From: Alphaproteobacteria bacterium
Lineage (GTDB): Bacteria > Pseudomonadota > Alphaproteobacteria > GCA-2731375
Direction of reading: 5' to 3'
Assembly (NCBI GenBank): GCA_021776235.1
Contig: JAJFGG010000161.1
Span: 124,001-188,000 of the forward strand
Length of the DNA stretch: 64,000 nt
Part shown: piece after piece, positions 1-64,000 of the stretch
How positions within the stretch are numbered: the stretch's first letter is position 1
How the letters are laid out: every line of letters starts with the position of its first letter
Program-made: the position numbers and the translations under genes
The notes under the pieces: generated by a model
Told to the model about the DNA's origin: nothing
Database searches by the model: none
What the model saw: only the letters and a program-made list of their open reading frames with translations

Positions 1-1419
1 CCTGCAATGGGCAACGATCTCATCAGCCGTGGGCTGGCGTCCAGGTTGGGACACTATGACCGCGGCCAGACGTTCGCCCCATTGGGCATCGGGTATGCCG
101 ACTACGGCGGCCTCGGCCACGCCTTCATGGCGCAGCAGAACTTCCTCAACCTCCCGGGGGTATATATTGATGCCGCCGGAAATTACCATGTCCTTGCGGC
201 GGTCCATAATGGCAAGGAAGCCATCATGGTCCATGGCGCCCATATCCCCGGTCAGCAGCCAGGATCCATCCAGGGCCTCGGCCGTGGCGGCCTCGTTGCG
301 GCAATAACCGTTGAACAGTGTCGGTGATTTGACCCAGATATCGCCTATTTCGCCGGGCTCGGCGGGGCTGCGGTCCTGGCGCCGGACGGCGATCTCGGTG
401 CCGACGATCGCGGGGCCGACGGATCCGGGCTTGTCGTCAATCAACTCCGGCGCCAGGGCCGTGGCGATGCCGACCTCGGTGCAGCCATAGCACTCGTGGA
501 TAATGCCTTCGCCAAAGAACTTCACCGCCCGGTGTTTCAGGGTTCGGGCAAACGGCGCCGCGTTGACGACAATGCCGTTGAGACGAAAGCCGCCGCGCTG
601 TTGCAGCAGATCCGGGGGCAACGACAAAATTTGATGCACATGCGTCGGCACCATGAAGGCGGACGTCACCTCGCCGCTGGCCAGACGGGCCATGACGTGT
701 GCCGGATCGAACGCGGCAAGCAGTTCCAGCGTGCCGCCGTTGAAGACACTGGCCATGGCAAAGCCGAAACCGCCGCCGTGAGCCAGAGGCGCAAAACAGA
801 GATGCCGGTCGGCGGGGCCCAGACAGCGGAAATGGTGCGCCATGGCGTTGAACAGGTGGCTGCGGCAGTGGTGTGACAGCATGACCCCTTTTGGCTCGCC
901 CGTGGTTCCGGATGTATAGGGAATACAGAATGTCGCCTCCGGATCGGCCGGCGGCACCGGTGCGACAAGGGATTGCCGGGCCAGGGACGCTTTGTATCCG
1001 GCATCGAGCGAGACGATGGCGCTATCGGCCAACCCGGCCAGGTTGGCCAACAGATCGTCTGGGCAGAACACCACCTTGGCCTGGCAGTTTTCCAGTATCT
1101 GCCTCAATTCTTCCGGCGCAGCGCGGTGGGTGGGTGTCGCCACCATGATGCCGGCCCGGGACAGACCGGCAACCAACTCGATATAGGGCAAACAATTGGG
1201 CGCGTAAATTGCCGCGCAGTCGCCTGGACGCAATCCCAGATCGTCACGCGCCAGCGCCGCCACCCGCTGGATCCGCTCCGCCAACTGCCCGAAGCTCAGG
1301 CAACGATCCTCGAACAGCAATGCCGGTTTGTCGGGGTGTCTCAAGGCGCCCGCCACGACACCGGAGGCAATATCGGCGCCGACCAATTCGGCTGTCACCT
1401 GAAACCCGGGCGAGCTCAT
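1..1419 (-). CDS. AMP-dependent acyl-CoA synthetase/ligase (3' end truncated by window edge)
   Basis: Hand translation of the minus strand from ATG at 1419 gives MSSPGFQVTAELVGADIASGVVAGALRHPDKPALLFEDRCLSFGQLAERI... and the AMP-binding signature YTSGTTGEPKGVMLSH. The frame stays open to the window edge, so the ORF track missed it. Start overlaps the upstream gene stop (ATGA). Confidence 0.93.
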   Translation of the reverse strand, partial: MSSPGFQVTAELVGADIASGVVAGALRHPDKPALLFEDRCLSFGQLAERIQRVAALARDDLGLRPGDCAAIYAPNCLPYIELVAGLSRAGIMVATPTHRAAPEELRQILENCQAKVVFCPDDLLANLAGLADSAIVSLDAGYKASLARQSLVAPVPPADPEATFCIPYTSGTTGEPKGVMLSHHCRSHLFNAMAHHFRCLGPADRHLCFAPLAHGGGFGFAMASVFNGGTLELLAAFDPAHVMARLASGEVTSAFMVPTHVHQILSLPPDLLQQRGGFRLNGIVVNAAPFARTLKHRAVKFFGEGIIHECYGCTEVGIATALAPELIDDKPGSVGPAIVGTEIAVRRQDRSPAEPGEIGDIWVKSPTLFNGYCRNEAATAEALDGSWLLTGDMGAMDHDGFLAIMDRRKDMVISGGINIYPREVEEVLLRHEGVAEAAVVGIPDAQWGERLAAVIVSQPGRQPTADEIVAHCR

Positions 1420-2309
1420 TTCGCGCCATTGCTTTCCGTGGTGCGTTTCGGGGCGCTTTCCGGCAGATGAAACAGTTTCAGGGCGTTGTCGCGCAGCAAT
1501 TTGGCCTTGGCTTCTGCGCGCAGTTCCATGCTGTTGATTTCCGCCATGGCGCGTTCCGGGTCGATCACCGGCCAATCGGTGCCGAACAGCACCTTGTCCT
1601 GACCATAACTGTTCAGGTAGTGCACGATTTGCGGCGGCCAATGTTTCGGTGCATAGGCATCGACACCGATAAAGACATTCTCGTGCTTCCAGGCCATGGA
1701 GATCATCTCGTCCGTCCACGGTACGCCGATGTGTATTCCGATCAGCTTCAAATCGGGAAAATCGATCGCCACCTCATCCAGGGTGATGGGGCGGCCCACG
1801 CTGGGCAGGCGGCGCTCGCGGGAATAGATCAGGTTATGGCCGACCTGCATCATAATCGGTATGTCCAGTTCGCAGCACTTCGCGTAATAGGGATAATAGC
1901 GCCGGTCATTCGGCGCCAGGCCGAACCAATGGGGATAGAGATGGGCGCCGACGAAGCCCAGTTCCTCGACCGCGTGACGCAACTCGTAAATGCCGGCCAT
2001 GCCGCGAAAGGGATCGACACCCGCAAGCGCGGAAAATTTGTCGGGATGCTCGGCACAGACCTCGGCAACGCGGCTGTACTCAATCTCGAACGAGCCGCGC
2101 ACAGCCAGGTCACCGGCGCGTACGGCGATCAGCAGCGAACGGTCGATCCCGGCTGCCGCCATCTTGTCCAGATAACGCGGGATCGAGACACCATTGCGCA
2201 TCTCTTCCGGCATTCGGACCTGGGCCTTGAATGTCTCATCCAGTCCGGTGCGCCCCTCGGCGACTTCCCGTTCCGTGAAAAGATTGCAGACGATATCGAT
2301 CGCACCCAT
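1416..2309 (-). CDS. Amidohydrolase family (Amidohydro_2, TIM-barrel) protein
   Basis: 297 aa; C-terminal FGTDWPVIDPERAMAEI...LLRDNALKLFHL is typical of amidohydrolase-2 enzymes. Confidence 0.88.
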   Translation of the reverse strand: MGAIDIVCNLFTEREVAEGRTGLDETFKAQVRMPEEMRNGVSIPRYLDKMAAAGIDRSLLIAVRAGDLAVRGSFEIEYSRVAEVCAEHPDKFSALAGVDPFRGMAGIYELRHAVEELGFVGAHLYPHWFGLAPNDRRYYPYYAKCCELDIPIMMQVGHNLIYSRERRLPSVGRPITLDEVAIDFPDLKLIGIHIGVPWTDEMISMAWKHENVFIGVDAYAPKHWPPQIVHYLNSYGQDKVLFGTDWPVIDPERAMAEINSMELRAEAKAKLLRDNALKLFHLPESAPKRTTESNGAK

Positions 2310-2477
2310 GCCTTTGCCTCTGTATCTCAGGTCAAGGTTTAGCGGTTCTTTGGGATCATTATGGCACGGCTTGGGGCCGGGTATCGCTCAAATTGCGAAC
2401 CCTCCGGGCGCTGGCGCATTGCGTTATACTGAAACCTGGGTGCTTTGCCCGTGGGGCGAAGAAGAAGGATACGGGTC

Positions 2478-4043
2478 ATGCCGGAGCGGGAACTGTGGCA
2501 GCGGTTACAGAACTGTCTGGACGCAAGCGAGTTAGTAACGGACCCTGAATTGCGCGCCGATTATTCCCATGACATCGCGGGTGGCGGCGCCGTTGCCGCC
2601 GCCGTCGTCCGGCCCGCTAGCACCGAAGCCCTGGCAAATGCCGTTGCCACGGCAGCCCGGCTCGGCTATGCCCTGGTGCCCCGCGGCAGCGGCCATTCCT
2701 ACAGCGGTGGCACCGTCCCGGCACGAACCCGTTCGGTGGTGATCGATACCTCGGGTATGGATCAGGTGATCGAAATCGATGCCGTCAACCGCGTTGTCCG
2801 TGTGCAGGCCGGCTGCACCTGGGCCAACTTGCTGGATGCCCTGGCGCCATCCGGTTTGCGGACGCCGTTTTTTGGGCCGTTGTCGGGTTTCCGCAGTACG
2901 GTCAGCGGCGCTCTGTCCCAGCGGGCGACATTCTTCGGCTCCGCCATGCATGGCTTCTCCGACAATAGTGTCGTGGGGCAGACAATTGTGCTGGCCAACG
3001 GCCGTGTCCTTCGCACTGGCATTGGCCATGACGGCCGGCCGCATCCGCAACCCAGCGGGCCGGATGCGGGTGCGCTCTTCCTCGGCGATTGTGGCGCCTT
3101 TGGCATCAAAGCGGAAGCCACCTTGCGCCTGATCGCGCGGCCCGGGTCAGAGGTTTTCGCCTCCTTCGCGTACCCCGACATGGGATCCATGCTCGCGGCG
3201 CAGGTTGCCCTGTGCGGCTGTCCCGGGATCGCCGAATGCTTTGGCTTCGACCGTCAGGCGCATATAAATCTTGCCCAGGGCGGCTTTGAGTTGCTGGAAG
3301 GCGCCGAAGTCGTGGCGGATGTGTTGCGGCAGGCGGGCTCGGCGAGCGAACGGGCAGGACGCCTGTTACGCCTGTTTCGGGACGGCCGGCGCCTGGTCGC
3401 TGATTTGCAGTGCTCTCTTCATCTCTGCGTCGAGGGAGAGGACGAGGCTCATGCCCAGTCCCGTCTGGCCAGGGCCGCTGCCGTGGCGCTGGATGCCGGC
3501 GGCGAGGCCGTGCCCGATACCATTCCCCGGGTCACCCGGTCACGGCCCTTTCGCCCCATCAAGGCACTGTTGGGACCCGACGGGGAACGTTGGCTGCCTT
3601 TTCACGGCGTCTTTCGGCTGGCTGATGTGGCGGGCGCCCATGACGCTTTTGCCGCGGCCCTGGCCGCCCAGCAGGCGGCGCTGGCGACCCATGAGGTAAA
3701 GGTAAGTCTGCTGACCGTCAGCAGTGGCGATGCTATTGTTCTCGAGCCGCACCTGTTCTGGCCCGATGGCCTGCATCGATTTCACCGCCGTCACGTCACC
3801 GACCGGCAACGCCAACGTTACGGCGGCCGGCCCGATCGACCGCAAGCCCGTGCCTTCGCGCACGGCTTGCGAAAGGAATTGGGCGATGCCCTGCACAGGG
3901 CCGGGGCGGCGCATTTGCAGATCGGCCGCCACTACCCCTACGAGCGGGTCATGGACCCGGTCCAGCATGAATTGATGCAGGCGATCAAGCACCACCTGGA
4001 CCCGGAAGGATTGATGGCGCCCGGCGTCCTTTTCTCTGAGTAA
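2478..4043 (+). CDS. FAD-binding (PCMH-type) oxidoreductase, FAD/FMN-containing dehydrogenase
   Basis: ORF 2445..4043; likely start ATG 2478. VPRGSGHSYSGGTVPARTRSVVIDTSGM...VQAGCTW FAD-binding motif; C-terminal HLDPEGLMAPGVLF. Confidence 0.87.
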   Translation: MPERELWQRLQNCLDASELVTDPELRADYSHDIAGGGAVAAAVVRPASTEALANAVATAARLGYALVPRGSGHSYSGGTVPARTRSVVIDTSGMDQVIEIDAVNRVVRVQAGCTWANLLDALAPSGLRTPFFGPLSGFRSTVSGALSQRATFFGSAMHGFSDNSVVGQTIVLANGRVLRTGIGHDGRPHPQPSGPDAGALFLGDCGAFGIKAEATLRLIARPGSEVFASFAYPDMGSMLAAQVALCGCPGIAECFGFDRQAHINLAQGGFELLEGAEVVADVLRQAGSASERAGRLLRLFRDGRRLVADLQCSLHLCVEGEDEAHAQSRLARAAAVALDAGGEAVPDTIPRVTRSRPFRPIKALLGPDGERWLPFHGVFRLADVAGAHDAFAAALAAQQAALATHEVKVSLLTVSSGDAIVLEPHLFWPDGLHRFHRRHVTDRQRQRYGGRPDRPQARAFAHGLRKELGDALHRAGAAHLQIGRHYPYERVMDPVQHELMQAIKHHLDPEGLMAPGVLFSE

Positions 4044-4343
4044 TGGCGTATTGGACCTGGGCCGTCCCGCCGTCGCTGGAGAAATTCGGACTACCATCCA
4101 ACCTGCCATCGACGGGCACACCGGGAAATCTGCCTTTGCCTATTTAGCGCAGGCCATTTCTGCTAGGATCGGGTCAGATTCTCGCCGAAGATGAAAGCCA
4201 AACGGCTTGCCGTGGTCGACATGATCAAGCTGAAACGTGACGGGGCATACAATGCATATGAACGTGAAGAGGATCAAAAGTGAGACGAACTGCCTGGGGA
4301 GCGCGTGGCGGTTTTTTGAACCACGATCCGCAGGCTGACTGCC

Positions 4344-5453
4344 ATGCTCATCGTCGCCACGATATACGGCTTGTTGATTTGGCTGATCTTCTTAAAGCTG
4401 AAGCTGCTGCCCTGGAACCTGACCTGGAAGATAATCTCGGGGACAATCGGGGTGCTCATGCTTCTGGTGGTGGTTGGATTGCTCAACTACCTGACGCCGT
4501 CGGGGCGCGTGACAATCATCGGCCACGTGGCCGAGATTGCACCCGAGGTCTCGGGGACGGTGACTGCAATCCACGTGAAGGCGAATGTACCCGTCGCCAT
4601 GGGCGCGCCGCTCTTTGACATTGACCCCGAGACCTATCAATTTGACGTAGACCGGCTGAAAGCGTCGCTGGTCAATGCGCAATCCGAAGCCGATCAGATC
4701 AAGCTGACCGTCGCGGAGGACAAAGCCAGCCTTCGAGCTCTAGGGGCGAAGGTCGAGCTTGCAAAGCTCGCCGAGCAGGACCTGAATATTCTCGTGAAGA
4801 AACAGGTTGCCGCGCAGAACAAGCTCGACAAGGCTACTCTGAGTGTCAAATCGCTTACCAATCAGGCCGAAGCGATGGCGGCGAAGGTGCGCAAAGCGGA
4901 GATTGAAGCCGCCGCCGCCGTTGGCGGAATCCACGTCCGCGTCATTGCGGCGCGCCAGCAATTGAATCTGGCGGAGTGGCGGCTGAGAAAAACCAAAGTC
5001 GTCGCACCGGGCAGCGGATATGTCACCGGCCTCACCCTGACGCCGGGAAACCGGGCGACGCCAAGTAAGCCGGTGATGACCTTCATCGGCGCCGAGACCG
5101 TAATTTTTGTGGGCATATTCCCGCAGAACGGTTTCGCCAAGATTGCGCCGGGTACGAAGGTCAAGATGATTCTCAACAACCTGCCTGGCCGCATTCTTGA
5201 AACCGAGGTGATCGATGTCGCCAGCGGGACCAGCGATGGGCAGGTTGAGGCCGGGGGTACACTGCCCGATGTCGCCACCCTCGGCAACGGCGACGAGTAT
5301 GCTGTCCGTATCAAACCACCCGCCGCGCTGCGCCCGGAAGACATACGCATCGGCATGGCGGGATCGGCCACGATTTTTACCGACGAGGCGGGCGCTATCG
5401 GAATACTGGCCCAGGTCCTGCTGTGGATTGGCGCCTTGACCTCGTACCTCTGA
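4344..5453 (+). CDS. HlyD/EmrA-type membrane fusion protein (YibH/YiaV-like)
   Basis: 369 aa; N-terminal TM segments, biotinyl-lipoyl-like VAEIAPEVSGTVTAIHVKANVPVAMGAPLFDIDPETYQ, coiled-coil, then VVAPGSGYVTGLTLTPGN. Confidence 0.85.
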   Translation: MLIVATIYGLLIWLIFLKLKLLPWNLTWKIISGTIGVLMLLVVVGLLNYLTPSGRVTIIGHVAEIAPEVSGTVTAIHVKANVPVAMGAPLFDIDPETYQFDVDRLKASLVNAQSEADQIKLTVAEDKASLRALGAKVELAKLAEQDLNILVKKQVAAQNKLDKATLSVKSLTNQAEAMAAKVRKAEIEAAAAVGGIHVRVIAARQQLNLAEWRLRKTKVVAPGSGYVTGLTLTPGNRATPSKPVMTFIGAETVIFVGIFPQNGFAKIAPGTKVKMILNNLPGRILETEVIDVASGTSDGQVEAGGTLPDVATLGNGDEYAVRIKPPAALRPEDIRIGMAGSATIFTDEAGAIGILAQVLLWIGALTSYL

Positions 5454-5650
5454 GTTCTTGGTATGGATTTCCGGGTACTTGCCCTCTCGTTTTCGCTCGT
5501 GGCGTTACGATAGGCGACGCCAGCTGGATGATAGCCGGCATTGATAGCAGTTCCCGATGGTCCCCCATCGACGGCGACGGCACACTAAATCGACTTAAGC
5601 CGACTGGCGCGGTGCCTTGGCTTGCCGCGATGCGTCATTCCTTGCTGCAA

Positions 5651-7033
5651 TCATCCGAAGCCGTGTGCCGCTTCCATTTCGGTCAGGCCGTCGTCGATAA
5701 TGGCAACCATGCGGTCGACCTGCTCTGGCGTGATGCAAAGCGGTGGGGAGAGCGGTAGGACACTGCCCATGCGGGTCAGAAGGCCGCGTTGCGCCAGGCC
5801 CTCGCCAAGCATCGTCAGCTCCGGGCCATCCTCGGCGAATTTTTCCTTGCTGTCCCTGTCCTTGATCAGTTCGACGCCCGCCAGCAGGCCGAGGCCGCGG
5901 ACGTCGCCGACGCACGGGTGGCTGCTCAGGCCTTCGAGGCCTTTGCGCAGGCGGACGCCCATGCGCTGCGCATTGCCCACCAGATCCTCGCGGTCAAAGA
6001 TTTCCAGATTTGCCAGGGCGGCGGCACAGGCCGCGGCATGGCCACCAAAGGTCAACAGGTGAGCCAGTTTATTTTCGCCCTCGAAAGCGGCCATCACATG
6101 GGGCCGGCACATCACGGCCCCGATCGGGGCATAGCCGCTTGAAAGCCCCTTGGCCGTGGTCATGATGTCTCCGACAAGATCCCAATGTTCCGAGGCGAAC
6201 ATGCGGCCCGTGCGGCCGAAACCATTGATCACTTCATCGGTGATCAACAGCACGCCATGGCGGTCACAGATCTCCCGCAGGCGCGTCCAGTAGCCGTCGG
6301 GGGGCACCACAATACCTCCCGATGCCGAAATCGGTTCGGCGATCACCGCGGCAACGGTCTTGGGATTTTCGTAATTGATGATTTGTTCGATTTGATCGGC
6401 GCAGAGCAAATCACAGGCGGGATAACTTTGCCGGAAGTCGCAGCGGTAGCAATAGGGCGGTGACGCGTGCAGCACCCCATGCATGAAGGGGCTGTGATAG
6501 GGTTCACTACTGGGCCGGGTGCCGCTGACGCTCATGGCGCCATAGGTCGCCCCGTGATAGGAGCCGCGGCGGCCGATGATCTTGGAACGCTTGGGTTCAC
6601 CGTTGAAGTAGTGAAACTGCCGGGCGATCTTAATGGCGCTTTCGACGGCTTCCGAACCGCCGGAACAGAAAAAGGCTGTGGTCTGGTCGCCTGGCGTAAT
6701 TTCCGCCAGCCTGGTTGCCAGTTCGATGGCCGGGATGGTGGTTGCCTGGGTCGAGCTGGCATAGGCCAGGGTTGCGGCCTGGCGGGCAAACGCATCGGCG
6801 ATTTCCTTGCGGCCATGGCCGGCATTGACGAGCCACAAGCCGGCCAGCCCGTCGATATATTCCTTGCCCTCGATATCCGTAACGATGGCCCCCCGGCCTT
6901 CCACCAGGATGCGTTTGTCACTGTCATTGGCAAGGGCCCGGTACGGCGATGCATGAATGAATAAATGCTCGGCACCCGCCGCTTTCAGCGCGTTTTCGTT
7001 GGGCGGGATCACAGGTTCAACAGCTTCGCTCAA
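5651..7033 (-). CDS. Class III aminotransferase (omega-aminotransferase family)
   Basis: 460 aa; FCSGGSEAVESAIKIARQ, PLP-lysine region TTAKGLSSGYAPIGAVM. Confidence 0.93.
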   Translation of the reverse strand: MSEAVEPVIPPNENALKAAGAEHLFIHASPYRALANDSDKRILVEGRGAIVTDIEGKEYIDGLAGLWLVNAGHGRKEIADAFARQAATLAYASSTQATTIPAIELATRLAEITPGDQTTAFFCSGGSEAVESAIKIARQFHYFNGEPKRSKIIGRRGSYHGATYGAMSVSGTRPSSEPYHSPFMHGVLHASPPYCYRCDFRQSYPACDLLCADQIEQIINYENPKTVAAVIAEPISASGGIVVPPDGYWTRLREICDRHGVLLITDEVINGFGRTGRMFASEHWDLVGDIMTTAKGLSSGYAPIGAVMCRPHVMAAFEGENKLAHLLTFGGHAAACAAALANLEIFDREDLVGNAQRMGVRLRKGLEGLSSHPCVGDVRGLGLLAGVELIKDRDSKEKFAEDGPELTMLGEGLAQRGLLTRMGSVLPLSPPLCITPEQVDRMVAIIDDGLTEMEAAHGFG

Positions 7034-7170
7034 ATCACTATCTCCCGAATGACGGCGCGCAGCTTGTCTGCCGCGGCGTGGACCAAGGATACCGGACTAT
7101 AGCCGCAGTGCAGGGAATGGACCAGAACCCCGATGGGGCTCATAGAGGCCAGCATCCGTGCTTGCTGGTT

Positions 7171-8781
7171 TCAAACCTGGGCCGCCATGCCATCGTTGGA
7201 TGGATCCGCGCCGCCATCCAGCTTGCCATCGACGATGCGAATGCCATGCACGTGGGGCATCATATGGCTGACCGCGTGCCGGTGTGTTGCATAACCACGT
7301 GCCTGCAGCTCCCGTTCAGTGGAACGGAAAATCCGGTTGGTCACTTCAATGGTGTCCGAAGTTGCCATGAAGCGCGGCGCGGAAACCGCCTCCTGCGCCG
7401 TCATGGCAAAATCCATGACGTTCAGGGTTGCCTGCAGATTGCCCATGGTAATGGTTGTCCCGCCCGGCGAACCAACCAGGAAATACGGCGTATCGCCCTT
7501 GAAGACGATGGTTGGCGACATGGCGGAAAAACGCGCCTTGCCGGCGGCCAACGAGCCCGGCTGACCGGGGCGGGGATCAAACACCATCATGCAATTGTTG
7601 TACATGAAGCCCAGTCCGTCGGTGACGACGCCCGATGACGAGCCCAATGAATGGGTCATGGACACGCAGTTGCCCGCCCTGTCGGCAACGCAGATATGGG
7701 TCGTTTCCTTGCTTTCGTTTGCCCCTGAATTCATCCGCGGAACCGGCGTCTTCTCACCACGCTTGATGCGCGCGGCCATACTTTTGGCATAGTCCTTGGA
7801 CATCAACTCGGCGAAGGGAATATCAAAGAATCTCGGATCGCCCATGCGGTTGTCCTTGTCCACGGTGGCGATCTTCATGGCTTCGGATACGGTCGCGATG
7901 TAGTCCGGTGAGTTGTGGCCCATGGCGGCCAGATCGAAGTTCTCCAGGATGTTGAGCATCAGGATTATCATGAGGCCGCCGCCCGGCGGCTGGTTTGTCG
8001 CCACGCGAAAGCCCCGGTAATCGGTCCACAGGGGCTCTACCGTCTCTGTTTCACAGGCTTTGAGGTCCTCGTAGGTGAGCAGGCCGCCATTGGCGCGCAT
8101 ATCCGCATCGATCGTCCGGGCAATCTCGCCGGTATAGAAATCCTCCACCCCGAATTCCGCTATGTGGCGGTAAGTGCGCGCCATATCAGGGTTTCGCAAC
8201 AGCTCGCCAATGCCATACAGGCTGCCATCGGACTTGGTATAGATCTTGGCGGTTGCCGGGTCATCGGTGAGGCCGCGGATGCGCGCTATGCGCCCACTTT
8301 CCGCCGGCCTGGTCCAAAAGCCATGAACCGCCGGCCGAACCGGAAAGCCATCTTCACAATATTGGATTGCCGGTTCCATCACGGCCGCCAATGAGCGGGT
8401 GCCGAAACGCTGCAGGGCCTGGTCGAATGCCTTGATGGTCAACGGCGTGGTCATGGACTGATAGCCGATTTCGTTCACTTCACCCGACAGGACAAAGCCA
8501 AAACCGTCATCGCACTCGCGAATTATAAGCTGCTCCCACATCTCGGGCCGGGTCGCCAGCGGTGCCCGGCCGTGAAAATCAAGGCAGGTGTGAATATTTT
8601 TGTCGGCCAGATAAAGATGCAAGGAACCGAAACCGGCAATGCCGCACATCTGTGGATCAACCACCGTCTGCACCAGCGCCGCGCCAATGGCCGCATCGAC
8701 TACGTTGCCGCCCGATTTGAGGATTTCAAGCCCGGTCTCCACCGCTTCCGGCTGGGGCGCCGATATCATGCCGTTTGTCAT
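7171..8781 (-). CDS. Gamma-glutamyltransferase family protein
   Basis: 536 aa; TTHICVADRAGNCVSMTHSLGSSSGVV (Thr nucleophile region), SPTIVFKGDTPYFLVGSPGGTTI. Confidence 0.92.
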   Translation of the reverse strand: MTNGMISAPQPEAVETGLEILKSGGNVVDAAIGAALVQTVVDPQMCGIAGFGSLHLYLADKNIHTCLDFHGRAPLATRPEMWEQLIIRECDDGFGFVLSGEVNEIGYQSMTTPLTIKAFDQALQRFGTRSLAAVMEPAIQYCEDGFPVRPAVHGFWTRPAESGRIARIRGLTDDPATAKIYTKSDGSLYGIGELLRNPDMARTYRHIAEFGVEDFYTGEIARTIDADMRANGGLLTYEDLKACETETVEPLWTDYRGFRVATNQPPGGGLMIILMLNILENFDLAAMGHNSPDYIATVSEAMKIATVDKDNRMGDPRFFDIPFAELMSKDYAKSMAARIKRGEKTPVPRMNSGANESKETTHICVADRAGNCVSMTHSLGSSSGVVTDGLGFMYNNCMMVFDPRPGQPGSLAAGKARFSAMSPTIVFKGDTPYFLVGSPGGTTITMGNLQATLNVMDFAMTAQEAVSAPRFMATSDTIEVTNRIFRSTERELQARGYATHRHAVSHMMPHVHGIRIVDGKLDGGADPSNDGMAAQV

Positions 8782-8918
8782 ATTTAACCCTCCGGGCTGT
8801 CTTCATCCGTGCATACTTACACAGACGATAACCCACATTGCGATCGCACACCATTCGCGTTGGGGCCGGGAAAAGATATGATGCTGCCAAGGCAGAAATG
8901 GCTGGAAGGAGTAGCAGC

Positions 8919-9215
8919 GTGCGATTATCGGATACCCTACTTGTTGACCGCCCGGAACAGACGTTCTTTGAGGATCCGGCGCTCGACCGTGCCTTTGGTG
9001 TCGTCATGGCGCTGGCGACGGAGGTTTTTGTGCAGCGAGACCGGATGCGGGCGCTGGAGCGCAAACTGGAAGCGGCCGGCGTGCTGGACCGTGCGGAGCT
9101 GGACAGCGAACCCAGCGATGCAGAGCGTCTGGCCGAGGCCGAGGACCGTGACGCCTTTGTCGAGGGTCTGATGATCAACCTGCTGGGTAAACAGCAGGCC
9201 AAAGGCGCCAGCTGA
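8919..9215 (+). CDS. Small conserved-looking hypothetical protein
   Basis: In-frame part of ORF 8838..9215; GTG at 8919 preceded by GGAAGGAG; VRLSDTLLVDRPEQTFFEDPALDRAFGVVMALATEVFVQRDRMRALERKLE...; 10 bp before the methyltransferase gene. Confidence 0.6.
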   Translation: MRLSDTLLVDRPEQTFFEDPALDRAFGVVMALATEVFVQRDRMRALERKLEAAGVLDRAELDSEPSDAERLAEAEDRDAFVEGLMINLLGKQQAKGAS

Positions 9216-9225
9216 GGAGAGCGAA

Positions 9226-10287
9226 ATGGATGACCGCAGCTTTGTCGCCGCGCAGGATTTCCTGCTGGCCAGCAAAACATTCTGGACCCATCGGTTATAC
9301 GGGGAACTCAGAAAGACCTACGAAGAAGCGGCGGCCAGGGCGGGCGCACCACTGGAAACACCGGCCGAAATAGCGGCCTTGCTCGAAGGTGACACACTGT
9401 ACCGCTACTTCGCCTGGCTGGAGCGCCACCTGCAACGCTTTAAGTACGCCGGCCGCTATGGGCTTGTGCCTTATCATGATGAACGCCGGGCGGAGCTGTC
9501 CGCTGTTTTGCGGGACAGCAACGCGGAACTGGCGCCTGAACTGGAAATGCCGGCCTATTATCGCCGGGTGGATATCCATCAGCATCCCGGCGGCGTGTGG
9601 AGTGACCAGCTTGACGGCTATGTTTACGAACGCGGCGCGCGCTCGACCACGCCGTTGATGGGGGCCAGTCACGCGGACCTGCATCACCGGTTCACCGACC
9701 TGGTGGCGTCCCGGGGCGTGGCTGACACGATCCTCGACATGGGTTGTGGCTTCGGGAAAAGCACGCATCCGTTTTGCCAGGGTTTTCCCAAGGCACAAGT
9801 AGAGGCGATCGATTTATCTGGCCCCTGTGTTGCCCTCGGGGCCCACGATGCCCGGGCCAAGGGGGAAAGCAACGTTCGGTTTCGGCAAATGAACGCCTAC
9901 GACACTGATTATGATGGCGGAAGCTTCGATCTGGTGACCTCTACCATGGTGATCCATGAACTGCCGCCCACTGAAATCGAGCGTTTGTTCGCGGAAGCGG
10001 CCCGCCTGCTTGCGCCGGGCGGGCGGATGGCGCATCTGGATTTTTATGCCATCGACAGTCCGTTTGCGCGCTTCATTCATTATGGCCACGGGCGGCGCAA
10101 CAACGAGCCGTTCATGCAGCCCTGGGCGGAAATGGATCTCCACGGATGTCTGGCGGAATTGGGCTTCACGAATATCGAGGTGATCCCCTTCCAGGAAGCT
10201 GAAGGCGTCGGGCAACGCGGTGACAGCGCCTGGCGCTTTCCATGGACCGTAATCTATGCGGAGAAACAGCCCGTGGACATGCTCTAA
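9226..10287 (+). CDS. Class I SAM-dependent methyltransferase
   Basis: 353 aa; ILDMGCGFGKSTHPFCQ, VEAIDLS, FDLVTSTMVIHELP, LAPGGRMAHLDF. Confidence 0.88.
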   Translation: MDDRSFVAAQDFLLASKTFWTHRLYGELRKTYEEAAARAGAPLETPAEIAALLEGDTLYRYFAWLERHLQRFKYAGRYGLVPYHDERRAELSAVLRDSNAELAPELEMPAYYRRVDIHQHPGGVWSDQLDGYVYERGARSTTPLMGASHADLHHRFTDLVASRGVADTILDMGCGFGKSTHPFCQGFPKAQVEAIDLSGPCVALGAHDARAKGESNVRFRQMNAYDTDYDGGSFDLVTSTMVIHELPPTEIERLFAEAARLLAPGGRMAHLDFYAIDSPFARFIHYGHGRRNNEPFMQPWAEMDLHGCLAELGFTNIEVIPFQEAEGVGQRGDSAWRFPWTVIYAEKQPVDML

Positions 10288-11252
10288 CCCCGGCCGTGCG
10301 GTTCGTTGAAATCGATGATCGGGCCGGCCGGTACGATTTGCGTCTGATTGACCGCGGCGATGGTGTAGTAACCCGCCTTCATCCGCATCAGATCGATGGT
10401 CTCTGCGATGCCGGGCATTTGATACAGTTCCCTGGTATAGCCCCATAGATTGGGATAATCCTGAATGCGCTTCAGATTGCATTTGAAGTTGCCGTAATAG
10501 GCAAGATCAAAGCGCAGCAGGGTTGGAAACAGCCGCCAATCCGCTTCCGTCAGCCGGTCGCCGAGCAGATAGCGTTTTGCGCCGAGGCGCGCCTCGAGCC
10601 AATCCAGGGTCTCGAACAACGGATAGACGGCATCATCATAGGCCGCCTGGCTGCTGGCAAAGCCAGCCCGGTAAACGCCGTTATTGACCGTGTGGTAGAT
10701 GCGTTCGTTGAGCGCATCGATCTCTGTGCGCAGTTCTGCCGGGTACAAATCCGGCCCGCCGGCGCCGGCCTGATCGAAAGCCGCGTTGAACATCCGGATG
10801 ATCTCGGCGGACTCATTGTTGACGATGGTTTCTGATTCCCGGTCCCACAGCGCGGGCACCGTGACCCGGCCGGAATATTCCGGTTCCGCCTTGGTATAGA
10901 TCTCGTGCATATTGCTGGCGCCATTCACATAATCGACGATCAGCCCGTCGCCCTCGCGAAAATGCCAGCCTTGCGGGTGCTTGACCGCATCGGCGACGGA
11001 AATGGATATTGTCTCCTCCAGGCCCTTGAGCTTGCGATAGATCAGGGTGCGGTGGGCCCAGGGGCACGAATCGGCGACGTAGAGGTGGTACCGTCCGGCC
11101 TCGGCCTTGAAGCCGCCACGGCCGGTCGGTCCGGGCCCGCCGTCGACCGTGATCCAATTGCGGAATGTTGATTCAAAACGCTCGAAACGGCCGCCCGACT
11201 TTTCCGTATCGTACCAGTCTTCGTGCCAGACGCCGTCTATCAGCAGGCCCAT
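10284..11252 (-). CDS. Glutathione S-transferase family, glutathionyl-hydroquinone reductase (YqjG-like)
   Basis: 322 aa; YHLYVADSCPWAHRTLIYRKLKGLE active-site Cys motif; C-terminal GST helical domain. Confidence 0.88.
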   Translation of the reverse strand: MGLLIDGVWHEDWYDTEKSGGRFERFESTFRNWITVDGGPGPTGRGGFKAEAGRYHLYVADSCPWAHRTLIYRKLKGLEETISISVADAVKHPQGWHFREGDGLIVDYVNGASNMHEIYTKAEPEYSGRVTVPALWDRESETIVNNESAEIIRMFNAAFDQAGAGGPDLYPAELRTEIDALNERIYHTVNNGVYRAGFASSQAAYDDAVYPLFETLDWLEARLGAKRYLLGDRLTEADWRLFPTLLRFDLAYYGNFKCNLKRIQDYPNLWGYTRELYQMPGIAETIDLMRMKAGYYTIAAVNQTQIVPAGPIIDFNEPHGRG

Positions 11253-11306
11253 GGTGCAATCCTTTCCGTAGCTTTATTAATATTATCTCCATCTGGACTG
11301 CCGGCC

Positions 11307-14300
11307 CTACAGCGCGTTCAGGGCCCGTTCGATTGCCGGCCGTGCGGTGCCCATATTGACTCGTTCGATCTCTGTTTGCAGGGCGGTTAGCCGGGCATGA
11401 TTTTGCCGGTCGCCGGGGTTGCGTGAATGGCCTGCCAAGGCCCGGCAGCGGGCAATGAAGAGATCGGACCAGCTTAGCGGTTCGGCCTTTGTGAAATCTT
11501 CCAGCAGGTCAGCGTAGCGTTCGGCGGTGTCATAGTCACCGATGTTCAGACTGGCCTCTATGGCATTACGGTAAAACCAAAATTGGCAATGTCCGACCAC
11601 GCCCTCGGCCAATATCGCCTCGCCTTGGTCCAGGGTCTTCCTGCGCTCTTCCGCATCCTCGGTAATCAACGCCAAGACGCCCAGGGACCAAGGGCCCAAC
11701 AATGCGCGGCTTGTTTCGACGGCCAAACTCGCACCCTTGCGCGCCGCCGCGATGGCTGCAATGCGATCGCCAAGGTTGAACTGGCACCAACCTATGTTGC
11801 TCCAGGCCAGCGGCTCCCAAACTTTGGCGCCGATGCGGTCAATAATTTTTTGGGCAGTCTCGGCCTGTTCCAGACCTGCCGCCGGCTCGTCAAATTCACG
11901 CAATAGAGCGCTGTAGGTGGTGCGCACGATCGCTTCAGCGCGGAAATGGCCTACCCGGCGGATCAGTTCCAGTCCCTCGGTAATGGCACTGTGTGCATCA
12001 CTTAATCTGGTTTGGAGGATCAGCGTATGGATGATCGCCGGCACGCCGCTGGCCTGTGCGGCAATCAACTCATGGGTCCGTGCTATATTCGCCGCCAGTT
12101 CGTAATTACGATGGGCCGAGCCCATGCGTCCCGCCATATACTGGCTGTCGGCAATCCCGGTAAAGGCCTGAGCTTCAATTTCAACCGAACCGGCGGTGCG
12201 GGCATGGCTTAGGGCCTGTTGCTGTTCACCTTCGCAAAGTGCCGCATCGCCCTTCAGAAATGCGATGTTGCCGCGCAAATGATGAATGCGCGCCAGTTCC
12301 AGGGACAATTCTTCGGCTTTGGCAAGGGGGAGGGCCTGATCCAGGGCCTCCAGGGTGTTTTCCGCCTGGCCGAGGATGCGCAGGCCTTCGGCAATGCCGA
12401 TCAAGGCCCGGCAGCGGGCGGAATTGTCGGGCGCGTCGGCCAATGCCGCGCGGAAGGCTTCGATCGAGCGGTCGGTCTGGCCGGCGGCGCGCAAGACGTC
12501 GCCGCGAAGACATTCCAGATCGAAACGGATGTCCGATGTAACGGCGATTTCCACGCCGCGCCCGCCGGCTGCAAGGGCGTCCTCGTAATGAAAACCGTCG
12601 GCCAAGGCGCGCCCGGCAGATAGATAGGCCTGGGCGGCGCCAGGGTCATCGGCCCTATCGAGGTGAGATGCGTGCAACAATGCATCACGTTCAACGAACC
12701 ATTCCGCCGCTTTCAAATGCAGTTCCTGCCGGCGTCGGGTCAAAAGCGTGGCATAGGCGCCTTCGCGGATCAGTGCATGGGCGAATAGAAATCCATCATC
12801 AGTCGGACGGATCAAGGCCGCCGCCAGCAAGCGCTCGGGTCGATAGTCGTCAATGCCCGCCACGGCCAGCATCTCCGACAGGCTGAAGCGTTGGCCAAGG
12901 ATGCTGGCGGCCTGTAAGGCGCGTCGGTCGATGGCCGGGATCGCATCCAATCTGGCCTGGACAATGCCCTGCACGGTGCCGGGGATTTTACCATCGACCA
13001 GTTCTTCCGCGTTGCGCAACAGCTGTTCCAGAAAGAGCGGGTTGCCGTCGGCGCGGGCCACGCAGGTGGCAACGATGCCGTCTTCAAGGTCGGCGAACTC
13101 GTGCGCCAGGCCCACCGCTTCGGTGGCTTTCAGCCGGGCCAGATCGAGGGTGGTAACCGGTGCCGAGTTGGTCTGTTCATGCCAATCCTGATCGAACGGA
13201 TCGCCTGCAATCCGGGTGGTCAATACAAACAGCGCCGGACAAGCGGCAACCGTCCGGGTCAGTGCGGCGGTCTGGGCCAGGACGGCGGCGCTGGCCCAGT
13301 GCATATCCTCGATCCTGATCAGCAAGGGATGCCGCGCGCTGCGCCCGGTGACGAGATCACCCAGGGTTTCCTGGCGGCCGGAGCTTCGAGCCTCGTTGTC
13401 CATTGCTTCAAACAGGGCGCGCAAATCGTCGGGCTGTGGCAGGCCCAACAGGTCATAAAGATGTACACGCCTTTCATCCGCCAACAGGCCGGACGCGACC
13501 GCCTCCTCCGCCCGCTGCGTCAGTATTTCCATGCTGCTGCCGGGCGGCAGCTCCAGCAGGCCACGCACCAGTGTGCTGATCGCGTCCTGGCCCTTGCCGG
13601 CGCCAAAATCGAGGACTAGGCCGGTACAGCTTTCGAAGCCGCCCTGGCCCGCCATTTCGTCAAATTCCTGCAACAGGCGGGTCTTGCCGATCCCGGCTTC
13701 TCCGCGCACCAGGATGGTCTCGCCGGTCGCTTCGGCAAGACAGCGTTCGATCGCCCTGGCAAAGCGCGTTCGTTCCGCCTCCCGTCCGACAAATGCGGTC
13801 GGCGCGGCGAGGTTCTCCGCTTCGAACATGCCAGCAACGCGCCAGATTTCAACCGGTTCCGGCAATCCTTCGATTATTCGCGGACCCAGCAGCGCGGCCT
13901 CCACTCGGTTGCCCAGGCCGCGCGTGATGCCAGACGAGGAAAAGGTCTCTCCCGGGCCGGCCAGATCGGTCAGGCGCGATGCCAGATTCACCGAGTCTCC
14001 GGTCACCGTGTATTCCTGATGGTCTTCGCTGCCCATACGACTCGCGACCACCTGGCCGGAGGCAATGCCGACATGAATGGCCAATGGTGGCTGCATGGTC
14101 CGGGTGGCGGCGTGCAACGCGCTGGCGGCTCGGATGGCCCGTTCCGGATCGTCGGTATGGGCGATCGGCGCGCCGAATACGGCCATCACGGCATCGCCGA
14201 TATGTTTGTCTATGGTGCCGCCAAAACGCAGCACCACGCCATCGGCAACGGCGAAAAAACGGTTCAAGAGATCGTGCGTGGCTTCCGCGCCGAGCCGTTC

Positions 14301-14591
14301 CGAGAGGGCGGTAAAACCGGAAATGTCGGCGAACAGCACGGTGACCTGACGGCGCTCGGCTTCCGCGCCGGGAAGGGCTGGTTCACGCGCCGCCGCCGCC
14401 GTGACGTCGCCGTCGAGGGCCTCGATCGCGGCCAGCACGCGTTTTCTCGGGCCCAACGGCAGACCCAGTTCGCGCAAATCCGCCTCCGAGATGGCCGGCA
14501 GGTCGCGCACACCGACTTCGTTTTCAACGAAGACATCAATGTACTTCGCCAATTCAAGCCCGATGAGCCATTGCTCGATATCGTCAGCCAT
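11307..14591 (-). CDS. SAM-domain / class III adenylate-guanylate cyclase / AAA ATPase / TPR-like regulator
   Basis: 1094 aa; N-terminal SAM-like domain (IEQWLIGLELAKYIDVFVENEVGVRDLPAISEADLRELGLPLGPRKRVLAAIE), cyclase (TVLFADISGFTALSERLG...DKHIGDAVMAVFG...TVTGDSVNLASRL), Walker A RGEAGIGKTRLLQ, helical repeats. Confidence 0.9.
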   Translation of the reverse strand: MADDIEQWLIGLELAKYIDVFVENEVGVRDLPAISEADLRELGLPLGPRKRVLAAIEALDGDVTAAAAREPALPGAEAERRQVTVLFADISGFTALSERLGAEATHDLLNRFFAVADGVVLRFGGTIDKHIGDAVMAVFGAPIAHTDDPERAIRAASALHAATRTMQPPLAIHVGIASGQVVASRMGSEDHQEYTVTGDSVNLASRLTDLAGPGETFSSSGITRGLGNRVEAALLGPRIIEGLPEPVEIWRVAGMFEAENLAAPTAFVGREAERTRFARAIERCLAEATGETILVRGEAGIGKTRLLQEFDEMAGQGGFESCTGLVLDFGAGKGQDAISTLVRGLLELPPGSSMEILTQRAEEAVASGLLADERRVHLYDLLGLPQPDDLRALFEAMDNEARSSGRQETLGDLVTGRSARHPLLIRIEDMHWASAAVLAQTAALTRTVAACPALFVLTTRIAGDPFDQDWHEQTNSAPVTTLDLARLKATEAVGLAHEFADLEDGIVATCVARADGNPLFLEQLLRNAEELVDGKIPGTVQGIVQARLDAIPAIDRRALQAASILGQRFSLSEMLAVAGIDDYRPERLLAAALIRPTDDGFLFAHALIREGAYATLLTRRRQELHLKAAEWFVERDALLHASHLDRADDPGAAQAYLSAGRALADGFHYEDALAAGGRGVEIAVTSDIRFDLECLRGDVLRAAGQTDRSIEAFRAALADAPDNSARCRALIGIAEGLRILGQAENTLEALDQALPLAKAEELSLELARIHHLRGNIAFLKGDAALCEGEQQQALSHARTAGSVEIEAQAFTGIADSQYMAGRMGSAHRNYELAANIARTHELIAAQASGVPAIIHTLILQTRLSDAHSAITEGLELIRRVGHFRAEAIVRTTYSALLREFDEPAAGLEQAETAQKIIDRIGAKVWEPLAWSNIGWCQFNLGDRIAAIAAARKGASLAVETSRALLGPWSLGVLALITEDAEERRKTLDQGEAILAEGVVGHCQFWFYRNAIEASLNIGDYDTAERYADLLEDFTKAEPLSWSDLFIARCRALAGHSRNPGDRQNHARLTALQTEIERVNMGTARPAIERALNAL

Positions 14592-14675
14592 GCCACCTCC
14601 CGCACTTCATATGCTAGCAGAAGAAGGGGTTTTTTGGCAGGCTTTAGCCGCGCCCGAATGCAGGCATCATCGGGA

Positions 14676-15983
14676 TCAGCAATCCAGCGTGGTATCCCGT
14701 TCCCACTGGGTGAGATGTTGCGAATACTGATCCCAGTCATTGGTCTTGAGCTTGATGTAGGCATCGCAAAATTCATCGCCCATGGTCGATCGAAATATCT
14801 TGTCCTTGGCAAACAGGCGTATGGCGTCGATCAAATAGAGCGGCAGTTTTTTGGCGCCGCGCGCCTTGTGGCCGTCCGCGTACATATCAATATCAAGCCG
14901 TTTGCCCGGATCGGTCTTTTTCTCGATGCCGTCCAGCCCGGCCGCGAGGTAACCGGCCATCAGCAAGTACGGGTTCGCCGCGCCATCGGCCAGACGAAAC
15001 TCGAAGCGGCCTTCATCGGGCACCCGCACCATGTGGGTGCGGTTGTTGCCGCCGAATGTTATGGCATTGGGGGCCCAGGTCGCGCCCGACGACGTCACCG
15101 GCGCATTGATGCGTTTATAGGAATTGACGGTCGGGTTTGTGATCGCTGCCAGGCCTTGTGCGTGCGCCAGCACCCCGCCCAGGAAGTGATAGCCCAATTC
15201 GGAAATACCCAGTTCGCCATGGGGATCGTGGGTCAGACAGGTGCCCTCGTCGAGGCTCCACAGGGACGCATGTACGTGGCAGCCGTTGCCGGTAAGATGG
15301 CTGAACGGCTTTGGCATGAAGGTGGCGCGCAGGCCATGTTTTTCGGCGATCGATTTAACCAGAAAGCGGAAGAAGCATAGCTGGTCCGCCGTTTTCAGGC
15401 AGTCGTAATAATCCCAATTAATTTCGAACTGACCGTTGGCGTCTTCGTGATCGTTCTGGTATGGCCCCCATCCCAATTGAGCCATGGACGTACAGATTTC
15501 AGAAATCACATCGTATCGGCGCATCAACGCGGCCTGGTCGTAGCATGGTTTCTCCTGAGTATCGCGGTCGTCGGATATTGCCGTGCCGTCTTCATTGATG
15601 AGATGGAATTCCGGCTCGACACCGGCTTTCATCAACAGCCCTTTTTCCCTCGCCTTGGCGATCACAGATTGCAGGACATTGCGCGGCGCCTGCGCAACTT
15701 TGTTGCCGTCCATGTAAAGATCGCCTGGCACCCAGGCCAGTTCAGGTTTCCACGGCAATTGGATGACCGCATCCCCATCCGGCACCGCGAACATGTCGGG
15801 ATGGGCCGGTGTCATGTCCAGCCAGGCTGCGAAGCCGGCGAATCCGGCGCCGGACTTTTGCATGCCGCCTATGGCCGACGTGGGCACCAGTTTGGACCGT
15901 TGCACACCGAACAGGTCGGTGAAATTCATTAGAAAGAACTTTATCCCGTTGTCCTCGGCATATTTTGCCAGATCGGTTGCCAT
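14676..15983 (-). CDS. gmaS: Type III glutamine synthetase-like, probable gamma-glutamylmethylamide synthetase (GmaS/GlnT family)
   Basis: 435 aa; FLMNFTDLFGVQRSKLVP, AGVEPEFHLIN, NDHEDANGQFEINW, HVHASLW; next to mgsABC-like genes. Confidence 0.75.
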   Translation of the reverse strand: MATDLAKYAEDNGIKFFLMNFTDLFGVQRSKLVPTSAIGGMQKSGAGFAGFAAWLDMTPAHPDMFAVPDGDAVIQLPWKPELAWVPGDLYMDGNKVAQAPRNVLQSVIAKAREKGLLMKAGVEPEFHLINEDGTAISDDRDTQEKPCYDQAALMRRYDVISEICTSMAQLGWGPYQNDHEDANGQFEINWDYYDCLKTADQLCFFRFLVKSIAEKHGLRATFMPKPFSHLTGNGCHVHASLWSLDEGTCLTHDPHGELGISELGYHFLGGVLAHAQGLAAITNPTVNSYKRINAPVTSSGATWAPNAITFGGNNRTHMVRVPDEGRFEFRLADGAANPYLLMAGYLAAGLDGIEKKTDPGKRLDIDMYADGHKARGAKKLPLYLIDAIRLFAKDKIFRSTMGDEFCDAYIKLKTNDWDQYSQHLTQWERDTTLDC

Positions 15984-16110
15984 TCTTGTTCCCCCTGTCT
16001 GTTCGCCGACGGCCGGCTGGCGCGCCGGGCCCCTGCTTGATTTCTAGTGCATATTCAATTTTTGTTGCGGCAACACCGGCCCGCGCCCGGCCGCCCGGAG
16101 ATCATTGACA

Positions 16111-17439
16111 CTAGTATCCGCCCTGACCGGGAATCCAATTGGTTCCTGCCAACGGCACCTGGGCCATCGCAGCCGCTTCCACCGTCAATGCCACCAGGTC
16201 TTCGGGTTCCAGATTGTTCACGTGGCTCTTGCCACAGGCCCGGGCAATGGTCTGGGCTTCCAGGGTCATGACCTTGAGATAATTCGCCAGGCGGCGGCCC
16301 GCGGCGATGGGATCAAGCCGCATTGCAAGCTCTGGATCCTGGGTCGAAATGCCGGCCGGGTCCCGGCCCTCGTGCCAATCATCATAGGCGCCGGCGGTGG
16401 TGCCAAGCTTGTTGTATTCTTCCTCCAACGCCGGATCATTATCGCCCAAGGCGACCAGCGCGGCGGTGCCGATCGACACTGCGTCGGCGCCCAGTGCCAG
16501 GGCTTTTGCCACGTCGGCGCCATTGCGGATGCCGCCGGAAATGACCAACTGCACCTTGCGGTGCATGCCGAGATCCTGCAGGGCCTCTACCGCTGGCCGA
16601 ATACAGGCCAAGGTCGGCTGGCCGACATGTTCAATGAAGACTTCCTGGGTCGCTGCGGTGCCGCCCTGCATCCCGTCCAGCACCACGACATCGGCACCGG
16701 CCTTCACCGACAACGCGGTATCGTAGAAGGGCCGTGTGCCGCTGATTTTCACGTAGATGGGTTTCTCCCAATTGGTGATTTCGCGCAGCTCCTGGATCTT
16801 GATTGCCAGGTCATCCGGCCCGGTCCAGTCCGGATGTCTACAGGCCGAACGCTGATCTATGCCCTTGGGGAGATTGCGCATTTCCGCGACCCGGTCGGAA
16901 ATTTTCTGACCCAGCAGCATGCCGCCACCGCCCGGCTTGGCGCCCTGGCCGACCACCACCTCTATGGCATCCGCTTTACGCAAATCGTTCGGATTCATAC
17001 CATAACGCGACGGCAGATATTGATAGACCAGGGTTTTCGACTGGCCGCGTTCTTCGGGGGTCATGCCGCCGTCGCCCGTTGTGGTCGAGGTGCCGGCGAT
17101 CGTGGCGCCACGCCCAAGCGCTTCTTTCGCCTGCGCCGACAGCGAACCAAAACTCATGCCGGCGATGGTGATCGGGATGTCCAGTTTAATCGGGTTCTTG
17201 GCAAACTGGGTGCCCAGCACCACCCTGGTGTCACAGGTCTCGCGATAGCCTTCGAGGGGATAACGCGACATCGATGCGCCAAGAAACAGCAGATCGTCAA
17301 AATGCGGCAGCTGCCGCTTGGCGCCGCCGCCGCGGATATCATAAATTCCCGTCGCCGCCGCGCGGCGGATTTCCGACAAGGTGTAGTCGTCGAAGGTCGC
17401 TGACTTGCGCGGTAGGGTATCGGGTATCTTTGCAGCCAT
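16111..17439 (-). CDS. mgsC: FMN-binding glutamate synthase-family protein (MgsC/GlxD-like)
   Basis: ATG 17439 (MAAKIPDTLPRKSATFDDYTL...); GRGATIAGTSTTTGDGGMTPEER, YVKISGTRPFYDTALSVKAGADVVVLDGMQGGTAATQ. The longer ORF to 17760 overlaps the upstream gene. Confidence 0.8.
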   Translation of the reverse strand: MAAKIPDTLPRKSATFDDYTLSEIRRAAATGIYDIRGGGAKRQLPHFDDLLFLGASMSRYPLEGYRETCDTRVVLGTQFAKNPIKLDIPITIAGMSFGSLSAQAKEALGRGATIAGTSTTTGDGGMTPEERGQSKTLVYQYLPSRYGMNPNDLRKADAIEVVVGQGAKPGGGGMLLGQKISDRVAEMRNLPKGIDQRSACRHPDWTGPDDLAIKIQELREITNWEKPIYVKISGTRPFYDTALSVKAGADVVVLDGMQGGTAATQEVFIEHVGQPTLACIRPAVEALQDLGMHRKVQLVISGGIRNGADVAKALALGADAVSIGTAALVALGDNDPALEEEYNKLGTTAGAYDDWHEGRDPAGISTQDPELAMRLDPIAAGRRLANYLKVMTLEAQTIARACGKSHVNNLEPEDLVALTVEAAAMAQVPLAGTNWIPGQGGY

Positions 17440-17449
17440 TATTCCCGCC

Positions 17450-18133
17450 TCAATATGCGTCCACGTTGTCAATATCGAAATTGTATAGGGCACGGGCCGA
17501 GCCATAGCGCCTGAAACTGGCCGGATTTTTGTCGATACCGGCGGCGTCCAGCAACTCGGCCAGTTTGACGAGATGTTCCGGGCGCATCTCCTTTTCGATA
17601 CAGTCGGCGCCAAGGCTGCTGACCTTGCCACGCAGAAACAGGATGGCCTCGTAGATGGAATCGCCCAGGGCATCGCCGGCGTCGCCGCATACGACCAGAT
17701 GGCCCGACTGCGCCATAAAGCCCGACATATGGCCAACGGATCCGCCAACCACGATATCAATGCCTTTCATTGAAATGCCACAGCGCGACGATGCATTGCC
17801 TTCGATCACCAGCAATCCGCCATGGGCCGTCGCCCCGGCCGAGTCCGAGGCGCTGCCCGTGACCCACACCTGGCCGGACATCATGTTTTCAGCGACGCCG
17901 ACGCCGGCATGACCCTGGATGGTGATCGCAGCCTGCTGGTTCATGCCGCCACAGTAAAAGCCCACGTGGCCAGCAATTTTCACCTTGAGCGGGGCATCCA
18001 GGCCGCAGGCAATGGCATGTTGGCCCATGGGATTGTTGATCAGCCAATCCTGTTCGTTGCTGCCGACCGGTGAAGCCTGCAGCGCTGCATTGACGCCACG
18101 AACACCGATCTCTTTCAAATCGAGTTCCGCCAT
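17450..18133 (-). CDS. mgsB: GXGXG-domain protein, glutamate synthase subunit-like (MgsB/GlxC)
   Basis: 227 aa beta-helix type sequence (GHVGFYCGGMNQQAAITIQGHAGVGVAENMMSGQVWVTGSASDSAGATAHGGLLVIEGNAS). Confidence 0.8.
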   Translation of the reverse strand: MAELDLKEIGVRGVNAALQASPVGSNEQDWLINNPMGQHAIACGLDAPLKVKIAGHVGFYCGGMNQQAAITIQGHAGVGVAENMMSGQVWVTGSASDSAGATAHGGLLVIEGNASSRCGISMKGIDIVVGGSVGHMSGFMAQSGHLVVCGDAGDALGDSIYEAILFLRGKVSSLGADCIEKEMRPEHLVKLAELLDAAGIDKNPASFRRYGSARALYNFDIDNVDAY

Positions 18134-18135
18134 GA

Positions 18136-19038
18136 TCAGTGCACATGCCCCCAGGTGTAAATCCGATGCGGTTCGGGTTCCCAGATCCTGGCCGCGTCGG
18201 CGCCGGGCAGATGGGCGATGGCGCGATACTCGGTCGCCATGGCGACCCAGCTTTCCGTCTCGGCCAACACCGCGTGTTTGCAGGCTATGGGGTCGCGGAC
18301 GACGGCAAATCCGTCGGCCGTGCCAACACAGAATGTGTAGAAGCCGTCCAGTTCCATAAGTCCTGCCTCCAGGGCCTGGTGCAAGGATCTGCCCTGGCGC
18401 AATTCCCAGGTCATGAAACCCGCCGCGACCTCGGTATCGTTTTCGGTCTGAAAGACAATGCCGTCGCGCTCAAGCTTGCGGCGCAGGTGGTTGTGGTTTG
18501 ACAGCGAGCCGTTGTGCACCAGGCATAAATCCAGCCCGGTCGCGAAAGGATGCGAGCCCGCCGTCGTCACCGCGCTTTCTGTCGCCATGCGGGTATGACC
18601 GATGGCATGGCTGCCTTTTGCACTGGCCAGCTTGAATTGTTCGGCAACGTCTTTTGGCAGGCCGGTCTGCTTGAATATCTCGATGCTGCGCCCTGAACCG
18701 ACAATCCGAACAAGCGGCCGGCTCTCCGCCAGCCAGGCCTGCGCCGCCATTGCCGCGGCATCGGTGACCACAACGGCATGGTCGCCCTGCACATCCATTC
18801 GAGCGTTGCAAGCAAGCGCCTTTTCCATATCGGTGTCGAGCGCCTGCCAATCGGTTTCAGGATCATCGCAGGCCAATGTGAACTTGGTCTGGTTTTCGCC
18901 AACCGGATCGCGATAAATCGCAAAACCCGCCGAGTCCGGCCCGCGGTCGGTCATCTCGATCAGCATCGGTGCGAACAGGGCACCCAGGCTGGCCTGAAGG
19001 GTCCGGTCTTTCAAATAAAGGCCAACGATACCGCACAT
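18136..19038 (-). CDS. mgsA: Class II glutamine amidotransferase (MgsA/GlxB-like)
   Basis: ATG 19038 exposes N-terminal Cys (MCGIVGLYLKDRT); HAIGHTRMATESAVTTAGSHPF, CLVHNGSLSNHN. The N-terminal extension to 19179 would bury the nucleophile. Confidence 0.82.
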   Translation of the reverse strand: MCGIVGLYLKDRTLQASLGALFAPMLIEMTDRGPDSAGFAIYRDPVGENQTKFTLACDDPETDWQALDTDMEKALACNARMDVQGDHAVVVTDAAAMAAQAWLAESRPLVRIVGSGRSIEIFKQTGLPKDVAEQFKLASAKGSHAIGHTRMATESAVTTAGSHPFATGLDLCLVHNGSLSNHNHLRRKLERDGIVFQTENDTEVAAGFMTWELRQGRSLHQALEAGLMELDGFYTFCVGTADGFAVVRDPIACKHAVLAETESWVAMATEYRAIAHLPGADAARIWEPEPHRIYTWGHVH

Positions 19039-19245
19039 GGTCGTATCCTCTGCATGCATGCTCAATAGCGGGGCGGGCAGCGCCGCCACAGCGGCGAAAC
19101 TGGAATTGTGGGCGATCACCAAGACCCAGCCGAACCGCGTCGGCGTCGTGACAATGCCACCTGCCATGGACCTTGCCAAGTTATGCCGCCAATTCTACCA
19201 TTATCCCGACAGCAAGATTTCAGTCATGGGGAAGGGGAGATCGAT

Positions 19246-19668
19246 ATGAGCGTGGAAGCATCGGCGCCGGCGGACGGCGCGGCAACGGAGCAGGACATTG
19301 CGATCGCCAGGGCGGTAAACCCGCAGATGGTGCCGGGGCGGCGGGATTTCATGCAATACCGCGAGCTTGGCGTCACGGCGGCCAGCCAGGGGCGTATTCG
19401 GGCCCAGGTCACCTCGTCCTCGGCCGGGTTATCGGAGCCGACGGGCTGGCATGTGCATCTCTGCGAAGGACAGCTGGTCTATATGCTCAGCGGTTGGGTT
19501 GATCTGGAGTTTGCGGGCGGCCGGGTGGAACGGATTTCGGTGGGGGATTCCATGTATATCCCAGGTGATACGCCACACAATGAAATCGCCACCTCGGACG
19601 CTTTCGAGCTGCTGGAAGTCTCTATTCCGGCGGACATGGGAACGGAAGTCTGCGACGCGCCGGGTTAA
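19246..19668 (+). CDS. Cupin-domain protein
   Basis: ATG 19246 preceded by GGGGAAGGGGAG; WHVHLCEGQLVYMLSGWVDLEF...VGDSMYIPGDTPHNEIA. Confidence 0.85.
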   Translation: MSVEASAPADGAATEQDIAIARAVNPQMVPGRRDFMQYRELGVTAASQGRIRAQVTSSSAGLSEPTGWHVHLCEGQLVYMLSGWVDLEFAGGRVERISVGDSMYIPGDTPHNEIATSDAFELLEVSIPADMGTEVCDAPG

Positions 19669-19694
19669 TATCCAACAGGCTGCTGAAAAACGCT

Positions 19695-20672
19695 TCAGCC
19701 GTTATAGAAGGCCCGGCCCTGATGGCGTAGCCACAGGCGGTTCAGGCGCCGCTTGCGCCCAGGCTCGGGCCAGTCGGTGAAGGCCGTGCGCGCATGGCCG
19801 CAGGTCTTGTTGTTGACGAATTGGATTTGCCCCGGCTGGAAATGGAAATCCTTGCCCAGGCCCGGCGCCGTCATGGTCGCCTCCAACGCCGCCAGGGCGG
19901 CGGCGGCGGTGTCGTCCATGGCCTTGCCTTCGAGTTCATAGCCCTGGATCACCATGCGTTTGGACAGCCGGCCCACCAGCCGCTCGCCGTCCCAGGCGAA
20001 CAATGGATGGTGCACCACCATTGGCGCGTCGGGGGCATGTTCCCGTTGCCGGTCAAAAGTGAAGTCCTGATACAGCCTGGCCAGCAGCTCCGGGCATTCA
20101 GCCCGCATGCTGTTGTGGGCGGCATAGAAGCTGACCAGTTGGCTGACCCCGCCCTGCATCGCCGTGCGCCGGCAGAGCAGGGCAACATAGTCCGGCGGGC
20201 ACAGGTTATAGCTGTTGTCGGTGTGCAGGTTCTGGCCCGCGTTGGTGATGTCCGGACGCACCCCGTTGCCTGGCTGTTTGCCGGTATCGCGCACCTCATA
20301 CAGCATTTTGCCGTCCCAGCTTTGCGCCACCGGCCGGGCCACCATTGACGCCAGCAGCCAGTACAACGCAGCCACGGTCTCTTCGTCGCCAAGTTCGTCT
20401 ATGCGGTCGAGGGGCAGACGGTCGACAATGGCAAAGCCCAGACCCTGGTCCAATTGCCGCCGCGCCCGGGCCATCAGGGCGCGGCAGTTTTCCAGTTCAA
20501 AATCATCCGGCCGAAGGGACAGCACCGGCAGGGGGTTGGCTGCCAACAGTCCGGCCAGGGCCAGTAATTCATCCCGACAGGCGTCATCCAGGGTAATCAA
20601 CCCGGCGTTATCGGGCAGTTCGCGCCCGGTCCAGGCCATCTGGCCCTCAATGTCATGTTCCAGCATCGCCAT
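19695..20672 (-). CDS. TauD/TfdA-family Fe(II)/2-oxoglutarate dioxygenase
   Basis: 325 aa; HxD in QNLHTDNSYNLCPPDYVALLC, distal His in NNKTCGHARTAFTDW, RRLNRLWLR. Confidence 0.85.
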   Translation of the reverse strand: MAMLEHDIEGQMAWTGRELPDNAGLITLDDACRDELLALAGLLAANPLPVLSLRPDDFELENCRALMARARRQLDQGLGFAIVDRLPLDRIDELGDEETVAALYWLLASMVARPVAQSWDGKMLYEVRDTGKQPGNGVRPDITNAGQNLHTDNSYNLCPPDYVALLCRRTAMQGGVSQLVSFYAAHNSMRAECPELLARLYQDFTFDRQREHAPDAPMVVHHPLFAWDGERLVGRLSKRMVIQGYELEGKAMDDTAAAALAALEATMTAPGLGKDFHFQPGQIQFVNNKTCGHARTAFTDWPEPGRKRRLNRLWLRHQGRAFYNG

Positions 20673-20777
20673 AATGCGTTCAACTTAGCCGTTTAGTCGC
20701 CATTTCGAAAGAGCTGCCCGCCATGTAGCGCAGGTTTCTCTATCCGATACAGCGAAAATATCGGTTATACTGGCGCC

Positions 20778-23123
20778 ATGCCACATACATCCATGAAACA
20801 GATCCGCGGCAGTTTTGAACAGTCCCTGGCGGAGGCGGAGCGGGCAACCTGGGTGCCGGCGGCCATCACCCGGCCCGAGAAGGGCGAAGGCGGGCGCACC
20901 TTTGAACTGGTTTCGGAGTACGAGCCGGCCGGCGACCAGCCCCAGGCCATCGCTGAATTGACCGCCGGCGTTGAGGCCGGTGAGCGAAACCAGGTGCTAT
21001 TGGGGGTGACCGGGTCAGGCAAGACCTACACCGTGGCCCAGGTCATTCAACGGACGCAAAAGCCAGCCCTGGTGCTGGCCCCGAACAAAACCCTGGCGGC
21101 GCAGTTATACGGCGAGATGAAGGGCTTTTTCCCAAACAACGCGGTGGAATATTTCGTCTCCTACTATGACTATTATCAGCCCGAAGCTTATGTGCCGCGC
21201 ACCGACACCTATATTGAAAAAGAAGCCCATATAAACCAGCAGATCGACCGTATGCGCCATGCCGCGACCCGGGCCTTGCTGGAACGTGACGATGTGATCA
21301 TCGTGGCCTCCGTCTCGTGCATCTATGGCATCGGGTCGGTCGAAACCTATGGCAAGATGACCTTGGAATTGAAGGTCGGCGCGACCGTCGACCGCGGCGC
21401 CCTGTTGACGGGATTTGTGGACCTGCAATATCGCCGCAACGACAATTTCTTTGGCCGCGGCACCTTTCGGGTGCGGGGCGATGTGGTTGAGCTGTGGCCG
21501 GCGCATCTTGAGGACCGGGCCTGGCGATTTGTTCTGTTCGGGGATGATCTGGAGGAGATTGTCGAGTTCGACCCTCTGACCGGCCAGCGCAGCGATGAAT
21601 TCAAGAAGGTGCGCGTATATGCCAACAGCCATTACGTGACGCCGCGGCCAACCCTGCAGCAGGCCATGAAGGGTATCAAGGCCGAGCTGGCGGTGCGCCT
21701 GGAAGAGCTGCGCCGGACCGGCATGCTGTTGGAGGCGGAGCGCCTGGAACAGCGTATCATGCTGGATCTGGAGATGATGGACGCGGCTGGCTTCTGCCCC
21801 GGAATCGAGAACTATTCCCGCTACCTGACTGGCCGCAACCCGGGCGAGCCGCCGCCCACCCTGTTCGAGTATCTGCCCGATGATGCCCTGGTCATTCTGG
21901 ACGAAAGCCATGTGACGGTGCCGCAACTGGGCGGCATGTTCCGGGGTGACTTCCGGCGAAAATGGACCCTTTCGGAGTTCGGTTTTCGCCTGCCGTCCTG
22001 CGTCGACAACCGGCCCCTGAAGTTTTCCGAATGGGAGGTAATGCGGCCACAAAGCGTGTTTGTGTCCGCCACGCCCGGGACGTGGGAGCTGGAACGTACG
22101 GACGGGGTCTTTACCGAGCAGGTGATCCGCCCGACCGGCCTGATCGACCCGGTTTGCATCATCCGCCCGGTGGAGCATCAGGTGGATGATCTGATCGCTG
22201 AATGCCGTGAGGTGAACGGCGCCGGTGGGCGTGTATTGGTCACCACCCTGACCAAACGCATGGCCGAGGATCTGACGGAATATATGCATGAAGCGGGCCT
22301 GAAGGTGCGCTACATGCATTCCGACATCGATACCCTGGAGCGGATCGAGATTATTCGCGATCTGCGCCTGGGCGTATTTGATATCCTGGTCGGCATCAAT
22401 CTGTTGCGCGAGGGGCTGGATATTCCCGAATGCGCCCTGGTTGCCATTTTGGACGCGGACAAAGAGGGCTTTCTGCGCTCTACCACCTCGCTGATCCAGA
22501 CGATTGGGCGTGCGGCGCGCAACGTCGATGGACGGGTTATTCTGTACGCCGATAATCGCACCAAGAGCTTGAACCAGGCCTTGGAGGAAACCGGGCGGCG
22601 GCGCGAGAAGCAGACGGCCTATAACGAAGCCAACGGCATTACGCCGGAATCCATCAAGAAGAACATCGCCGATATTCTGGCCTCCGTATACGAGAGCGAT
22701 CACGTCACGGTAGATACGGGGGATGCGGAACGCCAGCACCTGATCGGCCACAATCTGCAAAGTTATGTGGCGGACCTGGAAAAACGCATGCGCGCCGCTG
22801 CCGCCGATCTGGAGTTTGAAGAGGCTGCGCGTCTGCGCGACGAACTGCACCGCCTGGAACAGATGGAACTGGAAGGCTTGAACGGCGAGGCCGGCGGCCC
22901 TGCCCGAGGCACCAAGGGTGGAGGCTCCGGCGGCCGTTCCAAGGACGGCGGCGCGGGGCAGGTCAAGGAGGCCCGGCGCCGGCGCGGCGAGGGTTATGTC
23001 GCAAAACCCGTCGCCACGGAAATTACGCCCGAGATGCTGGATGCCGCCCGAGGCCCCAAGGGCCGTTCCAGCGGTGGCCGGGCCGGAACCAGGGCGACGA
23101 AATTCCGCCGCAAGCGTGGTTGA
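20778..23123 (+). CDS. uvrB: Excinuclease ABC subunit B
   Basis: 781 aa; [61 protein letters not shown]-terminal UVR motif. Confidence 0.98.
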
Positions 23124-23138
23124 AGCCATGCCTTGCAA

Positions 23139-23732
23139 TCAGACGGTTTCCGCGGCCTTCAAGATCGCGGGCGGCCGTTCCGCCAGGTTTAAATTTGCAT
23201 TAGGCGCGCCGGCGCCGATGTCGACGAATTGGAAGCCTTCGCCCTGGGGCAATTGATTCGGCTCCGCCACCGGTCCCGCCAAACGCATATCTTCCATGGA
23301 CACGGAAATGGCAAATATCTGTGGTGGCGCGGATGGATCGTTTGGCCATACGGGCAGGGAAAACACTTCCGTCAGAACAGTTCGTCCTGAAGCATAAAGG
23401 ATTGGATACAAGACATGGCCACCGCACGGATGGGTCACTATTTGCTGGGTCCGCGCCACCCGCCGGGCCCGCGTTTCAGGTTTGGTCAGGTCAAAGTAAT
23501 TGAGGCCCGTTAATTCGATGCCCATGGCATCGCGCAAGGCGGTGCCGGCGAGGCGGAATTTCGCAACTTCCGGCGATATGACTTCGATCACCGATACCAG
23601 GGGCAGCAGTTTGCGGATTTCCTCCAGCCGCACGGCTGACCGCCGCGGCACCAGGTCGGCGCCGCGCCAATGTTGCCATGCCTCGGCAAAGGCGCGGCAG
23701 TCCGGCGTATGAATATCATTGGGCAACAGCAC
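23139..23732 (-). CDS. PAS-domain (PAS_5-like) protein
   Basis: 197 aa; RRSAVRLEEIRKLLPLVSVIEVISPEVAKFRLAGTALRDAMGIELTGLNYFDL, typical of alphaproteobacterial PAS_5 proteins. Confidence 0.7.
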   Translation of the reverse strand: MLLPNDIHTPDCRAFAEAWQHWRGADLVPRRSAVRLEEIRKLLPLVSVIEVISPEVAKFRLAGTALRDAMGIELTGLNYFDLTKPETRARRVARTQQIVTHPCGGHVLYPILYASGRTVLTEVFSLPVWPNDPSAPPQIFAISVSMEDMRLAGPVAEPNQLPQGEGFQFVDIGAGAPNANLNLAERPPAILKAAETV

Positions 23733-23901
23733 TGCCTGTCATGCAATCGTAATAAGTCAATATCAAGGAACAGAGGTATGGGCCATTGCTTATAGGACAA
23801 TCCTCTTAATAAACTGTTCTATGACTTTCAATGCAGGGCGCCGTGCCGTGATGCCGGCAAGGAAAATGCCATTGCAGTTTTCACTTGGAGGGGAGGCTTA
23901 A

Positions 23902-24312
23902 ATGCAGATAACGCCATTAGGATTGGACCATGTGGTCCTGCGGATCGTTGATTTGGACCGGTCACTTGCCTTCTATTGCGATATTCTGGGCTGCGTTATG
24001 GATCGGCGTCGGGATGACCTGGGGCTGTACCATTTGCGCGCCGGCAGGGCGCAGATCGACCTGGTGACCCTGACCGGCGAATTGGGGCAAAAGGGTGGTG
24101 GTCCGCGGGCGCCGGACGGTCTGAACATGGATCATTTCTGCCTGCGCATTGAACCATTTGATGGCCCCGCTCTGATAGACTATCTGCGCGGCCACGGCCT
24201 GGAAACGGACGAAGTCGTGCAACGATTTGGCGCCGAGGGAGAGGGGCCGTCCCTATATGTTCGAGACCCGGATGATAACGTCGTTGAACTAAAGGGTCCC
24301 GCCGTCGTCTAA
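23902..24312 (+). CDS. VOC (glyoxalase/bleomycin-resistance) family protein
   Basis: 136 aa; LGLDHVVLRIVDLDRSLAFYCDILGC...NMDHFCLRIEPF...LYVRDPDDNVVELKGP. Confidence 0.88.
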   Translation: MQITPLGLDHVVLRIVDLDRSLAFYCDILGCVMDRRRDDLGLYHLRAGRAQIDLVTLTGELGQKGGGPRAPDGLNMDHFCLRIEPFDGPALIDYLRGHGLETDEVVQRFGAEGEGPSLYVRDPDDNVVELKGPAVV

Positions 24313-24358
24313 TGGGGCCTGGTTAATTTGCTTTGCGTAACCTCAAGGGCAGGAACAA

Positions 24359-25498
24359 ATGAAAATCGGTACTGATCTAAGTGTATTGGCAGAAGCCGGG
24401 CGTTCGGACGCGGCTGTTTTGGCGGAACATCTGGCTCTTGGCGATCTGGCTGAGCCATTGGGATTTGATTCCCTGTTCGGCCTGGAACATCACTTCACCG
24501 GCTACTCCATGTCGCCGGCGCCGCTGCAGTTGCTGACCTACTTCGCGGGGCGGACCAAGCGAATTACCCTTGGTACCTGTGTTATCGTTCTGCCCTGGCA
24601 GGATCCCATCCGGGTGGCGGAACAGATCGCCTATTTGGACCTGCTGTGTGGCGGCCGTTGCCTGTTCGGTTTTGGCCGGGGGGCGGCAACGGTGGAATAT
24701 GCCGGCTTCCGCGTTCCCATGGAGGAAGCTCGCCCGCGCTTTGCCGAATCCGCGCAGTTGATCACCAAGGCGTTGAGCCAGGAAGTCTTCGACTGGGATG
24801 GCGAGTACTACCAAATTCCGGAAATGTCGATCCGGCCCCGGCCCATGTCACACCCCGAACGGCGCTTCTATGCCTCGTCCGTCAGTCCCGAGTCGGCCGA
24901 GATCATGGCCAAGCTGGGTTTTGGCATGATGGTCATTATGCAGAACGAATGGGTAAAGGCGGCCACGGACATTCAAAGCTTCCGTAATATTGCCATGGGC
25001 GTCGGCCACACGCCGAAGCCGCCGATTATCCTGACCAACGTCTCGGTCGCCGATAGCCGGGAGGAAGCGAACGAGCGTGCCATGCAATACCTGGGCGCCA
25101 AGTGGGATTCCATCGACAATCACTACAAGTTTTCCGATGGCCACCTGGCCACGGTCAAAGGCTATGAATCCTATGGCAAGATGGCCAAGACCTATTCCAA
25201 GCTGAAGGACGAAACGGCGCGGGAGAAAATGACCAACTTCTACGTCAATATCCAGATCGTCGGCACGCCGGATGATTGCAAGGCACAGATCGCGGAATTG
25301 CAAAGCCTGACCGGCACCGATCATATTGTCTGCGACTTCTCCTACGGCGGCATGCCCCACGAGCAGGGCGAGCTGAATATGCGCATGTTCGCCACCGAGG
25401 TGATGCCGACCCTGCAGCACGACAGCGCTTTCAAGGGACCCATTGAACTGCCCGCACTGACCGGCAAACAAGCCGACGACGTCTTCGCCCCGGCTTAG
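24359..25498 (+). CDS. LLM-class flavin-dependent oxidoreductase (luciferase-like)
   Basis: 379 aa; DSLFGLEHHFTGYSMSPAPLQLLTYFAGRTKRITLGTCVIVLPWQDPIRVAEQIAYLDLLCGGRCLFGFGRG. Confidence 0.92.
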   Translation: MKIGTDLSVLAEAGRSDAAVLAEHLALGDLAEPLGFDSLFGLEHHFTGYSMSPAPLQLLTYFAGRTKRITLGTCVIVLPWQDPIRVAEQIAYLDLLCGGRCLFGFGRGAATVEYAGFRVPMEEARPRFAESAQLITKALSQEVFDWDGEYYQIPEMSIRPRPMSHPERRFYASSVSPESAEIMAKLGFGMMVIMQNEWVKAATDIQSFRNIAMGVGHTPKPPIILTNVSVADSREEANERAMQYLGAKWDSIDNHYKFSDGHLATVKGYESYGKMAKTYSKLKDETAREKMTNFYVNIQIVGTPDDCKAQIAELQSLTGTDHIVCDFSYGGMPHEQGELNMRMFATEVMPTLQHDSAFKGPIELPALTGKQADDVFAPA

Positions 25499-25526
25499 GG
25501 CCTGGCCGGTATGGGTCATGGCTTCG

Positions 25527-25560
25527 TCTAGCGACAGGCGAAGTCTAGCGACAGGCGAAG
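25527..25560. repeat. Perfect 17-bp tandem duplication (TCTAGCGACAGGCGAAG x2)
   Basis: Read directly in the intergenic region after the LLM oxidoreductase gene. Confidence 0.95.
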
Positions 25561-25739
25561 CGGCGGCAATCTTTGGCTGGTCGAAATGCTCCAGCCTGCC
25601 GTATAGAAGGCGTCTATCAGCGGGGCTGATCATTTGTTGCGACATTGCGTTGGGGCGGGTGCACGGAACAGCAATGCCCGTCCTTCGTCCGGGTGCTGCA
25701 TGTGGGCCAGGATGCCGTGCGTCATCTATAGCCGTGCGT

Positions 25740-27098
25740 TCAGGCCAGGGCCTGCTCCGCCGCCTTGGCCAGGCGCAGGACCTTGCCTTCGCTGTTCTTC
25801 GTTGCCATCAAGGAGAGGCCGACAGGCAAATCGCCCGGGCCCTGACAGGGCAGGGTGACGCCGCAGGTTTCCATGATATTGCCCAGGCGGGTGTTGCGGG
25901 TCATGGCCATGTTGGCCTCGTCATAGGCCGCCGGGTCATGCTCCAGGTCGGCGATGGGCGGCGCGATGCGGGGACAAGTTGGGTGGATCACGGCGGCGAA
26001 CCCCGACGTGCGGGCCCGGTAGCGGTTGGCGATGGCGGCAAGGCCGATGTGGGCGGATTCCGCGTCTACGGCGGATAGTTTGTCGGCCAGTTGAAATCGC
26101 GAGCGGATGCCCCAATACATCTCGTCGCCGCGGTTTTTCAGTTCGTCATGCCAAAGGGCGGAAGCTTCGGCCGAAATGATATTGCCATGCCTGGCCACCA
26201 GCTCGAACGCCTCGGCAAATTCCGGCACCTCGGCCTCGATGATTTCGGCGCCGGCATTGCTCAGACAGTCCAACGCCGAGGCAATGGCCCCGGCCACGGT
26301 GGCGTCAAGATCATCGAACATCACGTCCTTCGGTTTCAACAGGCGCACGCCCTGCAACGAGGCGCCGCCAAGGTCATAGGGCCGTGATTGGTTGAGTACC
26401 GCGAAGATGGCGTTGGCGTCGGCCACATCGCGGGTCAACGGGCCGATGGTGTCAAAGGTGGGTGAAAGGGCCAGAATGCCGTCCAACGGCAATAGGCCAA
26501 TGGATGTTTTCAGGCCGACGACGCCGTTTAGCGCCGCCGGTATGCGCACGGACCCGCCCGTATCGCTGCCGATGCCGGCGGGCGCCAGGCCGTTTTTTAC
26601 CGAGACAGCGGCGCCGGAGGACGAGCCACCGGGCACCCGCTCCACCTCCGCGTCCGCGCCATTGGCCGGCGTGCCGAATACAGGATTGATACCCAGTCCG
26701 GAATAGGCGAATTCCGACAGTGTGGTCTTGCCCAGGCAAATCATTCCGGCCAGGGTGGCGCGGCGCAACAGCAAGGCATCGCGGTCCGGCACCCGGTCGC
26801 GCAGAATGGCCGAACCAAAGGTCGTCTCGGTGCCGGCGGTATCGGTCAGGTCCTTCCATGACATGGGCACGCCGTCCAGGGCGCTTTGCCGTAGGCCGGC
26901 CTTGGCGCGGGCCGACGCGGCCGCCGCTTCCGCCCTGGCGCGGTCCGCCGTGGCCCGGATATAGATCCTGTGCCCGGGATCCTCATGATTGATCCGGGTC
27001 AGAAAATGTTCGGTCAAATCGATGGGATCGATCTGACCCGCGTGGATGACGGCGCCCAGTTCCAGGGCCGACATCTCGTGCCATGCTGTGTCATTCAT
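25740..27098 (-). CDS. Amidase (amidase signature family)
   Basis: Start ATG 27098 (MNDTAWHEMSALELG); MSWKDLTDTAGTETTFGS, RVPGGSSSGAAVSVKNGLAPAGIGSDTGGSVRIPAALNGVVGLK. Confidence 0.93.
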   Translation of the reverse strand: MNDTAWHEMSALELGAVIHAGQIDPIDLTEHFLTRINHEDPGHRIYIRATADRARAEAAAASARAKAGLRQSALDGVPMSWKDLTDTAGTETTFGSAILRDRVPDRDALLLRRATLAGMICLGKTTLSEFAYSGLGINPVFGTPANGADAEVERVPGGSSSGAAVSVKNGLAPAGIGSDTGGSVRIPAALNGVVGLKTSIGLLPLDGILALSPTFDTIGPLTRDVADANAIFAVLNQSRPYDLGGASLQGVRLLKPKDVMFDDLDATVAGAIASALDCLSNAGAEIIEAEVPEFAEAFELVARHGNIISAEASALWHDELKNRGDEMYWGIRSRFQLADKLSAVDAESAHIGLAAIANRYRARTSGFAAVIHPTCPRIAPPIADLEHDPAAYDEANMAMTRNTRLGNIMETCGVTLPCQGPGDLPVGLSLMATKNSEGKVLRLAKAAEQALA

Positions 27099-27162
27099 CT
27101 TTACAGGGTATCGCGGCAATGCCCGCTGGACAACGCCGCCGTCTGGGGTGAAATTGGTTGCC

Positions 27163-28386
27163 ATGGCGGCGAAGAAGCAAATACAGACCGACGTATTGAT
27201 CGTTGGCGGCGGGATGATTGGTTTGACTCAGGCCCTGGCCCTGGCCAGCGCTGGCCTGCGCGCGGTCGTCGTGGAGCGGCAACAGCCCGACGCCATGACG
27301 GCCATGGACTATGATGGCAGGGTATCCACCCTGTCCTATGGCTCCGCCGCGTTGTTCGAACAGATCGGTGTCTGGCAGGGGATGGCGGACCATGCCGCGC
27401 CGATCGAGGAAATTCGCGTGGCTGACAACGGTGCGCCCCTGTTCCTGCATTTCGATCACCGTGAGGTCGGCGACCGGCCCTTTGGTTTCACGGTGGAAAA
27501 CAGATACATCCGTCTGGCCTTGCATAATGCCCTGGTAAAGGCCGAGCCAGCCGATCTGATCGCGCCCGGGGAACTGACCAGTTTGGAACGCGACCAGGCC
27601 GGCGTGCGCGGCGTTCTGGCTGATGGCCGGACGATCACCGCCGCGCTTGCCAACGGGGCCGAAGGCCGCCACTCGCCCCTGCGCCAGGCGGCCGGTATTC
27701 GCTGTCTGTCCTGGCAATACGATCAGACCGCCATTGTCACGACTGTGCGCCACGAAGGCGGCCATGGCGGCATCGCCTCGGAATTATTTCTGCCGGCCGG
27801 GCCCTTTGCCCTGTTGCCCATGCGCGGTAACCGCTCCGCCTTGATCTGGACCGAACGGGCGCGCGACGTACCCGCCCTGCTGGCCCTGGACGAGGACGCC
27901 TTCAATGCCGAGATCATGGATCGGGCCGGCGGCCATTGGGGCCGGATCGAATGCGATGCGCCGCGTTGGAGCTATCCCCTGGGGCTGCAGAACGCCGAAC
28001 GCTATATAGATACCCGTCTGGCTCTCATCGGTGACGCGGCCCATGGCATGCATCCCGTGGCCGGGCAGGGCCTGAACCTTGGCATCCGCGATGTTGCCGC
28101 CTTGGCCGAGGTATTGACCGACAGCGCCCGCCTTGGTCTGGATCTGGGCGGGGGCGAGGCATTGCGCCGTTATCAGCAGTGGCGCCGCTTTGATGCTCTG
28201 ACCATGTTGATGATGACCGATGGTCTGGTGCGGCTGTTCTCCAACGATATCACGCCCTTGCGTCTGGCCCGGGTTCTCGGCCTGGGCCTGGTCAATAGGA
28301 TTGGCCCCGCCAAACGTTTCTTCGAACGCCATGCCGCTGCCATGACCGGCGACCTGCCAAAGCTGATCCGCGGCGAGGCGTTATAG
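27163..28386 (+). CDS. UbiH/UbiF/COQ6-family FAD-dependent hydroxylase
   Basis: Start ATG 27163; VLIVGGGMIGLTQALALASAGLRAVVVER and LALIGDAAHGMHPVAGQGLNLGIRDVAALAEVL. Confidence 0.88.
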   Translation: MAAKKQIQTDVLIVGGGMIGLTQALALASAGLRAVVVERQQPDAMTAMDYDGRVSTLSYGSAALFEQIGVWQGMADHAAPIEEIRVADNGAPLFLHFDHREVGDRPFGFTVENRYIRLALHNALVKAEPADLIAPGELTSLERDQAGVRGVLADGRTITAALANGAEGRHSPLRQAAGIRCLSWQYDQTAIVTTVRHEGGHGGIASELFLPAGPFALLPMRGNRSALIWTERARDVPALLALDEDAFNAEIMDRAGGHWGRIECDAPRWSYPLGLQNAERYIDTRLALIGDAAHGMHPVAGQGLNLGIRDVAALAEVLTDSARLGLDLGGGEALRRYQQWRRFDALTMLMMTDGLVRLFSNDITPLRLARVLGLGLVNRIGPAKRFFERHAAAMTGDLPKLIRGEAL

Positions 28387-28407
28387 CCCCGATATGCTCT
28401 AAGCGGA

Positions 28408-29211
28408 TCAGATTTCCAGTTCGACGATGACCGGTGCGTGGTCCGAGGCGGGACTAAAGCCCCTGGCGGATTTCAATATCTCGACGCCGGACAGGCCGGG
28501 CGCCAGGGCCGGCGTGACCCAGACATGATCCAGGCGGCGGCCCTTGTCGGCCTTCTCCCAGTTGGGTGATCGGTAGCTCCACCAGGAGTAGATATTTTCG
28601 TCTTCGGGAATGAAGTGACGTACGGCATCCACCCAATCGTGGGAGGCATACCAAGCGGCCATGTGTTCGACTTCGACAGGCGTGTGACTGACCACGCGCA
28701 ACAACTGTTTGTGGCTCCAGACATCCGATTCCAAAGGCGCGACATTCAGGTCGCCGACCAGAACGAAGCGGTTCTTCTTGCGCTTGCGCCTTTTGAACCA
28801 GGCCGTCACTTCAGTCATAAAGTCCAGTTTGTGGCGGAATTTTTCATTTTTTTCGACATCCGGTTTATCGCCCCCCGCCGGGACATAAAAATTATGCAGT
28901 TCCACACCGCCGGGCAGGGTGCAATAGACATGCCGGGCCTGTTCCACGCCGCACCAGTCTTTCCGCCTGACCTTTTCCAGGGGCAGCGCCGCCTTGGCGA
29001 ATATGGCCACGCCGTGATAGGCCTTTTGCCCGTGCAGGGCCTGATGCACGTAGCCGTGCGCCGTGAACAGGTCCAGGGGGAAGATGTCATTGGTTACCTT
29101 GATTTCCTGCAGGCACAGCACATCAGGTTGCCGCGCGGCCAGGAACTGCTCGATAGTGGACAAATGGGCCCGGACGGAATTCACATTCCAGGTCGCGATG
29201 GAGATTTTCAC
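28408..29211 (-). CDS. xthA: Exodeoxyribonuclease III
   Basis: 267 aa; MKISIATWNVNSVRAHL, CLQEIKVTNDIFP, FVLVGDLNVAP, SDHAPVIVEL. Confidence 0.95.
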   Translation of the reverse strand: MKISIATWNVNSVRAHLSTIEQFLAARQPDVLCLQEIKVTNDIFPLDLFTAHGYVHQALHGQKAYHGVAIFAKAALPLEKVRRKDWCGVEQARHVYCTLPGGVELHNFYVPAGGDKPDVEKNEKFRHKLDFMTEVTAWFKRRKRKKNRFVLVGDLNVAPLESDVWSHKQLLRVVSHTPVEVEHMAAWYASHDWVDAVRHFIPEDENIYSWWSYRSPNWEKADKGRRLDHVWVTPALAPGLSGVEILKSARGFSPASDHAPVIVELEI

Positions 29212-29234
29212 TACTGTCGTGCCTCCGATTTTAC

Positions 29235-29927
29235 TTAAGATATCGGGCGATAGCTGACGGACAGCGTGGCAATGCCTTCGACGGCGCCTTCAAGGCGGTC
29301 GCCGGGACCCACCGCGGCCACGCCTTCGGGAGTGCCGGTGAAGATCAGGTCGCCGGCTTGCAAGTGAAACAGGCCGGACAGGTACGAAATTGTCTCGGGC
29401 ACATTCCAGATCATCTGGTTGATGTTGCCGTCCTGACGGCTTTCCCCATTCACCTTCAACCAGATTCGGGCATCAGTGGGGTGGCCAATGCTGGCGGCCG
29501 TCTGCAGGGTGCCAATCGGGGCGGACTGGTCAAAGCCCTTGCCCGTATCCCAGGGCCGGCCCTTGGACTTGGCCTCGCCCTGTAGATCGCGCCGGGTCAT
29601 ATCCAGGCCAACGGTATAGCCAAAGACATGCTCCAGAGCCCGGTCTTCCGGAATATTGGCGCCACCCTTGGCCAGCGCCACCACCAGTTCGATCTCGTGA
29701 TGCAGATCCGCCGTGGCGGGCGGATAGGGCAGGGCGCTGCCATCCATGGTCACGGCATCGGCCGGCTTCATGAAGAAGAACGGCGGCTCGCGGTCGGGGT
29801 CGTGACCCATTTCTCGGGCATGGGCGGCATAGTTGCGGCCCACACAATAGATACGGCGAACGGGAAAGGGATCGCCATCCTGGACCGGAACGCTGGGCTG
29901 CGGGGGAGGGGCTATGGCAAAAGCCAT
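29235..29927 (-). CDS. Fumarylacetoacetate hydrolase family protein, probable fumarylpyruvate hydrolase
   Basis: 230 aa; IYCVGRNYAAHAREMG, FFFMKPADAVT, HHEIELVVALAKGG, IFTGTPEGVAAVGPGD; in gentisate operon context. Confidence 0.88.
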   Translation of the reverse strand: MAFAIAPPPQPSVPVQDGDPFPVRRIYCVGRNYAAHAREMGHDPDREPPFFFMKPADAVTMDGSALPYPPATADLHHEIELVVALAKGGANIPEDRALEHVFGYTVGLDMTRRDLQGEAKSKGRPWDTGKGFDQSAPIGTLQTAASIGHPTDARIWLKVNGESRQDGNINQMIWNVPETISYLSGLFHLQAGDLIFTGTPEGVAAVGPGDRLEGAVEGIATLSVSYRPIS

Positions 29928-29963
29928 TTCGGGCTCCTTTTCATGATCATTGTTGGATCTAGG

Positions 29964-30563
29964 TTAGAATATGTGAAAGCTGTTGCCGACCACGCCGATG
30001 GGCCAGCGGCCGGATTCGAACAAACGGTATTTCAGGGCGAAGGCATGATGTTCGTCGTCGTCGTTTTCTGCCGCCAGCAACAGGCCCGCCTGATAGATTC
30101 CCTGGGCCGCCCCGCCGGCGGCGGCACGGATCAATTCCTCGTCCTCAATGCCGGCGGCCTCGGCCGCCAGTTCCGCCGATTCCAGCACCGCCTCGATGGC
30201 CTGGTTCTGCAGGTGCGTCAACGCCAGCATGACGGTATCCTCGTCGGCCCGCATGCAGGCTTCCGCCACCAGGGCGACGCGGGCCTGTTCTTCCGCCTCC
30301 CACCAATCGGTGTTCCATTCCGGGTTGGCGGCGGCATCCGCCGCCCCCTCCCAATCCGTGATCAGGGCGATGCGGGCCTCGGGGAAGCCGAGAGCGAGCA
30401 AATAATCTTCGGCCAAAAGTTCTTCCCGGCCATCCAATTCCAGGCCCAGACCGCCAAACCAGGGCACACCGCCCAGCATCCGGACAAATTGAGAGACGGC
30501 CATCAAACCGGGAAAATCGGCCAGTTCCGCCTCGTCAAGGAATTCAAATTCGTTCCCGGCCAT
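29964..30563 (-). CDS. Uncharacterised acidic protein in the gentisate-type operon
   Basis: 199 aa ORF collinear between gentisate dioxygenase and FAH hydrolase genes; no motif recognised. Confidence 0.7.
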   Translation of the reverse strand: MAGNEFEFLDEAELADFPGLMAVSQFVRMLGGVPWFGGLGLELDGREELLAEDYLLALGFPEARIALITDWEGAADAAANPEWNTDWWEAEEQARVALVAEACMRADEDTVMLALTHLQNQAIEAVLESAELAAEAAGIEDEELIRAAAGGAAQGIYQAGLLLAAENDDDEHHAFALKYRLFESGRWPIGVVGNSFHIF

Positions 30564-30575
30564 GGTTGCCAGGCC

Positions 30576-31619
30576 TTAATGATTGCCGCGGTCTTGCCGC
30601 CATAGACCCAGTTTTTCCTGGATCGGGCGGTCCGAGAAACTAAACAGCACCGCGTCATTTTCCACTTCATGATGATGCCGGCACCAGCTTGGGATGACAA
30701 ATATGTCCCGCGGTCCCCATGACAGTTCCTGATCGCCGGCAAATGTTTTGCCCGTGCCTTCCACCACGCTATAGACGGTACCATCGGTGGCGCGATAGGG
30801 CGCGGTGGACATGCTGGCCGGTATCAATTGCATGAAGGTCCCCATGGTCGGCATGGCATAGTCGCCCGTGGCCGGATTGACATAGCGCATTTTTAAGCCG
30901 TGGCAGGGATCCCATTCCTCGGCCTTGCGCATCTGTTCCAAGGCTTCCCGGGTGCGCTCATAGGGATAGTTGAAAACCGGCGAGGCCGGCGAAATGCTTT
31001 CATAGCCCATGGGCAACAGGCCCATGCCATAGCGGGCCTGGGAATCGCCGGGCGGCCGCGACAGAGGCTGGCTGTCCTGGTCCAGATCCTCGGCAAAGCT
31101 GGTGTCGAAAAAATTGACGATAGGAATATCCAGGCCGTCCAGCCAGACCATGGGTTCCTCGGTTTCGTTGCCGTGATCATGCCAGGCCCAGGACGGCGTA
31201 ATGACGAAATCACCTGGCTGCATAATGGTTTTCTCGCCTTCCACTGCCGTATAGGCGCCCTGGCCCTCGACAATGAAGCGCAAGGCGGACTGACTATGGC
31301 GATGGGCGGGGGCGACTTCGCCTGGCAGGATCAATTGCAGGCCCGCGTACAGGGTATTGGTAATCTTGGATTGGCCCTGAAGATTTGGGTTTTCCAGGAT
31401 CAGGACCCGGCGCACCGCTTCCTTGGCCGTGATCAGTCCGCCGGATTCCAGGATAAAGGCGCGAATATCTTCATAGTGCCAGACCGCCGCCGCCGCCTGG
31501 GTTTTCGGCTGTGGTGTTACCAGATCAGCGAACACCTCCCACAAAGGGGTTAGATGGGCCGGGGCAATTCGGTCGTAATAGGATTGCCGGCGCTCCTTTG
31601 TCTGATCCTGACCGCTCAT
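30576..31619 (-). CDS. Gentisate 1,2-dioxygenase (bicupin)
   Basis: Start ATG 31619 (MSGQDQTKERRQSYYDRIAPAHLTPLWEVFADLV); LPGEVAPAHRHSQSALRFIVEG, PGDFVITPSWAWHDHGN, FVIPSWCRHHHEVENDAVLFSFSDRP. Confidence 0.92.
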   Translation of the reverse strand: MSGQDQTKERRQSYYDRIAPAHLTPLWEVFADLVTPQPKTQAAAAVWHYEDIRAFILESGGLITAKEAVRRVLILENPNLQGQSKITNTLYAGLQLILPGEVAPAHRHSQSALRFIVEGQGAYTAVEGEKTIMQPGDFVITPSWAWHDHGNETEEPMVWLDGLDIPIVNFFDTSFAEDLDQDSQPLSRPPGDSQARYGMGLLPMGYESISPASPVFNYPYERTREALEQMRKAEEWDPCHGLKMRYVNPATGDYAMPTMGTFMQLIPASMSTAPYRATDGTVYSVVEGTGKTFAGDQELSWGPRDIFVIPSWCRHHHEVENDAVLFSFSDRPIQEKLGLWRQDRGNH

Positions 31620-31650
31620 GCTGCCTCTACTATCGTTCCTGGGCCCCTGT

Positions 31651-32688
31651 TCATTTTTGGGCCGCCAATTCGTGGACGGTATAGAAAGGATCGGCGTGCA
31701 AATCCTCCGGACGGCCGTCCAGGCGCTCTGCCAGGGCGCGGACCGCATCGACCATTGGCGGCGGGCCGGCGGTATAGATCTTGCAGCCATCCATGCTCGT
31801 GAAGTCCTCCCCGATGGCGTCGGCCAGCATACCCGTGCGCCGCGTGGTGGGGCCTGTCTCTTCCGACAGGACAGGAATGAAACTGAAATTTGCGTGCCTG
31901 GCCGCCAATCCTTCGAAATGATCTACCAGGTACAAGTCCCGTTCTGCCCGGACGCCGAAGTATAGCGTAATCGGCTGCGCCATGCCCTTTGCCAGAGCGG
32001 TTTCGACGATCGATTTTATGGGCGCCAGACCGGAACCGCCGGCCACCGCCAGGATCGGACCGGTGTGCAATTCGCGCAGAAAGGCCAGGCCCATGGGCCC
32101 GGACAGGGCGACGGTAGCGCCGACCTGGACATTGTTTTGCGCGAACTGACTGACCTGGCCGTCCTCTATGGCGCGGATATGAAATTCCAGGATGCCGCCA
32201 TAAGGCTCGCTGGCCATGGAAAAATCCCTGGGCGGCTGTTTGGGGAGTCTCAGGGAGGCATATTGCCCGGCTGAAAATGCCAGTGTGCCGCCGTCAGGCA
32301 CCTGCAATCGCAGGATGACAATATCGTGGGTTGCCCGCTCGACCGCAACCACCGTGCAATCCAGCATCTGCGTGGCGTGTTGAACCGTCTCCTCAAGATC
32401 CAACCAGGCCACATCGCAATCGGCCACCGGTACGGAACTACAGGCCAGAATCTGCCCCTGGGCGCGTTCGTCATCGGTCAGGGCATATTCGGAATAATCC
32501 GACATCTCCACCTCGCCGGCCAGCAAACGGGATTTGCAGGCCCCGCAATTGCCTGATTGACAGCCGAACGGATAGTCGATGCCGGCCGACAGGGCGGCTT
32601 CCAGGATCGTTTCATCGTCACCCACTTCAACGGTTTTGTCCGTGCCGCGTATCTTTACCTGGTAGCCCACTGTCTTTCCGTCCCCCAT
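31651..32688 (-). CDS. 2Fe-2S ferredoxin / FAD-NAD(P) oxidoreductase (oxygenase reductase component)
   Basis: 345 aa; FGCQSGNCGACKSRLLAGEV plant-type 2Fe-2S motif; RLPKQPPRDFSMAS FAD site; AVAGGSGLAPIKSIV; IYTAGPPPMVDAV. Confidence 0.93.
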   Translation of the reverse strand: MGDGKTVGYQVKIRGTDKTVEVGDDETILEAALSAGIDYPFGCQSGNCGACKSRLLAGEVEMSDYSEYALTDDERAQGQILACSSVPVADCDVAWLDLEETVQHATQMLDCTVVAVERATHDIVILRLQVPDGGTLAFSAGQYASLRLPKQPPRDFSMASEPYGGILEFHIRAIEDGQVSQFAQNNVQVGATVALSGPMGLAFLRELHTGPILAVAGGSGLAPIKSIVETALAKGMAQPITLYFGVRAERDLYLVDHFEGLAARHANFSFIPVLSEETGPTTRRTGMLADAIGEDFTSMDGCKIYTAGPPPMVDAVRALAERLDGRPEDLHADPFYTVHELAAQK

Positions 32689-32740
32689 AGATCACTCTAC
32701 AAAAATCAATCAAAAGCGCCTGTGTTCTATATAGTCCGAA

Positions 32741-32756
32741 TGTGCACCGGTGCACA
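32741..32756. promoter_or_regulatory. Perfect 16-bp palindrome, candidate MarR-family operator
   Basis: TGTGCACCGGTGCACA is its own reverse complement and lies in the 113-bp divergent region between the reductase and marR-like genes. Confidence 0.65.
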
Positions 32757-32801
32757 AATTCGCTTTCTCCTGTCGTCGAAGTGTCCTAGCCTCGCCACCC
32801 C

Positions 32802-33263
32802 ATGAGCAATGCAAAATCCAGCCCCAATCCGGCCGATGGCGCCTATGACTATGATCTGCTGCCGGCGTTGATTGGTTATAATTTGCGCCGGGCGCAGACT
32901 GCAGTGTTCCAGGATTTTTCCCACAGCCTGAAGGATTGCAATATTACGCCGGGACAGTTTGGCGTGCTAATCCTGATCCAGGCGAATTCGGGATTGAACC
33001 AGACACGTCTGGGCAATGCGTTGGGTATTGACCGCTCCACGGTGGTGGCGGTGATCGACCGCCTGGAAGAGCGCGGCCTGGTGGAGCGGGCGCCGGCGCC
33101 GAGCGACCGGCGCTCCTATGCCCTGCGGCTGTCGGATCAGGGCGGGTCGCTTTTGCGCCGTGCCCGGGCCCTGGTCGAGGAGCATGAAAGACGTATTGCC
33201 CACGACTTGAACCCGGTGGAACAAAAGCAGCTGAAAGCCCTGTTATCCCGGCTTAGCCGCTAG
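32802..33263 (+). CDS. MarR-family transcriptional regulator
   Basis: 153 aa; LTPGQFGVLILIQ-type helix, LNQTRLGNALGIDRSTVVAVIDRLEERGLVERAPAPSDRRSYALRLSDQG. Confidence 0.93.
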   Translation: MSNAKSSPNPADGAYDYDLLPALIGYNLRRAQTAVFQDFSHSLKDCNITPGQFGVLILIQANSGLNQTRLGNALGIDRSTVVAVIDRLEERGLVERAPAPSDRRSYALRLSDQGGSLLRRARALVEEHERRIAHDLNPVEQKQLKALLSRLSR

Positions 33264-33388
33264 TGTCCTGGAATTTGATGATCAGCAGCAGAAAATTTGC
33301 TTATGGGAAATAATGCCCGCGTCGAATTCGTTTTCCGTGCATCCGTAGTCCTGCCAACGGCGGCACCTTGAGCCGGCGGGACGCTTTG

Positions 33389-34297
33389 ATGGAAAAGCAC
33401 GCAACGCAGGTATCGCCCCAACTTGGCTATACCTTGCTGGTCACCACCTGGCTGTGTTGGGGCTTTAGCTATCCGGCGACCGCATTTGTGTTGCAAACCA
33501 TGGACGTCTGGAGCAGCCGGCTGCTGGTGATGACGGCCGCGGCTGTTGTGCTTCTGGTATTGGGCCGGCTGCAGGGTGCTTCGCTTTCCGTGCCGCGCAG
33601 CCATTGGCCTGACTTGATCATTGCGGCGCTTTGCAACATGGCTGTATTCCAGATCTGCATGACTTTCGGCGTGCAGTTAATGAGCCCCGGCCGCACCTCG
33701 GTAATTGTCTATACGATGCCCCTATGGGCCAGCATCTTCGCTGTTCTTATCCTCGGCGAACGACTGACCTGGCCCCGGGTCGTGGCCATGGCCCTTGGCC
33801 TCGTGGGGCTGGGGGTTCTGGTTGGGCAGGATCTGTCGCATTTGCGGAACGCACCTTTGGGGGCGGGATTGACGCTGCTTTCCGCTGTTTCCTTTGGCCT
33901 CGGCACAGTCTGGATGAAGCGGCGTCAATGGCGAAATGACCCAACGATACTCGCGGGCTGGCAACTGCTGATCGCGATCGTGCCAGTCTCCCTGATCTGG
34001 GCCTTTAGCGATGCCAGATTATCATTGCCGGCGATTACCATGGACAGTTGGCTGGCTATCGCCTATCTGATTTTTATTGCCAACGCTCTTGCCTATTTTT
34101 CCTGGTTCCGGGTGGTTGCCGCGTTTCCGGCTACAGTATCTGGTATCGGCGCCATGGCGGTCCCGGTCGTCGGCGTTCTGGGCAGTGCCTGGCTATTGGA
34201 CGAGAAAATTGGCTGGCACGAATGGATTGCCCTCGGCCTGATTATTGGTGCCCTTGCGGTCAATCTTGCCTCGTCGCTGCGAAGACGTCCGGCCTGA
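33389..34297 (+). CDS. DMT-superfamily (EamA) transporter
   Basis: ATG 33389; about 10 hydrophobic segments, PLWASIFAVLILGERLTWPR, VPVVGVLGSAWLLDEKIGWHEW. Confidence 0.9.
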   Translation: MEKHATQVSPQLGYTLLVTTWLCWGFSYPATAFVLQTMDVWSSRLLVMTAAAVVLLVLGRLQGASLSVPRSHWPDLIIAALCNMAVFQICMTFGVQLMSPGRTSVIVYTMPLWASIFAVLILGERLTWPRVVAMALGLVGLGVLVGQDLSHLRNAPLGAGLTLLSAVSFGLGTVWMKRRQWRNDPTILAGWQLLIAIVPVSLIWAFSDARLSLPAITMDSWLAIAYLIFIANALAYFSWFRVVAAFPATVSGIGAMAVPVVGVLGSAWLLDEKIGWHEWIALGLIIGALAVNLASSLRRRPA

Positions 34298-34356
34298 TCC
34301 AAAGCGGTGCAATCCAACAAAGCGCGCTATGGGCGCTGGTTGGCTTTGGCCGTCCG

Positions 34357-34896
34357 TCAATTGGTCGTCTGCGGCGGCGCGCTGTTGCCTGGGCCCAGAT
34401 TGAGCTGCATCATAACGGAATCCAGCCAGCGCTCGGCTTTCCAGCCGATGCCTTCAAGCAGGCCGACCTGGCGAAAACCCATCTTTTCATGAAATCGGAT
34501 CGAGGCGTGGTTGCCGCTGTCGCCGATTACAGCGATCATCTGGCGATAGCCGCGGTCCGTGCATTCATCGATGACCCGCTGTAACAGCGGCCGGGCAATA
34601 CTTTTCCCCTGCTGTTCCGAGCGCAGGTAGATTGTATTCTCCACCGTGAAACGATAGGCCGGGCGCAAGCGATAGGGCCCGGCATGGGCATAACCGGCCA
34701 ACTGTCCGTCCAACATGGCAACCACGTAAGGGTATCCGCCTTCCAGAGTGTGATTGCGGCGGGCCGTCAACTCCGCCACGTCTGGCGGCGTCAGTTCCCA
34801 GGAAGCCAAACCGTGCATAACATGGTGGGCATAAATAAGCTGGATTGCCGTCATGTCCATATCGGCGACGGGGCGAATTTCCAGGCTGCCCGTCAA
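34357..34896 (-). CDS. GNAT acetyltransferase (phosphinothricin acetyltransferase-like)
   Basis: IRPVADMDMTAIQLIYAHHVMHGLASWELTPPDVAEL...YAHAGPYRLRPAYRFTVENTIYLRSEQQGKSIARPLLQRVIDECTDRGYRQMIAVIGDSGNHASIRFHEKMGF. TTG start at 34896 overlapping the upstream stop is inferred. Confidence 0.85.
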   Translation of the reverse strand: MTGSLEIRPVADMDMTAIQLIYAHHVMHGLASWELTPPDVAELTARRNHTLEGGYPYVVAMLDGQLAGYAHAGPYRLRPAYRFTVENTIYLRSEQQGKSIARPLLQRVIDECTDRGYRQMIAVIGDSGNHASIRFHEKMGFRQVGLLEGIGWKAERWLDSVMMQLNLGPGNSAPPQTTN

Positions 34897-35732
34897 GCCA
34901 CCCTGCCCATGCCAGCCGCCTTCATGCGTTTTCCGGCATGGGTGGCCACCGCATCGCCAAAGGCGGAGAACAGAGCCCGGTACAGAGCATGTTCCGAAGT
35001 GCGGTATTCGGCATGCCATTGCACCCCGACGGCAAAGGTGGACGAATCGGCCACACGCACCGCCTCAATGGTGCCATCATCGGCTACCGCCTCAATCACC
35101 AAGGGCGCGGCCAGACGGTCAATGCCTTGGGCGTGCAGGGTATTGACCATCACCTGCCTGGCTCCGTTGGCCAGGTCCTGCAGAATACCACCCGGCGTCA
35201 AGGTGATGCGTTGGCGGGCCCCGAGTTGTACCGAGATGGGCTTTTCCCGCGGCCGGCGGTGATCGAAATGACCGGGCAGTTCATGCATATACTGATGCAG
35301 GCTGCCGCCCAAGGCGACGTTCATTTCCTGAATGCCGCGGCAAACGCCGAACAGGGGCACGTTGCGTTCCACACAGGCGCACACCAGTTCCAGCGCGATA
35401 CCATCGCGGCGGGCATCCAGCAATGATTGATCCCGGGCTTCGCCACCATCGTAGTAACGCGGGTTCACATTCGAGGCGCCCCCGGTCAGGATGACGCCGT
35501 CGATATTATCCAGCAAGGTGTCAAGATCCGCGCCGCTACCCAATGCCGGCAGCATCAGGGGCAGGGCATCGCAAACATCCTGCACGGCAACTACAAAACG
35601 ATCGCCGACCCGGTGGCTGGCATGGTGTTCATCATCATTGAAATTGCTCAGAATGACAACGATACCTCTGGGCGCCTCGGCACCACGGCCCGGCGAATTG
35701 CGGTTGGCGGCGCTTGTTTGTTTGTTTTTCAT
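34893..35732 (-). CDS. Class I glutamine amidotransferase-like gamma-glutamyl-gamma-aminobutyrate hydrolase (peptidase C26)
   Basis: 279 aa; GVILTGGASNVNPRYY, VPLFGVCRGIQEMNVALGGSLHQ, FAVGVQWHAEY. Confidence 0.92.
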   Translation of the reverse strand: MKNKQTSAANRNSPGRGAEAPRGIVVILSNFNDDEHHASHRVGDRFVVAVQDVCDALPLMLPALGSGADLDTLLDNIDGVILTGGASNVNPRYYDGGEARDQSLLDARRDGIALELVCACVERNVPLFGVCRGIQEMNVALGGSLHQYMHELPGHFDHRRPREKPISVQLGARQRITLTPGGILQDLANGARQVMVNTLHAQGIDRLAAPLVIEAVADDGTIEAVRVADSSTFAVGVQWHAEYRTSEHALYRALFSAFGDAVATHAGKRMKAAGMGRVA

Positions 35733-35899
35733 ACCCTTTCGCTATCACGGCAGGGCCACATCGGCAAGGCTGCGCCGTTCGGTACATCGCCGCGCGGCTG
35801 CCATTCTCTCCCACCGACGGCACGAAAAAACTCGGTGGCCGCACGCCACCGGGTCCAAATTTGGTTGTTAACAGCAGTCCAACGAGCCTGCGTAGAGGT

Positions 35900-36286
35900 T
35901 TAGGCGACTTCCGCTTCCGGCTTGGCGATACTTTTGACGAGGCCTGAAACCGCCGCCCGGATCGAGGGATTCTCGATTGCCCCGAAATTGCGCACCAATT
36001 CGATGGTCGATCGATTTTTGCCGCCGTGGCCAAGAGGCTCAGCCTCGGTCGTCTCGCTCAGCCCATCAAAGAAAAAGCTGACCTCGGACTGCAAAAATTT
36101 GGAGATTTCATACAACCTGCCCGCACTGACCCGATTGGCACCCGTCTCGTATTTTTGGACCTGTTGGTAGGAGATATTCAGCGCGGTAGCCAGATGTTCC
36201 TGGGTTAATCCCAAACCGGTGCGCCGATCACGAATACGGCCACCGACATGGGCATCAACACGTTTCGCAAGTATACCCATAATCAC
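35900..36286 (-). CDS. XRE-family helix-turn-helix transcriptional regulator
   Basis: 128 aa; RIRDRRTGLGLTQEHLATALNISYQQVQKYETGANRVSAGRLYEISKFL. Confidence 0.92.
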   Translation of the reverse strand: MIMGILAKRVDAHVGGRIRDRRTGLGLTQEHLATALNISYQQVQKYETGANRVSAGRLYEISKFLQSEVSFFFDGLSETTEAEPLGHGGKNRSTIELVRNFGAIENPSIRAAVSGLVKSIAKPEAEVA

Positions 36287-36676
36287 CTCGATATTTTCTG
36301 GCAGGGCTCGTCATATGCTCACGTACCCCTGCCGATTGAATTCCAGTTTGCTAATCTTATTCTAGCCCCTCTTAACCACATAGGTAATGAATTAACGCTA
36401 CCTCGCCTCTTTGCCACCGTTCAACATCGATACTCCGTGTTACATTTCTCCCGAATGGGGGGTGATTTTTCAACGTGTAGCTGTTTTTTAAAGATCAGCG
36501 GTTGCATTAGGATCATGCCTTATGACATCTGAGAAAGATAGGGCAAAGTGATGGCATTGACACCGCAAGTGGAATTTTTTTTCGAATTTTGAGATTTGGC
36601 GAGCCGACTTGGATTTGGAACGTGTTATAAATATCGAAGAAAAAGTGAGCCACGAATTTTGCAGCCAGCTTCGCAT

Positions 36677-37525
36677 ATGCCCAATAGATTCAGACCCGGG
36701 ACGACAGTCGATCGACTGCGTCGATGCGCCGTCGCACTGCTGGTTTCTGCTGTGACGGCGGTCTTGACAGCGGCCTGTAGCAGCGATGAAGAGGTCTATG
36801 TGGAACGCCCTGTCGAGACCATCTACAATCAGGCCATGGACAAGTTACTCGCTGGGGACTCCGAACCGGCGGCGAAGGATTTTGACGAGGTGGAGCGTCA
36901 ACACCCGTATTCGGTCTGGGCCCGTAAATCGCAGTTGATGGCGGCCTATTCGCAATATCTGGTTAATAATTACGATGAAGCGATACTCACCGCCCGGCGA
37001 TTTTTGCAATTGCATCCGGGCAACCGTGATGCGCCTTATGCCTACTATCTGATCGCAATCAGTTACTACGAACAGATTGCCGATATTGGCCGGGATCAAA
37101 AGATTACAGAACTGGCCCTGAATGCCCTGAGCGAGGTTGTTGGCCGTTATCCCAGCAGCGAATATGCCCGCGATGCCCGGCTGAAGATCGATTTGGCCAG
37201 TGACCACCTGGCTGGTAAGGAAATGGAAATCGGGCGCTATTACCTGCAGCGGGGCCATTATGGCGCCGCGATCAACCGCTTTCGACACGTTATCAAGTTT
37301 TATCAGACCACCTCGCATGTACCCGAAGCCCTGCACCGCCTGACAGAAGCCTATTTATCCTTGGGCATCCAGGACGAAGCGAAGAATTCGGCTGCCATGC
37401 TGGGCTATAACTACCCGGGCAGCGAATGGTACCTGGATAGTTATGCATTGTTGACCGGCGAAGATCAGCGGATCGGCCAAGAGGATCAAAGCTGGTATAG
37501 CGAAATGTGGGACTCCGTGTTTTAG
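36677..37525 (+). CDS. bamD: Outer membrane protein assembly factor BamD (lipoprotein)
   Basis: Start ATG 36677; lipobox LTAAC; ERPVETIYNQAMDKLLAGDSEPAAKDFDEVERQHPYSVWARKSQLMAAYS; followed by recN. Confidence 0.95.
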   Translation: MPNRFRPGTTVDRLRRCAVALLVSAVTAVLTAACSSDEEVYVERPVETIYNQAMDKLLAGDSEPAAKDFDEVERQHPYSVWARKSQLMAAYSQYLVNNYDEAILTARRFLQLHPGNRDAPYAYYLIAISYYEQIADIGRDQKITELALNALSEVVGRYPSSEYARDARLKIDLASDHLAGKEMEIGRYYLQRGHYGAAINRFRHVIKFYQTTSHVPEALHRLTEAYLSLGIQDEAKNSAAMLGYNYPGSEWYLDSYALLTGEDQRIGQEDQSWYSEMWDSVF

Positions 37526-37534
37526 AGCGTTTGC

Positions 37535-42044
<4,510 letters not shown>

Positions 42045-42050
42045 ACTTCC

Positions 42051-42356
42051 ATGGCGCCACGAAACCACGCTTGTATCGTGGGCATAGCCGATACCTCGTT
42101 GGAGAATGGTCGGTTGCCCGGTGGTGCCACGGTCATACAAATACAGGCCCGCGCGGCGCGTGACGCCCTGGCCCTCGGGGATGAAGCGCCCTATGCCATC
42201 GCCATTGTCGAATTGGCCGAAGGGCCCAGGATGATGAGCAACATTGTTACCGACGATCTCAGCCGTATCGCTGTGGATGGGGCGGTAAGGGTCGCCTTTG
42301 ATGCGGTAACCGAAGATATCACATTGCCGAAATTCAGAATGGTGGAGGTATCATGA
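42051..42356 (+). pseudogene. In-frame deletion remnant: thiolase-like N-terminus fused to DUF35 (OB-fold) C-terminus
   Basis: 101 aa: MAPRNHACIVGIADTSLENGRLPGGATVIQIQARAARDALA (thiolase/SCP-x N-terminal pattern) joined to APYAIAIVELAEGPRMMSNIVTDDLSRIAVDGAVRVAFDAVTEDITLPKFRMVE (DUF35 C-terminal pattern). Confidence 0.65.
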
Positions 42357-42805
42357 CCACGGCTGTTACACCTAATGCAACGCACCATGACGGTCTGGGA
42401 CCAATGGACTCGCGCTTCGTTGAAACCCACGCAATGCCCTGGGAGAAAACCCGATACCCCGGCGTCGAGGCAAAAACCTTGTTGGTGGACCGGCGCACAG
42501 GTCTGCTGACTGTTTTATTGAAAATGGCGCCGGGCGCTGTACTACCAGATCATGAGCATGTGCAGATCGAACAGACCTTCGTCATTGAAGGCGCGCTGGT
42601 CTGCGGCGAAGGAACCTGCAGTGCCGGCAACTTCGTCTGGCGCCCCGCCGGCAGCCGCCATCAGGCGGGGACGCCGAACGGCGGCCTGATGCTGGCGGTC
42701 TTTCAATTGCCAAACAAGTTTTTCGAAGCGGACGGCCGCGCAACAGACATGCTGGCGCAGGATTGGTCCGAATTCTGGGGCGGGGCAACGGCCAACGCGC
42801 TTTAA
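42353..42805 (+). CDS. Cupin-domain (ChrR-like) protein
   Basis: 150 aa; LKMAPGAVLPDHEHVQIEQTFVIEGALVCGEGTCSAGNFVWRPAGSRHQAGTPNGG. Confidence 0.85.
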   Translation: MTTAVTPNATHHDGLGPMDSRFVETHAMPWEKTRYPGVEAKTLLVDRRTGLLTVLLKMAPGAVLPDHEHVQIEQTFVIEGALVCGEGTCSAGNFVWRPAGSRHQAGTPNGGLMLAVFQLPNKFFEADGRATDMLAQDWSEFWGGATANAL

Positions 42806-42829
42806 GCGCTGCCAAAGGGCTAACCCAGG

Positions 42830-43921
42830 CTAGCTCAAATCTTGGGTGGAAGGTGCGGATTTTTCGATTTCGTAGATGTAATTCATGCCCATACGCATCT
42901 CGGACATGATGAAATCGGCCTTGGCGATTGGCCCGCCGCGGTCTCCTCCGAATTTCTCGTCCCAGCCATCCATTTTGACCATTAGGCCGCATAGGACACC
43001 GCCAATAGTGACGTAGTGAGCCTCAATCATTTCCTTCATGGCCTGGAATGACTCGGCGTTGATGTTGTCCCACAGGGTTTTCGAGTTGCGGTCAAAGCTT
43101 TCAAACCGGCCGGTGATGGATGCGGTGATGTCGTTGAAACGGTTCTGCAAATTTTCGCAGGTTTCTTCGAAACGCGGCATCTGGCGAACCTGATAATTTG
43201 CGTTGATCGCGTCCAGTTCATCAAGGAAGGCCGTGACCCGGGGAATGATCTCGTCCAAGGCACCTTTGTAGTAGGCCAGGGAGAGGAAAACATCGCCATA
43301 TTCTTCCAAAAACATTGGCACATCGCTCAGACCGATGCCCAGCTTATCGGCGATCATCCGGAGATTCTTGATTGCATCACCCTTGTCGGGGCGTTTGAAC
43401 ATCGCCAGCAACTGATCCATATCCCCGACGTCAGCACCGGAGCCGCCATAAATCTGCTGGATAAGCGGCCGCGTAAACTCGGTCATATAGGCGGTCAAAT
43501 CCTTGGCCTTGCGTTCCGAAAGTTGCAATCCGTCCTGATTCTTAATGGGAATGCCCAGGCGGCGTAGCTCAATGCGCAGGCTATAGACATCATAGCTGTG
43601 CAATTGTTCCATATGCTCCAAAATGGCCAGATCGGCGTTGAATTCATCGGACTCTTCGAAGACGTTTGACAACCCCTCCACCTCGAGGCGGCCGCTGCCG
43701 GCGTTGCCGGAATTGAACATTTCGACCATGCTTTTCATGCGGCTGTCTTTGAGCAGTTTCGCCCGCGACAGGGACGGCAAATTCAGAGGCAACAGGCCGA
43801 GCGGAAGGGTGTGGAGAGAATCCCGATCGCCTTCATCCAAAGCCTGATCGATGGCCTGGGATTGCGCGGCTGACAGGAGCGCTTTCTCAGGCGCTCCCGC
43901 GGCTGCTTCCGATTCAGACAT
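42830..43921 (-). CDS. Uncharacterised predicted-helical cytoplasmic protein
   Basis: 363 aa from ATG 43921 (MSESEAAAGAPEKALLSAAQSQAIDQALDEGD...); no recognised domain. Confidence 0.75.
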   Translation of the reverse strand: MSESEAAAGAPEKALLSAAQSQAIDQALDEGDRDSLHTLPLGLLPLNLPSLSRAKLLKDSRMKSMVEMFNSGNAGSGRLEVEGLSNVFEESDEFNADLAILEHMEQLHSYDVYSLRIELRRLGIPIKNQDGLQLSERKAKDLTAYMTEFTRPLIQQIYGGSGADVGDMDQLLAMFKRPDKGDAIKNLRMIADKLGIGLSDVPMFLEEYGDVFLSLAYYKGALDEIIPRVTAFLDELDAINANYQVRQMPRFEETCENLQNRFNDITASITGRFESFDRNSKTLWDNINAESFQAMKEMIEAHYVTIGGVLCGLMVKMDGWDEKFGGDRGGPIAKADFIMSEMRMGMNYIYEIEKSAPSTQDLS

Positions 43922-44102
43922 TTCTCTCTCATTCAAAAAAATTATGACGCCATAGTCATAATCTGAATTGGTGAATTTGTCGTTAATGGCCGGATCGTGA
44001 ATGGCGTTGCCGACTATTGCGCCTTGGCGTTTGCGGTGCGATACAGCAGCTTCAGGTGCGTACGTTTCATGCAAATTCGATTCAGAGCAAAGCAGGCAGA
44101 AA

Positions 44103-45116
44103 ATGACCGAAAATACCCAAATATTGTTCAAATCCCGCCCCACGGGCTGGGTCGATGCCTCGCATTTTGAGCTGGTGAAGGGACCCGTGCCTGAACCGGG
44201 CCCGGGCGAAGTACAGGTGCGCAACGTCTTCATGTCACTGGATCCCTACATGCGGGGCCGCATGCGTGACCAGAAATCCTATACCCCCGGCTTTGAACTG
44301 GGGCAGGTATTGCAGGCCGGCGCGGTTGGCGAAGTGATAGCGTCCAATGATCCGTCCCTGGCTGTTGGCGATCTGGTGGAGGGCCGCCTGGGTTGGGAAA
44401 CCTATTCCGTGGCCAAAGCGGGCCAAGTCAATAAAGTTGACGGCAAGGCGGCGTCTCTGTCCCACTATCTTGGCGTCCTGGGCATGCCCAGCATGACGGC
44501 CTGGGTCGGCCTGCGCAATATAGGTCAGCCAAAGGCAGGCGAGACGGTATACGTCTCCGCTGCATCCGGTGCGGTTGGGCAGGTTGCCGGGCAAATTGCT
44601 AAATTGCAGGGTTGCCGGGTGGCGGGTAGCGCCGGTTCGGACGATAAAGTGGCCTATATCAGCGATGAACTGGGTTTCGATACCGCCTTCAACTACAAGA
44701 CGGTGTCTTCCCTGGACAATGGTTTGGCCGAGGCCTGTCCAGATGGCATCGATGTCTATTTCGAGAATGTCGGCGGCACGATGTTGGACGCGGTCCTACT
44801 GAAGGTTAATCCCTATGCCCGCATCGTCGCCTGCGGCATGATCAGCCAGTACAACCTGGAACGGCCCGAGGGCGTGAAGAACCTTAGCACAATTGTCGGC
44901 AACAAGGTTCGCATGCAGGGCTTTATTGTCTCGGACCACATGGATTTGAAGGCGGAGTTCATGGCCGAGATGTCCGGCTGGCTGGCCGCTGGCAAGATCA
45001 AATATCGCGAAGACGTCACGCAGGGCATCGAGAATGCGCCGGCAGCCTTTATCGGCATGTTGAAGGGCGAGAATTTCGGCAAGCAGATCGTCCAGATCGG
45101 TGAGGTCCCGGCATGA
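44103..45116 (+). CDS. NADP-dependent oxidoreductase, MDR family (CurA/leukotriene B4 dehydrogenase-like)
   Basis: ATG 44103; YMRGRMRDQKSY, VYVSAASGAVGQVAGQIAKLQGCRVAGSAGSDDK, FENVGGTMLDAVL. Confidence 0.93.
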   Translation: MTENTQILFKSRPTGWVDASHFELVKGPVPEPGPGEVQVRNVFMSLDPYMRGRMRDQKSYTPGFELGQVLQAGAVGEVIASNDPSLAVGDLVEGRLGWETYSVAKAGQVNKVDGKAASLSHYLGVLGMPSMTAWVGLRNIGQPKAGETVYVSAASGAVGQVAGQIAKLQGCRVAGSAGSDDKVAYISDELGFDTAFNYKTVSSLDNGLAEACPDGIDVYFENVGGTMLDAVLLKVNPYARIVACGMISQYNLERPEGVKNLSTIVGNKVRMQGFIVSDHMDLKAEFMAEMSGWLAAGKIKYREDVTQGIENAPAAFIGMLKGENFGKQIVQIGEVPA

Positions 45117-45183
45117 CGGCAGGAAATCGCCAGATCATCTCTCCTGCAAACGCCGCGGCCGAATAGCGCTCGTTGATATTAGT

Positions 45184-46053
45184 TCAGCCTCGTCGGAGTT
45201 CCCGATGCAGAATGAAAAGCCCGGCGCCCACCACCAGGGCTGTGCCGGCCAGTTTCCATTGGTCAGGCACATCACCCCAGACCCCATAGCCGATAACGCC
45301 GGCCCAAACGAGGGAGAGATACTTGAACGGCGCCACGGTGCCTCCAGGTGCCAGCAATAGGGCCTGGATCGTCAGCAGGTGGGAAAGGGCAACCAGAATC
45401 CCGGCGGCGGCCAGAAGGCCCCAATCGAACAGGCCGGGCCAATGACCGCCCAGGACGGGCAGGCTGACAGCGCTGGCCACAATCGCCACCAGCATCGAAT
45501 AGAACAGGATTGACAGGGAGTTTTCGGTGCCGCGGAGACGCCGGGTCGCCACATCACGGAAGGTAGACAACAGGGCGGTCACCAGAGGGAAAATATAAAA
45601 GAACGGCACGCCGTCGGCGCCGGGCCGCACAATTAACAGAACGCCGGCAAAGCCGACAATGACCGCGGTCCAGCGCCGCCAACCAACTCGTTCGCCCAGC
45701 AGAGGTTGGGAAAGGGCCGTCAACATGATCGGGCTCAGGAAGATAATCGCCAAGGCGGTGGCCAGGGGCAGATAAAGAAATGACAGGATGACGAAAGTCG
45801 AGGTGGCTGTGCCCAGGCCGGCACGGATCAGTGTGCCCTTCAAATTGCGAGACGCCAGTATTCGCCATCCTCCGGCCCGCACCACCAATACAGCGATAGG
45901 CACGAAGGTGAAAATACCACGGTAGAACAGGATTTCGCCGGCATGGTAGTCAGCCGTCAGCCATTTGGTAATAGCGTCCTGGGTGGTCAACAGCAGGGTG
46001 CCGATGATCATGCACCAGGCGCCCTTGGCGCCATCCGATAGATTCTTGAACAT
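45184..46053 (-). CDS. DMT-superfamily (EamA) transporter
   Basis: ATG 46053; multiple hydrophobic helices, LATALAIIFLSPIMLTALSQPLLGERVGWRRW. Confidence 0.88.
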   Translation of the reverse strand: MFKNLSDGAKGAWCMIIGTLLLTTQDAITKWLTADYHAGEILFYRGIFTFVPIAVLVVRAGGWRILASRNLKGTLIRAGLGTATSTFVILSFLYLPLATALAIIFLSPIMLTALSQPLLGERVGWRRWTAVIVGFAGVLLIVRPGADGVPFFYIFPLVTALLSTFRDVATRRLRGTENSLSILFYSMLVAIVASAVSLPVLGGHWPGLFDWGLLAAAGILVALSHLLTIQALLLAPGGTVAPFKYLSLVWAGVIGYGVWGDVPDQWKLAGTALVVGAGLFILHRELRRG

Positions 46054-46110
46054 GGACTGGTGCGGCCCCGGGATCAATGCGGTGTCATAGGGACGGGGCC
46101 CCTGGCGCCA

Positions 46111-47256
46111 TCATTGCCTTTGCAACAGGAACTCTCGCCCTACCTTGACGCCCGCTTTGCCGTCATAGGCGACGATATCGGCCGTTGCATAGGTTTCGCG
46201 CCAGTCGTCAGGCAGATACGAGCCGGTGCCGACGACGTCGATCGGGGCTTTGACACTGCCCATGACCTGGCATTTGAAAAAATTGAAGCCCGAGGAGGCA
46301 ACGATCCGGGCATTGGGAAAGCCGGCCTGGTCCAGGGCATCGCGCATATGAAAGATCGCCGCGGCGGAGACGCCGGTTCCGACCAGCCAGCGTAGTTCCT
46401 CTGTATTACGGTATTGCCGTACTGCGCGGGGCACATGGCGTTCCAACACGGCATAAGAGGCCTGGGTGTCCAGTCCCTCGACAAAACGGCCGCCGTGAGT
46501 ATCCAGACGTACGGCTATGGCACCTTGTTCCGCCAATTCCGGGAACCGGCGGCAAACCGCCAGGGCATCCGTAACCTCCTGTCCGAAATAATCCACCAAC
46601 ACGGTCAGTGGTTCACCGGGAAAGGTCTCGACATACAATTCCGCCGCGCGCAGGGTGCTGCCGGCATAGCCGATCAAGGCATGGGGCATGGTGCCCAGGC
46701 CCTTTTCATTGCCAAAAAAATGCGCCGTGGCGTCCGTGGCATTGCCGATGAAGCCCACCGCGTCGCGTTCCTGCCGGGCCGCTTCGCTGCCGACGGAGGC
46801 CGCATAGGCCATCATCTCGGCCATTTCATGACCGGCGCAATGACGGGCATCCATCGCCAGAAATTGTGAATCGGGCAGGGCGGCGCACATCAGATAGGCG
46901 TTGTAGGCCGCTACGCAGCAGGCTCCGAGTTTCTGTAAATACAGGGTTTCCAGGTCCACCAGCTGTGATAGCGGACCGCTTAGATACAACAGTGGCTCGC
47001 CGGCGCCAACCCAATCACCTTCCTCGAAGCAAGTCTCGATGTCGAATGTAACGCCGCGTTCCGCGGCAATCCGCTGCAGCCAATCGATCATCAACCTGGG
47101 GGCAAAACTGACCGGACGGCGCATGAAAACTGCATAGGTGACCTGCGCGTCGCCATTACGCTGCACGATGGTGCGGGTCTTTTTGAAGTATTGATCGGTC
47201 CAGCGATCGACGTCGCCTTCCAGATCATCATCTCCATTTGGATTTCGGCTCGTCAT
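46111..47256 (-). CDS. Nicotinate phosphoribosyltransferase family protein
   Basis: 381 aa; DQYFKKTRTIVQRNGDAQVTYAVFMRRP, FLAMDARHCAGHEMAEMMAYAASVGSEAARQ, VRLDTHGG, IVASSGFNFFK. Confidence 0.85.
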   Translation of the reverse strand: MTSRNPNGDDDLEGDVDRWTDQYFKKTRTIVQRNGDAQVTYAVFMRRPVSFAPRLMIDWLQRIAAERGVTFDIETCFEEGDWVGAGEPLLYLSGPLSQLVDLETLYLQKLGACCVAAYNAYLMCAALPDSQFLAMDARHCAGHEMAEMMAYAASVGSEAARQERDAVGFIGNATDATAHFFGNEKGLGTMPHALIGYAGSTLRAAELYVETFPGEPLTVLVDYFGQEVTDALAVCRRFPELAEQGAIAVRLDTHGGRFVEGLDTQASYAVLERHVPRAVRQYRNTEELRWLVGTGVSAAAIFHMRDALDQAGFPNARIVASSGFNFFKCQVMGSVKAPIDVVGTGSYLPDDWRETYATADIVAYDGKAGVKVGREFLLQRQ

Positions 47257-47313
47257 GCCCAGTCTCCTGGCGACATCCGGCTTGGTTCGTGCTGTCCCGC
47301 GCTACCCTGGCAT

Positions 47314-48708
47314 CTATTGCGCGGCTTCTATCGCTTGCGCCAATTGCCGCGCCGGACGTTGCTGCTTCAGCATTTCGGCGATCAGGAATGACAATTCCAG
47401 GCTCTGGGAGGCATTCAGGCGCGGATCGCAATGGGTATGATAGCGCGATGCCAATTGCTCTTCATCGATCAATTGCGCCCCGCCCAGACATTCCGTCACA
47501 TCCCTTCCGGTCATCTCCACATGCACGCCGCCGGCATGTGTGCCTTCGCCCTGATGCACGGCGAAGAAGCCGCGCACCTCGGCCAGGATGCGGTCGAAGG
47601 GCCGGGTCTTGTAACCGGTGGACGACTTGATGGTGTTGCCGTGCATGGGATCGCAGGACCAGACAACCTTGCGTCCCTCGCCCTCGACCGCGCGGATCAG
47701 AGGCGGCAGCTTTTCCAGGACCTGATCATCGCCCATGCGGCAGATAATGGTCAGGCGCCCGGCCTCGTTCGCCGGGTTCAAGGTGTCGATCAGCCGGATC
47801 AGGTCATCGCGCTCCATCGTCGGGCCGGCTTTCAGCCCCAGGGGATTGTTGATTCCCCGGCAGTATTCAATATGGGCGCCGTCCGCCTGGCGGGTGCGGT
47901 CGCCGATCCAGACCATGTGGGCCGAGGTGTCATACCAGCCGCCGATGCGGGTGATGGTATCCTCGCGCGTCATTGCTTCTTCGTAATTCAGCAACAACGC
48001 TTCATGCGAGGTATAGAAATCCGTTTGGCGCATTTCCGGCACGCTGTCGCCGTTGATGCCGCAGGCCTCCATGAATTCCAGGGCTTCCGTTATACGGCCG
48101 CACAATTCCCGGTACCGGGCCGCCGCCTCGGTGCCGTCGACAAAACCAAGATTCCAGCGGTGAATCTTGTACAGATCGGCATAGCCGCCCTGCGCGAAAG
48201 CGCGCAGCAAATTCAGCGTTGCCGCCGCCTGGCTATAGGCGGTCAACAGACGGTTCGGATCGGGTTGGCGCAGGGCCTCTTCAAACTCGATACCGTTCAC
48301 AATGTCGCCCCGATAAATAGGCAATTCGACGCCATCGATTACTTCCGTTGGGCTGGAACGCGGCTTGGCGAACTGTCCGGCCATGCGTCCTACCTTGACC
48401 ACCGGCACGGCGCCGCCAAAGGTCAACACGACGGCCATCTGCATCAGGACGCGGAAGGTGTCGCGGATATTGTCGGGATGGAATTCGGCAAAGCTTTCGG
48501 CGCAGTCGCCGCCCTGCAGCAAAAAGCCATCGCCTTCCGAAACCTGGGCCAGACGGCGGCGCAGGGCGTTCACTTCGCCGGCAAAGACCAGGGGCGGAAA
48601 GCTGCGCAACTTGTCCAGCACGCCGTTCAATGCAGCGGCATCCGGGTAGTCCGGCATTTGCAGGGCCGTGCGTTGCCGCCAGCCATCAGGAGTCCATTGC
48701 TGTGCCAT
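47314..48708 (-). CDS. Class II 3-deoxy-7-phosphoheptulonate (DAHP) synthase
   Basis: Start ATG 48708 ([21 protein letters not shown]); [60 protein letters not shown]. Confidence 0.96.
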
Positions 48709-48796
48709 GTCTTCATTCCCAACCAGAAAGAAGCGCCCTATATAGGCCAAGCGTTTGAGTTTTCCAAGCTTTCAGACTTGCCGGCCTGCGCCTCGG

Positions 48797-50158
48797 TCAG
48801 TCTTTGGGCGGGGTCCATTTTGTCCGCATGGTGACCAGTTCTTCCGCCGCTGAAGGATGGATGCCGACCGTGGCGTCGAATTGCGCCTTGGTGGCGTTGC
48901 ATTTCAGGGCAATGCCGATCCCCTGCACCATCTCGGCCGCATCCGGTCCGACCACATGGCATCCCACGACCCGGTCGGTCTTGCTGTCGACGATCAGTTT
49001 CATGAGCGTCTTTTCGTCGTTGCCGGTCAAGGTATGCTTCATGGGCGTGAAGGTGGATTTGTAGATATCGACGGCGCCGATTTCGGCCCGCGCCTGTTCC
49101 TCGGTCAACCCCACATTGCCGACGCTGGGCTGGCTGAAAACGGCCGCCGGAACATCGCGGTGATTGGGCTGGCGGGGCAGGTTGCCAAAGACCGTATCGG
49201 CAAAGGCATGGCCCTCCATCAACGCCACCGGGGTCAGGGCGATCCGGTCGGTCAGATCGCCAACCGCATGAATGTTCGGGATATTGGTTTGCGACCATTC
49301 ATCCACTTTCACAGCGCCACCCTTGCCCAGTTCCACGCCGACCGCCTCCAGGCCCATATCGCCGCTGTTGGGGTGGCGGCCAGTGGCGTACATCACCAGG
49401 CCGGTGTCCAGGCTGTCGCCGTTGGTCAGGCTCAGGCGATAGCCATTTTCCGTCGCTGCAATGGCGGTAACGTTGGTTTCGGTGCGTAGGTCGATGCCCT
49501 TCTTGCGGATTTCACCGGCCAGATGATGGCGCACGTCCCAATCAAAGCCGCGCAGGATCTGTTCGCTGCGGTACAGCTGGGTGACCGAGCGGCCCATGCC
49601 ATTGAAAATGCCGGCGAACTCCACGGCGATATAACCGCCGCCGACGATGGTTATATGCTCCGGCAGGCTTTCCAGGTGAAACGCCTCGTTGGAGCTGATG
49701 GCATGTTCGATGCCGGGAACGTCCGGCATCGTCGGGGTGCCGCCGGTGGCCAGCAGAATATGTTCGGCGGTGACCGTTTCGCCGGCGACCTCGATCGTAT
49801 GGGCATCGGACAGACGGGCCCGGTGGTCATAGCGGCGCACGCCCGCCGAATCCAAAAGGTTGATATAGATGCCGTTCAGGCGGTCGATTTCGCGGTCCTT
49901 GTTGGCCACCAGCCTGGACCAATCAAAGCTGGCCTTGCCGACCGTCCAGCCAAACGCTGCTGCATCCTCGAAATCCTCGGAAAAGTGGGAGGCATAGACG
50001 AACAGTTTCTTCGGTACACAGCCCCGGATGACGCAGGTGCCGCCATAACGGTATTCCTCAGCCACGGCCACGCGGGCGCCATGGCCGGCGGCAATGCGTG
50101 CGGCCCGTACGCCGCCGGAACCGGCGCCAATTACGAACAGGTCAAAATCGTAGGCCAT
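48797..50158 (-). CDS. gor: Glutathione-disulfide reductase
   Basis: Start ATG 50158; FVIGAGSGGVRAARIAAGHGARVAVAEEYRYGGTCVIRGCVPKKLFVYAS; C-terminal HPSAAEELVTMR. Confidence 0.95.
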   Translation of the reverse strand: MAYDFDLFVIGAGSGGVRAARIAAGHGARVAVAEEYRYGGTCVIRGCVPKKLFVYASHFSEDFEDAAAFGWTVGKASFDWSRLVANKDREIDRLNGIYINLLDSAGVRRYDHRARLSDAHTIEVAGETVTAEHILLATGGTPTMPDVPGIEHAISSNEAFHLESLPEHITIVGGGYIAVEFAGIFNGMGRSVTQLYRSEQILRGFDWDVRHHLAGEIRKKGIDLRTETNVTAIAATENGYRLSLTNGDSLDTGLVMYATGRHPNSGDMGLEAVGVELGKGGAVKVDEWSQTNIPNIHAVGDLTDRIALTPVALMEGHAFADTVFGNLPRQPNHRDVPAAVFSQPSVGNVGLTEEQARAEIGAVDIYKSTFTPMKHTLTGNDEKTLMKLIVDSKTDRVVGCHVVGPDAAEMVQGIGIALKCNATKAQFDATVGIHPSAAEELVTMRTKWTPPKD

Positions 50159-50307
50159 CAATATTCCCCCAAAGGCAGACAGGAGGTCTGCAATATCACG
50201 CTTTCCAGTATTCAACTAGGTATCGCCGTTGGCAATTCACGGATAGGCCGCTAAAACATGACGCAATCTTGAATGCCGATGGGCCACAGAAAAGGATAGG
50301 TTTCAAT

Positions 50308-50754
50308 ATGCGCATGCTTCCGATCTTGTTGTTCACTTTGCTGCCGGGCTTGGCCTGGGCGGCGGAAGGACAGGATGCCGCCGCCCTGTCCGCCGCCAAG
50401 TCCCTGCGCTGTGTCTTCCCAAGCGGCGTAGAGACAAACTGGGAGGCCGGCGCCTATCAAACCCGCCCGCAGAAGGGTTTCTCTTTCTCCATCGAGGCCA
50501 TCAATACCGCGCGCGGCAACGCCAAGGCGGTTGGGCGAAGAGGCGCTTCGCACCTGGAAATGATCGCTCTGTCCAATGTGCGCCATTTCCTGGGCTTCAC
50601 GGCAAGTGGTGATTTGAACGTCACCTCGGTGCATAGCCAGTTTGCCCGCGACGCGGGAGAATTTCTGGCCAGCCACTCTGTCCATATGGCCAGTCAGCCG
50701 CCTCAGACCTTTCAGCATTACGGAAACTGCCGGCCGACTTCGGATAAGGAGTGA
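50308..50754 (+). CDS. Hypothetical secreted protein
   Basis: ATG 50308; MRMLPILLFTLLPGLAWAAEG signal peptide; 148 aa. Confidence 0.7.
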   Translation: MRMLPILLFTLLPGLAWAAEGQDAAALSAAKSLRCVFPSGVETNWEAGAYQTRPQKGFSFSIEAINTARGNAKAVGRRGASHLEMIALSNVRHFLGFTASGDLNVTSVHSQFARDAGEFLASHSVHMASQPPQTFQHYGNCRPTSDKE

Positions 50755-50902
50755 CCGCCGTCGCCTCGCCTGCGCTGCTGGACAGTATGGGGCCGGGGGG
50801 CTATTTTCCGCCCGCCCGGCGATTTGGCCGCGCCGGGCTCGTTGGGCGAAACTGATTTCGCCGGGCATAATTCAGGCTATGGCAGTGGGTGGATAGGACG
50901 AG

Positions 50903-53590
<2,688 letters not shown>

Positions 53591-53612
53591 GCCGCCGGGG
53601 AGTAGTGCCGCC

Positions 53613-54815
53613 ATGACAATCAAGCAGCGGCTTTATGATTTGTTGGAGGGCGGTAACCGGACCAACTTCAGCCACCGCCTGATAGATATCCTGCTTAGTC
53701 TCTTGATTATCTGCAACGTCCTGTCGGTGGCGCTGGAATCGATGCCCCTCATCGAGGCCGCGCATGTCACCGGTTTTGCCATATTCGAGATTTTCTCTTT
53801 GGCCGTCTTCACCATCGAATACGTCACCCGCCTTTGGGTCTGTACAGAACACCTGCCACTGAAACGCCTGCGCGCCAGTGAAGCGCGGCGGCGTTACGCG
53901 CTTTCGCCCTTCATGATCATCGACCTGCTGGCGATCCTGCCGTCCCTGCTGGTTAGCTTTATCGGTATGGATTTGCGCTTCCTGCGCATCTTTCGCCTGT
54001 TGCGCCTTTTGAAACTGGCCCGTTATTCGCCGACCATCATCACTCTGGGGCGGGTGCTCTATAACGAACGCCGGGCTCTGGGCGCCGTCGTCATTATCAT
54101 GTTCGGTCTGTTAATGCTGTCGGCCTCGATCATGACGATCATCGAGGCTGAAGCGCAGCCGGAGGCTTTCGGCTCAATTCCCGCCTCCATGTGGTGGGCG
54201 CTGGCCACCCTGTCCACGGTGGGCTATGGCGACGTGGTGCCTATCACCGCCCTGGGGCGGATCTTTGGCGGCATCGTAACCCTGTTGGGCGTTGCCATGT
54301 ATGCCCTGCCCATTGCCATCATCGCCTCGGGCTTCACGAATGAAAGCCGGCGGCGGGATTTTGTCATCACCTGGGGCATGGTGGCGCGGGTGCCCTTGTT
54401 CGCCAAACTGGATCCGGTCCTGTTGGCCAAGATCGGCGGCCTGCTGCGTGCCAAATCCGTGCCCTCGGGTTACGAAATTGTCCATCGCGGGCAACCAGCG
54501 GATAGCATGTACTTCGTCGTCTCGGGGGAAGTGGTCATCGATCTTGACGATCATCGCGTAAGCCTGGAAGAGGGTGACTTCTTTGGCGAACTCGCCTTGT
54601 TGCAGGATACCCATCGGCGCGCCCATGCCTTTGCTCTGACAGAATGCCGTTTGATGCAGTTGATGAAATCCGATTTCCACGGCCTGATGGAAGCAGAACC
54701 GAAACTGCGCGAGGAAATTGCCGCCGTGGCCGCCGAACGCCTGCGCGAGAGCGAATGGTCTCACGGCGACATCCCTGACGAAGAAATCCGCGACCAGCCG
54801 ATCCAGGGGGAATAG
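53613..54815 (+). CDS. Voltage-gated-type K+ channel with C-terminal cyclic-nucleotide-binding domain
   Basis: 400 aa; S4-like RFLRIFRLLRLLKLARYSPT, selectivity filter TLSTVGYGDVVPIT, CNBD SGEVVIDLDDHRVSLEEGDFFGELALLQDTHRRAHAFALTECRLMQL. Confidence 0.92.
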   Translation: MTIKQRLYDLLEGGNRTNFSHRLIDILLSLLIICNVLSVALESMPLIEAAHVTGFAIFEIFSLAVFTIEYVTRLWVCTEHLPLKRLRASEARRRYALSPFMIIDLLAILPSLLVSFIGMDLRFLRIFRLLRLLKLARYSPTIITLGRVLYNERRALGAVVIIMFGLLMLSASIMTIIEAEAQPEAFGSIPASMWWALATLSTVGYGDVVPITALGRIFGGIVTLLGVAMYALPIAIIASGFTNESRRRDFVITWGMVARVPLFAKLDPVLLAKIGGLLRAKSVPSGYEIVHRGQPADSMYFVVSGEVVIDLDDHRVSLEEGDFFGELALLQDTHRRAHAFALTECRLMQLMKSDFHGLMEAEPKLREEIAAVAAERLRESEWSHGDIPDEEIRDQPIQGE

Positions 54816-55256
54816 GTTGGTATTGCGTACCGAGTACTGTGCAGTAAAAAGACCAAGCCCCCACTCTTTCAAGCTCAAGGCCCGCGTACACAGATCCTTT
54901 TGTTCATAGGCGGCCGGGTCTATACACGTACCCTGCCATTAAGTGGTTCGACTGTAATGCTTAAATTTTGTTGTGTTACGAAAAGCCCCACACAGCTGCA
55001 TTTCCATCCGTAAAACGTCCCTAGACTCGCGATAGTGACTAGCGTGAGGGCTATGGTTTGAGCAAATAGCCGCAGTCTGCGCCCATTGACAATTATCCTG
55101 CATACTAGTTAGCCTTAATTGCATAAACGAGGCGCGGCTACCGTATTCATTGAACGGATTTGACGATGGCTAATACAGCGCTCCGTCTGTCGCATGATAT
55201 TTGCAAACAAGGATTGGATATAGCGAAACACACTCGGCTAAAAGGAGGAGGAAATA

Positions 55257-57575
55257 ATGGCGATCGTCCAGGCAACCGTTCCGCAGGCACACCTTGCCAC
55301 AGCCATGGGGGCGCCGAACCAGCTACTGGTGGAGTACAACTCGAACATTTTGTTACCGGTTCCCGGGCCGAAGCTATTTGTTCGATTGCGTCGGAATTTC
55401 TTGCGTGCGGTGATGGATCTGAACGAGTTTCTCGTTTTCGCCGAAGACGCGCGTGAGTTCTTCGCGGCGGGCGGGAGGCTTGATTTTCCCAGGACTATCG
55501 ATCCTTTTGCCGTTGCTGTGCGGAATAGTGCGTCTCCCTACGAAAAAACCATGGCGTCCTCGGCGCGTGATGCGATGGACAAGGAACGATACGGGACATC
55601 CCGTGCGAAGCCTTCGACGGTCGCGACAAGTTTCCGGGAACCTGCCAGGCATATGAAAGAGGCCCTACTGGTCCGGCTCGCCAACGCCAACTACGTGTTT
55701 CACGAAATGTTCGAAGCCGGCCTCCTGACGAGTTCACCGACCCTGTTTGACGCCGACTTCGCGAAGGCCAGAAACTTCAGTGCACGCTGTGTGCTGGTTC
55801 TGCAAATTCTTGTCGCCAACCGCAAGGCGCATGTCCCCCGGACGGTGACGAATATGATGATCCTACTCGCCGATCAGGCCCTGGCGGAAGCACGGCAGAA
55901 TTTTCCAGGCTCCTTGCACAAGGGGTTCATAGGTCTCTCTGCGCCGACCAAGAAACTGCTTGTCCAGTGGTTGGTCGCGTTCCACCTGGAAAGCGCCGCT
56001 TCAGGAGTCAAGGCATTCGCAGTGGACCTAATGCCCGACTTGGGTTTTGCGCCCAAGTACTTCCCACATGAGTGGGCGATGAACCGTCGCGAGCGCATGA
56101 AGCTTGGTTTAGGGACGCCGGAGTTGCGGGGGCCGTTGGCGACCGAGCCGGTTCCGCCCCAGGGCACCTATCGCCGGGAAGACTACGTTGCATCGCGGGA
56201 TGAGGTCACCCTGGTGACCGCCGAACGACTCGGCAGGACCGTGCAGGAATCGCTGACCGTGGGCACGAGTTCGCTACGCCAGGCGGTCGACTCGCTATAC
56301 TACTCCGGCGGCGGTACCCTCAATCAGCTTACGGCGGCGGCGTCGAAGTCGCTGCTGGCCGAGGAGCGGCGTAGCCGCGTGCTCTCGATAATTCAGGAGT
56401 TCAGCGAGTCGCGCGAAAGCGCCACCATCGAGGCTCGCGCCCGTAGCACTGCCTCGACGGTCGTGCGCGAGGCCGCTGGCATCGATTCGAAGCTGGCGGC
56501 AACCCATCACCGGTTCAAGGCCGTCCTGCCCGTCGACGTGTCCGTCGAGATGTACGACGCGGGATTGACCTGGAGCCCGCGCGTGTTCAACCCATTTTTC
56601 AGGCTCCATAGGGCGATCCGTAAGACCTATGCCGACGCCAAAGCATCGCATGTCATGCAGTTCTATGTTCCCGAGCCGCTAACGCCAGCCATCAGTTACG
56701 AAACCTACTACATCTACACCACGCTCAGTCTGAAGAGCGCGGACGACGTTCACTACGTCACAAAGTCGTTCCACTTTCACCTCGAAGTTACCGATCGTCA
56801 GGATTATCCGGATTTCGCCAACTCTTACGCCGAATTTACGCAAGAGGACACATGGCGTAATGATTCCGATAACTGGGATATTGGCTTCGAGATCAATAAT
56901 TACAGCGGCGGGACCATTCGCGGCGAGGTTTGGGTCGAGATGGAAGACGAAGACCACTGGGAAGGCTCAGTTTACATCTCGATCCCGGTGCTCCGCTACG
57001 ACCAAGGAACGGTAAACAGACTGGCGGATTTCCAGGTTGAGATGCGCGACTACGAATACCAGCGCCAGGCCTTGGAGGCCCAGGCGCACCAGTACGCGCA
57101 TATCAAGCAGCGAGAGTTCATCGAGCGCCACGAACGGCTCACCGAGCTGCAGAAAATTGTGTTCGAGGCGCTTATTCGCCGCGTTTGTTCGTCGAGCCTG
57201 TCTTCGAATCTTTCGTACTATAAGGAGATCATATCGCGGTGCATTGATTGGCCCCACGCCAAGATTGAGTTCGAGGCCGCACCGCTGGACGCCCTCATAT
57301 TCCCTGACTTCCCAGCCGACCATTTCGTCAACAGCCCGGCCGTCCGGTTCTTCCTGCCAATTATTCGCAGCGCGGAAACAACGTTGCTCGACACGCTGAC
57401 GGACACGGGCTCATTTCTACTGCGCAATCACGTCGAGAACACAGTTCGCAGGATAGACGCTGTCCGTGATCGCCTGGCGGCGAACGGTCCGGATCAACTC
57501 GACCGGTTTTCAACCGAGATGGTGATTGGCGAGCATATCGAAGCTGTCATGAGTGAACATGACCATGCGAGCTAG
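55257..57575 (+). CDS. Uncharacterised 772-aa protein, first gene of a two-gene module
   Basis: Long ORF with strong Shine-Dalgarno AAAGGAGGAGG just upstream; no recognised family; 3-nt gap to the next gene. Confidence 0.88.
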   Translation: MAIVQATVPQAHLATAMGAPNQLLVEYNSNILLPVPGPKLFVRLRRNFLRAVMDLNEFLVFAEDAREFFAAGGRLDFPRTIDPFAVAVRNSASPYEKTMASSARDAMDKERYGTSRAKPSTVATSFREPARHMKEALLVRLANANYVFHEMFEAGLLTSSPTLFDADFAKARNFSARCVLVLQILVANRKAHVPRTVTNMMILLADQALAEARQNFPGSLHKGFIGLSAPTKKLLVQWLVAFHLESAASGVKAFAVDLMPDLGFAPKYFPHEWAMNRRERMKLGLGTPELRGPLATEPVPPQGTYRREDYVASRDEVTLVTAERLGRTVQESLTVGTSSLRQAVDSLYYSGGGTLNQLTAAASKSLLAEERRSRVLSIIQEFSESRESATIEARARSTASTVVREAAGIDSKLAATHHRFKAVLPVDVSVEMYDAGLTWSPRVFNPFFRLHRAIRKTYADAKASHVMQFYVPEPLTPAISYETYYIYTTLSLKSADDVHYVTKSFHFHLEVTDRQDYPDFANSYAEFTQEDTWRNDSDNWDIGFEINNYSGGTIRGEVWVEMEDEDHWEGSVYISIPVLRYDQGTVNRLADFQVEMRDYEYQRQALEAQAHQYAHIKQREFIERHERLTELQKIVFEALIRRVCSSSLSSNLSYYKEIISRCIDWPHAKIEFEAAPLDALIFPDFPADHFVNSPAVRFFLPIIRSAETTLLDTLTDTGSFLLRNHVENTVRRIDAVRDRLAANGPDQLDRFSTEMVIGEHIEAVMSEHDHAS

Positions 57576-57578
57576 GTC

Positions 57579-59132
57579 ATGAAATCGATCGAATACCCGA
57601 ATGTTGTTTCGGACCTTGTCGTTATTGAGTTTCGTGGAGGCGGGCGGGTTGGTTTCACGGTACGCCCTCTCGGTGCCGGTTATTACCGGCTCGTCATCTG
57701 GCCGGAAGGCCTGCCGGATCCGTCCCTGTTCGCACATGCTTTGTTTTGCTTTGAGTCGACCGAGGGCGAACCGCTTCACGCGGTGGTCGATATGCGAGGG
57801 TATCGGGCGCGACCGTTCGGCGTGTGGCAATGGGCCCTGCTGCCGACTTCGCCATCATCGTCGCCGCTGGATGATCTGGCGCGGGCGGCGACAGGGTTTG
57901 ACGTCCAAGCCCGCAACCGGTTCCGGGTGTCCACGGATGAGCCGCGCGGCGAGGTCCGGTGTGTTGCGTGGAGTTGCCATCAGCCATACGAGACAGAAGC
58001 GGGCCGGCGCGCGGTCCTGCAGGAAGATGCCGCCGAGATCCTTGAGTGGTACGCGGCAGAAGTCGACGCCTACCAGCCGCACGTTGTCTGGGGTCAGGGC
58101 GATACGGGTTACTCGGACGGCACGGACGCGGTCGACTTTTCAAACCAAGTGTATGACCAGGGAGACTGGTATCGCAATATCGAGAACCGGACGTGGTTGC
58201 GGCAGGAGTATCGCCGCATGTACCGGCATTTCTGGAGCCTGCCGCAGATGCGCCGCGTGTTGTCGGCGTTTCCGCATCTGTTCATGTGGGACGACCACGA
58301 AATCCACGATGGCTGGGGCAGCGAGGGAAGAGATTTCCAACCGGGCAACATCGAGATGTTCCGGATCGCCAAGGAGGTCGCGAACGAGTACATACTGAAC
58401 GCCGGGCCGCGGGTGCGCCCGGACGGCGCGGAAGCGCACCAGGCCTATTTGATGGGGCCAATGGCGGCTTTCATCTTCGATACCCGGTCGACGCGCAACT
58501 ACGAAGCGCCAAGGGATCGGCTCATCTCGCGCGAACAGTATGAAGATTTCGTCGGCTTCCTACGATCGCTACGCGAAGCGACCAGCGTACGCCATCTTGT
58601 AACATGCACTACGGTGCCGTTCATAAGTCTGCGGACCTGGGTCACCGCGTTGGCGTCTCGCGCACCGAACGCCGTCAATAACACGCTACTTACCGGAATT
58701 CGCGACGATGTCCGCGATGCATGGAATTCACCTGGTAACATCAGCACGCTGACGGAAATTCTGGCGGCGCTTCGCTGGTTCATGCGCGAACGGCCCGATG
58801 TGAGCGTTAGCAACATCTCCGGCGATATCCATGTTGCTCAGGCCTACGAACTCCACATCCCAGGCGCGCCGCGTCCCGTCTATCAGGTCACGACGTCGGC
58901 AATAACGAACCGTCACCACCCGCCTGACCTGGTTGCTTACCTAGCCGAGGTTGGCGATGTTGAAGGCGATACCGAATACGTCGAAGGCATCGGTCACGTA
59001 CGGCGGATCTGGAGCACGATCACAGACCCCAATGTGCTGTTGATGCAGTTCCGAACCGATGAGGCAAATTATACACTTAAGGTTTGGGACACGGAAAACC
59101 CTCGCGAAAAAGAACTCTCGTTAAGCGCATAA
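57579..59132 (+). CDS. PhoD-like metallophosphatase/phosphodiesterase, no signal peptide
   Basis: 517 aa; VAWSCHQPYE, WGQGDTGYSDG, MRRVLSAFPHLFMWDDHEIHDGWGSEG, FIFDTRSTRN, SNISGDIHVAQAYEL, VTTSAITN match the PhoD-like metal-site pattern. Confidence 0.82.
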   Translation: MKSIEYPNVVSDLVVIEFRGGGRVGFTVRPLGAGYYRLVIWPEGLPDPSLFAHALFCFESTEGEPLHAVVDMRGYRARPFGVWQWALLPTSPSSSPLDDLARAATGFDVQARNRFRVSTDEPRGEVRCVAWSCHQPYETEAGRRAVLQEDAAEILEWYAAEVDAYQPHVVWGQGDTGYSDGTDAVDFSNQVYDQGDWYRNIENRTWLRQEYRRMYRHFWSLPQMRRVLSAFPHLFMWDDHEIHDGWGSEGRDFQPGNIEMFRIAKEVANEYILNAGPRVRPDGAEAHQAYLMGPMAAFIFDTRSTRNYEAPRDRLISREQYEDFVGFLRSLREATSVRHLVTCTTVPFISLRTWVTALASRAPNAVNNTLLTGIRDDVRDAWNSPGNISTLTEILAALRWFMRERPDVSVSNISGDIHVAQAYELHIPGAPRPVYQVTTSAITNRHHPPDLVAYLAEVGDVEGDTEYVEGIGHVRRIWSTITDPNVLLMQFRTDEANYTLKVWDTENPREKELSLSA

Positions 59133-59230
59133 CGTCCAAAGAAACGCGACGGCCCCAGGCCAAGTGCGGGGTTGGGGCTTGTTGTTTGAATCTTATCGGC
59201 CATAGAGCCTGCCCGGTAAACAAAAAAAGT

Positions 59231-59258
59231 CCGGGCCCGCCAATTATGGCGAGCCCGG
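59231..59258. terminator. Bidirectional rho-independent terminator between the two-gene module and icd
   Basis: CCGGGCCCGCC-AATTAT-GGCGAGCCCGG (11-bp stem, one mismatch); followed by T-rich CGTCGTTTTCTGTTT on +, and by an ACTTTTTTTG tract on -. Confidence 0.85.
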
Positions 59259-59286
59259 CGTCGTTTTCTGTTTCAGGCTTGACTGT

Positions 59287-60501
59287 TCAAGCCATGGCCT
59301 TCTGCAGGTTCTCGTCCAGAGTATCCAGGAACTGGTTGGTGGTCAGCCATTTTTGCTGGGGTCCGATCAGGATCGCCAGATCCTTGGTCATGGCGCCGGA
59401 TTCCACGGTTTGCACACAGACCTGTTCCAGGGTCTCGGCGAACTGTGTGACCGCCGGCGTATCATCCATACGGCCGCGGTGCTTCAGTCCGCCGGTCCAG
59501 GCAAAGATCGAGGCGATGGGAGTGGTTGATGTCTCCTCGCCCTTCTGATGCTGGCGGAAATGCCGTGTGACGGTGCCATGCGCCGCCTCGGCCTCCACCG
59601 TCTTGCCATCGGGGGTCATCAGGATCGAGGTCATCAGGCCCAGCGAGCCGAAGCCCTGGGCCACCGTGTCGGACTGCACATCGCCATCATAGTTCTTGCA
59701 GGCCCAGATGAACTCGCCTTCCCATTTCAGGGCGCAGGCCACCATGTCATCGATCAGGCGATGCTCGTAGGTCAGGCCCTCCGCCTTGTAGGCATCGGCG
59801 AATTCCGCCTCGAACACTTCCTCGAACAGATCCTTGAAGCGGCCGTCATAGGCCTTCAGGATGGTGTTCTTGGTGGACAGATAGACCGGCCATTTGCGCT
59901 GCGCGCCATAGCTTAGACAGGCGCGGGCAAAATCCCGGATCGAGTCATCCAGATTGTACATGCCCATGGCGATACCGGCGGAGGGGAAATCAAAGACCTC
60001 CCGCTCAATCGTCTCGCCGCCGCCCTCGGGCTCGAACTTCATGGTCAACTTGCCCTTGCCCGGCACCAGGAAATCGGTGGCGCGGTACTGGTCACCATAG
60101 GCATGACGCCCAATCACGATGGGATGGGTCCAACCGGGCACCAGGCGGGGGACGTTCTGGCAGATGATCGGTTCGCGAAAAACCGTGCCACCCAGAATGT
60201 TTCGGATGGTGCCGTTGGGCGAACGCCACATGGACTTCAGGCCGAATTCCTCGACCCGCTCCTCGTCCGGCGTAATGGTGGCGCATTTGACGCCGACGCC
60301 GTATTCCTTGATGGCCTCGGCGCAATCGATGGTAATCTGGTCGTCGGTTTCGTCCCGCTTCTCGATTCCCAGATCGTAATATTTCAGATCTACGTCTAGG
60401 TAGGGCAGTATCAATTTTTCCTTGATAAAGGCCCAGATAATGCGCGTCATTTCATCCCCGTCGAGTTCCACGACAGGGGTCTTCACCTTGATCTTGCTCA
60501 T
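59287..60501 (-). CDS. icd: NADP-dependent isocitrate dehydrogenase
   Basis: Start ATG 60501, 404 aa; [65 protein letters not shown]. Confidence 0.96.
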
Positions 60502-60589
60502 ATACCTAACCTCTTGGGTGGCTTGATCCACCAAATGTTTGTTGTTCCGGCGGACAATATCACCCACGCCGGTCAGGTCAAAGGCCCGT

Positions 60590-61174
60590 TCACAGTCTTT
60601 CCGGATAACCCGGCCCGTGCGATGATGGGGCGGCCGCCAGACAGTCGAAAACCTGGTCCACATCTGTGGCGAGGGTATAGAATTCCGCGATGCCCGGATC
60701 GGCGAAACCGTCCGCGACCACGGCCTTCAGCAGCGCCGTCAGGGGCTGCCAATAACCGCCATCATCCAGGATTATCAAGGGTTTGTCGTGCAGCCGCAAC
60801 TGCCGCCAGGAGATGATCTCGAAGGTCTCATCAAGGGTCCCGATGCCGCCCGGCAGGGCAACAAAGGCGTCGGCAAGTTCAAACATCATCTGTTTGCGGC
60901 TGTGCATGCTGTCGACCACATGCAGTTCAGTCAAGCCGTGATGGCCGACTTCCCAATTTTGCAAATGCTTTGGGATCACGCCGATCACCTCGCCCCCCGC
61001 CGCCAGGACCGCATCCGCCGTCGCACCCATCAGACCCACATGGCCGCCGCCATAGATCAGCCGCATGCCGCGCCTCGCGATTTCTTGACCCAGCGCGACT
61101 GCGGTATCGCGATAACCTTGTTGTTGGCCAAATCGAGAGCCACAATAGACGCAAATAGAGGAGACCTCTGCCAT
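60590..61174 (-). CDS. LOG-family protein (TIGR00730; cytokinin riboside 5'-monophosphate phosphoribohydrolase-like)
   Basis: Start ATG 61174; [43 protein letters not shown] (PGGxGTxxE). Confidence 0.92.
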
Positions 61175-61550
61175 GACCGTTCCTGTTCTTCGTTTCCTGC
61201 TGGTCTTTCTGCTAACCCTGACCACGAGCCATGCCGGGCTGGCCGGACCGGCTGATGTGGTCGGAGTGAAAGTGACGAAAAGTGGTCCGGGCGTCTACAA
61301 TTTTGCGGTCACCGTCCGCCATGCCGATGCGGGCTGGGAGCATTATGCCGATGCCTGGGATGTGCTGGGACCGGACGGCGCGGTGCTGGGTACGCGAAAG
61401 CTGGCCCATCCCCACGAACATGAACAGCCCTTTACCCGGTCGTTGTCGGGGGTGGCCATTCCCAAGGGTATCGGCAAAGTACGCCTCAGGGCCCATGACA
61501 AGGTGCACGGCTATGGCGGGGCCGAGATCGTGGTTGATTTGCCCCGATGA
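61173..61550 (+). CDS. Small secreted hypothetical protein upstream of diheme cytochrome c
   Basis: 125 aa; signal peptide [22 protein letters not shown]; stop overlaps the next start (ATGA). Confidence 0.78.
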   Translation: MTVPVLRFLLVFLLTLTTSHAGLAGPADVVGVKVTKSGPGVYNFAVTVRHADAGWEHYADAWDVLGPDGAVLGTRKLAHPHEHEQPFTRSLSGVAIPKGIGKVRLRAHDKVHGYGGAEIVVDLPR

Positions 61551-62425
61551 ATCGATTCGCTGGCGGAATGGCGTTTTTGCTCGTCGCGGCCTGGTGCGGG
61601 ACGGCGGCGGCGGATGCGGTATCGCGCGGCGCCTATCTGATTAGGGCGGCGGGATGTATCGGTTGCCACACGGATGCGAAGGGCGGCGGCCCGGCCCTGG
61701 CTGGTGGGCGGGCCCTGAAAACACCCTTTGGTATCTTTTACAGCCCCAACATCACACCGCACCCGAAGATGGGCATCGGCGCCTGGAGTGATGCGAATTT
61801 CCTTGCTGCCCTGGGCCATGGCATCCGCCCGGACGGCAGTAACTATTTCCCGGTCTTCCCATACCCCAGTTACACCGCCATGCAGTCCGAAGATGCCTTG
61901 GCCATCAAGGCCTATTTGTTTGCCCAGGCACCGGTGGCGCGCCGCAACAAGGCCCATGATGTGCCGCCGCCTTTCTCCTGGCGCTGGACCATACGTGTCT
62001 GGAAATGGCTGTTTTTCAAGCCGGGTCCCTGGCGGGACCAGGCGGACCAGGATGCGCGGTGGAACCGCGGCGCCTATCTGGTGCACGCGCTGGCCCATTG
62101 CGGGGAATGCCACACGGCGCGCAATTTTCTGGGCGCCATGAAATCATCCCGCTTTCTGGCCGGGACCGTGGATGGCCCTGAAGGAGATCTTGTCGCCAAT
62201 ATTACGCCCCATCAACAGACCGGCATTGGCGATTGGAGCGCGGCCGACATCGTGCAAGTGATGCGCGATGGCACCAAGCCCGACTATGACAATGTGCAAG
62301 GCAGCATGGAAGATGCCATCCGCGACGGTCTGGCCTATTTGACGGACGATGATCTGAACGCCATCGCCCAATACCTTCGCACCGTGCCGGCCATCGAGAA
62401 TCGCGTCCAGCGCCAGCCTGAATGA
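61547..62425 (+). CDS. Diheme cytochrome c
   Basis: 292 aa; signal peptide; CIGCH and CGECH heme-binding motifs. Confidence 0.92.
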   Translation: MNRFAGGMAFLLVAAWCGTAAADAVSRGAYLIRAAGCIGCHTDAKGGGPALAGGRALKTPFGIFYSPNITPHPKMGIGAWSDANFLAALGHGIRPDGSNYFPVFPYPSYTAMQSEDALAIKAYLFAQAPVARRNKAHDVPPPFSWRWTIRVWKWLFFKPGPWRDQADQDARWNRGAYLVHALAHCGECHTARNFLGAMKSSRFLAGTVDGPEGDLVANITPHQQTGIGDWSAADIVQVMRDGTKPDYDNVQGSMEDAIRDGLAYLTDDDLNAIAQYLRTVPAIENRVQRQPE

Positions 62426-62501
62426 GCGGCGGCGATAGCATGGGATTGCCCGCGCGAGGGCGAAAGCCTACCTTGGTTGCCCTCTGAAGCGGGGAGACGG
62501 C

Positions 62502-63779
62502 GTGCGCAATATTATCATAGTAGGTTTGGCGGCGGTTCTTTTGGCCGCCGTGTTGGCGTATTTTACCGCGCCGGATGAAAAACCCCCGCCGCTGGCCTCT
62601 GCGGAGACACCTGCCGTCGAGACGCCGGCCACCACGGCCGACAAGACATCGGTTGCGCCGGTGGGCAAAGCGCCTGAGAAATCGGCCGCCTCGGACGATG
62701 GCAGCAAATTGACGGCGCCCGCTCTTGGTAAGTCCCCTGCCACGGGCAATGGTAAAGTGGTGGTGGCCAAGGGAGCGTCCCGGACGGATGCGCCCAAGGC
62801 TACGGTGGACAAGGTCATGCCGGGCATAAAACCGCCGGCCTTCGATATTGTCCGGATCGCCAAGGATCGGACAGCGATCGTAGCCGGGCGGGCGCCGCCG
62901 GGCTCTACGGTACAATTGTCCCTGGGCGGCAAGCTTCTGGCCGAAACACCTGCCAATCACCGTGGCGAATGGGTGGCGGTGATTGCGCAGCCATTGCCCG
63001 GCGGCCAGGCGGAATTGAACCTGGTGGCAGTCCTGCCTGATGGCCGGATTATTGCGGCGGAATCCGTCGTTGCAGTGATAATTCCCGAGGCCGCATCCGA
63101 TACGGTGGCATCAAGCGAAGCAGGCAAGCCTGACGCCGTGCCGGCGACCCGAATAGGAAGGTCGGACAGTGCGGCAGCAAGCGCAGCGGCGAAACCGGAG
63201 GCAACTTCAGCGGCCAAAACAGCTGAGAAAGAGAGCCAAACCGCGGTGGCCGTGCTGTTGCCGAAAAGCAGCGGTGCCCCGGCCATACTGTTGCAAAAGC
63301 CGGAGCCGAAAGGAGGGCCGTCCTCCAACAAGCTGAGCGTCGATACGGTCGACTACGATGACAAGGGCAATGTTGTCGTATCGGGCAGCGCACCGTCTGG
63401 GAGCAAGGTGAGAACCTATGTGGACAACAAACCTGTAGGATTGTCTCAGGCGGATCAGAAAAGCGCCTGGCAGCTGAAGCCAAAGGCCGAGGTTGCGCCA
63501 GGTTCTCATACGTTGCGGGTAGATCAGGTTGATGACAAAGGCCGCGTGGTCAGCCGCATCGAGTTGCCCTTTGTCCGGGTCGCCGCGGCCGATGTCCTGT
63601 CCACCACGGCCCGCTTTCGGGTTATTGTACAGCCTGGAAACAGCCTGTGGCGTATCGCCCGCCGGGTTTATGGCAGCGGTGACCGCTACACAATTATCTA
63701 TCAGGCCAACGACAATCAGATCCGCAACCCTGACATGATCTTCCCCGGCCAGGTTTTTAGTTTGCCGACGCAAAATTAG
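62502..63779 (+). CDS. LysM domain-containing membrane-anchored protein
   Basis: GTG start; N-terminal TM, Ala/Pro/Lys-rich linker, C-terminal LysM VQPGNSLWRIARRVYGSGDRYTIIYQANDNQIRNPDMIFPGQVFSLP. Confidence 0.88.
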   Translation: MRNIIIVGLAAVLLAAVLAYFTAPDEKPPPLASAETPAVETPATTADKTSVAPVGKAPEKSAASDDGSKLTAPALGKSPATGNGKVVVAKGASRTDAPKATVDKVMPGIKPPAFDIVRIAKDRTAIVAGRAPPGSTVQLSLGGKLLAETPANHRGEWVAVIAQPLPGGQAELNLVAVLPDGRIIAAESVVAVIIPEAASDTVASSEAGKPDAVPATRIGRSDSAAASAAAKPEATSAAKTAEKESQTAVAVLLPKSSGAPAILLQKPEPKGGPSSNKLSVDTVDYDDKGNVVVSGSAPSGSKVRTYVDNKPVGLSQADQKSAWQLKPKAEVAPGSHTLRVDQVDDKGRVVSRIELPFVRVAAADVLSTTARFRVIVQPGNSLWRIARRVYGSGDRYTIIYQANDNQIRNPDMIFPGQVFSLPTQN

Positions 63780-63887
63780 CTGGCTTTCAAGGGTTGCCCG
63801 ATGACTCGATGAATATGGGCAATGTGCGCTAGACTGGCGCAGACGCCAAAATCGAAGAATTTCGCCTGAGAATGATCGGAGTTAAAG

Positions 63888-64000
63888 ATGACGAGAATGC
63901 CGGCCCTTAGCCTGGCCGCCGTGCCTGGCCGCCGCCGCGCCACCCTGGAATTGGCGGGTGAGATTGAACGCCGCGGCTTTGCGGGTATCTATTGCCCCTC
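63888..64000 (+). CDS. LLM-class flavin-dependent oxidoreductase, N-terminal fragment (truncated by window)
   Basis: MTRMPALSLAAVPGRRRATLELAGEIERRGFAGIYCPS, an LLM-like N-terminus running off the window edge. Confidence 0.55.
   Translation, partial: MTRMPALSLAAVPGRRRATLELAGEIERRGFAGIYCP

Follow-up and report, generated by a model that had tools for sequence, protein, structure and literature searches.

A rare, undescribed two-gene unit pairing a large orphan protein with a non-exported PhoD-like phosphoesterase in an alphaproteobacterium

A gene for a 772-aa orphan protein (gene A) and a gene for a 517-aa PhoD-like phosphoesterase (gene B) form a real, rare, conserved and undescribed two-gene unit, and our literature searches brought up no account of genes paired in this way. 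The unit provides a concrete gene pair for a non-exported member of the PhoD family, whose enzymes are usually treated as phosphate scavengers. It also draws attention to a large protein superfamily absent from the family libraries used here and, if the link to that superfamily is true, to a modular system of carriers and hydrolases that extends over several phyla.

The gene pair and its conservation

The window, that is, the whole stretch of 64,000 nucleotides that was analysed, is part of contig C70 of a 6.36-Mb genome. Gene A occupies positions 55257..57575 of the plus strand and is preceded by a strong Shine-Dalgarno sequence, aaaaggaggagg (55240..55251, plus strand), which ends 5 nt before the ATG at 55257. 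The TAG stop codon of A ends at 57575 and the ATG of B (57579..59132, plus strand) follows after a 3-nt gap; reading frames, ribosome-binding site and spacing are all as described in the first-pass annotation of this DNA. GC and GC3 of both genes are similar to those of their neighbours.

A second instance of the pair lies in a distant genome. A pattern scan with B across 85,462 species genomes yielded one full-length relative, on QKDN01000020.1 (L016), from the MAG Epsilonproteobacteria bacterium SZUA-451, a taxonomic label that rests on the MAG's own title. Just upstream of this B homologue is a 770-aa gene, in the same order as in the window and with a 4-nt overlap of the ATGA type; its product can be aligned with A over the entire length (24% identity, BLASTP E=3e-54), and the two B proteins share 34% identity over their full length. 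An ordinary PhoD-like enzyme lying by chance beside an unrelated orphan ORF would fit the rarity of the pair and its absence from sampled relatives, but the recurrence of the same full-length pair in a distant MAG, with the same order and with overlapping start and stop codons, essentially refutes chance adjacency, which we regard as very improbable. The pairing that had been proposed from a single locus thus gains gene-neighbourhood evidence, B standing beside A in both of the genomes in which A is known, few as two instances are. The B homologue of the MAG (L016:5914-7818) has an insertion in its PhoD domain with a strongly hydrophobic stretch, at about residues 374-402, that is absent from the B of the window.

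No further A was found among 14 genomes of its own family, 15 of its order, 211 of its class, 399 of its phylum and 398 of the phylum of the MAG (about 1,000 genomes sampled in all), nor in the plasmids, phages and viral contigs searched. Two weak matches, in G305 (9e-4) and G101 (0.004), are both short with an internal stop and were rejected as chance matches. For B, the PHROG, phage and viral-contig searches gave a weak match to a PHROG of unknown function and nothing else. Because genome-wide pattern scans detect close relatives only, the true number of pairs is probably larger.

The orphan status claimed earlier for A agrees with database searches, in which A had zero Pfam matches at E<=1, matched no NCBIfam, PADLOC or PHROG family and, as a profile built with its homologue from the MAG, matched nothing in the PDB. 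Resemblances to MppQ, PTB and a sigma factor were all weak and were dismissed as chance. By hydropathy, A has neither a hydrophobic N-terminal stretch nor an RR motif. An AlphaFold model of A (mean pLDDT 33), made from A and the single homologue and usable for rough secondary structure only, predicts a helix-strand-helix order, with a helical N-terminal half, a beta domain and a helical C-terminal domain. Residues 481-579 (56697..56993, plus strand), just after a VPEP motif at 472-475, are predicted to be rich in beta-strands from this very low-confidence model and the sequence. Residues 583-772 (57003..57572, plus strand) are predicted, at similarly low confidence, to form a long helix and the C-terminal domain, which also has a weak profile match to the wider superfamily described below; they contain the clearest conserved motifs of A, SYY..II.RCIDW and HF.N..A.RFFL.

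The PhoD-like enzyme

Protein B matches the PhoD family PF09423 with 48.5 bits, above the gathering cut-off of 27, and PhoD_2 (PF19050) with 30 bits against a cut-off of 22, the best stretch of the latter match aligning just 49 of 543 profile positions. Tat-dependent export is usual in the PhoD family, without being strictly defining. B has no RR motif and no hydrophobic N-terminal segment by hydropathy, and no signal peptide is seen, which upholds its earlier description as a PhoD-like enzyme that is not exported. A second PhoD-family gene of the source genome (G000:C49:89971-90696, L001) scores higher, at 97 bits.

The PhoD of B. subtilis binds one Fe and two Ca ions, and C180A, D265A, N271A, N272A and D436A each abolish its activity (PMC4223295). 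In B, ligands were mapped by motif order, except for Asp238 and Asp239, which align with Asp265 and Asp266 of B. subtilis PhoD (2yeq alignment). Cys133 in AWSCHQPYE (57975..57977, plus strand), invariant between the two B proteins, is the apparent equivalent of the Fe ligand Cys180 (PMC4223295). Further predicted metal ligands are Asp175 and Tyr178 in the GDTGY motif (58098..58112, plus strand; PMC4223295) and Asp416 and His418 in the GDIH motif (58821..58832, plus strand). Within WDDHEIHDGWGSE (58287..58325, plus strand), Asp238 and Asp239 are conserved, and Asp244 and Gly245 replace Asn271 and Asn272 (mutations in PMC4223295). The metal-ligand pattern reported in the first-pass annotation is therefore retained in part: the motifs for the Fe3+ and CaA ligands are kept (Cys133, Asp175, Tyr178, Asp238, Asp239, Asp416 and His418), whereas of the CaB ligands Asn271/Asn272, with Asn or Asp expected at the latter position, one is lost, Gly245 standing at the position of Asn272. 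The same DG occurs in the B homologue of the MAG and in another PhoD-like protein (L017). B is likely to be catalytically active, although the replacement of a CaB ligand makes this less than certain, and its CaB site may differ from that of PhoD.

The retained Fe and CaA motifs, together with the release of phosphate from organic compounds by the PhoD family (PMC4223295), would suit a role in metabolism or phosphate salvage, in which B frees phosphate or processes a cytoplasmic phosphodiester intermediate and A is a structural subunit. However, A far exceeds known phosphatase subunits in size, the unit is rare and accessory, and phosphate regulon genes were not seen nearby, so that we consider such a role distinctly unlikely.

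A wider superfamily and its link to A

A presumed family consensus suggested by the C-terminus of A, TELKK...FFEQAFEWENMTY...FLQAGAARVQVPVRPGFE, served as a search query. It matched 15 plasmid records and more proteins in genomes and viral contigs. The superfamily proteins (790-1270 aa) have no Pfam family; examples are WP_324764734 of S. meliloti and WP_000344219 of B. thuringiensis. Superfamily loci (L025-L031, L034-L036, L040-L051) come from Bacillus, actinomycetes, rhizobia, Bacteroidota, a cyanobacterium and a haloarchaeon.

When A was compared with the superfamily by hhalign, the best alignment fell at the place that had been predicted before the search. With 18 members, the score of 35.0 exceeded the highest value from 700 block shuffles, 30.6, and under another match setting a score of 37.6 compared with at most 33.8 in 900 shuffles, the alignments being colinear over residues 500-711 of A. 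The corresponding p is 0.0005-0.004 (~1e-3), but the hhalign probability is ~10%, and the match is lost without context pseudocounts and sensitive to match-column rules. A search of A with the superfamily profile by hmmsearch was not significant. An AlphaFold model of the superfamily core, made with three sequences, has a mean pLDDT of 36 and is again informative for rough secondary structure only. The VPEP of A resembles the PEP motif of the superfamily. From the hhalign comparisons, A is a possible divergent representative of this broad VPEP/FEW superfamily, which has no earlier description; the link is suggestive only, and we consider homology fairly probable.

The superfamily loci resemble the A–B locus in their layout: a second gene lies directly downstream, after 3 nt for A and similarly in L025, L026, L028, L042 and L047. 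The neighbours include patatin and alpha/beta hydrolase genes, weak matches to Tox-MPTase4 and Ntox4, and small recurrent partner families. In Chryseobacterium-type loci (L029, L035, L036), the large protein is accompanied by an M15 peptidase (annotated in L029), a patatin and other orphans, and two of the three are on contigs in a viral collection. In Ensifer adhaerens, about 600 nt separate a superfamily member from a SIR2-like gene that lies downstream of it (L040:6242-7951).

That the large protein has patatin and weak matches to polymorphic-toxin domains as neighbours raises the possibility of a secreted or injected interbacterial effector, in which A would be the carrier in a polymorphic effector system delivered by a secretion machine and B the enzymatic effector. 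Against it, no secretion or injection genes were seen in the listed loci, B is not followed by an immunity gene, and the membership of A in the superfamily is itself no more than suggestive; we therefore hold an interbacterial role to be improbable.

Genomic context and origin

The genus as sampled retains alaS, icd and an ion channel gene at this locus, and the pair lies between the channel gene and icd. In the closest congener (G006), the stretch 54815..59290 is missing, the interval from 54814 to 59291 spanning 273 nt there. In G001 and G005 the same slot (L065-L068) is occupied by a 417-aa gene, and in G002 by a 261-aa gene. That congeners have this locus without the pair or with other genes in its place marks the pair as accessory, and it was thus either gained at the slot or lost repeatedly. 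Since the other sampled members of the family lack it while a distant MAG has it, gain by transfer is favoured, and the pair is probably a horizontally acquired, co-expressed module.

A bidirectional terminator had been thought to close the unit. The rho-independent terminator at 59231..59258, shared by convergence, is strong on the minus strand only, which is that of icd, and a related sequence adjoins icd in a congener without A and B (L067). A dedicated unit closed by this terminator is therefore not supported, and the element, rejected as a dedicated bidirectional terminator of the pair, belongs mainly to icd.

The accessory nature of the pair, its lack of an export signal and the sizes of its products, which fit a sensor and an effector, would also agree with anti-phage defence or abortive infection, in which A would detect an intruder and set off B to degrade nucleotides, nucleic acids or membrane phosphodiesters within the cell; the superfamily member upstream of the SIR2-like gene in L040 speaks for the same role. 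PADLOC, however, matches neither A nor B, the neighbours are alaS, the ion channel gene and icd with no defence genes nearby, and A is absent from the phages and plasmids searched. On balance, defence seems unlikely. The other roles raised in the first-pass annotation, nucleotide signalling and the assembly of a large complex, gain no support from these data.

Proposed role of the pair

The reading that we prefer, tentatively and at somewhat less than an even chance, is that of an accessory two-gene module with A as a targeting or membrane scaffold and B as its phosphodiesterase- or phospholipase-like effector. The two products would cooperate: A, as a large platform, would bind a target that is probably the surface of a membrane or of the cell envelope, and its catalytic partner B would cut phosphodiester bonds, most plausibly those of phospholipids or of another phosphodiester polymer. 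The phospholipase D of S. chromofuscus is a PhoD family member (PMC4223295), and lipids are therefore a plausible kind of substrate for B. Both AlphaFold models have a mean pLDDT below 37 and thus lend no fold support to a membrane or scaffold role of A.

Because superfamily members adjoin varied hydrolases, the module would work like a carrier-plus-effector pair if A belongs among them. The broader proposal that A is part of a widespread, undescribed superfamily of large carriers with interchangeable lipid- or phosphodiester-cutting enzymes (PhoD, patatin, alpha/beta hydrolase, toxin-like domains), and that the locus is a PhoD-armed version of a new modular effector system, is possible but clearly less likely than not.

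Comparison with known systems

Like the PhoD of B. subtilis (2YEQ) and the phospholipase D of S. chromofuscus, B has a PF09423 domain and the Cys, GDxxY, WDDHE and GDxH motifs. Unlike the PhoD family, it has no signal peptide, carries Gly in place of the CaB ligand Asn272, includes an N-terminal part beyond the Pfam match, and is encoded beside the gene of a large orphan protein. On Pseudomonas megaplasmids (L004:10196-13185), a PhoD-like gene immediately follows a gene of the phospholipase D family; these PhoD-like genes come without an A gene, and their products share 24-25% identity with two thirds of B. The PhoD genes of Pseudomonas and Paracoccus plasmids were accordingly rejected as members of the pair, no A gene adjoining them. 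The unnamed superfamily differs from the A–B pair in its second genes, none of those seen beside its members being a PhoD gene, whereas it resembles A in the apparent order of VPEP motif, beta region, long helix and helical C-terminal domain, in the second gene that usually follows, and in neighbours of which some are lipid-cleaving hydrolases.
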